The notes under the pieces: generated by a model | Seen by the model: only the letters and a program-made list of their open reading frames with translations | What the model was told of the DNA's origin: nothing | The model's database searches: none | Translations under genes and position numbers: made by a program | Assembly: GCA_963924555.1 (NCBI GenBank) | Contig: OZ004582.1 | Location: forward strand, 6,262,001-6,326,000 | DNA length: 64,000 bases | Origin: Crambe crambe | Taxonomy: Eukaryota > Porifera > Demospongiae > Poecilosclerida > Crambeidae | Direction of reading: 5' to 3' | In this document: one piece after another, positions 1-64,000 of the stretch | Numbering within the stretch: the stretch's first letter is position 1 | Layout of the letters: each line of letters begins with the position of its first letter

Positions 1-102
1 TAGCTACTTACTTTATTTTGATGCTCATCAGAAGGATCTGGTACCAATTTTAGACAATACTAGAGCGATGGATGAAATAATTATTATCATAGAGCTCACT
101 CT

Positions 103-207
103 ATCCCACCACCACAGGTCCTACAGCAATGACCACTCCCACCACCCCAGTCCTACGGCGATGACCATCTCCCACAATTCCAGGCCCTGCAGTGATGATG
201 GCTACTC
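103..207. repeat. Degenerate 33-bp tandem repeat, about 3 units
   Basis: Three units of about 33 bp start with 'tcccac' and carry '(c)aggycctrcrgyratga' cores. Read on the minus strand the frame stays open and gives a valine/glycine-rich peptide repeat, so it could be part of an exon. No start, splice structure or homologue is recognisable, so I list it only as a repeat. Confidence 0.4.
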
Positions 208-429
208 CAGCAGTGACTGAAGAAACTGGCATCAGCGTGAAATTGGATATTGACCTTCCTACATCAACATATGCAATAGAGTTCATAAGAGAAGTAACAA
301 AAGATAATCAAGCATCATCATTGTGGGAAATTTGACATCCTCATTTCTCTTACTGTGACCAGCTGCTCTGTAGAATATAGAACTTAAGCTAGATTAGAGG
401 ATTTAGAGCTGGATCTGCATTCATTATCT

Positions 430-790
430 TAATCTTTACTTGTACAAGTTCAACTTTTATGCTGCTTCCACTTGAATGACTTCACTTGTACCCAGGAAGC
501 CAGGCATTTGAATAGTGGACTTTCTTTCGTACTTATACATAACTCAGAACACATAACCATCATACCTATTAGAGGAAATGATAGGCAACAATATCAAGTA
601 ATCGAGAGTAATCCTTAGGATGGGCCCATACCCAAATCTGGACAGAAATAAATATTGCAGCAGTAAGCATGAAAGCTACACTAATGTTCTTAAAGCTAGC
701 TAGCTATGTGGAATCACTGCCCATGCATTTGTAATCCAGATATTGATATTGTTGCCTATCATCTCTACTGCACATGTGGAACGATGTATA
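430..790 (-). pseudogene. Decayed 3' fragment of POT/PTR-type transporter gene
   Basis: Read on the minus strand, about 742-455 follows the C-terminal third of the intact transporters at 27151 and 31368. It matches the stretch around 'ctggattacaaatg', the stretch encoding 'AFMLTAA', the LDYLILLPI segment and the cytoplasmic tail. There are small indels, and the sequence encoding QSPYSMKGL has been lost. At 745-790 a short piece matching the LPITSTAH region followed by CGT runs in the opposite (+) orientation, so the fragment also carries a local inversion. Frameshifts and missing 5' sequence rule out function. It shows that transporter copies were once spread beyond the 24-33 kb cluster. Confidence 0.6.
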
Positions 791-1800
791 TCAAAATGGA
801 AATGCTATTATGTTTGTAAGAGGTGTAGAAATTACTGAGTCTGTAGTACAGTGGAATGCATCAACTAACCTTCAACTTCAATTCTCTTAGAGAGAAAAGA
901 AAAATAGAAAAGACTGCCCACTGGATGTCTTTCTCTTGGCCATACGTATTGACAAATAGACTGTAGCTACTAGCTAACTCACTTAATTATGACATAATAC
1001 TACAGCATGATTAGTATTGAACAATAAAGCGTTAAAAAAGACACAAGATGCATGGAATGTGTACATTCACTGTTATAGCTAAGTTGTTAATTATACATTA
1101 CAGTGCGCTGCTAGTGGTTATGAGGTTATTTCTTGGGGGGGGGGGGGCACTTCCTACTCCACTGTTACATCTTTCTGTCTGCTACTTACATAGCTAACTG
1201 AATGGCAAAGATTTGAAGCATAAATAATAGAATTATAAAGAATGACTACAGCTATGTGTATCCAGCTAGCAATCAACTATATACGTAGCTACTAGCTAGC
1301 TATACTTGATAAAAAATAAATATAGACTTTATTGAATTCAGATTTTGGTTGCAACTGACACACACGAGGAAAACTTAACAGAAAAATACAATTCAAAGAG
1401 TATGCGTGATGGTGAATATTATTAGTGTCTCAATTTTCATGCCAGCTGGAAGCATGGAGTTCACTATATTATTTTGTCTCTACCTGCATTAAGAAGAAAT
1501 GATTATTATAAGTAAAGGATGGCTGTGTGTGAAGAAGAGATTTAATAACAAGCTTGATTACAATTTTCCATGCGAATTCCCACTCCCCCAAACACAAGGT
1601 CCCCTTTAAAATACAGCCCTATTGTATTATATAATACCATAGATTGTGTACTGGACTGAGCATGCTCATACTATATAGTTATTACATCATAGCTACTACT
1701 TATGTATTAATAGACTGTGTTCTGTAATCATTAGTCAGTTATAAGACTGTCAAGATAGATAAAGATAAATATAGTCTATATGCGGCACGCGCAGCTGTCC
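791..1800. other. Non-coding spacer
   Basis: I see no gene here. The stretch is AT-rich with 'agctagcta' words and holds a 13-nt G run at 1135-1147. The 3' exon(s) of the receptor gene at 2257-5505 should lie in this direction, but I could not identify them. Confidence 0.5.
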
Positions 1801-1815
1801 GTGTCACCCCTACAT

Positions 1816-1837
1816 AGAGAGAGCTACCGCTCTCTCT
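1816..1837 (-). repeat. Terminal hairpin of hairpin-headed element (minus copy)
   Basis: This is a perfect 9-bp-arm palindrome with a TACC loop, followed on the minus strand by the family sequence 'atgtaggggtgacacgga'. It is the left-most member of the family also seen at 14432, 17855, 46.9-47.35, 54061, 54767 and 56905. Confidence 0.6.
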
Positions 1838-2256
1838 GGTATCTAAATCCGAGTTGAAGCACAAATGAGTTGGAGCCTATCAGGTACTGTACTTCTACTT
1901 GCAAGCTTGCTCACTGTCAAATGTTGCATATTGCCCCAGTATACGAGTGCAAAAAGTATTATGTAGGGATGGCCCCAAAATCTAGCTGGATTATGTACTA
2001 TATGACTGCAAACCAAATCCTATAGCTGCATCTACATCCACACTGCCTATAGCTACAATAGGTGGAGGGCTTGGTTTGGTTTGGCACCCAGTCAAATGAT
2101 GATACTGGATTGTATGCGAACATGCACATGTACAAATACACACACATAATATTATATAAACACAGATGAACACACAACACACTACACTATATAGCAACAC
2201 TCCACACAATCCACACACACACCCTGCCCCACACCATTATAATTATACTGACTCAC

Positions 2257-4762
2257 CAGTTAAATACGTATGCCGAATTATCAGAATCAGAAGCACTGTT
2301 ACGATAGCATTGAAGAGGATTGGTACTAAGAGTATGTAGAATACGATCTCCCTGTTGAACGTACCACAAAATGGATTATAAGAGACGGACACAAATCCCA
2401 GTCCACCTGATAAAAAAGTAACGTTATTCCTGATAAGGAACTCATTGCTCCCCACAGCCACAGCAAAGTCAGCCATGACTGCAATTACTGGTGCAAGGGG
2501 GAGCAGAAGGCCAACAATGACACATCTTCTGTGAATATACTTGATCCTTTTTGACTTTGCCACTTGTCGGGCATGGAAGGGAAAGAAGATCTTCCAGAAG
2601 AAGGCAGAGATGTAAAACATCCACCAGAGAGAAATTTGAGGCAAGGTATATAAGAACACCATTCCTGCAATTCATCAAATTAGCTTTTATTTATTGCTGC
2701 TAAAGAATATTTTCCACATTGGCAAGTACTGTAGCTAATAGTTCAATAAAGTTCAGTAACAAGAGATCACCAAACTCAAGAACCACACAAGCTAACTGTT
2801 GAATCACTCCATTTAGGATAGTTAGCATTGATCTTGACCTTTTCTGCTATTAGGAGCTAGCTATGCCTTAATTCAGATCTTGCAACAGTTTTAGATCTTG
2901 GGGCATCAAAAAAGTCTTGATTCAAAAACAACATAATTATGAAAAGCATGCCTGCCCACCACGTTCAGGCTGTGCGCACAAGGGGGATCCTTTACCAACT
3001 TGTGTTTGCTAATATGGATCATTGCAGAGCAGAACATTGCAGAGATTTGCAGAGCAGACCACTTTGCTTGCACTTCTCAGCTTCCATACAAATCAGTATT
3101 TTTATAATGAAGTTAGAAGTATAATAATAATCATTGCAGTGAAATCTACATCCTTTAATGCAACCACACAGTATAGCACATTTTCTGAATCCTACTGGAA
3201 TCTGTGTAATCAGACCACCCTATAGCTAATTATATAGACCACCTTTCACTCCATGTTTCTATTCTGATATTCGACTTCCCTAGCTAAAGTCTAAGCCTCA
3301 AGTTTCGTTGTAGCTTAGCTGCACTGCCAGACAACATGCAATTTATTACCTGATATCACACAGAATGGTGTACTTGTCACTCTACTGATGAAGAAGTTAT
3401 GTGAAGAACAGAGGAGTGAAGGTTCATGGAGCGAAATCAATTTAAATATTTCTGCAATGCATAGACATCATGATGATAATTAAAATTAATTCAGCAAGCG
3501 AGCGAGCTCATGACTCATTGAAATTGTATATATTCTACATTCCAAAATGCTCCAGGCATATGTATGTGTCGATCATGCAATAGTAGCATCCTGCGTGCAC
3601 ACTCTAATTGTAATTGCTTTATTGAGCCTCTCTGGATAGCTAATAATATATATTATGTGATAGTACTTGAGAAAAGGGGTCTTATCCGCAAAAATTCAAA
3701 ACGGAGTTATTGGTATCATTCTAAAGCTCAGTTATACTTAATTGAATTTTACATCTCATGTACATTTTATATGTAGCTTGTAAACTTTACAAGTGTTTAA
3801 CAGCTTTTAATGTTTTGCGTGATAAGACCCCTTTTCTCAAGTACTATCACATAATATAGCTACATTCTATAACACATAAATGAATATCAGCTCTAAAAGC
3901 CTATAGCTATAGATATACTTGCTCGCTCACTATAAAAATTAATGTTGGACATTGCCCTGGTAAATAAGCTCTTGTGAGGTGGTAGGTGTGGGTGAGGTGG
4001 TAGGTGTGGGTGAGGTGGTAGGTGTGGGTGAGGTGGTAGGTGTGGGTGAGGTGGTAGGTGTGGGTGAGGTGGTAGGTGTGGGTGAGGTGGTAGGTGTGGG
4101 TGAGGTGGTAGGTGTGGGTGAGGTGGTAGGTGTGGGTGAGGTGGTAGGTGTGGGTGAGGTGGTAGGTGTGGGTGAGGTGGTAGGTGTGGGTGAGGTGGTA
4201 GGTGTGGGTGAGGTGGTAGGTGTGGGTGAGGTGGTAGGTGTGGGTGAGGTGGTAGGTGTGGGTGAGGTGGTAGGTGTGGGTGAGGTGGTAGGTGTGGGTG
4301 AGGTGGTAGGTGTGGGTGAGGTGGTAGGTGTGGGTGAGGTGGTAGGTGTGGGTGAGGTGGTAGGTGTGGGTGAGGTGGTAGGTGTGGGTGAGGTGGTAGG
4401 TGTGGGTGAGGGGGGGTGTGGGTGAGGGGGGGAATGTTCTGCTATAGATAGCTGTCCTTGACTCACCAATAATCAGAAGGTCAGTGGCTATATAAACCAC
4501 AAATGCTGATGGAAAGGTGAGCCTGTAGAATAATTTAGATTCATAATACAATAATGCCTCTTGCCAAAAAATACATGTAGCTACTATGCATGTGTGTGAT
4601 ACTGTAGCAATCAAAAAAACATTCTTACTTCAGCTCATCATATATAATTACAAGTAGACTTGCATGAACACGAGAGAAGTTTGAAATGATTTCATTAAGG
4701 CATGTCTGAGAAATGGCTAGAAATGGCTGGACATGGAAAGATTCCAAAGCTATCTTGTCAGT

Positions 4763-4794
<32 letters not shown>

Positions 4795-5505
4795 CTATAA
4801 AACTTACACTGTTTTAAAACCTTTAAAACCTTCTACAATTAAGATGATGGCACCAGTAATACTTAAGAGTTTTGAGAGGGTTTGCAAAAAGATATCAGTG
4901 GGAGAAATTGTTTTCAGAGCAATACAGTCAGAGACACAAACTCCTGATTCCTCCTCGCGAAAGAAGTCCTCATTGCATTCCAAAGTTGTATTCACTGTAA
5001 AGAGAGATCGATCTGAGACACAGACCATGGTAAGGGTAGATCAATACATTTTTTAAAATCTTTTAAACAAGGTAAACAAACAGAAGAATAAGCACATGAG
5101 TGTAATTAGCTATACCATTGAGGCAGAACAGACAGTTGCCTCACAACAAGTGATTCTTTTTTGAGAGTAGCTTACTTAGCTAATAATTATAGAAATAATA
5201 ATTATTATACTCAGAGGAGTAGGGCAACTTGGCTTACTTGGGCACTTTATTGCCCCAGTAAAATTTAATGGAAATTAATTTAGTTTTAGTATCTCTTGAC
5301 TGAAAAAAATTGGTGTATGGTCAGCAGAAAGGGTATGGCAGACCCCACCAATTCTTGAATCCTAGCTACTCCCCTGATTTACTAATAGCTATACGTATGT
5401 GCACCATGCAGCCATAACACTAGCTACTTATAATATGTACACTATACCTGTTTGATTTGAAGTATTCAGGTAATTGATATTTAATATAGATTCAGATATC
5501 TCCAC
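2257..5505 (-). CDS. 7TM receptor A, Frizzled/Smoothened-like (partial, 5 exons)
   Basis: Five exons on the minus strand join in one frame: 5448-5505, 4808-4994, 4467-4522, 3350-3451 and 2257-2664. All have GT/AG borders (for example donors gtgagt and gtaagt). Exon 1 gives a short extracellular stretch with possible Asn-glycosylation sites. Exon 2 has a Cys-containing loop, then a membrane segment ([15 protein letters not shown]). Exon 3 is the next membrane segment ([17 protein letters not shown]). Exon 5 holds three more membrane segments with the motif [19 protein letters not shown] across the exon 4/5 join, a basic loop [10 protein letters not shown], and a Cys before the last segment. 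This order resembles the TM1-TM5 block of Frizzled-class receptors; that assignment is inference. The N-terminal start and the last membrane segments were not found. A paralogue with the same exon phases lies at 59125-63301. The long intron holds a minisatellite and a MITE. Confidence 0.65.
3648..3858. mobile_element. MITE in receptor A intron (AGTACTTGAG family)
   Basis: Inverted repeats of about 40 bp bound about 210 bp. The left end reads 'tgatagtacttgagaaaagg' and the right end is its reverse complement. A subterminal 'ggagttattggtatcattct' lies near the left end. Related elements are at 61305-61492 (paralogous intron, opposite orientation) and 22997-24004. Confidence 0.75.
3974..4424. 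repeat. 18-bp G-rich minisatellite, about 25 units
   Basis: Unit 'ggtgaggtggtaggtgtg' is repeated about 25 times with almost no variation, then decays into 'gagggggggtg'. It lies in the intron between exons 3 and 4 of receptor A and is absent from the equivalent intron of receptor B. All six frames are open across it, which explains several artefactual long ORFs. Confidence 0.95.
4763..4794. repeat. Poly-G tract, 32 nt
   Basis: Uninterrupted G run in the receptor A intron, close to the exon 2 donor at 4807. Similar runs lie at 7926-7959, 37678-37702 (C) and 43837-43872. Confidence 0.95.
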
Positions 5506-5639
5506 CTGTTATCGTTATTATGGAGAGAATAATAATTATGTGCGGATGTATATGGCTTGATTGATAGGAGAAGTAGCTAGTTATCATTTAGAGAGATTAC
5601 TAGGAGAGGTAGCTATTGTGATTGATAGTAGTAGTATAT

Positions 5640-6240
5640 CTAGTATGATTTATGAAGTGACTGATGGGATAATTCAGTATTGTGATTATGTAATGACTTA
5701 TAAGCTATTGCGATTATGTAGAGAAGTTGCTAGGGCTCAATAAATTGTGCTTGAATTCCTATAATGAATTCTCATGCACACCCATAATGCTACCTTTGAT
5801 ATCTACCTATAATGCCTGAGTATTAGTCCTTCTCAAGGCCTGATGGAGCAGAACTTTTCAGCTTACTCAAAAGACTGAGACTCAGACTCAATTTTTTAGT
5901 CTCACAGGCTCAATTTCTTCAATCCTAGAAAAGTTATCACTTCAACATTCAGGCCTTTCTTTCAGATCAATATGCTAAAAATACTGACCTGCTGCAGCAA
6001 AGTGCTGTATAGTCTTGCAGTTATGTATGCATGTGTGCTTAGCACATCATGTCATGCATGCATGTCAAAAATGGAATCAGCAAATTGCAAATTGTAGCTA
6101 TATTTATAATGCTCAAGATGCTTCAGCATGCCTAAAATGAGAAATACACACCCAAGGAGCTAGAAAAAACAAAATAAAACAAAAAACAACATAATGTAAT
6201 ATGTAATGTACGTAATGTAAATAATCTAATCAAAAAATTG
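5640..6240. other. Spacer upstream of receptor A
   Basis: Up to about 5640 the sequence still matches the region upstream of receptor B at 63300-63400. Beyond that I see no gene, only AT-rich sequence with a 'catgcatgcatg' stretch near 6050. Confidence 0.4.
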
Positions 6241-6362
6241 CATTTCTTCTCTGAGTACCTCAGCGCTTCACTGCCATCACGGATCTCTGAAGCTATATTG
6301 TCCTTCTTCAAGTGATCCACACGACTCTCTGCTATTGGATTCTCCGTGCAAGAAGCTTTCAT
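6241..6362 (-). CDS. Possible first exon, MKASCTEN...DGSEALR
   Basis: On the minus strand an ATG opens about 35 codons ending in GSEALR, followed by a donor-like 'gtactcag'. The same exon ending (DGNKALR followed by gtactcag) recurs at about 52988-53055 on the minus strand, with similar downstream sequence. This exon is therefore duplicated or carried by a repeat. The protein family is not recognised and no second exon was found. Confidence 0.35.
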
Positions 6363-6816
6363 GGCTAACTAGCTGCAATAGCTATTTGAAGCCTTTCTAA
6401 ACCATGTGGACAACCAATTTTATACCATCTACATGCAGAAAGTAATACAATTTCTAATCTGATGCGCAGTCCAAAACGAAGTTAATAGCACATTCTTCAG
6501 CATAAGATAGCTAGCTAATATGCTTGCAAATTCAAATAATGCTACCTTGTTGCAAATCCCCAGGCTTTAGTTGGCATCCCTAGTACTTCAACCAGACACT
6601 TTACAGGCTTATTACAGCGGGGCATGACTCATGAGTTGTTTGTTGTTGTTTTTTTGTTGTTTTTTGTTTTTTCAAGTGGAACCACATACCAAGATAATTA
6701 TAGCTAACCACCTGCAAGGGGCGGGGTTTCCAACTAGAGTCAGAGCTAGAGAGGGGCACTAGCATTGTACGTGCAATCTATATCCGGCAGGATCGAATTA
6801 ACTGATAGCCTTGGAG

Positions 6817-6881
6817 ATGGAGCCAGCAAGAAAATCATACATCCAAGCCACGTTCTTTATAGTGCTATCATTTCAAGAAAA
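6817..6881 (+). CDS. Possible first exon with hydrophobic N-terminus
   Basis: ATG at 6817 opens MEPARKSYIQATFFIVLSFQ, which could be a signal peptide, followed directly by a consensus donor 'gtaagtatg'. No downstream exon was found on the plus strand before 8 kb. It could be a genuine first exon or chance. Confidence 0.3.
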
Positions 6882-7439
6882 CGTAAGTATGAAAAATATG
6901 CTAGCAATAAGTGTCGAATAAGTGCATATTTTTAGTAGTTGGCCATTACAAGTTTTCTGCCATAGACATGTGTGAATCCCAACCAATTGCTTAAGCCCTT
7001 GCTGCACATGCGCAGCGGGCAAAAAATGCCAGCACAATTTATTCAGCCCTAGCTATTGTAATTATGAGAAATTAGTGTAAGTACCTATTGGATTACTTAA
7101 AGATACCTCAGCTATATTTGATCTAATTGAAGAAACCATTCTTTAATAATTCTTGGCCTGATTACTAGGACTTCACTGTGTATAAATTTAACACACTAGC
7201 ATGTAATAGCTACAGCTGGCCTTTGCCATGACAACTTTTGATGTGCTACTATGGCACCTCTTTTCCTGTGTTCTCTAGAAAGTATAAGGTGACCATTTTT
7301 TGCAGTACCAATTATCGGGCAAAAATAACAGACATTTTAAATATAAGAGTAGCTAAGTAAAATATTGAGTAATGATGCTGGGAGAGAGTTATATTATCTA
7401 TGTTAACTGATAGTCTATGTATAGGTTATTGTATGAAGT

Positions 7440-7556
7440 CGAGGAGTTTCACTGTTTTTGGAACCTGGGAGCTGTTACTATTATGGTGACCGAGAGTGAA
7501 GCCCAAGGATTATAGCAACAGCTTGAAGGTCCTAAAATAGTGGAACTCCGAGGCTG
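7440..7556. repeat. Imperfect palindrome
   Basis: Arms of about 37 bp ('gaggagtttcactgtttttg' versus 'atagtggaactccgag' on the other strand) enclose a loop containing 'atggtgaccgagagtgaagc'. The sequence 'cttggcctgattactaggac' just upstream (about 7152) recurs at 63960-64000 next to another hairpin, so this is a dispersed repeat. Confidence 0.5.
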
Positions 7557-7559
7557 GGG

Positions 7560-7925
7560 GCATTAACTTAACCGACTTAGACTAAGCACTTAAAGTATAA
7601 TGTAATCCCTTTATTATACTGTCAAACATTCAGCAGTCTTGTTGGGTTTCTGGTGGTTGTATATAATTATTGATCATGATTTTAATTCAGGTATCTTTCA
7701 TTGTACAGCTTATCAAACAATTATAATCTGTTAGCTAGTAAAGTTTAAATCAATGCAAAATTTAATCATATTCTTGCACTCTTTTGAAACCATGAGAAAC
7801 CCAATGAAATTTTTGAAAGTTTGACACTATAAATGAGCCCTTTAGAATCACAAGCATTACTATGGTGCTTATGGAGCCCAGGCTGGTAGAGCCCTGATGA
7901 CCTCATTGTGGTCAAGGTTTCATCT

Positions 7926-7960
<35 letters not shown>

Positions 7961-8680
7961 GGGGAGGGGGAAGCTTCCTTCCCAAACAGCTCAACTTCCC
8001 CCCCAAGCAGGCCTTGTTGAACATCAAGAGGCTGCAGCATATGTTGCTATCAGATGAACTAAAGTTCACCTCTCTCTAAATTATTCATGTTGGTTGTCTA
8101 GCTAGCTTTCAGTTTACTGAATGTCAGGATGTACATTATGAAACCACACTACAAACCACTTGATGACGTTTCATAAGGCTTCACATGATGGGACATCCCG
8201 TGCTGACTTTATCACGCATTTGCACGCTAAAGCGCGCTAAATCGCGACAATAAACGGCATGTGTAGACGTTATTTTATGCGAGATTATTAAATGCGAAGC
8301 TTGACGTATTTGTCCAATACATACACTGTTTTGTTTTAGTGTGTGTATTTGGACAATTTAGTGTACAGTACACACTTTCATTTTTATAGTGACGTTCAAA
8401 CTGTGTGAATCAGATAGCAACTTAAAATTTACCATTTGCATCAAGATATCTGGTGTACTAAAGTTGACCAGTTTGGTTATGTTATGAATGTTAGAGCTAA
8501 TTATAAAGAAAAGAAATGGAAACAATTAAGTGAGCGCAAAAGATTTCTTCTAAATAAAAAGTGAAGTAGGGATAGCCATAGCTAATTCCTATTACTCCTA
8601 GCCCTCCTAATTTCAATAACCACAACTATATATCACCCAACTTAAATCCCTACTCTTCACTCCCCCTTCAGATGGCCCTT
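7560..8680. other. Non-coding spacer with poly-G run
   Basis: No gene is visible. A 34-nt G run lies at 7926-7959, followed by two shorter runs. The part at 8320-8395 carries 'agtgtgtgtatttggacaat' and 'gtacacactttcattttta', which resemble the subterminal sequence of the MITE at 31083-31223. Confidence 0.5.
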
Positions 8681-8754
8681 GCGGCTTTTCAGAGAGCCCC
8701 ATATCTACATAGATTTGGGGACGGGAGTGCCTGAAATAGGGGTCCCCAAAACAC

Positions 8755-8822
8755 CGGATTTAAAGCTCTTGGCCCTCGGGCCTTGAGCTTTAAACCAGAT
8801 ACATCCCTCGCACGAGGGATAT
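8755..8822. repeat. Palindromic repeat with CCCTCGGGCC loop
   Basis: Arms 'tttaaagctc' and 'gagctttaaa' flank 'ttggccctcgggcctt', followed by the small palindrome 'atccctcgcacgagggat'. The CCCGAGGG loop word is shared with the long palindrome at 34810-34925. Confidence 0.6.
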
Positions 8823-8899
8823 AACTATTACTTGTACATGCATGTATGTTTAACCAATAACTAACTTTTACTCCTAAACTCATAACATTCACATCATCA

Positions 8900-9350
8900 T
8901 TATAATCATGCCAATAGTAATTATTATGCTTGTGCCCCCCATGACCAGAATCATGGCCAAATCCGATTGTACATTGTGATGCTAAACAACATCAGACTTG
9001 ATTTGCATTTTTCTTGAGCTGCTCCACAAAATTAGTACCCTAAATTTTAAACGAAAGCAAAAATCGTTGAAATTAGTCTATGCTAATAATAGTTACCTTA
9101 ACGCTATGACGTCAATTGTAGTACTATGGTAACAAGCATGAACATTCCACGTTTCAAACCCAATCGGGCTGGGCAGGACACAAGCAATCTGATTGCTCCA
9201 CACTACAAAGAAAAGCCTCCATTCAAGTCTCAGAAACCTTTTATGTGTAGAAAATTTGCTGTGTCACTCCAAAAGAAGTTGACATTAATTTTCATTGTCC
9301 TGCAATTCAGTGTGTTTCAAGCTAAACTTAAGCTTTTTGCATGATTATTA
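8900..9350. other. Spacer
   Basis: A short open stretch on the plus strand (9126-9344) shows no domain, neighbour or conservation. I see nothing to support a gene. Confidence 0.4.
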
Positions 9351-9579
9351 TACTTCCCAATTGAAAGTTCATCCAGAGTTACCCCCGCCTACCTCAACAT
9401 GAACTTTTTTTAAAAAATCTATCCACTTTTCTGATTTTTATTTCCAGAATATTATTGTACTGTCAATTAACATGGTATCAAAACACAGTAAATGGTGATG
9501 TCCAGAATTTGGTGACTACCCATCTAGTTAATAAAGCATTATATTGAAGGAAGTAGATCCTAACAATATATAGACTTAC

Positions 9580-9762
9580 AGGATTGGAGTAGAATGAAAA
9601 TAAAGGCAGCAGGAGGAGTACCCACACAATAACGCACATCATAGCAATCTCCAGAGGCCTAAGTTTCTTCTCGCTATTAACCTGAGCACTTCCAGGAAGG
9701 TCATCTCCTCCAACTATCAGCTCCATTGAAACATTTGAGATGCTAGCAGTACTTGGATCCAC
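9580..9762 (-). pseudogene. Duplicated first exon of membrane microprotein, orphan copy
   Basis: Encodes an acidic N-terminus beginning MDPSTASISN, the motif NSEKKLRPLEIAMM and one membrane span (CVIVWVLLLLPLF), ending FYSNP before a 'gtaagtct' donor at 9579. It is nearly the same as the exon at 10132-10308. The downstream homology ends after 'atgaactttcaattggg' (about 9355), before a second exon equivalent to 9825-9914. The copy therefore has its promoter-proximal part and exon but apparently no terminal exon, unless it splices elsewhere. Confidence 0.45.
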
Positions 9763-9824
9763 TAGCTAAACGTATTTATGCACATACGCTGTCCGCTGTG
9801 ACGTAACAAATTACAGTAGATTCA

Positions 9825-10308
9825 CTAACAGTGGACTTTATGGCCTTGATAGATGGAGAGTTCATGCAGCTTCTTCTTGAACTTTGCAGCTTGATCATAG
9901 GTGCCAAAGTTATCCTTCCCCAATTGAAAGTTCATCCAAAGTTACCCCCACCTACCTTAACATGAACTTTTAAAAATCTATCTCCTTTTCTGATTTTGTA
10001 AGCTCACCAGAATATTTTTGTACTGTCAACATGTAGAACCTTAGTAAACACAGTAAATGGAATTTGGTGACTACCCTCTAGTTAGTAAGGCATTTTATTG
10101 AAGGAAGTAGATCCTAACAATATAGACTTACAGGATTGGAATAGAATGAAAATAGAGGCAGCAGGAGGAGTACCCACACAATAACACACATCATAGCAAT
10201 ATCCAGAGGCCTAAGTTTCTTCTCGCTATTAACCTGCGCGCTTCTAGGAAGGTCATCATCTCCGACTACCAGCTCCATTGAGATGGTAGCAGTACTTGGA
10301 TCCATCAT
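9825..10308 (-). CDS. Small single-pass membrane protein, 2 exons, 88 aa
   Basis: Exon 1 (10132-10308, phase 0) encodes 59 residues: an acidic N-terminus, the motif NSEKKLRPLDIAMM and a membrane span (CVIVWVLLLLPLF), ending FYSNP before the consensus donor 'gtaagtctat'. Exon 2 (9825-9914) continues in frame with NFGTYDQAAKFKKKLHEL and ends HKVHC plus stop. Its acceptor ('ggggaag') has a weak pyrimidine tract, so the join is inferred. Alternatively the terminal block is read from an in-frame ATG at 9935. The upstream region 10325-10395 is CpG-rich ('gccgtcgacgcgtcgcgacg'), as expected for a promoter. The family is not recognised. A tandem duplicate of exon 1 lies downstream at 9580-9762. Confidence 0.5.
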
Positions 10309-10699
10309 GGATCAAGCTAGACTTATGCACATGCGCTGTCCGCCGTCGACGCGTCGCGACGTAACAATTACAAACCCCGCGCGCGCGATCGTGAAAAGAT
10401 GACGCCTTACCCAACCTATGAATTCAGTAAGGTGTTAGTCTGGGCGAGCAGACCTTTAGTAAGGTGTATCTTAATACTGGCCTGAGAACTTTATTATGAG
10501 AGAAATCAATTCTGATTCTGATGAGAAATAATGTCCTTTGAAGTCTCTCCTCTTCCTCCACGGCCCTACCTCTAGTGGACATCATTGCCCCCTGTAGAAA
10601 CACCTCCCCTTCAAACCCTAGTCTGGCACGGGTGTGAGAGTCTGGCCCGCATGAGACTATTCAAACCCCACTTTAACTTGTCCAGACCCTATCACCTAG

Positions 10700-11215
10700 T
10701 GAGTGAAATGTTTGAGAAGCATAAGAGTGAGATAGAATCTTTCACTGAAGCCAGTTGAGAAGCACTTGACATTAATTTTATCAAAACAGTTTTAACAAAG
10801 TTGGATGCATGCTGTGGGGGAATAAATGATCAGCGAACAGCAATACACATTCAAAAATGAAACAACTTTACGATATTCTTGATGCCAGGAAGACTGAACT
10901 CATCAACAACCTGCACAAAATCATACTCAGAGAAAGCTGAAAGATACTGCAGTTCAGAAGGAAACGACATAAGCAAACCTGAGCAGCTGTGACTCTGCTT
11001 AGGCATTGGTGGCTGACTATATAGACTTCAAGTGTATGGTGTACCCTCACATACATATTATCTGAACCCTTATCAAAGTAGCTGTAATACTATAATGATG
11101 AACTACTTTGTTCATCATCTTGTTCAATAGTGTTAAGTTATGTAGCTACATGAAAATGATTAGCTAGCTACCATGATTGTACAAAATGAAAATAGTGTAA
11201 GTTGTAGCTAACAGC
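10700..11215 (+). pseudogene. TRIM-NHL coiled-coil fragment with 3' tail
   Basis: 10700-10975 matches the coiled-coil coding part of the intact TRIM-NHL gene at about 15805-16075 (EVFEKHKSEIES, LDARCGEINDQ and QLYDILDARKTEL) but has several indels and stops. The tail at 11040-11215 ('ttgttcaatagtgtta', 'acatgaaaatgatta', 'aaatggggttggt') is not present after the intact gene. It is shared with the other fragment at 25740-26090, so the two fragments come from a common copy. Confidence 0.75.
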
Positions 11216-11506
11216 ATAAATAAATGGGGTTGGTTAGTCTTCCACAACTAGAAAGAGCTTTTAAAATTTGCTCCTCCCTGTCTGCTAGAAGGAATCTATT
11301 CGTTCTTCTCTGTGAACACTTCTTTTTGTTGAAGATGGAGTACAGGGTTTTCAACACAAGAGAATTTATGATCATGATCGAGTCACACATCATAACTAAA
11401 ATAGATTAATATATACACACAAATTATTACTCCAGTAGTTATAGCTAGCTATAATTATAGTTGGTAAAACTTTTAATATAAAAATCACTGACAGTTTTAT
11501 GCCGCT

Positions 11507-13290
11507 CTATTCTGAGTATGAGGTCAAACTCTTAGTGTTGTATTCAGGTGTTCGTTCAATTGAACCTATTAAGTTGTCTGTATCATCATCCAAACCTCTG
11601 TATCCATTTCTCCAGGTCCTTATCCTACTAGCCAACTTCAACCCAAACTGTCTGTGATAGAAAATCTGGTAAGCAACTAATACCACTGCATAAACCAGAG
11701 GAAGGACCATGAATACGCCAATGATGAAATAAAAAAGTGTACTCAACTGATATACTTTTATATTTGCTATATTCACACCACATATTGTGACAGAGAATAG
11801 AGCTAGAAGGGTGAAAAATGTGATATTAATCTTTGAATAGTGAGCCAAAGGTTGTTTAAAAGGTTGTACATTAGCAATGAGTATAATGATTAGCAATATA
11901 CTTATGGCTGCAAAGATGAAGTAAGCAGCTGTACGCACGAAGGCATAAATTAAGAATAGGAGCAAACGTAATGAGAAGAAGACAGCTATAAACCATCTAC
12001 AATCTCTTGTTCCTGGTTCAGTTCCATTCTTATAACAACCTGTAAAGGAGTCCATAAAGGTGTGCAAGATGTGCCAGCGAACAGGAATGCAATTCAGGAG
12101 CTTCTGGAAGAAAGCAAACGGATAGAGAGCAAAAACTGTAATAGGTAAGATTATGAAGCATATAGAAGATGTTCTTTGCTGAAATACTTCATCTCTCCTG
12201 AGTAGTACAGCCCCCAAGTATAATTATAACTGTTATTATGCAGTTCATATACTTTTGTTGGTGTGAGTATATCAAGTGTCACACTGAGAAATTTGACATT
12301 TGAGAGAAGAAAGAATGTAGCATAGGAGTCAATTAGAGATCTCCTTATATTCCTGGACCAGTTCTTCTTGAAAAGAAAGAATATAGCCTTAAATGGCTTC
12401 CACATGATAACAGTAACTCTATATTTTTTGTCATAAAGGTTTATCATTATGTAGGAGATAGCCATGAGGAGGAAAGGGTATACTGCAATGGTATACTCCA
12501 AAGCTAGGGTGGGGAGAAGACCCAATCCAAGGCAGATTTTTATGTAAGAAGGCTTGAAGAAGTCCAAGTTCCATATGCCATACAATGATAGAAGGATTTT
12601 CATGACTAGGTAGTGAAGTTGAGTATGTGAACCTAACAGTAATATACGTGATAAAGCTGGCACTGATATGATCTGACTGTACCATATGACTGGATGTATG
12701 TGACTATAGTAATGGCATTTATTTGAAAGAAGAAGACAAAGAAGTAAAATATTGTTAGCGGGAGATAAGCTGCCATGATGTACGTACCCCAATATTTGAA
12801 CACGGGATACAAGTCAAATTGAAAGAATAAGCCATGGGATAGTATTCAGGCAGACATATTCCACATAGTGCTCCAGTTCTATTGAATGATGAACATAATG
12901 GTGTCATTCTGTGTGGTACCGGTATTTAGAAGTGGATGATATACTAAATCTACTGAATTTGCTTGACAGTTATAGCTAAATACAAGCACCAGCTATAGTT
13001 ACTTTTTTACCTTCAATAAATGAAGCACAGTAGCAATCTAAGACAGCAGAAGTGCCTTTTTCTTCATCACACTTGATGATGTCATCAGGATAAGGATAGT
13101 GAGCACACTTACATGACATCGTAGTTTAGTCCTGGAGAACACTTCACTCCACCAAAATCATCATCAAAACAGGACGAATAATGATCACCAACTAAACCAG
13201 AATCAAATAGTTCTTGACAATATGACAAAGAATTGCAGTTAAGACATTAATCTTCTTTGCAATCTGCTACTGCAAACATGTACCAACCTA
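11507..13290 (-). pseudogene. Cys-rich multi-pass membrane protein gene with frame breaks
   Basis: Reading on the minus strand, a Cys-rich ectodomain appears first: CNSLSYCQEL then CFDDDFGGVKCSPG at about 13245-13135, CKCAHYPYPDDIIKCDEEKG with LDCYCASFIEG at about 13120-13008, and LCSSFNRTGALCGICLPEYY with CIPCSNIG near 12890-12790. This is followed by several membrane segments: 12690-12154 with IWNLDFFKPSYIKICLGLGL and SYATFFLLSNVKFLS, then 12180-11510 with PFAFFQKLLN, GTEPGTRDCRWF and PLAHYSKINITFF, and a hydrophilic tail ending SLTSYSE. I recognise this ectodomain plus multi-TM layout from large families of uncharacterised sponge and cnidarian membrane proteins; the function is unknown. 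The frame breaks near 12165 (one missing base would restore it), there is an in-frame stop near 13240, and the join upstream of 12690 does not splice cleanly. It is either a young pseudogene or has sequence errors. Confidence 0.55.
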
Positions 13291-13383
13291 GCACAAGTGC
13301 TAGCTACCACACACCTGTACATCATCATTAGACTTGCAATGATGTATCATGAACACTCTCTGTGTACAAATAATATGTAATTA

Positions 13384-14194
13384 GCGTAAGGCATCAAATT
13401 TCGACCGCATCTTAAATCGACCGTTTTAATGACACAGAAAGTCTACGGTAGTAAACAAACGTAAACGGAGTCTAAGAAAATGGCTGCATTGGAAAATGTA
13501 TGGGAAAAACTTACAAGCTATGGAGAGAAAACAGGACTTCAAGAGAAGTATTTATCAGCTGTAGTATGAAAGTAAGTTGCTAGCTCACGTTACCCATCCC
13601 CATGGCTCCAGAAGATTGCTCAAAAGTATCGACTTATGGTAGAATGGTAACTGCTGCAGAAGCTCTCCTTTTTGTTGGATTCAGGTAATAATGCTCAGAA
13701 ATAGTCTCCATTGGTCTGTGTTTCATATTCTTGCAGAATCTAGTCATATCCATCCGTACAGCCCTCACTATGACAAAGAGCAAATACGACTGAAAATTGT
13801 GAAGCCGTTATGATAGAAAAGCTTTGTTCATTTTTTATAAAATTTGTTATAATGATGTATTTTATAGCATAAAATAGTCTTTTTAAGTGCCCTTGAGGCC
13901 CTGACATGTAGTGGAGCAAAACTTTAAAAGAAAGACTGGGGTGGACGATTTATTGATATTAGATTTTCAACGGGTGGTCGAAGATAGATAATGGTGGACG
14001 ATTATTGATTCTTTAGTTGATGTAGTAGATCCAGTGTTACAAAATTTCTATCCAATTGTGGGAGAAATGATTTATATGACGTTAAAGAGGAAGGAAATAT
14101 CTTCCTTATGGTTCTTGTTTGAGGCTTTGACGACCATCGGTGAAGACGATACGGCACGAGGAAAATAATCAGGCCGAATAGTGATGCCTTACGC
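13384..14194. mobile_element. MITE, TAGCGTAAG family, copy 1
   Basis: The TIR 'gcgtaaggcatc' and its reverse complement bound 811 bp flanked by TA (13382-13383 and 14195-14196), as expected of Tc1/mariner/pogo insertions. Subterminal 'tcgacc' words resemble those of the pogo element at 33401. It carries an exon-like stretch from ATG 13480 (MAALENVWEKLTSYGEKTGL) to a 'gtaagt' donor after 13571. This is frameshifted here by one base but open in the copy at 53337. Confidence 0.8.
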
Positions 14195-14431
14195 TATGTT
14201 CAATATTCGTTATAGCTTCTTACGTATGCATGAATGAAGTATTTAATAAGAGTTTATGATACAATCTATTTATCCTAAATTCTAATTAATACGATTGATT
14301 TATCTTGATCAGATTTTTGATGCAAGCCTTTCATAGAATTATGAATGCTAATCATTGAAGTACAAACATACATACGATTGCATCAATGTCTTCTCAATGC
14401 TGTTAAAATTAAACTGAAAGTTTATTTTTTC

Positions 14432-14448
14432 AGAGAGTGCGGTAGCAC
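14432..14448 (+). repeat. Partial hairpin-headed element end
   Basis: Starts 'cagagagtgcggtagcac' like the hairpin family but lacks the last six bases of the right arm. The following sequence is unlike other family members, so this is a truncated or diverged copy. Confidence 0.5.
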
Positions 14449-14799
14449 CATAGCACTAAGGCTTGACGCGCAAAATGCCTACGGGAGGATCTCTACTGCA
14501 GAAAAAGGGGTGACTAGAATGGGTGGATCTCTATTTCTATGAAAGCTTAAAACGCTATAGCTAGAAGTGCTGTCAGCAACAGATCTCTACGTTGCTACGA
14601 GAAATGATCATGGGGCGTAAGAAGCAGGGGGGCTGGGGCCCTACTCAAAATGGATAGTACCTACATAGTCATTAGTATATGGAAATTCAACATCACAGAT
14701 GCTGCATGTTAACTAAATGTTAGTCAAGTGATGATGTCGGTCCATCTTCAGAGACCTCAATCTGAGCCAGTTGTAGTCTGGCGTAGCCGACCCTTTGTA

Positions 14800-15232
14800 A
14801 GGGTCTGGTGACTCCAGCATACTGGACCAGTTCTTGTGGAATTCAATTATCACGTTGCGCATGCGTATTCCAAGTTACTTGAAGTTTGCATGCAGGCTTT
14901 CAGTCTTGTATCTCTAACGTTTGGCTGCCTCCTTTGCAGCGGTTGAAACGGCCATCAATCATATTTGTGGTCAGATCTAAGTCACTATACTGATTTTGAA
15001 GCTTGCAAGGCTTTTAGTCTGTCGTATCCTAACGCTTAGGCTTTTTTAGTCTGTCGTATCCTAACGCTTAGGTCTTAGCTGCCTCCTCAGTGTAGCATCT
15101 CGAATCGCTTGAACGGCCATCATACCACGTGGTCAGGTTTTTGTGGTTAAATAACGTTGTGTGGTTAGTTAATTGGCCAGCGCCAGATTCTGGCGCTAGA
15201 ACTGATCTGGTATGCTGGAGTCACCAGACCCT
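14800..15232. mobile_element. MITE immediately upstream of TRIM-NHL gene
   Basis: 35-bp inverted repeats ('agggtctggtgactccagca' at the left, reverse complement at the right, three differences) bound 433 bp. The inside has an internal duplication of 'agtctgtcgtatcctaacgc' (15018 and 15050) and diverged copies of 'gctgcctcc...acggccatca'. It ends 118 bp before the TRIM-NHL start codon and may supply promoter sequence. Confidence 0.85.
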
Positions 15233-15350
15233 TTCCCCTTCCCTTGGACCGGTGCAAAAATGGGCGTGGTTAAGGAAAGTGGGCGTGATCCGCTGAAAAT
15301 TTTTTCCGCGCGCAAGCAGCAACCCCCCCCACTAGAAAACGCCCCTGATC

Positions 15351-17459
15351 ATGGCTGAAGCTCTCAAGAAGTTAGAAGAACAACTCAAGTGTGCTATTTG
15401 CCTCGATACCTACACTGACCCCAAACTCCTCCAGTGCTTCCATGTCTATTGCAGGGAGTGTCTTGTAAGGTTAGTGGTGGGAGATCAGCAGGGACAACTC
15501 TCTCTGTCCTGTCCTTCTTGTCGACAGGCCACCCCCATTCCAGCCAATGGAGTGGCTGGTCTCCAACCAGCATTCCAAACCAACCAATTTTTGGAGATCT
15601 GGGAGGACCTGAAAAAGGCTAAGGACCCAGTAGCACAGTTGGAGAAAGTGGATGGTGATGTGAAGAACCTCATATTGCCGAAAAAATCAAGCATTCATTG
15701 TTCTGAACACGATAAAGAACTGAATCTCTACTGTGAGACATGCAGTCAAATCATTTGCTTTCAGTGCACCATTCGAAAACATCATGGCCACGAGTACGAC
15801 TTAGTGAATGAAGTGTTTGAGAAGCACAAGAGTGAGATAGAATCATCACTGAAGCCAGTTGAGCAGCACTTGACATCTGTTAAAAGAGCTTTGACAGAAT
15901 TGGATGCACGCTGTGGGGAAATAAATGACCAGCAAGCAGCTATTGAAACCGATATACACTTGAAAGTGAAACAACTTTACGATATTCTTGATGCCAGGAA
16001 GACCGAACTCATCGATAATCTACACCAAATCGCTCAGAGAAAGCTGAAAGACGTTGCAATTCAGAGAGATGAGATGGAAACAGCACAGGCAAAGCTGAGC
16101 AATTGTCTCGAGTTTACAATGGAAAATCTGAAGACAGGCAGTCAGGGAGAGTTTCTGAAGTTGAAGATGACTATAACCAAACAAACACAACAACTAACCT
16201 CTGAATTCCAACCACAAATGCTAAATCTCAAAACAGAGGCTGACATCAAGTTTTCAGACCCACTTGATATCAGTACGATATGTAAGAGTTATGGTGAAAT
16301 AATCACATTAGAGTCACCAAATTCATTGAACAGCTATGCTACAGGCAAGGGATTGGAAATAGCAAAGTTTGAAGAAAATACAACTGCTGATGTTTATATT
16401 ATTAACCACAAAGGTGAACCCTGTGAACTCAAACTTCCATCACTGCTATGTACGCTTTCGTCCGAATTAACTGGTAAAAGTACCGAAGGAAGAATAATAG
16501 GCAAAGAACAAGGTCAATACCAGATCAACTACAAGCCAGTCGTCAAAGGGAAGCATCAGCTGCACATCAAAGTCGAAGGCAACCACATTAAAGGAAGTCC
16601 ATTTCCTGTTCTAGTAAGAATGCCAGTAGAAAAGCTTGGACGTCCTATGCACATCATTGAGGGTTTGAATGGACCATTTGGAGTAACAATCAACCAAAGA
16701 GGACAGATAATTGTGAGTGAATTAGGAGGAGATTGTGTATCTGTATTAAGTGAAAATGGTGAAAAAATTGGAACATTCCGTACACGTGGATCTGGTCCAG
16801 GTCAGTTTGAAAAACCAGATGGCATCACTGTTGATAGGGATGGAAATATCCTAGTGGTGGATAGTGGAAATAATCGCATACAGAAGTTCACAAGTGATGG
16901 TTGGTTCCTCGAAGCAGTGGGTCATAAGGGACGGGGATCCCTTCAATTCAATAGCCCTGCTGGTATTGCATTCAACACTACAAACAATAAAATCTATGTG
17001 GCAGACGTGCTCAATGACCGAGTTCAAATTCTTAATTCTGACCTTACATTCTATAAAGGTTTTGGTGCTAATGGCAACCGTAAAGGTCAATTCTCCAACC
17101 CAGTAGATGTATGTTGTGATGAAACTGGGAAAGTATTCATAGCAGATTTTTTAAACCATCGTATCCAAGTCTTCACTGCTGAAGGACGATTTTTAAAATC
17201 ATTTGGTAAAAATGGTCAAGGTAGAGGAGAGTTGAACGAACCAGCAAGTATCACCACCGACAGTAATGGTTTAGTGTACGTCGGTGAAGATGGAAATTGT
17301 CGCGTCTCTGTCTTCAGTGCTGAGGGTCAGTTTATGACATCATTTGGAAAAAAAGGGGCAGAACCAGGAGAATTCAAAGGAGTACCTGGATTAGTTGTTA
17401 GCAATGATGGAATAATATATGTTTGTGATTTTGGTAATGATCGTATTCAACTTTTGTAA
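15351..17459 (+). CDS. TRIM-NHL protein, 702 aa (probable E3 ubiquitin ligase)
   Basis: Intronless and complete. The RING finger at residues 14-57 has the full C3HC4 set (C14, C17, C29, H31, C34, C37, C54, C57). A B-box 2 follows at about 117-147 (C117, H120, C128, C131, C136, C139, H144, H147). A long coiled coil lies at about 155-290, a filamin/immunoglobulin-like domain at about 320-425 (ending IKGSPFPVLVR), and six NHL repeats at about 430-702 (GQFEKPDGITVDRDGNILV, GQFSNPVDVCCDETGKVFI and so on). This is the architecture of TRIM2/3/71-type proteins, cytoplasmic ubiquitin ligases that bind RNA or protein partners through the NHL propeller. A specific orthologue cannot be assigned. The start is supported by position just before the RING. 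A MITE ends 118 bp upstream, and two broken relatives lie at 10.7 and 25.75 kb. Confidence 0.93.
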   Translation: MAEALKKLEEQLKCAICLDTYTDPKLLQCFHVYCRECLVRLVVGDQQGQLSLSCPSCRQATPIPANGVAGLQPAFQTNQFLEIWEDLKKAKDPVAQLEKVDGDVKNLILPKKSSIHCSEHDKELNLYCETCSQIICFQCTIRKHHGHEYDLVNEVFEKHKSEIESSLKPVEQHLTSVKRALTELDARCGEINDQQAAIETDIHLKVKQLYDILDARKTELIDNLHQIAQRKLKDVAIQRDEMETAQAKLSNCLEFTMENLKTGSQGEFLKLKMTITKQTQQLTSEFQPQMLNLKTEADIKFSDPLDISTICKSYGEIITLESPNSLNSYATGKGLEIAKFEENTTADVYIINHKGEPCELKLPSLLCTLSSELTGKSTEGRIIGKEQGQYQINYKPVVKGKHQLHIKVEGNHIKGSPFPVLVRMPVEKLGRPMHIIEGLNGPFGVTINQRGQIIVSELGGDCVSVLSENGEKIGTFRTRGSGPGQFEKPDGITVDRDGNILVVDSGNNRIQKFTSDGWFLEAVGHKGRGSLQFNSPAGIAFNTTNNKIYVADVLNDRVQILNSDLTFYKGFGANGNRKGQFSNPVDVCCDETGKVFIADFLNHRIQVFTAEGRFLKSFGKNGQGRGELNEPASITTDSNGLVYVGEDGNCRVSVFSAEGQFMTSFGKKGAEPGEFKGVPGLVVSNDGIIYVCDFGNDRIQLL

Positions 17460-17853
17460 AATTTGATGATAGCTATCATACAGTAAGAAAATAGTCTTTT
17501 TTGTTTAGTGTGCACTGTCAGCTATGAACTATAACTAAACAGTACATTTGATGAATGTAATTCAGACTGGTTGAAGCTATGCAACTGTCTTGGAACAACT
17601 GATAGCTAGTGAGTAGAAAACAGCAATGATTTATGGAGTAGGGATGATATAATTATTATTGGCTGTGTGTATGGTTCAAAAAATTCATGAACAAGTTACC
17701 TCTTATACCATCACTAGCTAAATCATATCCCTACTTCGCTCTCGATCCTTTATGTGTTCTGTGATTGCTCCTGTTGATCCTTGCCCATACCATGCATGGG
17801 GGAGCAAGTTTGGTGATGGGTAAGGGGTAGTCTAACTCCAGACCTTTATTTAT

Positions 17854-18120
17854 CAGAGAGTGCGGTAGCACTCTCTATGTACGTAGGGATGACTCGGACG
17901 GCCGCGCGCGCCGCCTATAGACTAATACAAAAGTGAAATTCTAGTTCCCCCACTTAGACCTAACAAGAGCTACTGTGAATGATTATCCAGCCTACTAGAG
18001 CCTACTACAATGTGCAGATCAAGTTTCAGGACCAGGGAGCTTACCGTTTCAGAAATACGGCAAGCAGGTAAATCGCTGGATTCTTCTTCTTCTATATTCT
18101 TCTTATTATTATTCTTCTTA
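17854..18120 (+). mobile_element. Hairpin-headed element carrying an exon, copy at 17.85 kb
   Basis: Begins A|TC followed by the perfect hairpin 17855-17876 (AGAGAGTGC, loop GGTA, GCACTCTCT), then the family leader 'atgtacgtagggatgactcg' and a CpG-rich block. From ATG 17979 an open exon (MIIQPTRAYYNVQIKFQDQG, then AYRFRNTAS) runs to a donor at 18067/18068 (gtaaat). The copy at 54059 has the same exon but with CAG changed to TAG at codon 13. The 3' limit is not clear. The TC start after an A and the exon cargo suggest a Helitron-like element; this is inference. Confidence 0.6.
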
Positions 18121-18299
18121 GACAACCATATCTCTCGAACCACTCAAGCTACAGCTATGATTTCTGGATAAATCCACTCCAAATTCTACGAACTACGATC
18201 TTTTCTACTCGTTGATCCTCGAAAGAGTCGATGAAAAAGGAGACACTACGGAGCACAGCACTCGACTAATTCAATTAGGAAGCCATCTTTTCTATAATA

Positions 18300-18412
18300 A
18301 GGGGAAAAGCATTTCGTGAAATGAAAAAAGATGTAGGGATGACCACTGCTCAAAAAAGTAAGGAAACAAGAAGGATGGAAATGGGATCAATCTTTGTTCT
18401 GTATATCCAGCC
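18300..18412. mobile_element. Half of palindromic MITE (AGGGAAAAAGC family)
   Basis: Starts after TA with 'aggggaaaagcatttcgtga' and matches the left arm of the 287-bp palindrome at 46206-46492 up to 'atccagcc'. The 18413-20604 element interrupts it there, as shown by duplication of 'atccagcc'. Confidence 0.8.
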
Positions 18413-20604
18413 TTAGATAATTAGACTACGTACACAGGATTGGAAACAATTATTCGCGCGCGGACCATGCGCGTTGCGCCAAATTATTGCAGCTGTTTAC
18501 AGTGTAGTTTGTTTCTCTAAGTGTGTGAGTGTGTGGCTTGTTAGTGCTTGTATGGCTGGAGAAAACCTGATTTACAAGGTAAAATTGTGTTGTTATTGGC
18601 TAGCCAGTGCTAAGAGACCTAGCTATGATCTAGCTAGCTCTATCAGCTAGCTGGCTACTGCTAATTTACAGTGCTAGAGACCTAGCTAGCTAGCTATTAA
18701 CTGAAGCTTACATGACCACTTCATTGAGCTTAATTGCTTTAACTATAGATCCTAGTGGAATTATCGTCCAAGTTTTGCAACAAATTGTGAAGACTAAGAC
18801 GTTCTCTCATCCACACAATATTGCTGTTCGAGAAATTGTTACTGCAGCTCTTGAGTGGTGCACAAATCCTTCAAGCTATGAAATGTTGAATTGCTTCTAA
18901 TAAAATTACTTGACCCTCATCCCTTAGAGAAAACACAACGAATTATATGCGGGCAGTACCATAAAATTAGAACCACCACAGAGTTTCAGAAAATCTGAAA
19001 AGACTTTTTTGTCAAGCTGCATAGCAATCACCCCTCCTGTACTAGAAAATTACAGATGTGTTGGCTATTTGAACGAGTAATTCCTAATAACTGCCCTATT
19101 TCAAGTGACCTCAGCTCCGCCTCCCAGCATGATTATGAGTGTGTAATTACTTACGAAGAGAGTAATGCATTGCGGTATGCAGCAGGGTACATCCCAAGGG
19201 CTCTGCACAAGAGATTAAAAAGTTCCTCTCACCCTTGAAAGAAAATTTTTGATATGTCATATTGATGATTTGTTACTATGATGACGATGAAGAATCAGAG
19301 GATTGGATATAGACTTGGTTGATAGGGGAGATTACTCCACATTTCAAACTCCATGTATAGTTTCATGGTGGAGATGGAGAAAGAAGTTCAGAATCATTTG
19401 CCATTGATAACGTTAAGAAAAGTATTAAAGAAGGAATGTACAAAAATAGTCTGAAATTTCTGAGGATTGGGATGAAGAGGAGAGCAAGGTGATTGAAATG
19501 ATAGTGGACCTTTGGATCACATGAGGCTTTGCTTTTGGTAGCTCATGGATAGAAAAGTATAAACTGGCAAGTAGCTAAGAAATTGACCCAGAAAACCAAG
19601 GGCATACTATTAAGGAAGACTACTAAGACCCTCAATAGATTATCATAAAATTAATTATTATGTACAGGTATTATAATTTTATAATTATAAAGCTTCTACT
19701 GCTGATATACTAGCTTAATTTTGATGACATTATGGTAACACTAAAGAGTGAATAAACTGCTGTGGAATTTGGGCATTTTGAGAGTTTCACCAAGGTGAGG
19801 TTGGGCTCTTTCAATCTGACCCATTTAGATGGAAGTCTGTCCAGGGTGATTGAAAGATCACTGATACTAGAAGCAGGACTTGAAGATACTGGCACAGGAA
19901 TAGATGGCACCTTGAGAATGTTCTTACGTACTTCTTTTGACACACAGTTTGCTTTTTTCCCTCCTTGGCATAGCTGTAACTATTGTATAGTAATAAATTA
20001 ATGTGGATAAGTTAGCATGTACATTAGCTATAATTTTGGTCACTGCAGCTTATGGGATTGATGCTATTCCAAACTGCAGCACTAACTTTATCAGTTAGCA
20101 AAATTTCATTGCTCATGCAACAGTGCCTTTTGTGTGAAAGAAAGCAAAAATATACACCTCCAAACACAGAAAAAGCCAGAAAGCATCAAAGATTCAGGAC
20201 AAAAACATATATTATGCACACCTTTCCATATGGCAAGCATCACTCAATAACATAAACTTCATTAAAAGGACACAGGAATTATGCCTTTGCAATGAAAGAA
20301 GAAAAAAACTTTATCCGTTGCTATAGGGTGATAAAAATCTTCATGGAAAACTGTTTTATGAGCAAACTAACTATACTTAAGAAACACATTTCACATCCCT
20401 GGAACATACTCTGTAAAGTAGCCCTTTATTTGATGCTAAAACTCACCAGTTTAATCTCCTTTCATGAAAAGTATACTCGAGAGACAAGGAATAAATTTCC
20501 AATTTTCCTTCGCGCATAGCAACACGGATCGTCCGCGACGATTTGTATTAGCATAATGGGCGCACGTGAGCTGTTTGTGTGTACGTAGTCTAATTATCTA
20601 TAAG
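18413..20604 (+). mobile_element. TIR transposon remnant, 2.2 kb, 8-bp target duplication
   Basis: Ends share 'tagataattagactacgtac' as inverted repeats, and 'atccagcc' is duplicated on both sides (18405-18412 and 20605-20612). Inside, decayed coding sequence runs on the plus strand. A possible first exon encodes MAGENLIYK before 'gtaaaa' near 18553. Next comes a stretch with DPSGIIVQVLQQIVKTKTF at 18751-18898, then YEESNALRYAAGYIPRALHK at about 19156-19220 with later stops. The ALRYAAGY block is one I recognise from transposon-encoded proteins of other invertebrates; the superfamily is not assigned. The coding part is disabled. Confidence 0.7.
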
Positions 20605-20625
20605 ATCCAGCCAACAATCCCTATA

Positions 20626-22413
20626 GTCAGGTAGCTTAGTTACAAAATCAAGACAGAGCGGACAAAAGCGTCAAATTTTTTGTGGTCACTCTTTGGGTGG
20701 TATGGTTTGATTTCAGGGTAGGAGCCACCTTAAGAATCCCTTGGAATGATTTTTATGCAATTTTGAAGTCTTCTTATGCAACTATGCGGTGTACGCGAAC
20801 ATTTAATTTTTCGCGATATAATTATAACAACTATATTTAAAAACGCGAAAATATTTTGTCCAAATTTGAAAGAAGTTATACAATTACAGCTACAAAGTTC
20901 AGTACACTGCCAGTTAGCTTTCTTGCATGCCACAGCCTTTAAAACTGTTACAGCCACATTTAACAAGTTCAGTGAAGCAACTGGCAGGTTCATCCACATG
21001 CCTTGCACTCTGCATTCAAAGTAAGTCCGTGACTGCTGCACCAAATCACAATCCCAGATTGGCAAACAACATGCTTGCAGTGTTGCAGAAGGGCATCCTG
21101 TGTTTGGGGAATAGTTTCCATACTTTTGTTCCTCTGACAGAAAAGCTCTCTTCGGGCATCATTGATGGAGTCTAAGGAGCTGTTCTTGTCATACAAAAGA
21201 ACACAGTAGCGTTCCAGGAGTTTAAAATGCTCACATTCCACAGTCAAGGGAGCATGTGGGTATGTTGCTATGTGAAGAAATGCCTTGGTCACATCTGGGT
21301 ACGATTTCCATTCCATTGAAGTTTTTATATAAAAATGCGAACCAACTATTATAATTATTGCAAAAAATTTAATTAAAAATGCATTATCCAAAGTGAAAGA
21401 AGTGCTCTATTTTGTACAACTATACAGCTACAAAGTTCAGTACACTGCCAGTTAGCTTTCTTGCATGAACATCTTACACCACAGCCTTTAGAACTCTTAC
21501 AGTCACATTTAACAAGTCATTTCTAAATTCAGTTAAACAAGAAAATGGTACTTTGCTTCAATAGCAATGAGGTCAGCACCACCTTCTATATTCAAGAGTT
21601 CAGTGTCTTGCAAGACTTTGGCCATTTCCTTCACATGATCATTGGCACCCGGGGTCATGAACTCATGGAGATGTCCATCTTGTTTGGCACAAAAAATACA
21701 CTTACTCTTGTCTAGAGGCTGGCGATGAAGGCAAGATCTTTTGCTGGCACTATTTGTACTCCCAGTCTCATCTTTTATACGTGACCTCTTTCTTGCCCTT
21801 TGTAGTTTGCTCAAATTAAACTTCAAGTGACAGGATTTATGCCACTACTGACAAGCTCATCCACATCTATATCTGATTCAAACTTCAGTTGAACTGGAAG
21901 TTTATCTAGCCTTCTAAACTCAGTAGCATTTGCATTATCTTGTCACCAGGCTCTTCCATACTCAGAGGACATTTGAGTGGCTCAGAGTCTTCTACTGATA
22001 AATAATGCAGTGTCCGATCCATGACTCTTAGTCTAGGGAAAATGAAGTGCCTGAAATCATAATATATACACAATAGAGACAATGATGTCCTAAGAGATCC
22101 AGCAAGGTGTGGTTTAGACAGAAAACTACCAGCAGGCTATAGATTAAATGGCATGTATCAAATTAGTGCTCTTTTCTTCAAGACAGGTAATACAATTCTG
22201 AAATATTTTCGCGTTTTTAATTTTCGCAATATATTTGTGCTATGTGGCGCAAAAATTTCATTTGAAAATTGAATAAAAATCATTCCAAGGGATTCCCAAG
22301 GTGGCTCCTACCCTGAAATCAAACCATACTACCTAAAGAGTGACCACAAAAAATTTGACACTTTTGTCCGCTCCGTCTTGATTTCTTTAAATTACGGTGC
22401 TAAGCTACCTGAC
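20626..22413 (-). mobile_element. TIR element with Cys-rich transposon protein remnant
   Basis: Inverted repeats of about 170 bp (left start 'gtcaggtagcttag'; shared 'gtggtcactctt' and 'tcagggtaggagccacctt') bound 1788 bp flanked by TA. Minus-strand coding remnants read, in order, KCIFCAKQDGHLHEF and LQDTELLNIEGGADLIAIEA (21826-21533), then LFCQRNKSMETIPQTQDALL (near 21145) and a C-terminal Cys cluster CTELCSCNC. These blocks are typical of a widespread uncharacterised invertebrate transposon protein. Stops and frame changes show it is dead. A stretch of about 40 bp ('aaagttcagtacactgccag') is duplicated at 20895 and 21435. Confidence 0.7.
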
Positions 22414-22427
22414 TACTACACGACAGT

Positions 22428-22990
22428 TTTTTTTATTTATTTATTTTTTAATTTATTTAACGTTGCTCAGCAACTGAAATAGCTATAAAGATGTAGAGAG
22501 GAGAAGTAAATAATAAGAAAAGTGAGACAAAAGGTTAGGGTGACGTGTGATTAGTCCAATGCTGGGATGTGGCAGACCCGGGTGATAAGATCTGTTGGGG
22601 CCTCCGGTTCCCTGGTTGCATGGCCAATGGTGGAACGGGCACCCCTGATGCTCATGATAGCTGCACGTAGCAGAGAGAATGAGAGACGACATCGGATCCA
22701 GCCCATGGTGTTGCTGTAGATATCATCTCTTTTTGTTGAGATAAGAGTGGCCAGTCTCTTGTATGTGTTTATAGCAGCACGTCCCATGCCACCAGTGCAA
22801 GACAGAACGAGGGGAGTGAAAGAGCCATGTTCAACTTCTCTGATTCGTTGATCATAGGACCTTTTCTTTGCATTTTCATGAGATCTGTAGCAATGTCTAA
22901 GCGGGCTCCACTCTGACGATTTGATGATTGATTGTGGAGGGCTTCACCTTGTAGTGGCTGGAGATGTGGCTCTATTGCCACATTGTGGCA
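22428..22990 (-). mobile_element. 5'-truncated non-LTR retroelement with A-rich tail
   Basis: On the minus strand the conserved block MGWIRCRLSFSLLRAAIMSI precedes HATREPEAPTDLITRV and a stop, followed by 3' sequence ending in an A-rich tail (reverse complement of the T-rich 22427-22460). I recognise this C-terminal block from reverse-transcriptase-type polyproteins of invertebrate retroelements. The 5' part is missing, as expected for LINE-like insertion. Confidence 0.55.
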
Positions 22991-22996
22991 AACTTC

Positions 22997-24004
22997 AGTA
23001 CTTGGGAAAAGGTACCCTTTCGCGCAATATTGAATTATTAGATATGCGCGTCTAAAGCTAGCCTTTAGGTAAAATAATTATTTTATCCACTTCTTTTTTC
23101 TTGCCTCCTTAGTATCTTCGGTTCCTGCTAAATTTCAGGAAGTGAGAAGGCTTTGAAGTGGGCAAGCGCTCGAGTTACCTCACCTGGAACCCATTTCACA
23201 TCCTACGTGCCCAAATTTCAATGTTTAATTACGGAGAACGTTTAGGCATAGTGCGCGGAAATAAGGGAAATTCCCCACATAATAAAAATTATTGATGATT
23301 TCTACTTAGCTACACAGATATTTAGCTAGCTACAGATAGGAAGAGGTTGTGGTAGGGACCATCCAACTTCACAGGTCAGAAGATCCAGGTCTGGAGGTGC
23401 TGGATGAATATTATTCGTCTCCTTCAACCCCAGGGCTATTGACAACGAAGTGATCATTCAAATACAGCCCTGATCCTACCAGTGTCTAGATTCCAACACA
23501 GGCTAACACCGCTTCCACAGGAATCAACTAATAAAGCTTCAACATAGAAATAGGATGATAAAACTTACTAGCATTTTCAACTATCAAACACTACTACTTT
23601 TCAAGCATTTATCCACCCAAAATTTACCTGATCATTTATTCAGAACTTTTCCCACGTTTTGTATATCTTAGATAACTCAAGCGCTCGAAGATAACAGCGC
23701 AGTAAAGCAGTCTTCTTCTCCACACAGCTGCTATACACGTACACGAGGTGAGAAAAATTGAATGATGTCATCGCGTTATACGGACGCACGTTAGGATTTA
23801 CGGAGTATTGGGTATTGACCGGAAGTGTAATGTTTAGACGCGGTTTATTGGAAAACGCTTACTCAATCTTTCTCTGAGGTGGTGCACTTCTAGCGCTTAT
23901 AGCTCCGTGGCGGTTTATTAAAATTCTAAGGTAATGAGCTATAGCGTGGTACTAATAACTCCATTTTCAATTTTTGCGCGAAAAGGTACCTTTTCCCAAG
24001 TACT
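22997..24004. mobile_element. 1-kb MITE, AGTACTTGGG family
   Basis: The left end 'agtacttgggaaaaggtacc' and right end 'ggtaccttttcccaagtact' are perfect inverted repeats, extending with gaps to 'cgcgca'. Subterminal 'actaataactccattttcaa' is shared with the small MITEs at 3648 and 61305. There is no coding sequence. Confidence 0.85.
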
Positions 24005-24236
24005 GTCACATATACGTACATTACTACACTATAATCTGAAGCTACCCGACGTATATCCAGCCAACAATCCCTACATATACGTACATTACTACACTATAAT
24101 CTGACGTATTATGTAGGGATTGTTGGCTGGATATACAGAACAAAGATTGATCCCATTTCCATCCTTCTTGTTTCCTTACTTTTTTGAGCAGTGGTCATCC
24201 CTACATCTTTTTTCATTTCACAAAATGCTTTTTCCC
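24005..24236. mobile_element. Palindromic MITE copy with internal duplication
   Basis: The right arm is intact (from 'tgtagggattgttggctgga' to 'aaaatgctttttccctta'). The left arm is cut short, and the centre 'acatatacgtacattactac' occurs twice. It abuts the preceding MITE directly. Confidence 0.75.
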
Positions 24237-24696
24237 TTACTTGTATAGGATTATGCAATGGTGGCACATTCACATATCACTTCATCTGGGCCAATTATAA
24301 TCAGTTCACCTGATGGTATGAGCACTGAATTTGCCTGCCATACTATTTAAATAGGAAAATGGCTGCAGTTTTACATGTAGCTGGCCTTATATGGCCATAG
24401 CTAGTTGGGTATTTTGGCAGAAAATGGCCTTAACTCTTAAGTGTGATTGTGTTCAATGTCAGGCTGACCAGTTATAGTATAGCTAACTGCAGCCCCTGCT
24501 ATCGCTAACTGTAGCTACAGTTAGCTTATCAATTCAGATCTACTTTACTTTCATTTATTGTATACATAATACAGCTCCACTATATGATAAATGCAGTAAA
24601 TGGTGTCATTTTCAATTTCTAACGTGTGTTGTTCATATGGAATAGCTAGTTAGCCAAACAACTTATGCTCTATTGCAATTGAGGTAGAATTAAAAT

Positions 24697-25582
24697 ATGG
24701 CACTCCCTTCTTGTAAATCGGTGCTTAGGATCAAGGGGAAAATTCTTGTGCTACGCTTTGGAGTTTCTCATCTCAGTATTCACTGATTGTAAGATTTTTT
24801 TCTTGTTACTATGTGAGAATTCTTGGCTCAAGCTAATAGCTACTAGCTATAATTATCTTACATTGTTCTATTCAGTGAACTTCTGCTACCAGCAAGTTTG
24901 ACACTTTCTTTAACTAGCTATGCCTGTATGGACTACAATTCGGCTCATCGAAGAACCAGCATCAAGTAATCCATTGAAACTGATATACAGCACAGGGTTA
25001 TATGCGTTATGCATAGAAGAATAAGCATCCTCGTCAGAGGAGTGCCTTCACTTACTGTGATGATAAACATTACTTGATTTTGCTGAACAGAAATTTGGTG
25101 GACCTTTTACTACGAAGATGTAGGCAATCTTGGTTGTGATGGCTTTAGTCATAATATGTGGTATTTTTGTGGCTTCTTCTCTAACTGCACAAGATTTAGC
25201 TAATACGTCTCCTAAGAGATATGTACACAAGGATAAAATAGCATATTAGAGAACCAGTGCTTTCAAAAGGTGGCACTCTCCAATGCTGGCCATATATTGA
25301 TTGTTATATCGATTCCACTGACTGAGTTACTACCACTTCCTCACTCCTTAACTAGCTAAATTGACAATTTCAGAAAAATTTATTCTTTTAGCACTGGTGA
25401 GCATTATTTGGATATTTCTTATTGGAATGAATGTAACATGCCTACTAGAAATTGACTAGGGTATATAGCTAATCATCGAGGATTACAAATGGGCAATGAT
25501 TCCATATAACTTTGAGTGCATTAGCATAGCTTTCATGACTAGCTACTGCAGGTATGTCTGCCAAGTCACCTTAAGGGGCTAA
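24697..25582 (+). pseudogene. POT/PTR transporter pseudogene with internal deletion
   Basis: Opens with ATGGCACTCCC like the functional paralogues and follows their first 30 codons to a stop. It then jumps over about 430 bp of coding sequence to the segment equal to ELLLPATLTLALCLDY (about 24890) and continues with indels to the region equal to QSPYSMKGLIFG (about 25575). Stops and frame changes are numerous. It is closest in style to the copy at 31368. Confidence 0.85.
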
Positions 25583-25739
25583 TTTTTGGACCAGGATCAC
25601 CTATCATCAGTGAAAAATGAACCCATAGCTTTTATTTTCTGTTTAACCCTGTTTTGGACACACCCCAAAAGGCAAGTGGTCTGTAGCTATATGAGCCTCA
25701 TCTTGATAATTAGCTATGCTAATAATATTATAAACTTTG

Positions 25740-26090
25740 CCAATGGTCCAGGAGTGGCTGGTCTTCAATCAGCATTCCAACTGTTGGAGATTAGGGAGGA
25801 CCTGAAAAAGGCCAAGGACCCAGTAGCCCAGTTGGAGAAGGTGGATGGTGATGTGATATATCACCTTGAAAATCAACTCAGATGTTCTGCACAGAACTAA
25901 GGTTAGACTTTAAGTGCAGTGTGTTATCTGAACCATGTTTACCCCTTATCAAAATTAATTAGCTGTAATGATAAACCTCTTGTTCAATAGTGTTATGCAG
26001 CTACATGAAAATGATTACCACGATTGTACAAAATGAAAAGTTAATTGTAACAGCGAATATGAAAATAATAAATGGGGTTGGTCCTAATGA
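25740..26090 (+). pseudogene. TRIM-NHL linker fragment with shared 3' tail
   Basis: 25752-25858 equals the RING/B-box linker of the intact TRIM-NHL gene (GVAGLQSAFQLLEIREDLKK, then AKDPVAQLEKVDGDV). It then switches to the 3' tail also found after the fragment at 10700. It lies directly after the transporter pseudogene. Confidence 0.8.
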
Positions 26091-26097
26091 ATTCAGA

Positions 26098-26280
26098 TCC
26101 ACTATGCTTAGCTGTTAGTATTTAGGTGATCACATGTGATTGTACCCATGCACTGCCACTATGCTTAGCTGTTAGTGTTTAGGTGATCACATGATTGTAC
26201 CCATGCACTGCCACTATGCTTAGCTGCTAGTGTTTAGATGATCACATGATTGTGCCCATGCATGCATGCACTGCATTTCT
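26098..26280. repeat. About 60-bp tandem repeat, 3 units
   Basis: Three units of 'ccactatgcttagctg', 'tagtgtttaggtgatcacat' and 'gattgtacccatgcactg' with few differences. Confidence 0.9.
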
Positions 26281-26697
26281 ACTATGGAATAATTAGCTAC
26301 CCCGCACATGCAAACACAGCAAGGGGTTAAGTCACTCATGATGTCCATATATATGTGCCCCCCAAAAATTATACATTCAGCTAGCAATTAAACTTCACTA
26401 GCTATATCAATACTCGATTTATAACCTCAGACGTCAACCAACTGCAAATAAAACCTTTTGCTGCCACAAAACCAGCTCAATTCTTATTAAGCGTACCAAC
26501 TACAAAAATATATATGGCATGCGAAATTTGCGCAGAGTATTAAATTGGAGATTTCATACCCATACCCTAATCCAATACAGTACGATACCCTGAGGAACAG
26601 GTGTGTCCACCATGATAATGAAAATTTCCTTCATTATTGTGTACTTCTTTGGGTAAGAGGTCCTACAGGGTATTTCGTTCATGTAGCTATGTACATA

Positions 26698-26935
26698 ACG
26701 TAAATGGGCCTACAGATTAAAGGGTTTTTAAATAAAGAATAATTTAAACTGAAGTACATATGAAGTGATAACAATTATGTTCAGAATAATAATCCTTTTT
26801 TCCCTTGTTTATAGCTATTTATAAACAGTCTAAATACTGTTGAAATAGTGTGTTAATAGTAGATTGATTATGGATGAATTATGATTTGCACTCAGTTTAG
26901 AAAATATGGCACTCTCTCACTCCCCTGATAATTGT
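26698..26935 (+). pseudogene. Duplicated transporter promoter with aborted start
   Basis: This 240-bp stretch repeats, with differences, as 26938-27175 immediately upstream of the functional gene. Shared words are 'gggcctacagat', 'gaagtgata', 'gatagtagattgat' and 'agaaaatatggcactct'. It ends in ATGGCACTCTCTCACTCC and then a TAA. It carries the start of a transporter ORF that stops after eight codons. Confidence 0.65.
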
Positions 26936-27150
26936 ACATAAAAGGGCCTACAGATAGGGATAATGAAACATTAAAGTGGAAGTATGAAGTGATATACATA
27001 TGTACAGGATAATAATTAAGGGATGCCTTTTTTTTCCTTGTTTATACTTCTAAATTCTGCTATTTTCAGTTTCTAAGGAAATGCACATTTGATAGTAGAT
27101 TGATCGTGGAAGAGTTATTGAATGACTTGCTTTCAGCTTAGGTAGAAAAT

Positions 27151-28788
27151 ATGGCACTCTATCGTTCCTCTCCTTATAAATTGATGCTTAAAATCAAAGG
27201 GATAATTCTTGTGCTACTTTGGAATTTCTCAGTATTCAATGTGCTTGAATTTCTAATGCTTTATAAAGTTGATAGTAAGATATTTTCCTCATTGCGACAT
27301 AAAAACTCTCAGCGAAATATTTATAACGGCATCTTGGCATCAACATGTCTTCTATTTCCAGTATTTGGATGGATTGCTGATAACTACTGGGGGAGATATA
27401 AAATGATACGACGTAGCCTTTTCATCATGTGGCTAGCTACGATAGCATTCTGCCTGATTTCTGTCATACCTGATAATCTCCCTCAAGCTAAGACTGTGAG
27501 AGAAGTATCTTACATTGTTTCATTCCTGATTTTACTTTTTAGCTTTGGAGCAATTCAAGCAAATATAATTCAGTTTGGACTTGATCAGATGCCAGATGCT
27601 TCTTCTACTGATGTGATTGCATTTTCTAACTGGTATGTGTGGGTTTGGTATGCCAGTACTATACTGGTGAATTTTTCCCAGAAATGTATCAGTTCCAGTT
27701 ACTCAGCACTGGGTGAACTAATACTACCAGCAGGTTTGACACTAGCTTTATGCCTGGACTACAACTTTAATCACTGGCTCATCAAAGAACCAACATCAGA
27801 GAATCCACTTAAGCTGATATATAGGGTTATGCGTTATGCCTGGAAGAATAAGTATCCTCGTCAGAGGAGTGCCTTCACTTACTGTGATGATAAGCGTTAC
27901 TCCCGAATTGATTTTGCTAAACAGAAATTTGGTGGACCTTTCACTACAGAAGAAGTTGAAGATGTGAAGACGTTCTGGAGGGTTGCGATGGTTTTAGTCG
28001 TATGCAGTATTTTTTGTGGCTTCTTCGCTAATATCCAATTGACAGCACATGATTTAATACATCTCCTAAGAGATACAAATTTCAAACATCAGTATTCTTC
28101 TTCAGAGAGTCAGTGCTTTCAAAGGGAGGCACTTTCCAATGCTGGTTATATGCTGATTGTCATATGGATTCCGCTGACTGAGTTATTATTACTTCCTCAC
28201 TCCTTAATGACTAAATTTACAATTTCTGCAAAATTTAACATTGGATTCTTTTTGGCACTGGTAACTATAATTGGATATTTCTTATTGGATGTCATTGGTC
28301 ATGTCAAGCTTGGTGAAAGTGCAATGAATGTCACATGCCTTCTAGAAAATAATGTTGCTGATTATGGTACACAATCGAATTTCCTTCCTCTGGATTACAA
28401 ATGGGCAATGATTCCTTATAACTTTAAGAGCATTAGCATAGCTTTCATGCTTACTGCAGCAATGCAGTTTATTTCTGCCCAGTCACCTTACTCCATGAAA
28501 GGGTTAATCTTTGGATTGGGGTATGGGATCTTAGGAATCTCAATTGCTTTGGATTATCTGATATTATTACCTATCACTTCTACTGCACACAAGTGGCCTC
28601 CTAGCAGGTATGGGTGTGGAACGTGGTATCTGCTGTCAGCAAGTATTGTACTCCTGGTAATGTTTGTATTGTTATGTATTCTGAGTTGTAAGTATAAAAG
28701 GAGGCAGAGAGCAGACGTGCTACCAAGTGAACACATATTTGCTATCAACTACTATTCCCGCTACACAATGCAAAGTACAGCTAGCTAG
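27151..28788 (+). CDS. POT/PTR-type (SLC15-like) transporter, 545 aa
   Basis: Intronless, about twelve hydrophobic segments. Family signs are GWIADNYWGRYKMIRRSLFI after the first helices (the POT/MFS loop G-x-x-AD-x-x-GR) and AQSPYSMKGLIFGLGYG in the C-terminal half (POT signature around P-x-SMK). A hydrophilic central loop (about 220-270) and a basic tail are typical. POT proteins move peptides or other small solutes with protons at the plasma membrane. The usual E-x-x-E-R motif of helix 1 is not seen (LWNFSVFNVLEFLMLY), so substrate and proton coupling are uncertain. The start ATGGCACTCT is conserved in all copies. A paralogue lies 2.6 kb downstream. Confidence 0.8.
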   Translation: MALYRSSPYKLMLKIKGIILVLLWNFSVFNVLEFLMLYKVDSKIFSSLRHKNSQRNIYNGILASTCLLFPVFGWIADNYWGRYKMIRRSLFIMWLATIAFCLISVIPDNLPQAKTVREVSYIVSFLILLFSFGAIQANIIQFGLDQMPDASSTDVIAFSNWYVWVWYASTILVNFSQKCISSSYSALGELILPAGLTLALCLDYNFNHWLIKEPTSENPLKLIYRVMRYAWKNKYPRQRSAFTYCDDKRYSRIDFAKQKFGGPFTTEEVEDVKTFWRVAMVLVVCSIFCGFFANIQLTAHDLIHLLRDTNFKHQYSSSESQCFQREALSNAGYMLIVIWIPLTELLLLPHSLMTKFTISAKFNIGFFLALVTIIGYFLLDVIGHVKLGESAMNVTCLLENNVADYGTQSNFLPLDYKWAMIPYNFKSISIAFMLTAAMQFISAQSPYSMKGLIFGLGYGILGISIALDYLILLPITSTAHKWPPSRYGCGTWYLLSASIVLLVMFVLLCILSCKYKRRQRADVLPSEHIFAINYYSRYTMQSTAS

Positions 28789-28799
28789 TTCATTAACTA

Positions 28800-29180
28800 T
28801 AGTTGTTTTGTTCCATATCAATAATTATCAGCATGTTCTAATGAAACCTAGGCTTTCAATAATATTATAATCATCCATTATCATTTTAAATAGAATGCTG
28901 CGTATAATAGGTTGACAAGATGACAGGTTAAGGTGTTGGAACAAGGGCTTAATGGATGAGATCAAGCAAAGATGTTTTACCTTAAACAATAATTTGTAGG
29001 TGTAGAAAAGTTATAAAATAGCAAACTACCACACAATATAATTTTATCAAAGGAACAAAATTTTCCTGAGGGAAAGTACTTGAATGAAACAGATGTGTGT
29101 AGTGACTGTTCCTTTTCAGAAAAGGATAAACTTTCATGATACTATGAGAAGTAGAAAAATATGCTAGTTCATACATACAC
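28800..29180. other. Spacer
   Basis: AT-rich 3' flank of the transporter; no gene or clear repeat seen. Confidence 0.5.
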
Positions 29181-29181
29181 A

Positions 29182-29460
29182 AAAGGAAAAAAATTTATGC
29201 TAAATAAAAAGGCCATGTAGGGTTAGTCTGTACTTTAACAGTCAACAAAAAATCAATTATGCTGCCTTCAATAATAATCCCTACATCATTGCCTCCCACC
29301 AAACTGCTTTAATTGTTCATGTCAGTATAAAAGTGTTCTGCTTGGTTTAGGCAGTGATGTAGGAATTATTATTGAAGGCAGCATAATTTTGATTTTTGTT
29401 GGCAGAAAACTGTTAAAGTACAGACTAACCCTACATGGTTAGCATAAATTTTTTCCTTTC
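29182..29460. mobile_element. 279-bp palindromic MITE
   Basis: Arms of about 110 bp (left 'atttatgctaaataaaaagg', 'gtagggttagtctgtacttt', 'caataataatccctacatca') are matched in reverse at the right and enclose a spacer of about 55 bp. One end of the same family ('cctttttatttagcataaat') recurs alone at 30705-30778. Confidence 0.85.
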
Positions 29461-29605
29461 ACTTGTTTTTTTACTTATTTTGTTTTCAAGTAAAAATTAC
29501 TGGTTGGCACGCGCGTACGTGCACGTGATAGTGACAGACGCGCGCATGACAAATGATGTCGTCAAAGAATAAATTGCTCGCTCCCTTGCAGAATCTATGA
29601 TAATA

Positions 29606-29764
29606 CATAGGCCAGCTTCGCTGGCCTATGAGGTCAAAGGTTAGCTCTCTTTCATAAATTTAGGCAGCGGCTGGTGCCGATCGTTGACGCTGTTCTGGAG
29701 GAGTTTGAGCAGTCATATCATCTTCTGCATTATTTTCCAGATTTAAGAAGTTTAGTAGTTGAGC
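29606..29764 (-). mobile_element. Hairpin plus terminal exon of a mobile gene fragment
   Basis: A perfect hairpin (29606-29630, arms CATAGGCCAGC, loop TTC) lies just 3' of a minus-strand terminal exon (29660-29764). That exon starts after 'ttcttgctacag' and reads AQLLNFLNLENNAEDDMTAQ, then TPPEQRQRSAPAAA and stop. The same acceptor and exon recur in damaged form at about 46655-46735 and, as acceptor only, at 54845-54890, each within hairpin-headed elements. The protein family is not recognised. Confidence 0.5.
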
Positions 29765-29769
29765 CTGTA

Positions 29770-30700
29770 GCAAGAATAGAAGAGATACAGAGAGTCTACA
29801 CTACAAAAAAATATGTTAAATTAAGAGCAAATTAACTACATTGAGTTGTTACTACTAGATAGAGTAAAAATAGTCATTTGAACCCATTTTTTCAAAATAA
29901 TTTTTAACTTCGTGGTTACTTTAACCAAAAGTGGGCTAAAATACCCTTTAAAGGTATATATACAACATACCTTCCTGAGGAAAAAATTGTTTTGACTACA
30001 CTTTTGAGGTTATTATAATTGTGCTATTATAACTAACCAAGGAAATTAAAATCACTATGTTCTTCATGGTTGATTTAACTCTGGATAATAAAATCTTGAG
30101 TCATTTTAGCATTACTGTGTTGTATTAACCTATACACTATTATCAAAATAAGTCTTCTGAATAGGTCATCATTTCTATATATCATTTTTATTATAACTCT
30201 CTAACTAATGGTTAAGACACACCCTAAGACTCCAGTAAAATAACCATCTCTCAGTCACATATAATAACATCATAGCATTGACTCCACTGCCAATCTGTAA
30301 GACAACCACACATAGCTACTCGACCCCAACAAGATGTTATAGCTAATAATGATTACAAAAAGTGGTGATATAGCTAGGTGTAGCCGTTTGCCAATTTATG
30401 GCCATGATAAATGTTATGATCTATACATAAGAGCTTTGATAAAAATAACTTCCGAGAAGTAACAGTAACTGCATATGCATGATAATGGTCATCAAAAAAA
30501 GCACCTCACACTGAGAGAGAATAAAAATAACCGAATCACCTCCAATCACCATGAATTCATCTAAGCGACCAAAGATTGGATCCAATCCATCAGATTTGAT
30601 GATAAGGTACTACATAATTGTTCTTATACGCACCCATTTTGTATGAAATAAAGTTGCTTCATCACTAATCTGTGGAAAGATACCAGATTTAACATCTTCA
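29770..30700. other. Spacer
   Basis: I see no coding sequence or clear repeat in this AT-rich stretch apart from the lone MITE end that follows at 30705-30778. Confidence 0.45.
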
Positions 30701-30787
30701 GTACAGACTAAAAAGTACAAACTAACTCTATATGGCCTTTTTATTTAGCATAAATTTTTTTCCTTTCACTTGTAAGTTATTAGAATG

Positions 30788-31088
30788 CTGTTAACTCACA
30801 TGAAATAAGCAGCTGCCTTCCGCTATGTATATCAGAATGGATATGGTTGTTGCAGCTGCCATCCAGTTATTTAACTAAGTTATCATGTGTTGGCTCACAT
30901 GAAGTAAACATCTGCCTTCCAGTTATTTAGCTAGCTATGTATAAGCTGTATAAGTTATAAAAATGGATACGGTTGCTGCAGCTGCCTTCCAGTTATTTAG
31001 CTACGTACGTAGCTATAAGTTATCAAAATGGATGTGGTCGCTGTTGACTCACGTGAAGTAAGCAGCTGCCTTCCAGTTATTTAGCTAT
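30788..31088. repeat. Irregular tandem repeat upstream of second transporter
   Basis: Repeats of 'actcacatgaagtaa', 'cagctgccttccagttattt' and 'ataagttatcaaaatggat' occur in at least four partly complete units of 75-100 bp. Confidence 0.8.
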
Positions 31089-31223
31089 ACACCGTAAAAA
31101 TGATGGTGTGTACTGCACACTAAAATTAATTGTTCCAATAGCTACACACTAAAACAAAATAGTGTGACAAAATAGTGTGTACACTGGGACAAAATGGTGT
31201 GCACTTTCATTCTTGCAGTGTAG
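31083..31223. mobile_element. Small MITE upstream of second transporter
   Basis: Imperfect inverted ends ('acaccgtaaaaatgatggtg' versus reverse complement 'acactgcaagaatgaaagtg') enclose repeats of 'aaaatagtgtg'. Similar end words occur at 8330-8395 and 63465-63625. Confidence 0.5.
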
Positions 31224-31367
31224 TATAAGTGTACAGTCCAAACAATTATATGCAGTTATGTTATTACAACAACAGCTTTGCTTTATAAGCAAATGAGTCA
31301 CTGGCTTGTCAGTGCTTTCATTGAAGAATTAAACATAGTAGTTCACAGATTTGGATAGCTAGCTAAT

Positions 31368-32981
31368 ATGGCACTCTCTTGTTGCCTCCTTCCTTATAAA
31401 TCAGTGCTAAATAAGGGAATAATTCTTGTGCTAGTTTGGAATCTCTCAGTAGTCAATGTTATCTATTTTCTACTTCTTTTTAAAATTGACAGCAAGATCT
31501 TTCCCTCATTACAGCATGAGAACTCTCTAAGAAACATTTATTATGCTATCTTTGGATCAATGTGTCTTCTATTACCAGTGTTTGGATTGATTGCTGATAA
31601 CTATTGGGGAAGATACAAAATGATACGACGTAGCCTTTTCATCATATGGCTAGCTACGATAGCATTCTGCCTGGTTTCGTTCATACCTGATAATCTCCCT
31701 CAAGCTGATACTGTGAGAGAAGTATCTTATATTGTTCTAACTGTGATTTTACTGCTCAGCTTTGAAGCAATTCAAGCAAGTATCGCTCAGTTTGGACTCG
31801 ATCAGATACCAGACGCTTCTTCTACTGATGTGATTACATTTTTGAACTGGTATATGTGGGTTTGGTATGCCAGTACTATACTGGTGTATTTTTCCCAGGA
31901 ATGTATCAGTTCCAGTTACTCAGGATTGGGTGAACTATTGCTACCAGCAACTTTGACACTAGCTTTATGCTTGGACTACAACTTTAATCACTGGCTCATC
32001 AAAGAACCAGTGTCAAGTAATCCTTTGAAACTGATATACAGAGTAATATACTTAGCTTGGAAAAATAAGTATCCTCGTCAGAGGAGTGCCTTCACTTACT
32101 GTGATGATAAGCTTTACTCTAGAATCGATTTTGCTAAACAGAAATTTGGTGGACCTTTCACTACGGAAGAAGTTGAAGACGTGAAGACATTCTGGAGGGT
32201 GATGATTGTTATAATTGTGTGCGGTATTTTCTTTGGCTTCTTTTTTAATGCTGAATTGATAGCACAAGGTCTCTTAAGGGAGACAAATTTCAGGCAAAGT
32301 AAATCAGAGAACTGGTGTTTTGAAAGGGTGACACTTTTCCATATTGGCCAGCTTTTGGTCTTCGTATGGATTCCATTGAGCAAGATACTGCCATTTCCTC
32401 ACTCCTTAACACTGAAATTAACAATTTTCATGAAATTCAACATTGGATTCTTTTTTGCACTGGTGAGCATAGTTGGATATTTCTTATTGGATGTCATCGT
32501 TCATGTTAAACTTGGTAAAAGTGCAATAAATATGACATGCTTACTAGAAATTAATGTGGCTGATTACGGTACACCATTGAATTTGGATTATAGATGGGCA
32601 ATGATTCCATATAACTTAAAAGATATTGGCATTGCTCTCATGGTTACTGGAACTATGCAGTTTATTACTGCCCAGTCACCTTACTCCATGAAAGGGTTAA
32701 TTTTTGGATTGGCCTATGGGATGATGGGAATTTCAATTGCTTTCAATTACCTGATATTGTTGCCTATCACTTCTACTGCACACATGTGGCCTCCTAGCAG
32801 GTATGGGTGTGGAATGTGGTATCTGCTGTCAGCATGCATTGTGCTCCTGGTGATGTTCGTACTGTTATTAGTTCTGAGTTGTAAGTATGAAAGGAGGCAG
32901 AGAGCAGACGTGTTACCAAGTGAGCACATATTTGCTATCAACTACTATTCTCGCTACACAATGCAAAACACTATTAATTGA
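31368..32981 (+). CDS. POT/PTR-type (SLC15-like) transporter paralogue, 537 aa
   Basis: Intronless paralogue of 27151-28788 with the same start (MALS), the loop GLIADNYWGRYKMIRRSLFI, the central block KYPRQRSAFTYCDD and the signature AQSPYSMKGLIFGLAYG. The tail VLPSEHIFAINYYSRYTMQN is almost identical to its neighbour. The regions around residues 290-340 differ most, in the loop after helix 7, and this may alter specificity (inference). A polyadenylation signal AATAAA sits four bases after the stop. As in its neighbour, the E-x-x-E-R helix 1 motif is not evident. Confidence 0.8.
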   Translation: MALSCCLLPYKSVLNKGIILVLVWNLSVVNVIYFLLLFKIDSKIFPSLQHENSLRNIYYAIFGSMCLLLPVFGLIADNYWGRYKMIRRSLFIIWLATIAFCLVSFIPDNLPQADTVREVSYIVLTVILLLSFEAIQASIAQFGLDQIPDASSTDVITFLNWYMWVWYASTILVYFSQECISSSYSGLGELLLPATLTLALCLDYNFNHWLIKEPVSSNPLKLIYRVIYLAWKNKYPRQRSAFTYCDDKLYSRIDFAKQKFGGPFTTEEVEDVKTFWRVMIVIIVCGIFFGFFFNAELIAQGLLRETNFRQSKSENWCFERVTLFHIGQLLVFVWIPLSKILPFPHSLTLKLTIFMKFNIGFFFALVSIVGYFLLDVIVHVKLGKSAINMTCLLEINVADYGTPLNLDYRWAMIPYNLKDIGIALMVTGTMQFITAQSPYSMKGLIFGLAYGMMGISIAFNYLILLPITSTAHMWPPSRYGCGMWYLLSACIVLLVMFVLLLVLSCKYERRQRADVLPSEHIFAINYYSRYTMQNTIN

Positions 32982-32989
32982 AATAAAAG

Positions 32990-33400
32990 TTTTATAACTG
33001 ATGGAGATCTCTATAAGGACCAGATCTTCTGCATCTCTTGGATTATTGATTAGCATTATCATAGCTACGTACTACATACAACTTTGATGCCACACTCGCA
33101 CCATAATTATTAGCTACAGTTGTTATTGAGTTATTTTCCGTGTCATAATTAATTTTTATTATGAAAGATCATAGAATATCGTTGAATAGTTGAGTAATAA
33201 ACAAGAGCACTCATGAATAGAAGTGAAGTAGGAATAGTTCAAAGACGATCCAGGTGATTCAAGAAGCCTTTCCTTGCAGTTGTATCGACCCATCGACCTA
33301 AAGAGTAGGTGGGGCTCGTAACATTTGGCGCATGTGCAAATAATAATAATTATGAATATCGATATGCATTAAACTGTAATAACAAATCAATCAACAATTA
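32990..33400. other. Spacer before pogo element
   Basis: No gene seen; the next element starts after TA at 33399-33400. Confidence 0.5.
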
Positions 33401-34543
33401 GCGTAAGTTGCAAACTCGGTATTGTAACTCTGCACTAGAAGTATTTGTAGATATCTAACATGCACCACTTTATAGCTGTTTTTTTCTACTTCCTGTTACA
33501 GGTTACTTCAAAAAATGAAAGCAGAAACTTACAGAACTGTGAGCAGAAAGGCAAAGCCCCTCAAGAGCCAATCATCGTCCACAGATATCTGATATCGTCC
33601 GGCAATACAACTGCCTATTACTTATTATCGACCAGTTTGTCTATTTTGTTTTATAACTCAAGTTTGGTACTGAACTGAGATTTATTTTGCTATCATCAGG
33701 TAGAGGACTTCAAAACAGTATTCTCTATAATTGTACAAAACGTTTTGCAAAGAATTATTTCAGAAGCCCAGACCTTTGTGCAAGAGGAAGCTATGGAATG
33801 CTAGCAGCGATGGAAGCAGATAGAAAGGGCTCTACTTCAATTAACAAAGCTGCTGTACTCTATGGAGTGCCACCTCTACTCTCAAAGACCGCCTAAGTGG
33901 AAGAGTCCAGCATGGGACCTAAGCCTGGCCCAAAACGATATCTAACTACCAAGGAAGAGAGTGCCCTAGCTGACCACCTTGTAGATGTTGCAAGGTAGGC
34001 TATGGCAAGAGTAGGAGGCAAGTTATGTCAATCGCAGAACAGGTACCGGCAAAGGAGAAGGATTTACTCTGCATATTGAGTGAAGGTGTTTCATCGAAAG
34101 ACAACCTATGAGGAAGATATGGGGTTGAGTGGGTCCAATGTTCCTGTCAGAGATGGCTGCACGAAGACTGCATGTTGGAAAACTCCACTGATTGTAATGG
34201 AAAAGAAACATTGTGTCCATTTTGCTAAATTGTCTATAGATTGTTTTGCAACTCTAGGTCTTCTGGTTTTTCTCCCACGGACCATAGCTCTGCAGAAAAA
34301 AAACTTCTAACCTTTGGCAACACTGTTTATAGCCAAAGCGCTAGATAGAGCGGCCTAGCAAGCCAGAAACTTACCAGCTTCGTCACAGCTTCTTTACAAA
34401 CAATTTGGCGGGTAGGGCACGGTCTCCGCCCACTTTTGTTGATTATTGTAATCTACTAGTGTCAATCTGTGTAATGTGTTAGTATTCTTGCTCAGTATAG
34501 CTGGTCGATATTAGGTACCGGTCGATAAAATGGCGAATTACGC
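33401..34543 (+). mobile_element. Internally deleted pogo-type element
   Basis: Ends 'gcgtaa' and 'ttacgc' flanked by TA on both sides. The N-terminal HTH_psq-like region is readable from about 33795 (MLAAMEADRKGSTSINKAAV, LYGVPP), then GPKRYLTTKEESALADHL. It is followed almost at once by the C-terminal zinc finger (EWVQCSCQRWLHEDC, then CPFC and stop, about 34127-34250). The whole DDE domain is missing, so this is a non-autonomous derivative. Confidence 0.7.
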
Positions 34544-34809
34544 TAGTGAGTGGGTGGGTGAACACCACATAACTTGCAGCAATGCAATTTCAATTTCACA
34601 CTTCAGTACTCTAATTAGTGGGTGGATGTAATAACCAACCTAGTCATGATAATTGCCAACAGCCATGCTGCTATCATCTTCAGGGCTGAACAAAAATCAA
34701 AAAATCAAAAATAAAGATAACCTGAGGGTGATGGTGTTATGGTAATCTAGATGCTTGTTTATTTAGGTGACTTTAGGCCTCTAACAGTTCTGAAAAGATA
34801 CTAGTAATA

Positions 34810-34925
34810 GATAAAGCATGTGCGCGAGGTTTCTGGTTGATTTAGTGCACCGTAGCCCGAGGGCCGCAGGCCCGAGGGATGGTGCACTAAATCAACCAGA
34901 AACCGAGTGCGCATGCTTTATCTAT
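34810..34925. repeat. 115-bp near-perfect palindrome
   Basis: Arms run 'agataaagcatg', 'tttctggttgatttagtgca' on the left and their reverse complement on the right (ending 'catgctttatct'), around a loop with two CCCGAGGG words. There is no coding sequence; it is a fold-back repeat. The loop word is shared with 8755-8822. Confidence 0.9.
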
Positions 34926-35029
34926 TTTAGATCCCATTGCGCATGCGCGTAGCTACTGTAGTCCATAGTTACAAACATCAGTACTGTTTGGTTTGCTATA
35001 GCTAGCTAATTGTTGTGTCTCCACTTCTT

Positions 35030-37046
35030 TCTTGAGTTGTGAAATGGCAGCAAGAATAGTCCACGTACCTGCTGATGCTCCTGTTATAGCTATCTATAAA
35101 TCGGGGATACTCCCCGAGCACGAAGGATACAAGTATTTTGTGCCTGCCCAGTCCGAAGATCAAAGAAGGCGGCCATTCTACACATTACACACCAGAAGTG
35201 GTGCATGCTGCTGCCAAACAAGGTGTAGTAATGCTCTGTCTCCCACCCCACACAACACACTGTATTCAACCTCTTGATGTCAGTTTTTTTTTTCACTTAA
35301 AGCACATTGGTCTACTGCATGTCATGGTTATATTATAGTGAATAATCCAGGTCGTGTTGTGACCAAGTTTCAATTTTCTACCAAAGCATAGTTTAAAGCC
35401 ATCAAACCAGAGACGTTTATTTCGGGATTTAGAAAAACTGGCATTTACCCATTGAGCCCCCTTGCTATTTCTGTTCCAGCTTCGGAATTTTTGTCCCTGG
35501 ATACATCTAGCAGTAGGAATGATTTGTCAACCATCAGTTTACCATCATTGGATGATATGTCAGAAACTTCTGATGATCCTCCGATTGTGCAACCCATATG
35601 TACATGTCTGAACAAATCAGATTGTTTAAAACTAGGTATGAAAATGGATTTGATGTTTTTATGGACACAGAATATCTTAATTGGCTCTGTTTGAATCATC
35701 CGGAAGATGACCAGCTTCTTCAAGGTGCAACATGTGAAGTTGATCCATCAGGTATATACAAGTCAAAATAACTCCTCTGTTGAAAAATTGGTATATTTTG
35801 AAGACGATGGTGGTGGTCCTGAGCATGTTCCTCAGAGTTCTGCAACCACTGTGTCAGAAAATCATCCATCAACTTCAAGAGTGCTGATATTCTCCACTCC
35901 AAAGTCGAAACAACCAAGTACAACTTCTTCTCCCTTCACACCAGCAAGTCATTCATCAACCTCTGCTGAAATACCCTCTACTCCTAACTCAAGACGACCA
36001 GGTACGGCTTCTGTTCTTCCCACCATTCCAACTCCCACTAGCTATGCTATCTTCTGCTATCACTGAATTTTTGACGACACCTGTTGGAAATGTCACCAAT
36101 AAGACAAAGAAGAAGAGGAAACGGCAGAAGAGTCCTCTGCTAGAGTATTGACTCAATCACTTGCAATGTTAAAGGAAAAGCAAAGACAGAAGAAAGAAGA
36201 GGAAGAGGAAAAAGAAAGGAGGAAGAATTAAGGAAGCAAAAGAGAGAAGCAGAGAAACTGGCCATACAGAAGAGAAAGGAAGAAAGAGAGTCCAAGAGGA
36301 AAGAAAGGGAAGCAGAGAAGATGAAGAAAGAGAAGATGAAGAAAGCAGAAGAAAGGGAAGCAGAAAAGGTTAAAGGCTGAGCGTAATTAAAAAGTAGCTC
36401 AGAAAGTGCAACAGCGAAAGGCACTAAGAAAAAACTTTAATGACATCCAGTTAGAGGATATCTCTTCCCACCAATGTGCTGTTTGTTTCGGTAGTTATGA
36501 TGACGATTTGGTGGATGGTGACCTCATCCAAAGTTGGATACAATCTACACACTTGTCTTGCTCAAAATGGATGCATGTTGATTGTTTGGATGCTGGTGAA
36601 GGAGGCATGATTTGCCCACTTTGTGACACATTATTTCTATAGTTTTAATAATACTTTATTTAATAAAAAAATGTTATAGCATCGATTTTTTAGGTAATTA
36701 TAATAAAGTGCAAGTTACTGGACTGTTGGTGTGAAAGTTAATGATGGCATTCAAATTTTGCGGTAATGGTCTCCAAAACTGTAGATGACTTTAGGGTAGA
36801 GGTCAACAATAGATATAGTGCAACGATATGGGAGGGCGACAATAGATGGAGTAGGACGAGAATAGATGGAGAGCATATCCTTCACATATCTAACGTTAAG
36901 AATGTGCAAGGAAGTTTAATTCTGAGTTAGGAAGGTAATGTTTATAATTATCCGTAAATATTTTTCTAAAAAAAAAAAAAAAGAATTGCTATAAAGTTAT
37001 AAATATTTCCTCCGTAAGTGTAGATACAAGGATCAATGACTTACGC
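35030..37046 (+). mobile_element. Pogo-type transposon remnant with DDE part and C-terminal zinc finger
   Basis: Decayed transposase on the plus strand: VVHAAAKQGVVMLCLPPHTT and QPLDVSFF (35194-35290, the region of the second catalytic Asp and its flank), then NNPGRVVTKFQFSTKA and ISGFRKTGIYPLSPLAIS (35345-35475). A Ser/Thr-rich linker and a Lys/Glu-rich block follow, then a zinc finger CAVCFGSYDDDL, WMHVDCLDAGEGGMICPLC (36476-36630) and stop. The right end 'gacttacgc' plus TA at 37047-37048 matches the TAGCGTAAG family. The left end was not found. Several frameshifts make it inactive. Confidence 0.7.
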
Positions 37047-37048
37047 TA

Positions 37049-39590
37049 CACGGGTAATTCTATACCTCGACGATATGTTGATCTTAGCACAACACAAGGA
37101 AGAAATAAGAATCCATCTAGCCTCAGCCCTGGAGCTGTTTGTCTCCTTGGGATTCATCATCAATATCAAGAGAAGCATCTTCACCCCCACACAGGAACTG
37201 GAGTTCCTAGGATTCAACCTAAATTCCCAACATTTCTCTACCAGGGCACAAATTGCATTCAATAAGGAAGGTAGCCAGGAGGGTGATGGAACAGAAGGAA
37301 GCACCAATCAGAGAGATAGCACGCCTACTGGGGCCAGCCCCATTGCATTCAGATAGTTGGAGAGGGGGAAAGTGAGAGCGCTCACATAGGCGAAGGAAAC
37401 AGGGGGGCACTGGGGGCACATGCCCCCCCCCCCCCACATTTTGTGGACTGGGGGCACAGGGGGCATGCATATTGCAACAAATGCATTTAAATAGTGTCTT
37501 TTTATTACACCTTCATAAGGATAAAACTGATAACATCAACTTAACGAAAGTAGCACATGAATTTATATTAGTTAATGAGAGAAGGAAAAAAAATTTTTGA
37601 TTATAATAATTTTCCCCAATCATCCCCCTAAAATACATACTCTTCTCACAGCAGCCTTTGGCTGCACGTTTGTTGTGCCCCCCCCCCCCCCCCCCCCCCC
37701 CCAGTCAAAGACATCTTCCTTCACCCATGGCTCAGTCAGGGCCAATCCTACGATCAAGTGATGCTCTTGGAGCCAAAGATGATCATGGAGTTATCGTGGT
37801 GGGTGACAATCCCAGCTCAACACAACGGAAGACCTCTACAGATATTGTCATGGGACTTGACTATCGAGTCCAATGCGTCGAAAACCGATTGAGCAGTTTA
37901 TCAAGGCAAAACCACAGGGGGTCCTTGGATAAGTCAGGAACAATCACTTCATATCAACCTTCTAGATTGATGGCAGCCTTCTTGGCACTCAAGTCCTTTG
38001 TAAAGAGAGAAAAAAGCTCTCAGTCCTCTTCCGACTGGACATTATCACGTTATCACGGCCATCGCATTCATCAACAAAATGGGTGGCACCCACTCCAGGC
38101 AATTATCAGAACTGGCAGTGGAGATATGGGATTGGTGCATAGAAAGGGAGATGATGATACATGCAGAACACCTTCCGGGAACAGAGAACATCCAAGCAGA
38201 CTGGCACTCACAACACCTCTCGGACTCCAGCGATTGGATGCTGCAACCAGAAAATAGAGGAGAGACTAGGCCCATTTTCAATCGACCTTTTTGCTTCTCG
38301 CACCAACCATCAACTACCAGTCTATTGCAGTTGGAAGCCGGACCCCATGGCATTTACAGTGGATGCTCTGTCAATCACTTGGAAGGATCGTCGATCATCC
38401 ATACATGTTCCCTCCATTCTCCCTAATTCCACAGTGCCTCAGGAAGATAGAGGAGGAGGAAGTCCAGGCAGTTCTAATGGCGCCAGTATGGCCCAATCCT
38501 CTGATGCATATGATTGCCTGATACAGGCCACGCGGCTAATGGATGTCCTTCGGTCACCATTGGATGAATCGATCCATCTGGACTTGTTAGGATGTCCTGA
38601 GTATGAGGAAGTAGAATTGGGAGTGTGATCAGGGTCCCGAGCAATTTGAGGGTACCACTTCTGGACTTTCTGACTGTGTTATCAACATCATCAGGAGCAC
38701 TTGGAGTGCTGCCTGGAAACTGTGGGTTGGCTGGTGTTCTCAACGGAACATTAATCCCCTTTCAGCTCCTCTGAGGGATATTCTAGAATTTTTATCTGAA
38801 CAATTCGATTCGGGAAAAAAGTACCGAACAATTAACTCTCTACGGTCTGCAATTTCGATGACTCACCAGGAACTGGATGGAGTGCGTATTGGGCAACACC
38901 CCCTAGTGATACGATTCCTAAAAGGTGTGTTTAATAGCTGACCCCCAGCTCCCAGATATACTGCCACCTGGGATGTGGATATTGTTTTAAACTATATTAT
39001 GAGAGGTCTTCCTAAGAATGAAGATCTCAGATTCCAAGCCTTATCTCATAAACCATGACATTAGCTAATGCAGACAAATGTTCAGATCTGGCAGCACTGG
39101 ACATAGGCCATTTCTATACTCAAATCAATGGTGTCAAATTTATTATACCTGATAGCTATGACTAAAACCAGGAGGACTGGACGACCAATTGAGGCTTTCT
39201 ATCCAGCCTTTGCAGAGGAACCCAGTTTATGTCCAGTCAAGACATTAAACATTTATAAGGCAAGATCCAAGCCCTTATGAGTGATCAAACCTGGTTCTAG
39301 AAACCCACTATTCATCTCTGTACAAAAACCACACAAACCAGTTAAAGCGGCGACAATTGGCCATTGGCTCAAAAAAGTCATGGTGTGGACACTAATGTCT
39401 TCTCTGCACACTCAACTAGAGGAGCGACCACATCAAAGGCCCACAAAGTAGGAGTTGCAACGGCAGATATTCTCCGGGCTGCAAATTGGACCAGTACATC
39501 TACATTTTGTTGATTCTATTGTAGACCAGTCCTACGAGGACAATTTGGTCAAGAAGTATTGAGACAACACCAAAATTGGTAAGCTTCCCA
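37049..39590 (+). mobile_element. DIRS-like retroelement remnant (RT, RNase H, tyrosine recombinase)
   Basis: The fragment starts inside a reverse transcriptase (ILYLDDMLILAQHKEEI with the Y-x-DD core, then LEFLGFNLNSQ, 37036-37260). After an A/C-rich interruption with a 25-nt C run (37678-37702) it continues with RNase H-type sequence: AFINKMGGTHSRQL, IHAEHLPGTENIQADWHSQH and LGPFSIDLFASRTNHQLP (38060-38310). It ends with tyrosine-recombinase sequence: RPIEAFYPAFAEEPSLCP, then FSAHSTRGATTSKAHKVGVA and DILRAANWTSTSTF (39180-39515). RT plus RNase H followed by a tyrosine recombinase is the hallmark of DIRS elements. Many stops show it is dead. The pogo element end lies at its 5' side. Confidence 0.7.
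37678..37702. repeat. Poly-C tract, 25 nt
   Basis: Uninterrupted C run inside the DIRS-like remnant; a 13-nt C run lies nearby at 37423-37435. Confidence 0.95.
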
Positions 39591-39919
39591 TATTGTAAAA
39601 TGACTTTACAGCAGTCTGGTAAATGTTTACATAGCTACAGCTACACGTCTACAGCTGCTAGGTAGCTATGAGACTAGCTGTATCTAGGCAACTCAATGAC
39701 ATCTGTAAAGTGATTTTGGCTATATATTAGCTAGCTGGCTAAATGGACAGTATCATCGATATTGATGTTGAGAAGCTGCCGGTGATATCACCTTCTTAAA
39801 TATAAGTAGCTGAGACTGTTAGCAGTAAGTTCTGCATTGAACTGAAAGATTTCTGTATTTGTGCAAATTGCGTTTTTGAGCGAATGGCGTAAAGAAAAAC
39901 TTTCACTGAGTGATAGTCG

Positions 39920-42070
39920 CTTGGATCGCTTCACCAAACCAACTATACTGACAGCGAAATGGCCGAAATTGTTAAAGGGAAGCGACCTGCCAACACCACA
40001 ACAGCTATTTCTTGGGCAATTAAGGTCTTTCAAGAATGGAGAAATGCAAGGAATAAGAGATGTCCAAGCAACCTCATTCCAGAAGGTTTATTAGAACAAA
40101 GTGATGTTAATGTTCCTGATCTAATTCATTGGCTTTCTCGTTTTGTCGTTGAAGCTAGGAATAAAGAAGGAAAGCCTTATACTCCTACTAGTTAGCATGG
40201 AATTTTATGTGGAATTCAAAGATATATGCTAGAAAAGAATCCTAACAATCCACATTTCATGGACAAAAAAAATCTTCTCTACAGAGATCTGCATGGAGCG
40301 ATGGGCAATACCTTTGCTAGTCTCCTTGAACAAGGTGTGGGGGCAGACATAAAGTATCTCTAATTATAACACAAGAAGAAGAAAATAAACTTTGGGAGTG
40401 TGGTATTTTGGGGACTAATTTCCCCCTAAAGCTTCAGTGTGCAGTATTTTACACAGTTGGTAAATTGTTTTGCATTAGAGGTGGACAAGAACAGAGATCT
40501 CTGTTTAAAGGGTAACTGACATGAAAAAATTATTTCTCAGTTTATTACATTTTTGGGTTGTTTTGTATGCCTACATTACTGGGAAGAAATATGAGAAGCA
40601 TTGGTGGAAGTCTCACTGAGAAAATAGCAGTAGAAGTTGGCCATTTCATTTATATCCTGTTTGGGGCGGGGCTTACTTGTGATGTCATAGAGGGAACTCA
40701 TTGTACAATCTCTATTGAAAATAATACAAATGTTGGAGTCTGTGTTTCACATAAGGTTTGATACTTCCATTCCAAAGTTTGCACTAACAAATGCTAGGGT
40801 ATGTTAAAGGCTGTAACAAAATTTAAAATCCATGCCTCTGATCAAAGGTGAGCTATCCTTCACTACATACAAGATGTAAAAACAGGCTTTCTGAGCTGAG
40901 GCCAATCTAAGTATGCTGTAGGTAGGGGCCTAAAAGTCTTAGATAGACTTACTGGAGTATGTGTGAGCTGTCTTAGATATGTGTGAGCTATACAGCACAA
41001 AGATGATGCCTAATGGCTAGGCTAGCTGGCTAGTCAGCTTGTATGCTTAGTTTGACAACCAGTAGGTATGATGCCTTGTGCTGTATAGCTCACACATGCT
41101 CCAGTAAGTCTATCTGAGAATTCTAGCCCCCTACCTACAGCATGATAAGCTGGTCATCAGCTCTGAGAGCTTGTTTCTACATTTTGAAGTGATTCTTTGG
41201 ATATCTCACCTTTGGTAATAGTCATGAACTTCAAATTTTGGTATAACTTTTAGCATACTCTAAGATTAACTTGTGCAAAGTTTGGAGGGAATACACTGAA
41301 CCATGTGTGAAATACAGACTCCAGCATTTGTATTATTTTCAATAGAGATTGTACAATGAGTTCCCTCTATGACATCACAAGTAAGCCCCGCCCCAAACAG
41401 GATGTAAATGAAATGGCCAACTTCTACTGCTATTTTCTCAGTGAAACTTCAACCAATGCTTGTCATATTTCTTCCCAGTAATGTAGGCATACTAAACAAC
41501 CCAAAAATGTAATAAACTGAGAAATAATTTTTTCATGTCAGTTACCCTTTAAAAGGGGGACAAACCCAGATATGTATATCGAAAATGGATCTAAGAATAA
41601 CTCTGGAGCTAAACTCAAAGTAATGAACAAGGTTATTCCTGTGTATGCTAACCCTTCAGTGGGAGAGATGCTTGGTATTTCTATTAGATCTGTACTTGTT
41701 CAAACTCCCCAAAGATGCTTTTGAAAAGGACATTTTTATCTTCGACCAAAACATGCATTACCCAAGGAAGCTGATTCTCCGTGGTATGAAGCTGCTCCTG
41801 TGGGGAAAGAAAAGTTATGAAACATGGTTCGGGATATGTGTGCTGCTGCTGGAATTGAGCCAAAGAGTAACCATTCTTTGAGAGCTACTGGAGCATCTCA
41901 AATGTTTGCACAGGGCATCGATCCTTGCAGGCATTGTGACTGTATTAGCAACCCTCAAATGAAGAGCATCAGGCAGTTTCTAACATTTTGACATCAGGTG
42001 ATAAGCGAGATGAAATAGAGAATACCTTTCCCACTCATATTTCTGCAAGTGTGTCTAAAAAGTGCCTGTA
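39920..42070 (+). mobile_element. Crypton-like tyrosine recombinase element, interrupted
   Basis: The coding remnant begins near 39959 (AEIVKGKRPANTTTAISWAI, VFQEWRNARNKR, then LIHWLSRFVVEARNKEGKPY). It continues in shifted frames with IITQEEENKLWECGILGTNF and LKLQCAVFYTVGKLFCIRGG (40358-40500). The fold-back 40509-41548 interrupts it at 'tgtttaaa'. Coding resumes exactly after it (GTNPDMYIENGSKNNSGAKL from about 41557) and ends with a recombinase box KSNHSLRATGASQMFAQGID (about 41860-41925). The KDG-x-PY and NHSLRATGA motifs are those of Crypton/DUF3504-type proteins. In-frame stops at 40193 and elsewhere mark it as inactive. Confidence 0.72.
40509..41548. mobile_element. 1040-bp fold-back element with TTAA target duplication
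   Basis: TTAA at 40505-40508 and 41549-41552 flanks ends 'agggtaactgacatg' and 'catgtcagttaccct'. The inverted arms are nearly continuous for about 500 bp each: 'gatgtcatagagggaactca', 'ggtgagctatcc', 'gctgtaggtagggg', 'agacttactggagtatgtgt' and 'agctatacagcac' all recur in reverse. There is no ORF of note. The TTAA duplication indicates piggyBac-type mobilisation (family knowledge). Confidence 0.93.
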
Positions 42071-42462
42071 GGCAGCAATTACCTGGACTATATCAATTGT
42101 ACCACAAATATTCAGAACTTTGTAGTGAATATCAACCAGAACCCAACCACAGCAGTGGAAAAGGAACTTGTTACTGATATACAATTTTAATGTTTTTCTT
42201 GTTTCTTTTTTAAAAATATTTCTCAACACTTGGGCACCATCAATAAATTTCCAGGGCTTGATATAAAACTGTCTAGACAGGCAGGCCTAATACATTCCAG
42301 GTAGATGTACTATAAAATTCAATTGGACATGTCATAATACAGTCTATTTCACCACCTTTGCAACGGGCGACTAAGCGGTCTCTAAACCACAGTTTACACA
42401 ATGACATTTCTCTGCTATTGTGTCTTTGACCACGTGCTGAAGGTGTGCATTAATAAAGCTTG

Positions 42463-43533
42463 ATGGATAGACAAAAAACTAGTGAAGAAGTCAGTGGATA
42501 CCCAGGTACCTTTAACTATCAGTGGGGTTATTATCAACCTCAGGTATCCTATCAACCTCAAGTATCCATCTCCTCTTGCCCTGTTGCTCATGGCTATGCT
42601 CAGAGTCCAGATCAGGTGGGTGTGCTATATAGCTATTTACTTTACTGTCACATGCCTTTTCTAGCTATAGGCTACAGCTAGCACCTAGCAGGCCAATAGT
42701 AACTAGCTGGCTATAGTGGAATGGATATTTTTTCTTGTCAAAACTATCAGGTTGGGCCCTCAGAAGCTAAGAAGTACAAGTATTTGGTGCGATTTGTTAA
42801 TCCTGATCAGAAAAGTCAATATGTCACCAAAATTTGGCACAATGAGCATAGCAAGTTTAAGTCCATCAGCCATCTGAAACAAAGCTTGTGTGAGAGTTTT
42901 GAGGATAAGCTAAATGGATCTGAAAATTTTGTGTGTGGCTATTTGGATAAAGCTTCAAAGCGATGGATAGAAGATGATCAAGATCTTGAAGCCATGTATC
43001 AATTATTCAAGAATCGTGATTGTGATGTGACACTCTGGTGTATAGCTGAAAAACGTGGTAAAAAGCGAAAAATTGAGGAATCAGAAGAGGCAGCACCAAC
43101 CAAACGTGCATCAAAGGAAGATCAAGTGGATGCAATGGCAATGGAACTACGTGAGAAGCATGGTGAAAAGTACGATTTTAGACAGCTACAGCTCTGGGCT
43201 CGTATGAAACTCAATGGTCAACATACTAGCTTGGAACACCCTCCCTGTATTCCATTCTTTAGTGGAGCTAATGTTAAGCCTGCTAAGAGGGAATCTTTGA
43301 GTGATGCTCTAACTAGTGCAGCTACTGCTGTAGTAGGTATTTTAAAAGGAAAGTCTGATAATTTACCCACAGAAGGTACTATGTCTCCAGGGAAACGTGC
43401 TCAAGTTTCAGGCCAATACCTGGAGCAATTGGAAAAACTTCTAAAATTGCAGGAGTCAGGTGCGCTAACTGCTTCCGAGTTTGAGGAACAGAAAGAAATA
43501 ACACTTGCCAACCTCAAACAACTCAATGCGTAA
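42463..43533 (+). CDS. Transposon accessory protein, ubiquitin/PB1-like plus SHOCT-like, 311 aa
   Basis: Two exons, 42463-42615 and 42751-43533, join in phase 0 across a 135-bp intron (donor CAG|gtgggt, acceptor aactatcag). Residues 1-51 are Tyr/Gln-rich (NYQWGYYQPQ). Residues about 57-150 look like a small alpha/beta domain of the ubiquitin/PB1 kind: YLVRFVNPDQ, then GYLDKASKRWIEDDQDLEAM and DVTLWC. A basic stretch KRGKKRKIEE and PTKR (about 152-170) is a likely nuclear signal. A conserved-looking block KYDFRQLQLWARMKLNGQHT follows (about 191-211). The last 40 residues, LEQLEKLLKLQESGALTASE with FEEQKEITL, match the SHOCT pattern (short amphipathic helices with G-x-(I/L)-T-x-x-E-F). The gene lies inside the transposon TIRs, so a role in transposition, targeting or silencing escape is inferred only. 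Confidence 0.7.
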
Positions 43534-43662
43534 CTCAAAGAACTCGTGTAATAATTCAAACTCCTGTGTAATAATTCAATGTGTAAGTCAACATTCAAAC
43601 CATTATTTTATTATGCATACTGATTCCATCATTGTACTGAGCTTGCTAGTATACTCAAACTA

Positions 43663-43835
43663 TTATGTGTATCCACTGTGTTCCATCCAATTTTGGCAGT
43701 CATTTGCTGTGATCATTGCAAATGATGCTTCTATTATGTAATCAATTTCCGAATCATTGGCTATTTGAACCAATGAGTCATTTGCTCTTAATAAACTTTT
43801 GACTTTTGAAAAACATTCCTCTATGGGATTCAAAT

Positions 43836-43873
<38 letters not shown>

Positions 43874-44683
43874 ATAAGGTGGCAGGTAGATCAATAGTGC
43901 TCCAGTTGATTCTATGAGAGATTCAACTTCCGGTACGTGGTGAATACTGGCGTTGTCTAGAATAACAACACTATTTCTATTGATCCCATTGAATGGAAGT
44001 AGTAGAGGCAGAAGTTTACGTTCTACAAACTCATAAAATAAGTCCCCATCTACACTTTGCTTAGTGATTGAAATGTCTAAGATCCCATCGATACCCATGG
44101 CACTTATTACTGAATGCCTCTTCCCTCTCACAAGCACTTTCTCAGTGATTGCTTGCTCCCCTTTCAAAGCATACCCATACTTACGTAAAGATGACCTCTT
44201 GTCAGTACCTGTTTCATCTACAAATATGAGCATTTCTGGTTCGTACACAGTCATTTCAGTCTTAAACTTTGTTCGTAGCTCATCACTTCTCTGCTGTGCT
44301 CTAAATGCTAGTTTCTTGTGTGAGAAATTGTTTTTATGTAAAAGTTTACATATATTGGCAGTGCTTATGTCTGTGCCAGTCAACTGCTGGAGATGGTGCT
44401 TTAATTCATGCAAATAGATAGCAGGGTTCTCCACTACAGCTGTCAGTATAACAGCTTCATCACGTGGAGTTAGCTTCTTCTGTGGCTTTTCCCTGTAGCC
44501 TTGAATACTGCACACTGTCCCTGTTTCTTCAAAGAGATTTACAACTCTGTACACAGTAGATTTATCAACATTAAGATGCCTAGCTATTTCAGGGTAGGGC
44601 AGTCTTAGGAGACATCTCTGATAGACCATTCTCCACCTTAAATCACTAGAGTAAGCCTTTGATCTTTCAGATTGCATAGACAT
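43663..44683 (-). pseudogene. IS630/Tc1-type DD34E transposase, out of frame at a poly-C run
   Basis: The start is at 44683, just inside the right TIR. Residues 14-60 form a helix-turn-helix (PYPEIARHLNVDKSTVYRVV). The DDE domain shows D156 in FVDETGTD and D243 in VVILDNASIHH. The third motif begins IYLPPYSP and is then split by the poly-C run (43837-43872 as G on plus). After the run the expected continuation DLNPIEECFSKVKSLL is present, but in another frame, and runs to a stop at 43663-43665. The spacing from D243 to the Glu would be 34 residues, as in Tc1 and IS630. The run has 36 nt; a length of 2 plus a multiple of 3 would keep frame, so the copy is out by one base. A sequencing error in the homopolymer is a real alternative. 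Confidence 0.85.
43837..43872. repeat. Poly-G tract, 36 nt, inside transposase gene
   Basis: Uninterrupted G run on plus (poly-C in the coding sense) between the codons for Tyr-Ser-Pro and Asp-Leu-Asn of the catalytic motif. Confidence 0.97.
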
Positions 44684-44832
44684 CTTAAACTATAACAGCA
44701 CTGTCAATATTTGAATCTGGTGCCCCAAGTGAGGTCATGAGTTCACTGGTGCATTCCAGGGGTAAGGATTGTGTAAACTGTGGTTTAGGGCTTCTGGAAG
44801 TCCTGGTTGCAAAGGTGGTGAAACAGACTGTA

Positions 44833-46200
44833 GTAGCCACTTCATATCAACTGTCTGGCCTTTGAAGTAGCCACAATGTACTAGAATTACAACTGGTGGC
44901 TTCCCTTTGATGTAGCACTCAAATAGGCTGTAAATGTATATTATCAATTGGGCAGAGTAGAATAGTCCCAGGTAAACATCAGACACATTAATTTTAGCTC
45001 TCTATAACTCGTAGCCTTAGTGAAATTTTGGTGTGGAGATATTCTGAAACTTATATAGCTAGTACTACAGTGATAAAAGACGGGTTATGATAAACCTTTC
45101 AATCAAGGACAATCTAAAAGTTATTTACCTTTGTACAGTGGACCCTCACTACGTAGTCTGAATCCCTTTAATTGGAACCATCACAAATCTGTATAGCCAT
45201 TTTAATGATATTCATGTCTATTTTGAGGGCGCATGTGACCTATTTTCAATCCTGTGTACATAGTCTAGTATATCTGTGGCTGTACAAAGCATCAAACTGT
45301 GGACAATACATGCACCAGGTTACTAGTAATTTGCTTGGACCAAGCAGAGGGCTACAAAGAATGAGTTCCCTAGTAACAACTTTGTGTTCAATTTTCTTAC
45401 ACTATAGAAGAATCTATAGTTTGCATGGAGCTTCAACTCTTTTATCAGATACTATTATTGAAGTATAATAAACTATATGGGAAAAGAGTATTTGACAAAA
45501 TTGAAGTCCTCCATTTTTATTTCAGAGAGTCATTGAATGATGCACTTAAACTGTGTGTATTATTGTAGCTAGTATGCAGGTCAGTGTGCTGGGAGAATGC
45601 ACAACTTCATAAGCACTACCACTTTACCCCACAAACATCAGTAAGTATTATCCACAGGTACACCATAACTAAATTCTAATATAAAAATTTAAGAATTTCT
45701 TTCAATATCACATTACTATGTATCTATAACCTGTAGCTACACTAACAGTATTATATAATCACTGATGACCATGGATCCTGCTGTTGCAACTTACTCTAAA
45801 GTCTCTTCCTGGGAAAGCCACATTAGTTTTTGTGGTATACTGAGAATAAACAGTTGTACTGAGCATGCTTACGTCATTAATTTGTGTGCTTAAATAGTGG
45901 ACTCTTGCCTCAGCAGAGAGCAGACTGTCACTAGACCCTGATTAACTATTGTGTTATAACCTCACATTCCTGTTGTAGCTACATTCCCTTCGCCATCTTC
46001 AAACAGGTGCTGCAACACAGAGTGATCTAACTGGCTGAAGTCATTCCCGATTGAGCTCATGTGTAGTCTCACATATTGCAGAAGAAGAGGGAAGGGGAAG
46101 GAGAAAATACATCTGGTGAAAGATGCAAGGTTTTCATATCCAAATAGAATGCTGACTTCATCATGATATTACTAGGGGAATGTGCAACATTAAAGTATTT
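44833..46200. other. Spacer, with possible pogo/Tigger-like end
   Basis: No gene recognised. 'cagtggaccctcactacgta' at about 45136 resembles pogo/Tigger-type termini of other animals, but no partner end was found. Weak open stretches (44735-44986 minus, 45172-45468 plus) have no supporting signs. Confidence 0.35.
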
Positions 46201-46205
46201 CTATA

Positions 46206-46492
46206 AGGGAAAAAGCATTTCGTGAAATGAAAAAGATGTAGGGATGACCACTGCTCAAAAAAGTAAGGAAACAAGAAGGGATCAATCTTTGTTCTGTATT
46301 ATCCAGCCAACAATCCCTATATATACGTTGGGTAGCTTCAGATTATAGTGTAGTAATGTACGTATAATGTAGGGATTGTTGGCTGGATATACAGAACAAA
46401 GGTTGATTTCCATCCTTCTTGTTTCCTTACTTTTTTGAGCAGTGGTCGGTCATCCCTACATCTTTTTTCATTTCACAAAATGCTTTCACCCT
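46206..46492. mobile_element. 287-bp palindromic MITE, complete copy
   Basis: Ends 'agggaaaaagcatttcgtga' and 'tttcacaaaatgctttcaccct' lie next to TA on both sides. Arms of about 110 bp (including 'gtagggatgaccactgctca') face each other around 'atatatacgttgggtagctt'. Partial copies are at 18300 and 24005. Confidence 0.9.
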
Positions 46493-46639
46493 TACTTGTT
46501 CCTGGTCTTTTTTTCCTCTCTTTTATGGTTTTAGCTATGTAGCTATAGAGTTCATTCGATTATCATATGTGAAAGGATCATCGAGTTACAGCCGTCAAAG
46601 AAGAAGAAGAAGATGATGATGATGATGAATGAAACATAA

Positions 46640-47352
46640 AAATTTTAGCTAGATTTAGATGGCGGCTGGTGCCGATTGTTGACACTGTTCTGGAGGAGTT
46701 TGAGCGGACATATCATATTTAGTTGAGCCTGTAGCAAGAGAATAGAAGAGATACAGAGAGTCCAGTTTGTATTATTCTAATGAGAGAAGCCACCCCTATT
46801 CCGTACTAACCCTACTTGCCGTATTTCTGAAACGGTAAGCTCCCTCGTCTAATCATTCACAGTAGCTTTTGTTAAGTCTAAGTGGTGGAACTAGAATTCA
46901 CTTTTGTATTAGTCTATAGGCGGCGTGTGCAGCTGTCCTTGTCATCCCTACATAGAGAGAACTACAGGGCCGGAGCCACAATAAATTTGAGAATATAATT
47001 ATAAGCAGGGTTTCATCTATGAATTTCACCTTGGGGGGAAGCTCACTGATCATGTGGCCGTAGGCCACAGTGAGGAGGAGGGTGTGAGAGGGCCTCCCGC
47101 GTGAAGCCAAAAATGCTTGGTCCTTAATTACTCCCTTTGGCTACAACCTGTGGTCATCAAAGGGAGTAGCCTATAAATACCTTGGGGGGGAGGGGGGGGA
47201 GTCGGGTTAGTCTGAAACTTAAGCTGTCTGTTGTTTAGTTTGCTGAAGCAAAGGCAAGCAAAAGTAAGTCAATTTTTGTGAGAAAAAGTGGTCAGGTTGA
47301 AACCTTAAAACCTGATCTATGGCTCCAGCCCTGAGCTACCGCTCTCTCTGAT
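46640..47352 (-). mobile_element. Longest hairpin-headed element copy, with exons
   Basis: Read on minus: TC plus the hairpin (split by a nested insertion at 46965-47333), then leader 'atgtagggatgac' and a remnant of the ATG exon (ATGATTAG, deleted inside, then 'taccgtttcagaaatacggc'). Next come 'tagggttagtacggaatagg', a pyrimidine-rich tract ending 'ctcttgctacag' and the terminal exon (damaged AQL, then CAAACTCCTCCAGAACAG). It ties the separate pieces at 17.85, 29.6, 54.06 and 54.77 kb together in one order. Confidence 0.6.
46965..47333. mobile_element. hAT-like MITE nested in a hairpin loop
   Basis: Ends 'cagggccggagccac' and 'atggctccagccctg' are inverted repeats with two differences. The element splits the hairpin arms 'agagagaacta' and 'agctaccgctctctctg'. 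CAGGG ends are typical of hAT-type MITEs. The target duplication is unclear. Confidence 0.7.
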
Positions 47353-47512
47353 ACAGTGTAGGGTTTTTTAGAGCTGATATTCATTTGTGCTTCAACTCCT
47401 TAGATTTTGTTGGAGAGCAATGTACAGTAAGTGGCATGCTTATCACCCTAAAATCCACTTAGCGCCTACTTTACAATTGGAGCATGCGCATTATACACGC
47501 GCAGGGTGCTAC

Positions 47513-48336
47513 CATAGATTGTAGCTATAGACTACGTAACCGGGATTGGAAACGCCCCATAGCAACAATACAACATGCGTGGTACAATCCGTATTGCGGT
47601 GCGTGGAAGAGCTGAAAAAGCCAAACGTGGAGGAATCGACCTCTCGAAGTTCAGAAGTAAGTCCATAGCATAGCTAGTAACTTCACCACCTTACTCATGT
47701 AAAAAGCAAATTTTTTGCTGCTCGGACACCCATACCAGCCTGTTTTAGCCTGTTTTGGCTTTGTGTACCTGTATCCTCTTACATGAAAGAGTAAATATTC
47801 AACTTACAGTTTCAGAGTTTAGTGTACACTCTACTTCATGCCCTCATACCTAAAATGTAGTGAACTTTGGATGTATTCAAGAGTTTCAGCCAATAGTTCA
47901 CATTTGCAGGGTGTCTTTGCGTACCTTTTTTGAAAAAGTGAAGTTGTTTGTAGTGACCCCAATTTATATTCATAACAAGTAGTTATTCCTTCATGCCCTC
48001 CACCTATGCTTTCCAAATGTATGCATTCCCTTGCCAAGAAAAAGCTCAACGATTAGAGTACATTAATTTTTAATATTATATTCCTGGGATGATCAACTGA
48101 GAGGGAGGCTTCAATATCTTCACTCATATAGTTCGGGCAGAGAACAAGAAGGTGCAGAGGTGAAGAAGAACCTGAAAGAAATCACCAGGATCAATGGCTG
48201 CACACTTAATACCCAAATTTGATAACTATTGTCTTTTTTCTTATTCTATTAATTAATGCAGGCATGCGCAATAAGGAGTGGCCGGGCAGTTTATATTGCG
48301 TTTCCAATCCCGGTTACGTAGTCTATACAATCTATG
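47513..48336. mobile_element. 824-bp TIR element carrying an exon-like start
   Basis: Inverted ends 'catagattgtagctatagac' plus 'gtaaccgggattggaaacgc' and reverse complement; GTGCTA is duplicated at 47506-47511 and 48337-48342. Near the left end an ATG at 47577 opens MRGTIRIAVRGRAEKAKRGG, IDLSKFR before 'gtaagtcc'. Near 48142 an acceptor 'gggcag' is followed by REQEGAEVKKNLKEITRING and a stop. It belongs with 59980-61087 (shared 'acgggattggaaa'). Confidence 0.8.
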
Positions 48337-48342
48337 GTGCTA

Positions 48343-49138
48343 AAGTCTATTCGCGTTCACCTCGACCCCGGAAGTAGCTGTGGTGTAGTAAGCCTACGTA
48401 AGAACGCGTATTAATCCAATTAGCCACATAGTTATGGCTAGAAGTATGCGCGGGTAATTGGAGCCAAGCCACGTGTTATCAGTTTAGATCAAGTTATTTT
48501 CTCGTTTTTGCGTGACTTTCTCTCATGCCTGCCATGACTCTCCCTGGACTTCTGCCTTGTTCTTCTACTGGACAATCCCCAGAGAGGTAGGGTGGTTCAG
48601 CTGACATCTCAAGTCTGCTCCTTCCTTTCCTGATCCCAGCAACTCCTGGAGGGTTTAGCAATGAATGTTCTGTATAAGCTAAACTGCCGGGAAGATTAGC
48701 AGTGATTCGAATATTGTAGTTAAACTTGAAAATGTGACTTCTCATTGATTCTATCGATCTAGTTAGCTAAAAGATTCTGTGATTCAGTTTTCTAGTTAGC
48801 TGAACTATTCTATAATTCATATTTCTTAGTTTTAACCAGCAGTTACTTGCGTAAGCTAGCTAACTTACTCGAGATTCAGTAGCACCTGGCAGCCATTGTT
48901 GTTGCTCTATCGCGCGCAATGCGCGCGCACTACATTCCTTGTGGTGAATGGCAGCTCCATACTTTGCTTATGGGACATACAGCTAACTTCTTACTGGTAA
49001 GGATTGAGTCTTTATAAAAAGTATCATCATAAATCTCGGATAATTAGCTAGCTGCTGGTGTTTGAAATTTTGAAATTGGTCAAGAATTGAGCAAGTTATC
49101 GCGGATATAAAAAGGTCGAGGTGAACGCGAATAGACTT
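48343..49138. mobile_element. 796-bp MITE with TA target site
   Basis: 25-bp perfect inverted ends starting 'aagtctattcgcgttcacct' are flanked by TA (48341-48342 and 49139-49140). No supported ORF. Confidence 0.9.
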
Positions 49139-49145
49139 TAGTACT

Positions 49146-50368
49146 AGTGATACCGGATGCTATGGTGGGCGGGGTCATTTTTTTATACGTAAAAATAATA
49201 CTGCAGGACGGCACCAAAAGTGACCAAGATATAACCTGGCTGCGAAGGTCCAGATCCAAAGAAATCCAGGAAAAAAACATATCAACAGAATCCTAATATT
49301 CTAGAGAATCTAACTGTGACAGTTTCTTTTAGATAGAGTGCTAAATTTAGATTTGATGTTCAAAAACATATTTAAATTTCGATTTTCTTATGATATAACA
49401 CTTGAACAGGTCATGAAACCATATTTTTTGGAAACTGCATCAAAAACTGATCCTGGTACCTTGGATAACTTCTTGTATCAAGCAGAAAAGAAGGCACGCA
49501 AGAAGGATAAGGCATTCAACTTATATAACTGATGGGTCAAAGTTCATGACCTCAACCCTTTCCCACTTAATTTGAATCTGTGCTGCCTCAGGTGAATAGC
49601 CTAACCCCCCTCACCCCCATAGTACATATTTTAATGTAAAATAAAAGTGATGAAAAATGCTTGAATTCTGAATCAATCTCTGAACAACATAAATCAGTTC
49701 TGGCTGTGGAGTAATGCTGCAGTCTGTTCCTTAATAACAGCAAAGCTCCCAGATCCTGTACATGACTTTGAACATCAATCACTGTCCACTGCAAAGCTTG
49801 GCAGCATAAATTGCAGACTAATGCCACAAATTCTAAAATATAGCAAAGCCGTAATACAGTAAATTTGAAATGAGCAATCAAAAACACGTTTTACATGGGG
49901 AGGGTAGGTCTACTGAAGTTCCTAACTTTGTTAATGTTGTGTACATTCAAAATAGAGACAGACTCTAGGACAACAATTGTACAACAGTTCCTACTAGTCT
50001 GGTGTTATCCAGACTACATGGCCTATTTTTTTAAATTTACCCTTAGTTCTATAGTCATTTTCTTACTCTTCCATATGAACTTTGTTTGAAGAAAATCCAT
50101 CTAGTAGATCCTAAGATACGAGCAAAAGATTGCAGTACTATTAGCCATAATGACCTTTAACCTACTTTGGAAAGGTGCCGTTTTCTTAATTAAAAGAAAG
50201 TAAAATTTTCCTGTACAATTTCAATTGTAAAATGTTACGTATCTCTGCTTCTACTGGATGGATTTTTATCGGATAAAGTTTATCTGGCTGAGGAAAAAGA
50301 GCTTAATATTTTTAAGAAATGAATTTATAGTTTCATAGTATTTTTAAAAATAGCCCGGTATCACTACT
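49146..50368. mobile_element. 1.2-kb MITE-like element
   Basis: The left end 'agtgataccggatgctat' and right end 'atagcccggtatcact' are inverted repeats with small differences, next to 'tagta' on both sides. Inside there is no recognisable coding sequence. Confidence 0.6.
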
Positions 50369-50791
50369 AGTACAGTGGTTTTACCCAATCTTGCAAAAAT
50401 TGGTCATCCGTATACGCATGCGCACTGCTTGAATTTTGAAATTGCGCTCAGATTTGGAAAGAACTTTAGAGAAGTAAGCTTTGAAGAGCTAGCTAGTGAC
50501 TGTTCTAGTATAGTTCTAACCTACTAGCATGCCACTCACCTTCTCCGGTAAGATTTTCGAGGCTCAAAGTCGAGCATGCGCGAGAATGCACACTCAGAAC
50601 CACTGTACTGCAGATTTCACTTGCGCATGTTTTGTATTGCAACAGTGGTAATGAGGGTCAAAGGTCATACGCAAAACTCGATGTTCAAACGGAAGTGAAA
50701 TTGTCATGTCATGTCATGTCATCATGCGACACATGAATCATGACGTCACCGAATTATTATAATAAGTGACCTCGCTTCGAGATCGCTCGGA

Positions 50792-52417
50792 ATGTTGAGC
50801 TCTCGCTCCTCTATCAGTATGGCTGTCAGAACTACATTCTTCTTTTTAATTTTGGCCGGTGGAAGTTTTATGCTATTGTTGTTATGGTTCTATCTTCCAT
50901 CTCGCATAGGCATCATCACTCCTACCGGTATAAGTCCAAGGAAAAGGCCTGGGTACGAGGCTAGTCCAAGGGTCAGCAGCCTACTCTTCACATCAGACAG
51001 AGAGCCAGCTTCAGCAATAAATACTGCAAATCAGGAGTCAATAAATACTGCAAATCAGGAGTCAATAAATACTGCAAATCAGGAGTCAATAAATACTGCA
51101 AATCAGGAGTCAATAAATACTGAGTCAATAAATACTGCAAATCAGGAGTCAGCAGGATATGGATACATCATGGCAACTAATTTTTTCGACCAATTATCAG
51201 GGTCCATAGCTAATTTAATAAGCATGCAGTGCTGGGCTGCCAGTTTAAGCCCCCAAGTCAGAGTGGTTGAACCGTTTATGGGCAATACATTATTTGGTGT
51301 GGATTTGAATGCTACCGGAGAGAGCAACGATACAGTCAAACTGGGACACATGTTCAGATGGAACATTAGTAAATCGTATGCACCACTAATCAGCTGGGAT
51401 TACTTTATCACGCATGCACCAAGGAAACTCATTCTAGTCGACAGAGAATGTCTTGGGATCGATGCTGGTAAGAACTGTATGGAATGCAATAGTGGCTATC
51501 TAGCTTACAAGAATTCCGTTAAAATCTTTGCTGACAAGCATCACTTTGAAATTGTTCGACAGGTTTGTTATCCCAGTGTTTTAACACCCGAAAGCGAATT
51601 CAAGAAACTAGTTTATTCTGATAATGATCCAAGTCAAGTGGTAGTCGTATTCAACATGTGGGGAGGAATAAATTATGCCCCACTTAATATCCGTATACCT
51701 CTACGTGGCTTCCATGCAGAGAAATGTTATAGAGACCTATTCTCGACCATTCAGATGCCAGTTAGTGCAAGTATCATTAGAGATGGCAATAATTACATCA
51801 GACAATACCTTCCTGGGGGAGTAAATAAAACCTACATCAGTGTCATGATGCGAATGGAACACTTCTTAAATTCTTTTGATCAATTTAAGGGAAAATCATA
51901 CGAAGAAATTTTACCTATCATGACAAAGTGTCATAATAGCATATCAACAAAAGTAAATGCACTGAAAAAAGATCATGGTATAGAATCCATATTTTTTACT
52001 GCAGACTGCAGGAAACAAGGGTCAGCTTTCTTCAATAAACCTTCTGGAAATACGTCAGTTGAAGTGAAAAACATGAAAAGTTATCTCGGATCTCTTCCTA
52101 AACTACAAAAGGAATTCTTTGTAGAATCAGGAAAGCTGGAGAGAATTTCGACAGATTTAGTGTCCACGTTGTATCAAAAGTTATTTGGTAATTCATCAAG
52201 CTTGGACGAATGGGACAGATCTTTTGATGAGATAGCCTCATTTGGCACTGCAGGATACATCGGACTACTCCAGCAATATTTGGCAGTTAGAGCCACTTGT
52301 CTTATCACAGCAGGGGGTGGGACATACCAAGCAAATGCTAGAAAGTTTCACTTATTGCAGCATCATAGAAGGCCACCGTGTGTATTTCAGATCAAAGAGT
52401 GTGGAATGTGGCTATGA
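50792..52417 (+). CDS. Type II membrane protein, glycosyltransferase-like, 541 aa
   Basis: Intronless. One membrane anchor lies near the N-terminus (about residues 14-35, TFFFLILAGGSFMLLLLWFY), then a stalk with an eight-residue repeat NTANQESI (four full units, one cut, one more; about 76-121), and a lumenal domain with several N-x-S/T sites. The domain opens YIMATNFFDQLSGSIANLIS, MQCWAASLSPQVRVVEPF and ends GTAGYIGLLQQYLAVRATCL, ITAGGGTYQ. This plan resembles Golgi GT-B enzymes of the O-fucosyltransferase kind and a large sponge family of uncharacterised proteins. The enzyme assignment is inference, and no catalytic residue can be named. A second in-frame ATG at 50819 would still include the anchor. 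Confidence 0.6.
   Translation: MLSSRSSISMAVRTTFFFLILAGGSFMLLLLWFYLPSRIGIITPTGISPRKRPGYEASPRVSSLLFTSDREPASAINTANQESINTANQESINTANQESINTANQESINTESINTANQESAGYGYIMATNFFDQLSGSIANLISMQCWAASLSPQVRVVEPFMGNTLFGVDLNATGESNDTVKLGHMFRWNISKSYAPLISWDYFITHAPRKLILVDRECLGIDAGKNCMECNSGYLAYKNSVKIFADKHHFEIVRQVCYPSVLTPESEFKKLVYSDNDPSQVVVVFNMWGGINYAPLNIRIPLRGFHAEKCYRDLFSTIQMPVSASIIRDGNNYIRQYLPGGVNKTYISVMMRMEHFLNSFDQFKGKSYEEILPIMTKCHNSISTKVNALKKDHGIESIFFTADCRKQGSAFFNKPSGNTSVEVKNMKSYLGSLPKLQKEFFVESGKLERISTDLVSTLYQKLFGNSSSLDEWDRSFDEIASFGTAGYIGLLQQYLAVRATCLITAGGGTYQANARKFHLLQHHRRPPCVFQIKECGMWL
51016..51150 (+). repeat. 24-bp coding tandem repeat
   Basis: Unit 'ataaatactgcaaatcagga' plus 'gtca' occurs four times, once shortened by 9 bp, then once more. 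It is in frame throughout, so length changes do not break the protein. Confidence 0.95.
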
Positions 52418-52429
52418 TAATTGATCTTA

Positions 52430-52980
52430 CCAAAATGAAATCAGTGAATTCTCTAGTCATCCCCACTTAGAGCAGATAAAGTTTACCTTACTTAGATATG
52501 TATAGTGTGCCTGTATATATGTTAGAACTTAGTAAATGGTATGCAACACTTCACCACAGGCAGTAAGAGCTTTTAGTTGGCCTCCTCATTATAGAAAACA
52601 TTGAATTTCACCATTTTCTCTTAATGGGGTTCTTCATGGAATTAAAGACTGAGGGTGATTTCTGGCTGTAATTTTTATGAAAACTATTATCAATCGTCAA
52701 AATCTTCATTCCTGGATTCTCCAGTACACCTTTTCAAAATTATTGTAAGCCTATTAAATAATTTGACTGTCACATGAGAAGGTCGAAATACTAGCATTGA
52801 TATGTTAAGCTTGGTATACTACGTATGTGTTCATACTGAGCATGCCTCATAAGTCATAGCATCACGCATGGAAGGAAAGAGCCACTTCTTGCTGCACTTT
52901 CGGAAAAACCCAGACCTACCCATCATCTCTCTGTTCTCTCCTACAAATTAAATACCAAATTACATACCAATGTAATCAAA
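52430..52980. other. 3' flank, no gene seen
   Basis: AT-rich sequence after the glycosyltransferase-like gene. A minus-strand piece at about 52988-53055 repeats the exon ending seen at 6241 (DGNKALR, then gtactcag). Confidence 0.4.
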
Positions 52981-53336
52981 GCGCAATCCTTCCCTGAGTA
53001 CCTCAGCGCTTTGTTGCCATCACAGATCTCTAAAGCAACTTCGTCCTTCTCCATGCTATTAACTTAGAGTGCCTAACTCTACTTCGTTTTGGACTAGGTT
53101 ACTGACTTCTTTGAGTGATTTTGATAATGTCTGGTTCTTATAGGCTGTTCTGGAGGGCACTGGGTTATGCAGTAAATCGTACTGTGATAAACCATCTTCT
53201 TGCCTCATCATAATAATACATTTATGCAGGTCGAATCATGCTAGCCTCGCGTAGCAAGACTATAGAATCATGCCATACCCCCTGCCACCACTTCCTCCAC
53301 CTCATCCCGCACCACAAGACGAAACCTTACCCTATA

Positions 53337-54058
53337 GCGTAAGCCGCCGATTATCGACCAGTACGTATTATCGACCGTGGCAGCACCAATTATCGACTAC
53401 TTAGTATACGGAAAGTCTACGGTAGTACACAAACGTAAACGGAGTTTAAGAAAATGGCTGCATTGAAAAATATATGGGAAAAACTTACAAGCTCTAGAGA
53501 GAAAACAGGACTTCAACAGCAGGTATTTATCAACTGCAGTATGAAAGTAAGTTACTAGCTCACGTTACCTATCGCCATGGCTCCGGAAGATCGCTTAAAA
53601 GGTACGAAAGCTATCGACTTAAAGTCGAATTTGGTGCTTGTTTAGTGAGGACTGTATCATAGATAATGACTGGATTCTGTAGGAATATGAAACACAGACC
53701 AATGAAGACTGTTTCCGAAAAGTATCACCAGAATCCAACAAAAAGGAGAGCTTCTGCAGCAGTTCCATTCCACCGTTAAATTGTGGAGCAGTTTATGGTA
53801 GAAATGCTTCGTTCATTTTTTATAAAATTTGTTATGATGATGTATTTTATAGCATAAAATAGTATAAAAGTATCTTTTTAAGGGCCCTAACATGTAGTGG
53901 AGCAAAACTGAAAGAAAGAATGGAACAGACGATGATTGATATTATGATTTTCAACGGGTCGTCGAAAATAGGTGTCGGTGATCGATAAATGATTTTTTAG
54001 TTGACGTAGTAGATTCAGCATAGCAAAATTTCTATCCAATTGTGAGAAAAATAATTTA
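53337..54058. mobile_element. MITE, TAGCGTAAG family, copy 2 (3' truncated)
   Basis: Starts after TA (53335-53336) with 'gcgtaagccgccgattatcg' and follows copy 1 (13384-14194) until 'aaataattta', where the hairpin-headed element begins. The exon from ATG 53454 is open here: MAALKNIWEKLTSSREKTGL, QQQVFINCSMK, then donor 'gtaagt' at 53547. Confidence 0.8.
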
Positions 54059-54300
54059 TCAGAGAGTGCGGTAGCACTCTCTATGTAGGGATGACTCGGA
54101 CGGCCGCGCGCGCCGCCTATAGACTAATACTAAAGTGAAATTCCAGTTCCCCCACTTAGACCTAACAAAAGCTATTGTGAATGATTATCCAGCCTACTAG
54201 AGCCTACTACAATGTGTAGACCAAGTTTCAGGACCAGGGAGCTTACCGTTTCAGAAATACGGCAAGCAGGTAAATCGCTCTATTCTTCTTCTTCTCTAAT
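54059..54300 (+). mobile_element. Hairpin-headed element, copy at 54.06 kb
   Basis: TC plus hairpin 54061-54082, identical to the 17.85-kb copy, with the same leader, exon and donor. The exon carries a TAG in place of CAG at codon 13. It interrupts the MITE before it, which fixes its 5' boundary at 54059, with an A on the outer side. Confidence 0.7.
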
Positions 54301-54764
54301 TGAGGACAATCAAAAAATAATACAGATTTTACCTCCAAAAGGGAACTCTCTAGTTACAAAGGACAATCTAAAACAGGGGCGGATCCAGGAATATTTAGAA
54401 GGGGTCACCCTTTTTTAAGATAAAGTGCGCCCACTTGATGTTTGGAAAGGTCAGGGAAACCATAGACTAACTAGCTACTCAATGCAGATGGCATTCCAGT
54501 ACTGGAAGCATCTGCCATTGTGCTTGACCATGTCCAATGAGTTAATTATGTCACACTATGAAAATACGAGATTTTCCTTGTGTTTCCAAAAGAAACTTGA
54601 AGGAAACAGTGTATTTTTTGTAGGAAATAGTGTAAGATACACAAGGGCACGGCATAATTATTTCATAATTATTTAGAATAGTAAATAAGCCTTGCGTATA
54701 TCCTATGAATTTCCTTATCAAGTTTCCTTCAGGCTAGGATATCTCCTATTTTCCATAGTGTCTA

Positions 54765-54895
54765 TCAGAGAGTGCGGTAGCACCCTCTATGTATAGGGTT
54801 AGTACGGAATGGGCGTGACTTCTCTCATTAGAATAATACAAACTAGACTCTCTGTATCTCTTCTATTCTTGCTACAGGCTAAACATCATAATAAT
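54765..54895 (+). mobile_element. Hairpin-headed element, short copy
   Basis: TC plus hairpin (54767-54788, one arm mismatch), then 'tagggttagtacggaatggg', a splice acceptor tract 'ttctattcttgctacag' and the first bases of the terminal exon (gctaaac). It is an internally deleted version of 46640-47352. Confidence 0.65.
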
Positions 54896-54899
54896 TAGT

Positions 54900-55910
54900 A
54901 TACAAATGGTATGTACCTTGAGGGATATTTTTGCAGTCAGTGCAGTTGCACCCTGGTCCACAAGTGTTGTCATTGCTGTAACACTGCATCTTCCATTGAA
55001 GCATTGTGATTTTTTACAATTGCAACCTTTCAAGAGGTAATGAACACATTTCTTCACCTCAGCTATGTTTTGAGCCAAATCCCACTTTACTTGCAGTTCA
55101 CTTCCCATCCACATTCTGTTACTGGCAATGTATTCATTTCAGCAGAAATATAGCCTGACTCCAAATGGTAACGAAGAACTTTCTTCAAAATCTGTTCTCT
55201 CCCATGTAGCATCCCTAATTGCTGCTATCCATTGTTCATGCTGTGTTTGTGCATCTATAGGGTCCTTAATAAGAGAAAGGTAGTACGAATGAGGGGTCTC
55301 TTTTGTATTGAAAGCAGAACGGACTTTTTTGAAATAGGCTGACCCTACTAGCTGTGGAAATGCTAGGAATCCATTGTCGTAGGTTTTTTGTCTGCCAGAC
55401 TTCATGGTAGTGAAGTTGTGCCACATATAAAACTTTTCTTGAAAAAAGATTTTCAGGAGCATTTTTGATCTGATGATTTGCATCTTTTGTCAGTTGGCGC
55501 TAAGGAAAGATCACTGAGTTTATTGCCCTTTGCAATGCAGTAAGGTCAAGGTACTTGGGGGCTTCCCCAAAGTATTAATTTTGATGATTGTATACTGTTT
55601 TTTTCTGGGAATAGTAGGGGTAACCCAGTGAATGTAGAGTCTGTGTCAGGGGAAATCACTAAAATATTTTTGCCGAGTCTTGAGTAAGCATGTAACCACA
55701 CTAGGGTATCAGCCATGGATTGGGAATGTTTTCATGGTGAAATGTGGAGTGTCCTGTGCGTTCCTCATTTCCACTGATGTATACCCTTTGACCTGCTCTC
55801 AGGTGCGGTCTGATATGGTTGTGGATGCTTTTTGCCATGTACTCCACCATCACTGCATGCCTTGCACACACACCTACAGTAAGAGTCTTTAATATGATGT
55901 TCATTGCTTA
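54900..55910 (-). pseudogene. Remnant of large Cys-rich transposon protein
   Basis: Minus-strand blocks in order: IRPHLRAGQRVYISG (about 55830), LVISPDTDSTFTGLPLLFPE (about 55660), KYLDLTALQRAINS (about 55540), FLAFPQLVGSAYFKKVRSAF and HEQWIAAIRDATWERTDFEE (55390-55180), LQVKWDLAQNIAEVKKCVHY (about 55085), then a Cys cluster CNCKKSQC and CGPGCNCTDCKN in a shifted frame (about 55020-54920). The final cluster resembles TSO1-like CXC repeats. I recognise the block order from uncharacterised transposon proteins of marine invertebrates. There are several frameshifts. Confidence 0.55.
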
Positions 55911-56400
55911 TCGCATGGTACCAGGAACCCTGAAATGAGGCCACTCCTGTGTTCAGGGCACTTTAGTGAATAGTGAGTCCATGGCCCTAAAGGTGGCTGG
56001 GAGTCTATTTTGTAAAAACTTGCAAGACCAGAATGTACAGACTGATAAAATACTATGCAAGATCTGTAATGTACATTATTATTAGCTAAATTGTTTTGAG
56101 CAGCCTTCTAAATGATGCACACTGTCTATAGCATGTGACATGTACACATCTTAGCTAATGGGAGAGGTCTGCTATTTAATTATGTAGCCACTATTCAATT
56201 TGTTGTACTCCCCAACTTACTTGTTCAGTGGAATTGTAGAAATTTCCGATAACTTTTTCTGAACATATCCTTCCAGTCTGATGGGTGGCAATAGCTGTAT
56301 GTGTTCTCTTACATAAGCCACATGGTCCACATGGACCTGTGTGTTTTACCAGTGTAAGTGAGAGTGTTTCCTGTGTAATTTAGTAATAGTTGATATTCCA
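55911..56400. other. Spacer
   Basis: No gene seen between the Cys-rich remnant and the CA microsatellite. Confidence 0.45.
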
Positions 56401-56422
56401 TAATGTATTATCTCTCTCTCCC

Positions 56423-56425
<3 letters not shown>

Positions 56426-56480
<55 letters not shown>
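56426..56480. repeat. (CA)n microsatellite
   Basis: About 27 uninterrupted CA units. Confidence 0.97.
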
Positions 56481-56482
<2 letters not shown>

Positions 56483-56902
56483 TGAAGGCCCTCCTGTATT
56501 CATCTTTGGAAGAGTTCCTGATGTCTCATAGTAGTTGCCATAGCTACCCATACTACCTTATTGCTTAGCTGCAAAGTAATTTTTATCATTATAATTTTGT
56601 GGTTTATCAAACATGCCATATTACATACTGTCTATAATCATGATGCTAATTTTGTCCCGCTACGAAACTAAAGTCCAACATTGAATGGGATTGAACCTTA
56701 ATGTTCGGTAATGGATACCATAATGAAAAAGAACCTGATGTGACGAAAGAGTCAAGTGGGCGTCAGAGGTGATGAAATGGAGGCGGAGTTTATTGAGTAT
56801 GGAAGAGATTAGTATTAGCCTCGTACCCAGGCCTTATTTTAATACTATTATTGCTCCTGCCCCCCCCCCCCAATAAATTTCCTATTCCTACTCCACTGGA
56901 TA

Positions 56903-57010
56903 TCAGAGAGTGCGCTAGCACTCTCTAAGTAGGGATGGCGGGTCAAAGGTCATAGGACTGTATAAACTAAAAACTCTTCTTTCTCTTCTACCCTTACTCT
57001 ACAGGTTCTC
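56903..57010 (+). mobile_element. Hairpin-headed element, diverged copy
   Basis: A|TC plus hairpin 56905-56926 (loop GCTA), leader 'aagtagggatggc', then 'gggtcaaaggtcatagg' and an acceptor tract 'tctacccttactctacag' before new sequence 'gttctcagaaggctac'. Same layout as other copies but with a different cargo exon. Confidence 0.55.
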
Positions 57011-57339
57011 AGAAGGCTACAGTGAATTATTATATCTACAAAGAAGAGAAGAGAATGTTCAAAAGCCAAAAATTCATTCGCTAACATAAGAAAAAAACGA
57101 GTTCTAAAATTGACTTTTGTTCGATTTCTTTATATAAATAATAATAAGGATATAACCAAAAAGAAAGTTCCTTGATATGTGGGTAAGAGCGATAGGAGAG
57201 CAGAAGTCCAAGAGGAGGGAGGGAGGGGGGTAATTATACAGCTATGTAATATTATCATAAGCTACAGTATCAAAAATGGTCATCTACTAAAGTCTAATTT
57301 TTATAGTGCATGCTCTGACAGCAATATCTTGGCTAATTA

Positions 57340-57500
57340 AGTCTAAGGAGTTGAAGCACAAATGAGAGATATACTTTTACTTGCTTGCTTGCTTGCTCGC
57401 TGTCAAATGCTGCACATTGCCCTACATAATATTGATGAAAAAAATTTTTGCATCATGAGGGGATTGATAGCCCCAAAATCTATAGCTGCTATGACTGCAG
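57340..57500. repeat. Left part of the receptor segmental duplication
   Basis: 'gagttgaagcacaaatgag', 'ttgctcgctgtcaaatg' and 'agccccaaaatct' repeat in the same order at 1852-2000. This is the left-most similarity I can see between the two receptor regions. Confidence 0.7.
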
Positions 57501-57696
57501 CATCATAATAAACCAACCACTATTGGCATAGTACCAAAATCTGCATATGTGTAGGATTCATAGGTATATGCCCCTCCCCTATAACAACAACAACAACAAC
57601 AACAATAACAACAACACAGCATCATAGAGCACTTTCTTTTGTTATTGATGAATAGCCACTGACTTCAACATAATAATTAACCTTAAGGCCACTATT

Positions 57697-57997
57697 AAGG
57701 TTACGTTATAGAATTTGCTCATGAATAATTCATAACTTAATGAGGCGAGTAGTTCACCAGCTATGAGATGCTACAGTTGAAAACTACAGTTTCATACTGA
57801 CTAGCACTTCCTACTCTACAACTGAGGGCAAACCAGACACTCGAAACTACTACCGTCCCAGAGAAACTCAACCGCTAAGCAGCCATACCTCGATCGATTT
57901 TTTACCGCCAATTTTCTCCAACTGTAGCCATGTACTGACTGTATTTTGCCTCATTAGCTCATGAATTATTCATGAGCAAATTCTATATCGTAACCTT
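57697..57997. mobile_element. 301-bp MITE
   Basis: Ends 'aaggttacgttatagaattt' and 'aaattctatatcgtaacctt' are inverted repeats that continue as 'gctcatgaataattcat', giving arms of about 45 bp. TTAA lies next to the left end and three bases from the right end. Confidence 0.85.
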
Positions 57998-58360
57998 TTA
58001 ATAGAATGATTGTTTCCTGTCCACCGCCTGCGTAATGAAATGTCACCGCATCAAAAAATATTATTACTGCCACTGCTCATGCGCGCAGTAGAGCGCACAT
58101 GTTTGGCTTCACAAACAGCTCTTTTTGGGAAGACCCGTGGTGAATGATGAAGACAGGACCTTTGAGACAAACAACAAAGCAATAATGGAATAATTATAAT
58201 AACCTCCCGCCCGCAGCACTTGTAGATGTCTTCTTGGACAGGAAACTAGGATTCTATAAATAGTGGCCTAATTAACTTGTATTTCCTAATATTTGTCAGG
58301 CCTGCATGGGCCTGACTGGCCCAACCTGTTCCACCACCTATGCAAATGTGCACATGCACA

Positions 58361-58818
58361 CAGGGGTGCTGGAAGCTATTTTTTGACTGAGGGGGTACTC
58401 GCATCATTGTACAGTGCTGTGCACATTTCATGATCATTCAAATATATGTACAAACAACATTATGGAAGACTATAGTTATTATTGATCACACCAAAAAAAC
58501 TTTTTCATACTGAATTCATTAGCTATGGCATTAAGGTCTATTATTATGTTGTTGTTTTTTCTTTATGGACGTGCAAGAGCATTATTGTTGAAATCCAGCC
58601 AGTTAGCTTAGCCATTATTAAACTGAACACAGTCAGGTACAATAAAAAAAAAACTTTCCTGCATGTAGCTAAATTGCTAGGTTGGCAATTTACTTTAATG
58701 TACAGTACAGTGTTGCTAATTTTGTACTGCCTGTATTAAGGAGTGCCCCCAAGGCCCCCCGGCTCAAATCTGGGGGGGGGGGCAGTGCCCCCCTGGCCTC
58801 CCTGCTTCCAGCACCTAT
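58361..58818. mobile_element. hAT-like MITE
   Basis: 'ggtgctggaagc' near the left end and 'gcttccagcacc' near the right end are inverted. 'gcacaca' flanks both sides and may be the target duplication. It contains a G/C-rich stretch at 58745-58800. Confidence 0.6.
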
Positions 58819-58870
58819 GGCACACACATCATGCGTGCATGCACACATGCATACAAACACACACACTAAT

Positions 58871-59106
58871 CAGGGGCAGATCCAGGAATTTTGAAAGGAG
58901 GGGGCAATTCAGATCTGCGCATAATGGAAAAAAATTTTAAAGATCACACCCACTTTAATAGGATGTGCTTTATTTTGAAGCTCATAAAGAATCCTATCAG
59001 TGCTGTGCCTGCATGAACAAAGGTTAGCTAATTAAGCTACCACAACTTACAATAGTTAGCTATGAAAGGGGGAGGGGGGGAACAACTGCCTTTGTATCTG
59101 CCCCTG
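58871..59106. mobile_element. hAT-like MITE beside receptor B exon
   Basis: Starts 'caggggcagatccagg' and ends 'gtatctgcccctg', the widespread CAGGGGCGGAT-type end. A related single end is at 54374. It stops 18 bp from the low end of receptor B exon 5, in the following intron. Confidence 0.7.
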
Positions 59107-59124
59107 CTAATTATACTGACTCAC

Positions 59125-62100
59125 AGTTGAATACTATCAAAACCAGAAGAACTGTTCCAACAGCATTGAGGATGATTGGCAGTAAAAGCATGTAGAATAC
59201 AATCTCCCTGTTGAATGTACCACAGAATGGATTATAAGAGATCGAGGATACAAAGCCCAGTCCACCTGATATAAACGTAACGTTATTTCTTATAAGAAAC
59301 TCATTGCTCCCCACAGCCACAGCAAAGTCAGCCATGACTGCAATTACTGGCACAAGTGGGAGCAGAAGGCCAGCAATGACACATATTCTGTGGATACACT
59401 TGATCCTTTTTGACTTTGCCACTTGTTGAGCATGGAAGGGAAAGAAGATTTTCCAAAAGAAGGCAGAGATAAGAAACACCAACCAGAGGGAGATTTGAGG
59501 CATGGTATATAAGAATATCATTCCTGCAATTTGTTAATAATCATAGTAATTGTATTGCTGCTAAAATCATTCCACATCATATATATTTGAATGGACAGAG
59601 GTAGCTACAAGAATTTAATGTGTGGATACTTTAACTACGTAGCTAATAATTATAAGCTTGAATACTAATAATTAGCTACGCACTTCACCATAAATAATTT
59701 TCATATACTGACAAGTGCATGAGAATATAATATTTTAACAACTAAAAATGAAAGGAGCATTAAATTAAGTAGCTTGATGGCTAATTCAATGGATTCCCTG
59801 AGGTCTATATTGCAGTGAAATCTGCATCCTTTAATGTGACCACCATCACACTGTGTATATTTTCTGAGTCCTATTGTACGTAACACTAACAGTGAAACCT
59901 GTGTAGATATTAAGATTCCAACATGTCTTTATACAGCACCTATTATGCTATTAAGATGTCCCTATAGCTAAAGTCTAAGCATAGATATAAGAGGTTTTAC
60001 GGGATTGGAAATGCCCAATGAACTGCACAACCGTGACGCGTTGACAGATGTGCACGCGCATGCAGCATTAATTATATTATTGGTTGTGAAAAGAGATCAA
60101 TATTCACTCCTTTCAAGGCAGTTAAAGTGATGTTCTGCCCCTACAGCTCACAGAATAGTACAAGTAAGCTAAGAGGAAGGTATTGAAGAAGTGAAGAGTC
60201 AGAGAGTTGAAGTTGGAGAGTCTGAGGAAGGAAGTTATTATTCATAACTTTTTCCTTGTAGCTAATTATAACTATGAGTACCTATCATTGCTCGATCATT
60301 ATACATTAATTTTATGTGATTGATTTGAAAGAAAGGCCAGAATGACTTTTGGTATTAAAATTAGACATAGATTCATTATTATTATAGCTAGATAATTTTG
60401 CCCCAAAGTTATCCGCCAGTTTCTGCTCAGTTCTCCCTCATCAGCATTATTGCAATACTTCCAGCTTTTGGCTGTTGGATTTTGACACCATCCACCTCAA
60501 GAATTCAGCTCAGTCATCCTGTGGACCCTATGGATATTAGGGGGGAAATATAGTAAGCTTCCCATCTCCATAGGATGACTATTGTATAGAAAACAAATGC
60601 ACCAATTCCATTTACTGTTCTATCCTTTCCCTGAAATAACTAATACAGTTGCAATATTGTTAATCTATTTCTTGGGAGAGGGATTACAGTTTTAACATCA
60701 CTTGCAAATGCTAGAGACAATATAATTATGTCAGCTAATAAAAAAACTATTCCATGTAGCTAAAGTTTACATGCCTTTTGATCAGAAAATGGGCAACGGC
60801 AATTGATTCCATCAAGTGTGAGAGGGAATACAGTCCCATTAACCACTACAGTAGTATTTGTAGGAAATAAACTTGAAATTCTGAGCTAAAATTTATTTCA
60901 TACAGTAAATCTATGTCCTAGCTAGTGTATTATAGTATCATTGGCATAAGTCTTACCTCATGGATCTTGTCAGAACAGCAACTTTGACGAAAGTGCTATG
61001 TCATTCAGCTGTCAACGCGCCTCGGTTGTTAGTTGCTAACGAGAGCACGTGATCCGTTTCCAATCCCGTAAACCTCTTATATCTATGGTCTAAGAGATCA
61101 CCTCCCTCCATGCACTCATTATGTATAGGTCTACATGCCTGGAGGCAGTTTAATACCTGATATCACACAGAATGGTGTACTTCTCACTCTACTGATGAGG
61201 ACATTATGTGAAGGACAGAAGAGTGAAGGTCCATGGAGTGATATCAGTGCGAAAATTTCTGCAATAGATATAATAGCTAAAGACATCATGCAAATAGTTA
61301 TATCTGATAGTACGTGAGAAAGGGGTCTTAGCTATGTGCAAAACATTAAAAGCTGTATAGCTAACTCAGGAATAAAATGGTGTATAAATTTGATTAAAAA
61401 TCATATAAATCTCCAGATTAGAATGATACTAATAACTCCATTTTGAATTCTTGCTCCATAGCTATAAGACCTCTTTTCTCCAGTACTATCAAATGAAATA
61501 CTAATAGGATGTAGATGTCTTTAACAGATGGAGGAGAGGGTAATTGCTCCTCTCTCTCCCCACTCCCATTATAATAACTATATTAGTGTAAGTAGTTATT
61601 TTCAATTAGTGATTGGGCAAGGTGGGGAACCCCCTACTTGGCCCAACATGTCATACCAAGAATCAGGTATCTCTTGGTGGAGGTATAGCTAGTACTGAAT
61701 GTGAACTGTACAATAGTAGGGAGGAGGGAGAAAATATCTTTCACTGATGGGTCTGGCTATCAAGCTGCTTAACTTCAGGCTAAATACTTGATGATTGATG
61801 ACCAGTGTCTCTATAGTATACAAAACCATGCAACATACAGGATATCCTGCAGGGTAACCCCACCTCCATTTAACCACTGCTTAATTTTTTTTCATTTAAT
61901 TGATCAGCTTTCACCACACAGGCAGCAGGAGCCTATTCTCAATAATCATGAAATAGTGGGTAAGGTGGGGGTTCTAGCTGTCCTTGACTCACCAATAATC
62001 AGAAGGTCAGCAGCTATATAAACCACTGATGCAGATGGAAAGCTGAGGAGAAAGATATACAGTAGATAGATAGTTTGAGTAGCTTATTAGCTATTTAATT

Positions 62101-63301
62101 AGTACAGGCTATGGATATACACATAGCCTGGCAAGCTACTTACATTGCTTTAAAACCTGTTGCAATGATGACGACTATACCAGCAATGGTGAAAAGAATT
62201 AATAAGGTTGGCCAAAAAATAGGAACAATTGTTTTCAGAGCAAAGCAGTCAGGGATACAAATTTGTAAATCCTCCTCACAAAAGAAGTCCTCATTGCGCT
62301 CCAAAATTGTATTCACTGTAGAGAGAGATAGAAATAATCAATCTGAGACTCACAAACCATGCATGGTCATCTCTTATTAATAAGCAAGGTAAACAAGCAG
62401 AAGAAAAGTAACATGAGTGTATGTAACTATACATAGCTAGCTCTATACCATTGAGGTAGAGGAGACAGTTACCTCGCTACTTTTCTTAGTTAGTTATATG
62501 TAGCAATGTGTACCATGTACACAATACACTTGTATTGTTAGGTCTTACAGTTCATGATTAGAATAGATTAACTTATAGCTAAATCTAAAGTAACAAGCAC
62601 ACAAAGTAGGAATCACATGAGCAATGGTGATAATCATGTGTTCTGTAGGTGATGACACTAACTATTATTAAATGAAAAGCACTGAAGTGCTAACCCTCTG
62701 CGATAGGGAGTGCTAAGTTTTGAATCATCTTCTACACTGTTGAGCTAGCTAGCAGTGTCTGCACTACAGAATCCACATTCTCATTTTGAATCATCATCAG
62801 TGCCTGCATGTAAGAATATAGATACTGCTTGGAAAACTGCACAGATATGATTAGCTAAGCATGCAGGTAAGATAGTAGCAGCTAGCTAAATGCATAAAGT
62901 CGCCATCGTAGACTTGTCACTCCAGCTAGCTATGAGATTTATGCTGTTGCTCTAATCAACTCGCCTTATAGTGTAGTCTAGACAGCACAGAATGTGCATT
63001 ATAGTATTGTACAGAGCTGGAATTGTGCCCTTCTTTCTGAATAAAGCCTTTTTCCAAAAATCCACTCAATTTAAACACTTGAGAGTATCATCTAGACATC
63101 ATTGAGACTGAAGTTGAAGTGTGGTAAGCGCTGTTGGCTCCGGAATAGTTGCAACAGACAGACAAACAGACAGACAAACTGAGTACTATAATCCTTGCAC
63201 GCATGTGCAGAGGGCATCATACCACATGCAATAATACCTGTTTGATTTGAAGCATTCAGGTTAGTGATATTTAATACAGAATCAGATATCTCCAGCTCCA
63301 C
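59125..63301 (-). CDS. 7TM receptor B, Frizzled/Smoothened-like (partial, 5 exons)
   Basis: Paralogue of receptor A. Exons 63238-63301, 62144-62315, 61993-62042, 61157-61258 and 59125-59523 join in one frame with the same phases as in A. Exon lengths differ from A only by multiples of three (64 versus 58, 172 versus 187, 50 versus 56, 102 versus 102, 399 versus 408). Key segments are [77 protein letters not shown] and [20 protein letters not shown]. Maintenance of frame in both copies argues that both were under selection. The first and last exons are not identified. The introns contain a 1108-bp insertion absent from A and a MITE in the opposite orientation to that of A. Confidence 0.65.
59980..61087. 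mobile_element. 1108-bp TIR element in receptor B intron
   Basis: Ends 'catagatataagaggtttta' and reverse complement with one base difference in length, continuing 'cgggattggaaa'. The 7-bp target 'gtctaag' is duplicated (59973-59979 and 61088-61094). The paralogous intron of receptor A has the uninterrupted site at 3289-3295. Same family as 47513-48336. Confidence 0.92.
61305..61492. mobile_element. MITE in receptor B intron, reverse orientation
   Basis: Ends 'gatagtacgtgagaaagggg' and 'tctccagtactatc' with internal 'tactaataactccattttga' near the right end. In receptor A (3648-3858) the same internal block is near the left end. Confidence 0.75.
62390..63230. other. Intron of receptor B
   Basis: AT-rich intron between exons 1 and 2; no repeat family or gene recognised. 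Confidence 0.5.
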
Positions 63302-63464
63302 CTGTTATGGAGAGAGTAACTAATAATTGTGTGTGGATGTAAGTGGCTTGATTGATAGCTAGCTATTATGTAGACATTAATAGGAGAGGTACATGTAACT
63401 AACAGAAGTAAATTATGTATTGCCACTGTGTAAACAGAAGCCCCCAATAGCTACACTACACTGT

Positions 63465-63625
63465 AAAAACAAAAGTGCCTCACATTAATAATTATGACCT
63501 GTTATGTATTATGTTATTTCATGATAGCTAGCTACTCCTGATTTTTGTAATTTTCTCACTGTTGTCTTAAGGACAATTAATTTTAGTGTAGTTACACTGC
63601 ATATGTAGCTACACTCTAAAAATGA
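63465..63625. repeat. Possible small MITE
   Basis: 'tacactgtaaaaacaaaagt' at the left and 'gctacactctaaaaatgaaa' at the right resemble the ends of 31083-31223, but the two lie in direct rather than clean inverted form, so the call is weak. Confidence 0.3.
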
Positions 63626-63879
63626 AAGCATATATATAAGGAATGCTCTCTGTAATCAGTAAAGTGCATACCTAGCTAGCTATATCTGTTTACAGGGAAC
63701 ACTCCTGTAGTATAAAGTAGAAAGTTTTAGAGATTATAGCTATGCCAGTTTTCTGCCCACACTGGTCGACAGTGGCCATTTTCATAAAATTTAATGTCAG
63801 TGATCATGATTTAACAACTGCAGCTCCTCAGTATAATTAAAGTATACCTGGGAACCTGCAATATAAAATAAAGATACTA

Positions 63880-63948
63880 AAATTGTCCTTTGGTTGCCGA
63901 GTTGTATACTTGCTTTGCTCGCACAACTTTTTCAACCACGGACAATTT
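63880..63948. repeat. Hairpin repeat
   Basis: Arms 'aaattgtcctttggttgccg' and its near reverse complement 'aaccacggacaattt' enclose 'atacttgctttgctcg'. It is followed by 'aataatccttggcctgaata', also found near the palindrome at 7440. Confidence 0.7.
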
Positions 63949-64000
63949 CAGAACCCTATTATACTAATAATCCTTGGCCTGAATACTAGGACTTCACCAT

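Follow-up and report, generated by a model that had tools for sequence, protein, structure and literature searches.

A degraded copy of a recently mobile two-gene IS630/Tc1-type transposon clade in the sponge Crambe crambe

Transposons of the Tc1/mariner type are the textbook example of a self-sufficient transposase and form the basis of gene-delivery tools. Several ciliate elements (TBE, Tec, Sardine, Thon, and Anchois) nevertheless combine a Tc1/mariner-type DDE transposase with extra ORFs, among them the 22-kD ORF of TBE, which lies in reverse orientation; in the parts of the sources consulted, these extra ORFs are either of unknown function or encode a 57-kD zinc-finger/kinase protein or tyrosine recombinases. 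In Harbinger elements, again according to the portions consulted, a Myb-like partner shows lower conservation than the transposase, with which it is globally congruent, and nuclear import of the transposase by this partner has been reported (sources consulted: PMC4724952, PMC3464196, PMC7325037, PMC9179366, PMC3158080, and PMC8533490). A sequence-only reading of a 64,000-nucleotide stretch of sponge DNA (hereafter, the window) had assumed that Tc1/mariner and IS630 elements normally encode the transposase alone; this holds as the usual state, with the ciliate elements, as described in those excerpts, as exceptions, and their extra ORFs mean that an element of this general kind is already known.

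The same reading had described in the window an element with TA flanks, 63-bp terminal inverted repeats (TIRs) beginning with CAGTCT, and two convergent genes inside, a transposase and a partner, and all of these features were recovered (Table 1). The TIR arms pair over 30 nt (93%) and 21 nt (100%), and the two element ends give a local alignment of 68 columns with 85% identity and a score of 75, against 30 or less in ten shuffles; the same TIR occurs at sites on contigs C3 (the contig of the window), C10, and C9, including C10:5825791 and C9:1675563. What was not confirmed as described is the DD34E transposase, whose frame is broken in the sequence as assembled, and the 311-aa length of the partner as a settled figure. 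The TA target, the TIRs, and the HTH and DDE_3 domains, features common to the transposase-only Tc1 elements of the Sleeping Beauty type, place the element by sequence in the IS630/Tc1-mariner superfamily; in contrast to that type, the clade of the window element has an extra conserved convergent gene, and in the combination of a DDE transposase with an extra ORF it resembles the ciliate elements as excerpted. Elsewhere in the window, frames at 37610-38625 look, by eye, like parts of the RNase H region of a retroelement, two similar membrane-protein-like frames, adhesion-GPCR-like by eye, lie near the window ends (2246-2671 and 59114-59533), and a tandem-repeat tract at 3896-4629 is open in several frames.

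Table 1. Features of the element and its flanks, in window coordinates
Feature	Position	Strand	Basis or remark
IS630/Tc1-type element	42340-44830		two convergent genes between TA dinucleotides and ~63-bp TIRs
Left TA target-site dinucleotide	42338..42339	.	window sequence
Left TIR, ~63 bp, starts CAGTCT	42340..42402	+	arm pairing and end alignment
Partner exon 1, tentative, low-complexity N-terminus	42463..42615	+	start not kept in 3 sister copies
Proposed GT-AG intron, 135 bp	42616..42750	+	sequence alone
Partner exon 2, 260 aa plus stop	42751..43533	+	aligned with 17 other copies
PB1-like (beta-grasp) domain, predicted	42763..43062	+	EEHEEHE order (low pLDDT) and structural comparison
Basic NLS-like stretch KRGKKRK	43051..43071	+	basic motif, same alignment place in 17/18 partners
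Conserved helical LWARM...PPxxPxF region	43114..43245	+	partner alignment and structure model
SHOCT-like C-terminal module	43423..43497	+	Pfam SHOCT E 0.036, below cut-off
Transposase C-terminal part, out of frame, NPIEECFSKVK...	43663..43833	-	ORF against transposase alignment
IS630/Tc1-type transposase ORF: HTH and first two catalytic aspartates	43778..44683	-	end read through G run
36-G run breaking transposase frame	43837..43872	.	window sequence
Right TIR	44768..44830	-	arm pairing and end alignment
Right TA target-site dinucleotide	44831..44832	.	window sequence

The window transposase matched DDE_3 (E 1.2e-20) as well as HTH_23, and reached 123 bits with the NCBIfam IS630 model, whose cut-off of 100 was exceeded by all three transposases checked. 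As to the label DD34E given to it earlier, the ORF holds the first two aspartates, and the third acid sits in the NPIEE part, out of frame behind the 36-G run in this copy as assembled; a spacing of 34 was counted by eye in a relative, L003. The run may represent slippage or an assembly error; where it stands, a sister copy elsewhere on contig C3 (C3:184762) shows five Gs. That copy is itself defective, the transposase matches leaving out query residues 24-41 and 172-227, and the C10 copy is degraded, with stops within the transposase matches, as is the C9 copy (1,255 bp), where the transposase survives only as remnants, so that an intact transposase was seen in none of these four copies, the window copy included.

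The genome (143 Mb, 119 contigs) was searched with both window proteins, which gave at least 138 transposase and at least 146 partner matches; once merged with those of a second query pair, they make 127 loci for the transposase and 141 for the partner, a count that takes in fragments. A partner lay within 3 kb of 101 of the 127 transposase loci, convergent in 93 cases, in tandem in seven, and divergent in one, with a median gap of 238 bp (235 bp among the convergent pairs), whereas random placement (200 runs, the lengths of three contigs being assumed) yielded a mean of 1.67 pairs and a maximum of seven. Copies with both genes are therefore the prevailing form, and the view of the partner as a part of the element gains support from this excess and from identical two-gene copies found at two sites. 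Neither of the outcomes named beforehand as contrary to it, a transposase that never occurs with the second gene and a single-copy host orthologue of the partner, fits these counts or the unpaired loci that were opened. Seven of the 26 lone transposases were chosen by hand: a clear decayed partner was present on the expected side in four (L076, L078, L079, and L081), a weak trace in two (L075, profile E 0.0021; L080, tblastn E 0.002), and no trace in L077, whose own transposase frame is short; beside another lone transposase (C1:581057), a SHOCT match lay 58 bp off. Eight of the 37 lone partners were examined, and six of them adjoin a transposase remnant (C3:4267271, C3:4300902, C6:6060610, C9:1675783, C5:4804893, and C3:9512251); at C9:2900622, 86-bp TIRs with 95% identity were present and a transposase was not found, and at C3:4138265 neither a transposase nor TIRs were found.

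Among the 150 DDE_3 matches listed, 111 overlap the transposase loci of the clade, and of the other 39, nine adjoin a partner or SHOCT match, two lie beside known loci, and for 28 no partner is listed within 3 kb; three of these 28 that were read (L095-L097) represent another Tc1 type. Some features of the distribution may be recorded separately: contig C11 holds 26 clade transposase loci, 23 on the minus strand, tens of kb apart at about 1.6-3.8 Mb, 14 of them without a listed partner, perhaps as a large tandem or segmental array; contig C3 is enriched, with 38 of the 141 partner and 21 of the 127 transposase loci; and a divergent DDE_3 match is twice accompanied by a partner match placed in tandem instead of convergently, at C13:4276307-4277268 and C13:4333943-4335296.

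Evidence for mobility comes from 45 element groups drawn from 44 genome stretches. TIR pairs, accepted when they outscored the highest of ten shuffles by 5 or more, were present in 31 groups, 19 of which have TAC-type starts at both ends, and no clear pair was seen in the other 14. A stretch of 2,282 bp that takes in both genes, with both frames open, is shared without a difference by the copies at C16:4190594 and C5:9087508, whose sequences part at the TA. A trio on C10, C19, and C8 shows the same pattern over 2.55 kb, with 99% identity; both genes thus moved jointly and recently. In the other copy pairs compared, break points were less clean, some falling inside the element. Divergence is bimodal, with dS of 0.05 or less within subfamilies and 1.28 or more between them, and dN/dS is uninformative because copies are either near-identical or saturated. 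Partner frames lacked a stop in 34 of 44 cases, some of these frames being incomplete. For 11 lineages in which both frames are available, partner and transposase distances correlate at 0.85 as matrices (equalled in 0 of 10,000 permutations); the two proteins point to the same nearest neighbour in 8 of the 11, and three of eight tree splits are in common. The window element is one degraded representative of an IS630/Tc1 clade that is diverse, was mobile recently, and usually comprises two genes.

The partner had been described as a 311-aa protein made from two exons. Exon 2 is secure, but exon 1 is tentative, as its start is unconserved in the three sister copies used to judge it, themselves degraded: the ATG frame hangs on a run of six As (A6), which is one longer (A7) in the C10 and C9 copies, and C3:184762 has lost this stretch altogether. 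The 311-aa model is therefore best regarded as a plausible prediction. An ATG-headed, in-frame, and seemingly intron-free N-terminus is found at C16:3995333, C3:3075390, C8:2763066, C5:4879791, and C6:747938, and other lineages, that of the window included, require an upstream exon. Upstream of the partner core, a short motif like RRVxVTPLxP was noticed by eye in about five lineages with otherwise unlike N-termini (L046, L030, L025, L029, and L051). The order of parts is linker, PB1-like domain, basic NLS, helical LWARM region, and SHOCT tail, and an alignment of 18 partners, 17 of them below 90% identity, extends across the PB1-like core, the basic stretch, the LWARM...PPxxP region, and the C-terminal tail. 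Between the LWARM region and an 8-oxoguanine glycosylase in the PDB, a 35-aa match (E 0.0067) was discarded because of its shortness.

The SHOCT-like tail and the nuclear signal proposed for the window protein both recur across the family. The SHOCT profile matched 13 of 18 partners at E 0.1 or less (best 1.6e-6), the window copy staying below the cut-off, and of the 39 SHOCT matches listed genome-wide, 21 above the cut-off, 37 lie in partner loci and the other two stand convergent beside a DDE_3 transposase. A basic NLS-like motif, KRGKKRK in the window copy, occurs in 18 of 18 partners, in 17 at one aligned place; after removal of near-duplicates it is present in 17 of 17 partners against 8.9 in shuffles, which is more than chance, and in 3 of 17 transposases against 3.8, so that the transposases are not shown to be depleted in it. 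Since only one of three partner-less Tc1 transposases from this genome, two being near-identical to each other, carries the motif, its absence does not mark the two-gene clade.

That the N-domain of the partner adopts a PB1-like fold, part of the ubiquitin/PB1-like region proposed earlier, is well supported, although short of a confident model. Structure prediction gave a beta-grasp of PB1 order at pLDDT 53 and 57, the latter being the mean for the window N-domain modelled alone, with EEHEEHE order. With this model, Foldseek returned no match at E 0.001 or less, PB1 entries being frequent in its list, and a second structural aligner, run on the Foldseek top 1000, placed entries titled PB1, NPB1, or phox domain in 21 of its first 24 rows, with Z from 9.3 to 7.7, values below 8 possibly carrying little meaning; the remaining three (9ejl, 4ic7, and 2dyb) are presumably proteins with PB1 domains as well. 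A basic residue in strand 1 and/or an acidic OPCA motif are the marks of PB1 domains. In the N-domain alignment of 18 members, two of which (L089 and L090) were included for matching PB1, K/R in strand 1 and D in the OPCA-like region occur in 18 of 18, as in PB1 proteins, and an acidic residue after GY in just 11. The model suggests the same secondary-structure order as in PKCiota, NBR1, p62, and Cdc24, which are also the best structural matches, but identity over those 24 rows is only 5-14%. In profile searches, Pfam PB1 gave one match in the 18-partner set (L025, E 0.0099, below the cut-off) and none in the window partner, and matched 4 of the 18 N-domains (best 1e-5, L089 and L090 at the top). 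Two partner loci, both found through the PB1 search, exceed the cut-off of 23.6 (25.8 and 24.8 bits), and a third falls narrowly under it. Against host PB1, a profile comparison gave a weak result (probability 16, E 0.0016), and a PDB search with the N-domain profile returned one irrelevant 19-position match. A cluster of PB1 matches in open frames of 251-308 aa was also seen at C12:5.58-5.93 Mb, the four read being near-identical.

Among described systems, Harbinger, as excerpted, shares the two-gene layout and the less conserved partner, but its partner is of the Myb/SANT type, whereas that of the window clade combines PB1-like and SHOCT parts with a DDE_3 transposase and a TA target. The Myb family gave no match in 18 partners at E 0.1 or less, and the Harbinger catalytic model was not among the matches listed (25 of 29 families); the transposase alignment (17 non-redundant rows) has DDE_3 in 25 of 25 rows and HTH_23 in 22 of 25, and HTH_Tnp_4 matched five of the 25. 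The excerpts on the ciliate ORFs, compared by description only, mention neither a PB1 nor a SHOCT part. No prokaryotic or viral relative of the partner was found in viral_contigs or genome_contigs with a five-member alignment, nor a prokaryotic relative of the transposase in genome_contigs, in scans that reach close relatives or conserved words only. Among the matches listed from CC-licensed PMC articles, none describes an IS630/Tc1 clade with a PB1-SHOCT partner.

The explanation that best accounts for the whole, to which we give about an even chance, is a two-gene clade whose partner is a transposition co-factor, similar in function to the Harbinger Myb-like protein though not itself of that type. 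PB1 and SHOCT are assembly modules, and the preferred role that we infer for the partner is that of an element-encoded nuclear adaptor and assembly factor, which would bind the transposase, supply it with a nuclear signal, and, through the PB1-like domain and the SHOCT tail, gather transposase subunits into a complex pairing both ends; alternatively, it would tether the transposase complex to chromatin. Import of the transposase by the partner is, by analogy with Harbinger, reasonable but unproved. Against a co-factor stand the 344-aa transposase frame that L075 keeps beside a mere SHOCT-tail trace, the low number of tree splits common to both genes, and the occurrence of the NLS motif in the transposases about as often as in shuffles, together with its rarity in the partner-less transposases read. 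Further points against it are that Pfam and NCBIfam recognised no DNA-binding domain in the partner, that the models have low pLDDT and gave no Foldseek match at E 0.001 or less, and that Pfam PB1 matched a single one of the 18 partners, below the cut-off. A doubtful extension is a p62-like self-polymerising scaffold, assembled through PB1 and perhaps also SHOCT, whose nuclear filaments or foci would concentrate the transposase and join both ends; we know of no Tc1/mariner element that builds its transposition complex by such a scaffold.

Accessory proteins of some plant elements protect against host silencing, and the partner could similarly be an anti-silencing factor or chromatin regulator that shields the element from the host and has no role in the transpososome, which we consider fairly unlikely. 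A basic nuclear signal together with interaction modules, with no DNA-binding domain recognised by Pfam and NCBIfam, would suit such a protein, as would the larger differences between nearest neighbours in partners than in transposases; nevertheless, the same databases gave no match to a silencing antagonist, and since the Harbinger partner is likewise less conserved than its transposase in the excerpts consulted, the rate of change does not discriminate. It is distinctly unlikely that the partner limits its own element, lowering transposase activity and keeping copy number low. Many lineages with few copies each, as the bimodal dS indicates, are consistent with it, and assembly modules could sequester subunits or convergent transcripts interfere, but low copy number may be caused by the host, and a pure repressor would be less likely to be kept so widely among lineages.

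Capture of the partner from the host, as a mere passenger gene without a role in transposition, would agree with the location of 11 of 14 genome PB1 matches outside the partner family; it is made very improbable by the presence of the partner across lineages with saturated dS, by its covariation with the transposase, and by SHOCT not being listed elsewhere in the genome, and no host orthologue was seen among the 8 of 37 unpaired partner loci examined. Accidental pairing of nested or adjacent unrelated elements finds some echo in two of the 31 TIR pairs, which span 3.7 and 4.3 kb and resemble outer-repeat ends (C10:4574291 and C15:6360372), but the regular convergent layout, the census, and the two-gene copies identical at two sites already refute it and leave it a negligible chance.

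Preservation of the two-gene clade across deeply diverged lineages makes the dependence of Tc1-type transposases on a co-factor testable, and, if the co-factor reading is true, the clade would represent a second kind of transposase-plus-nuclear-partner system besides Harbinger. For this sponge genome, gene models bearing SHOCT are likely to be transposon genes.
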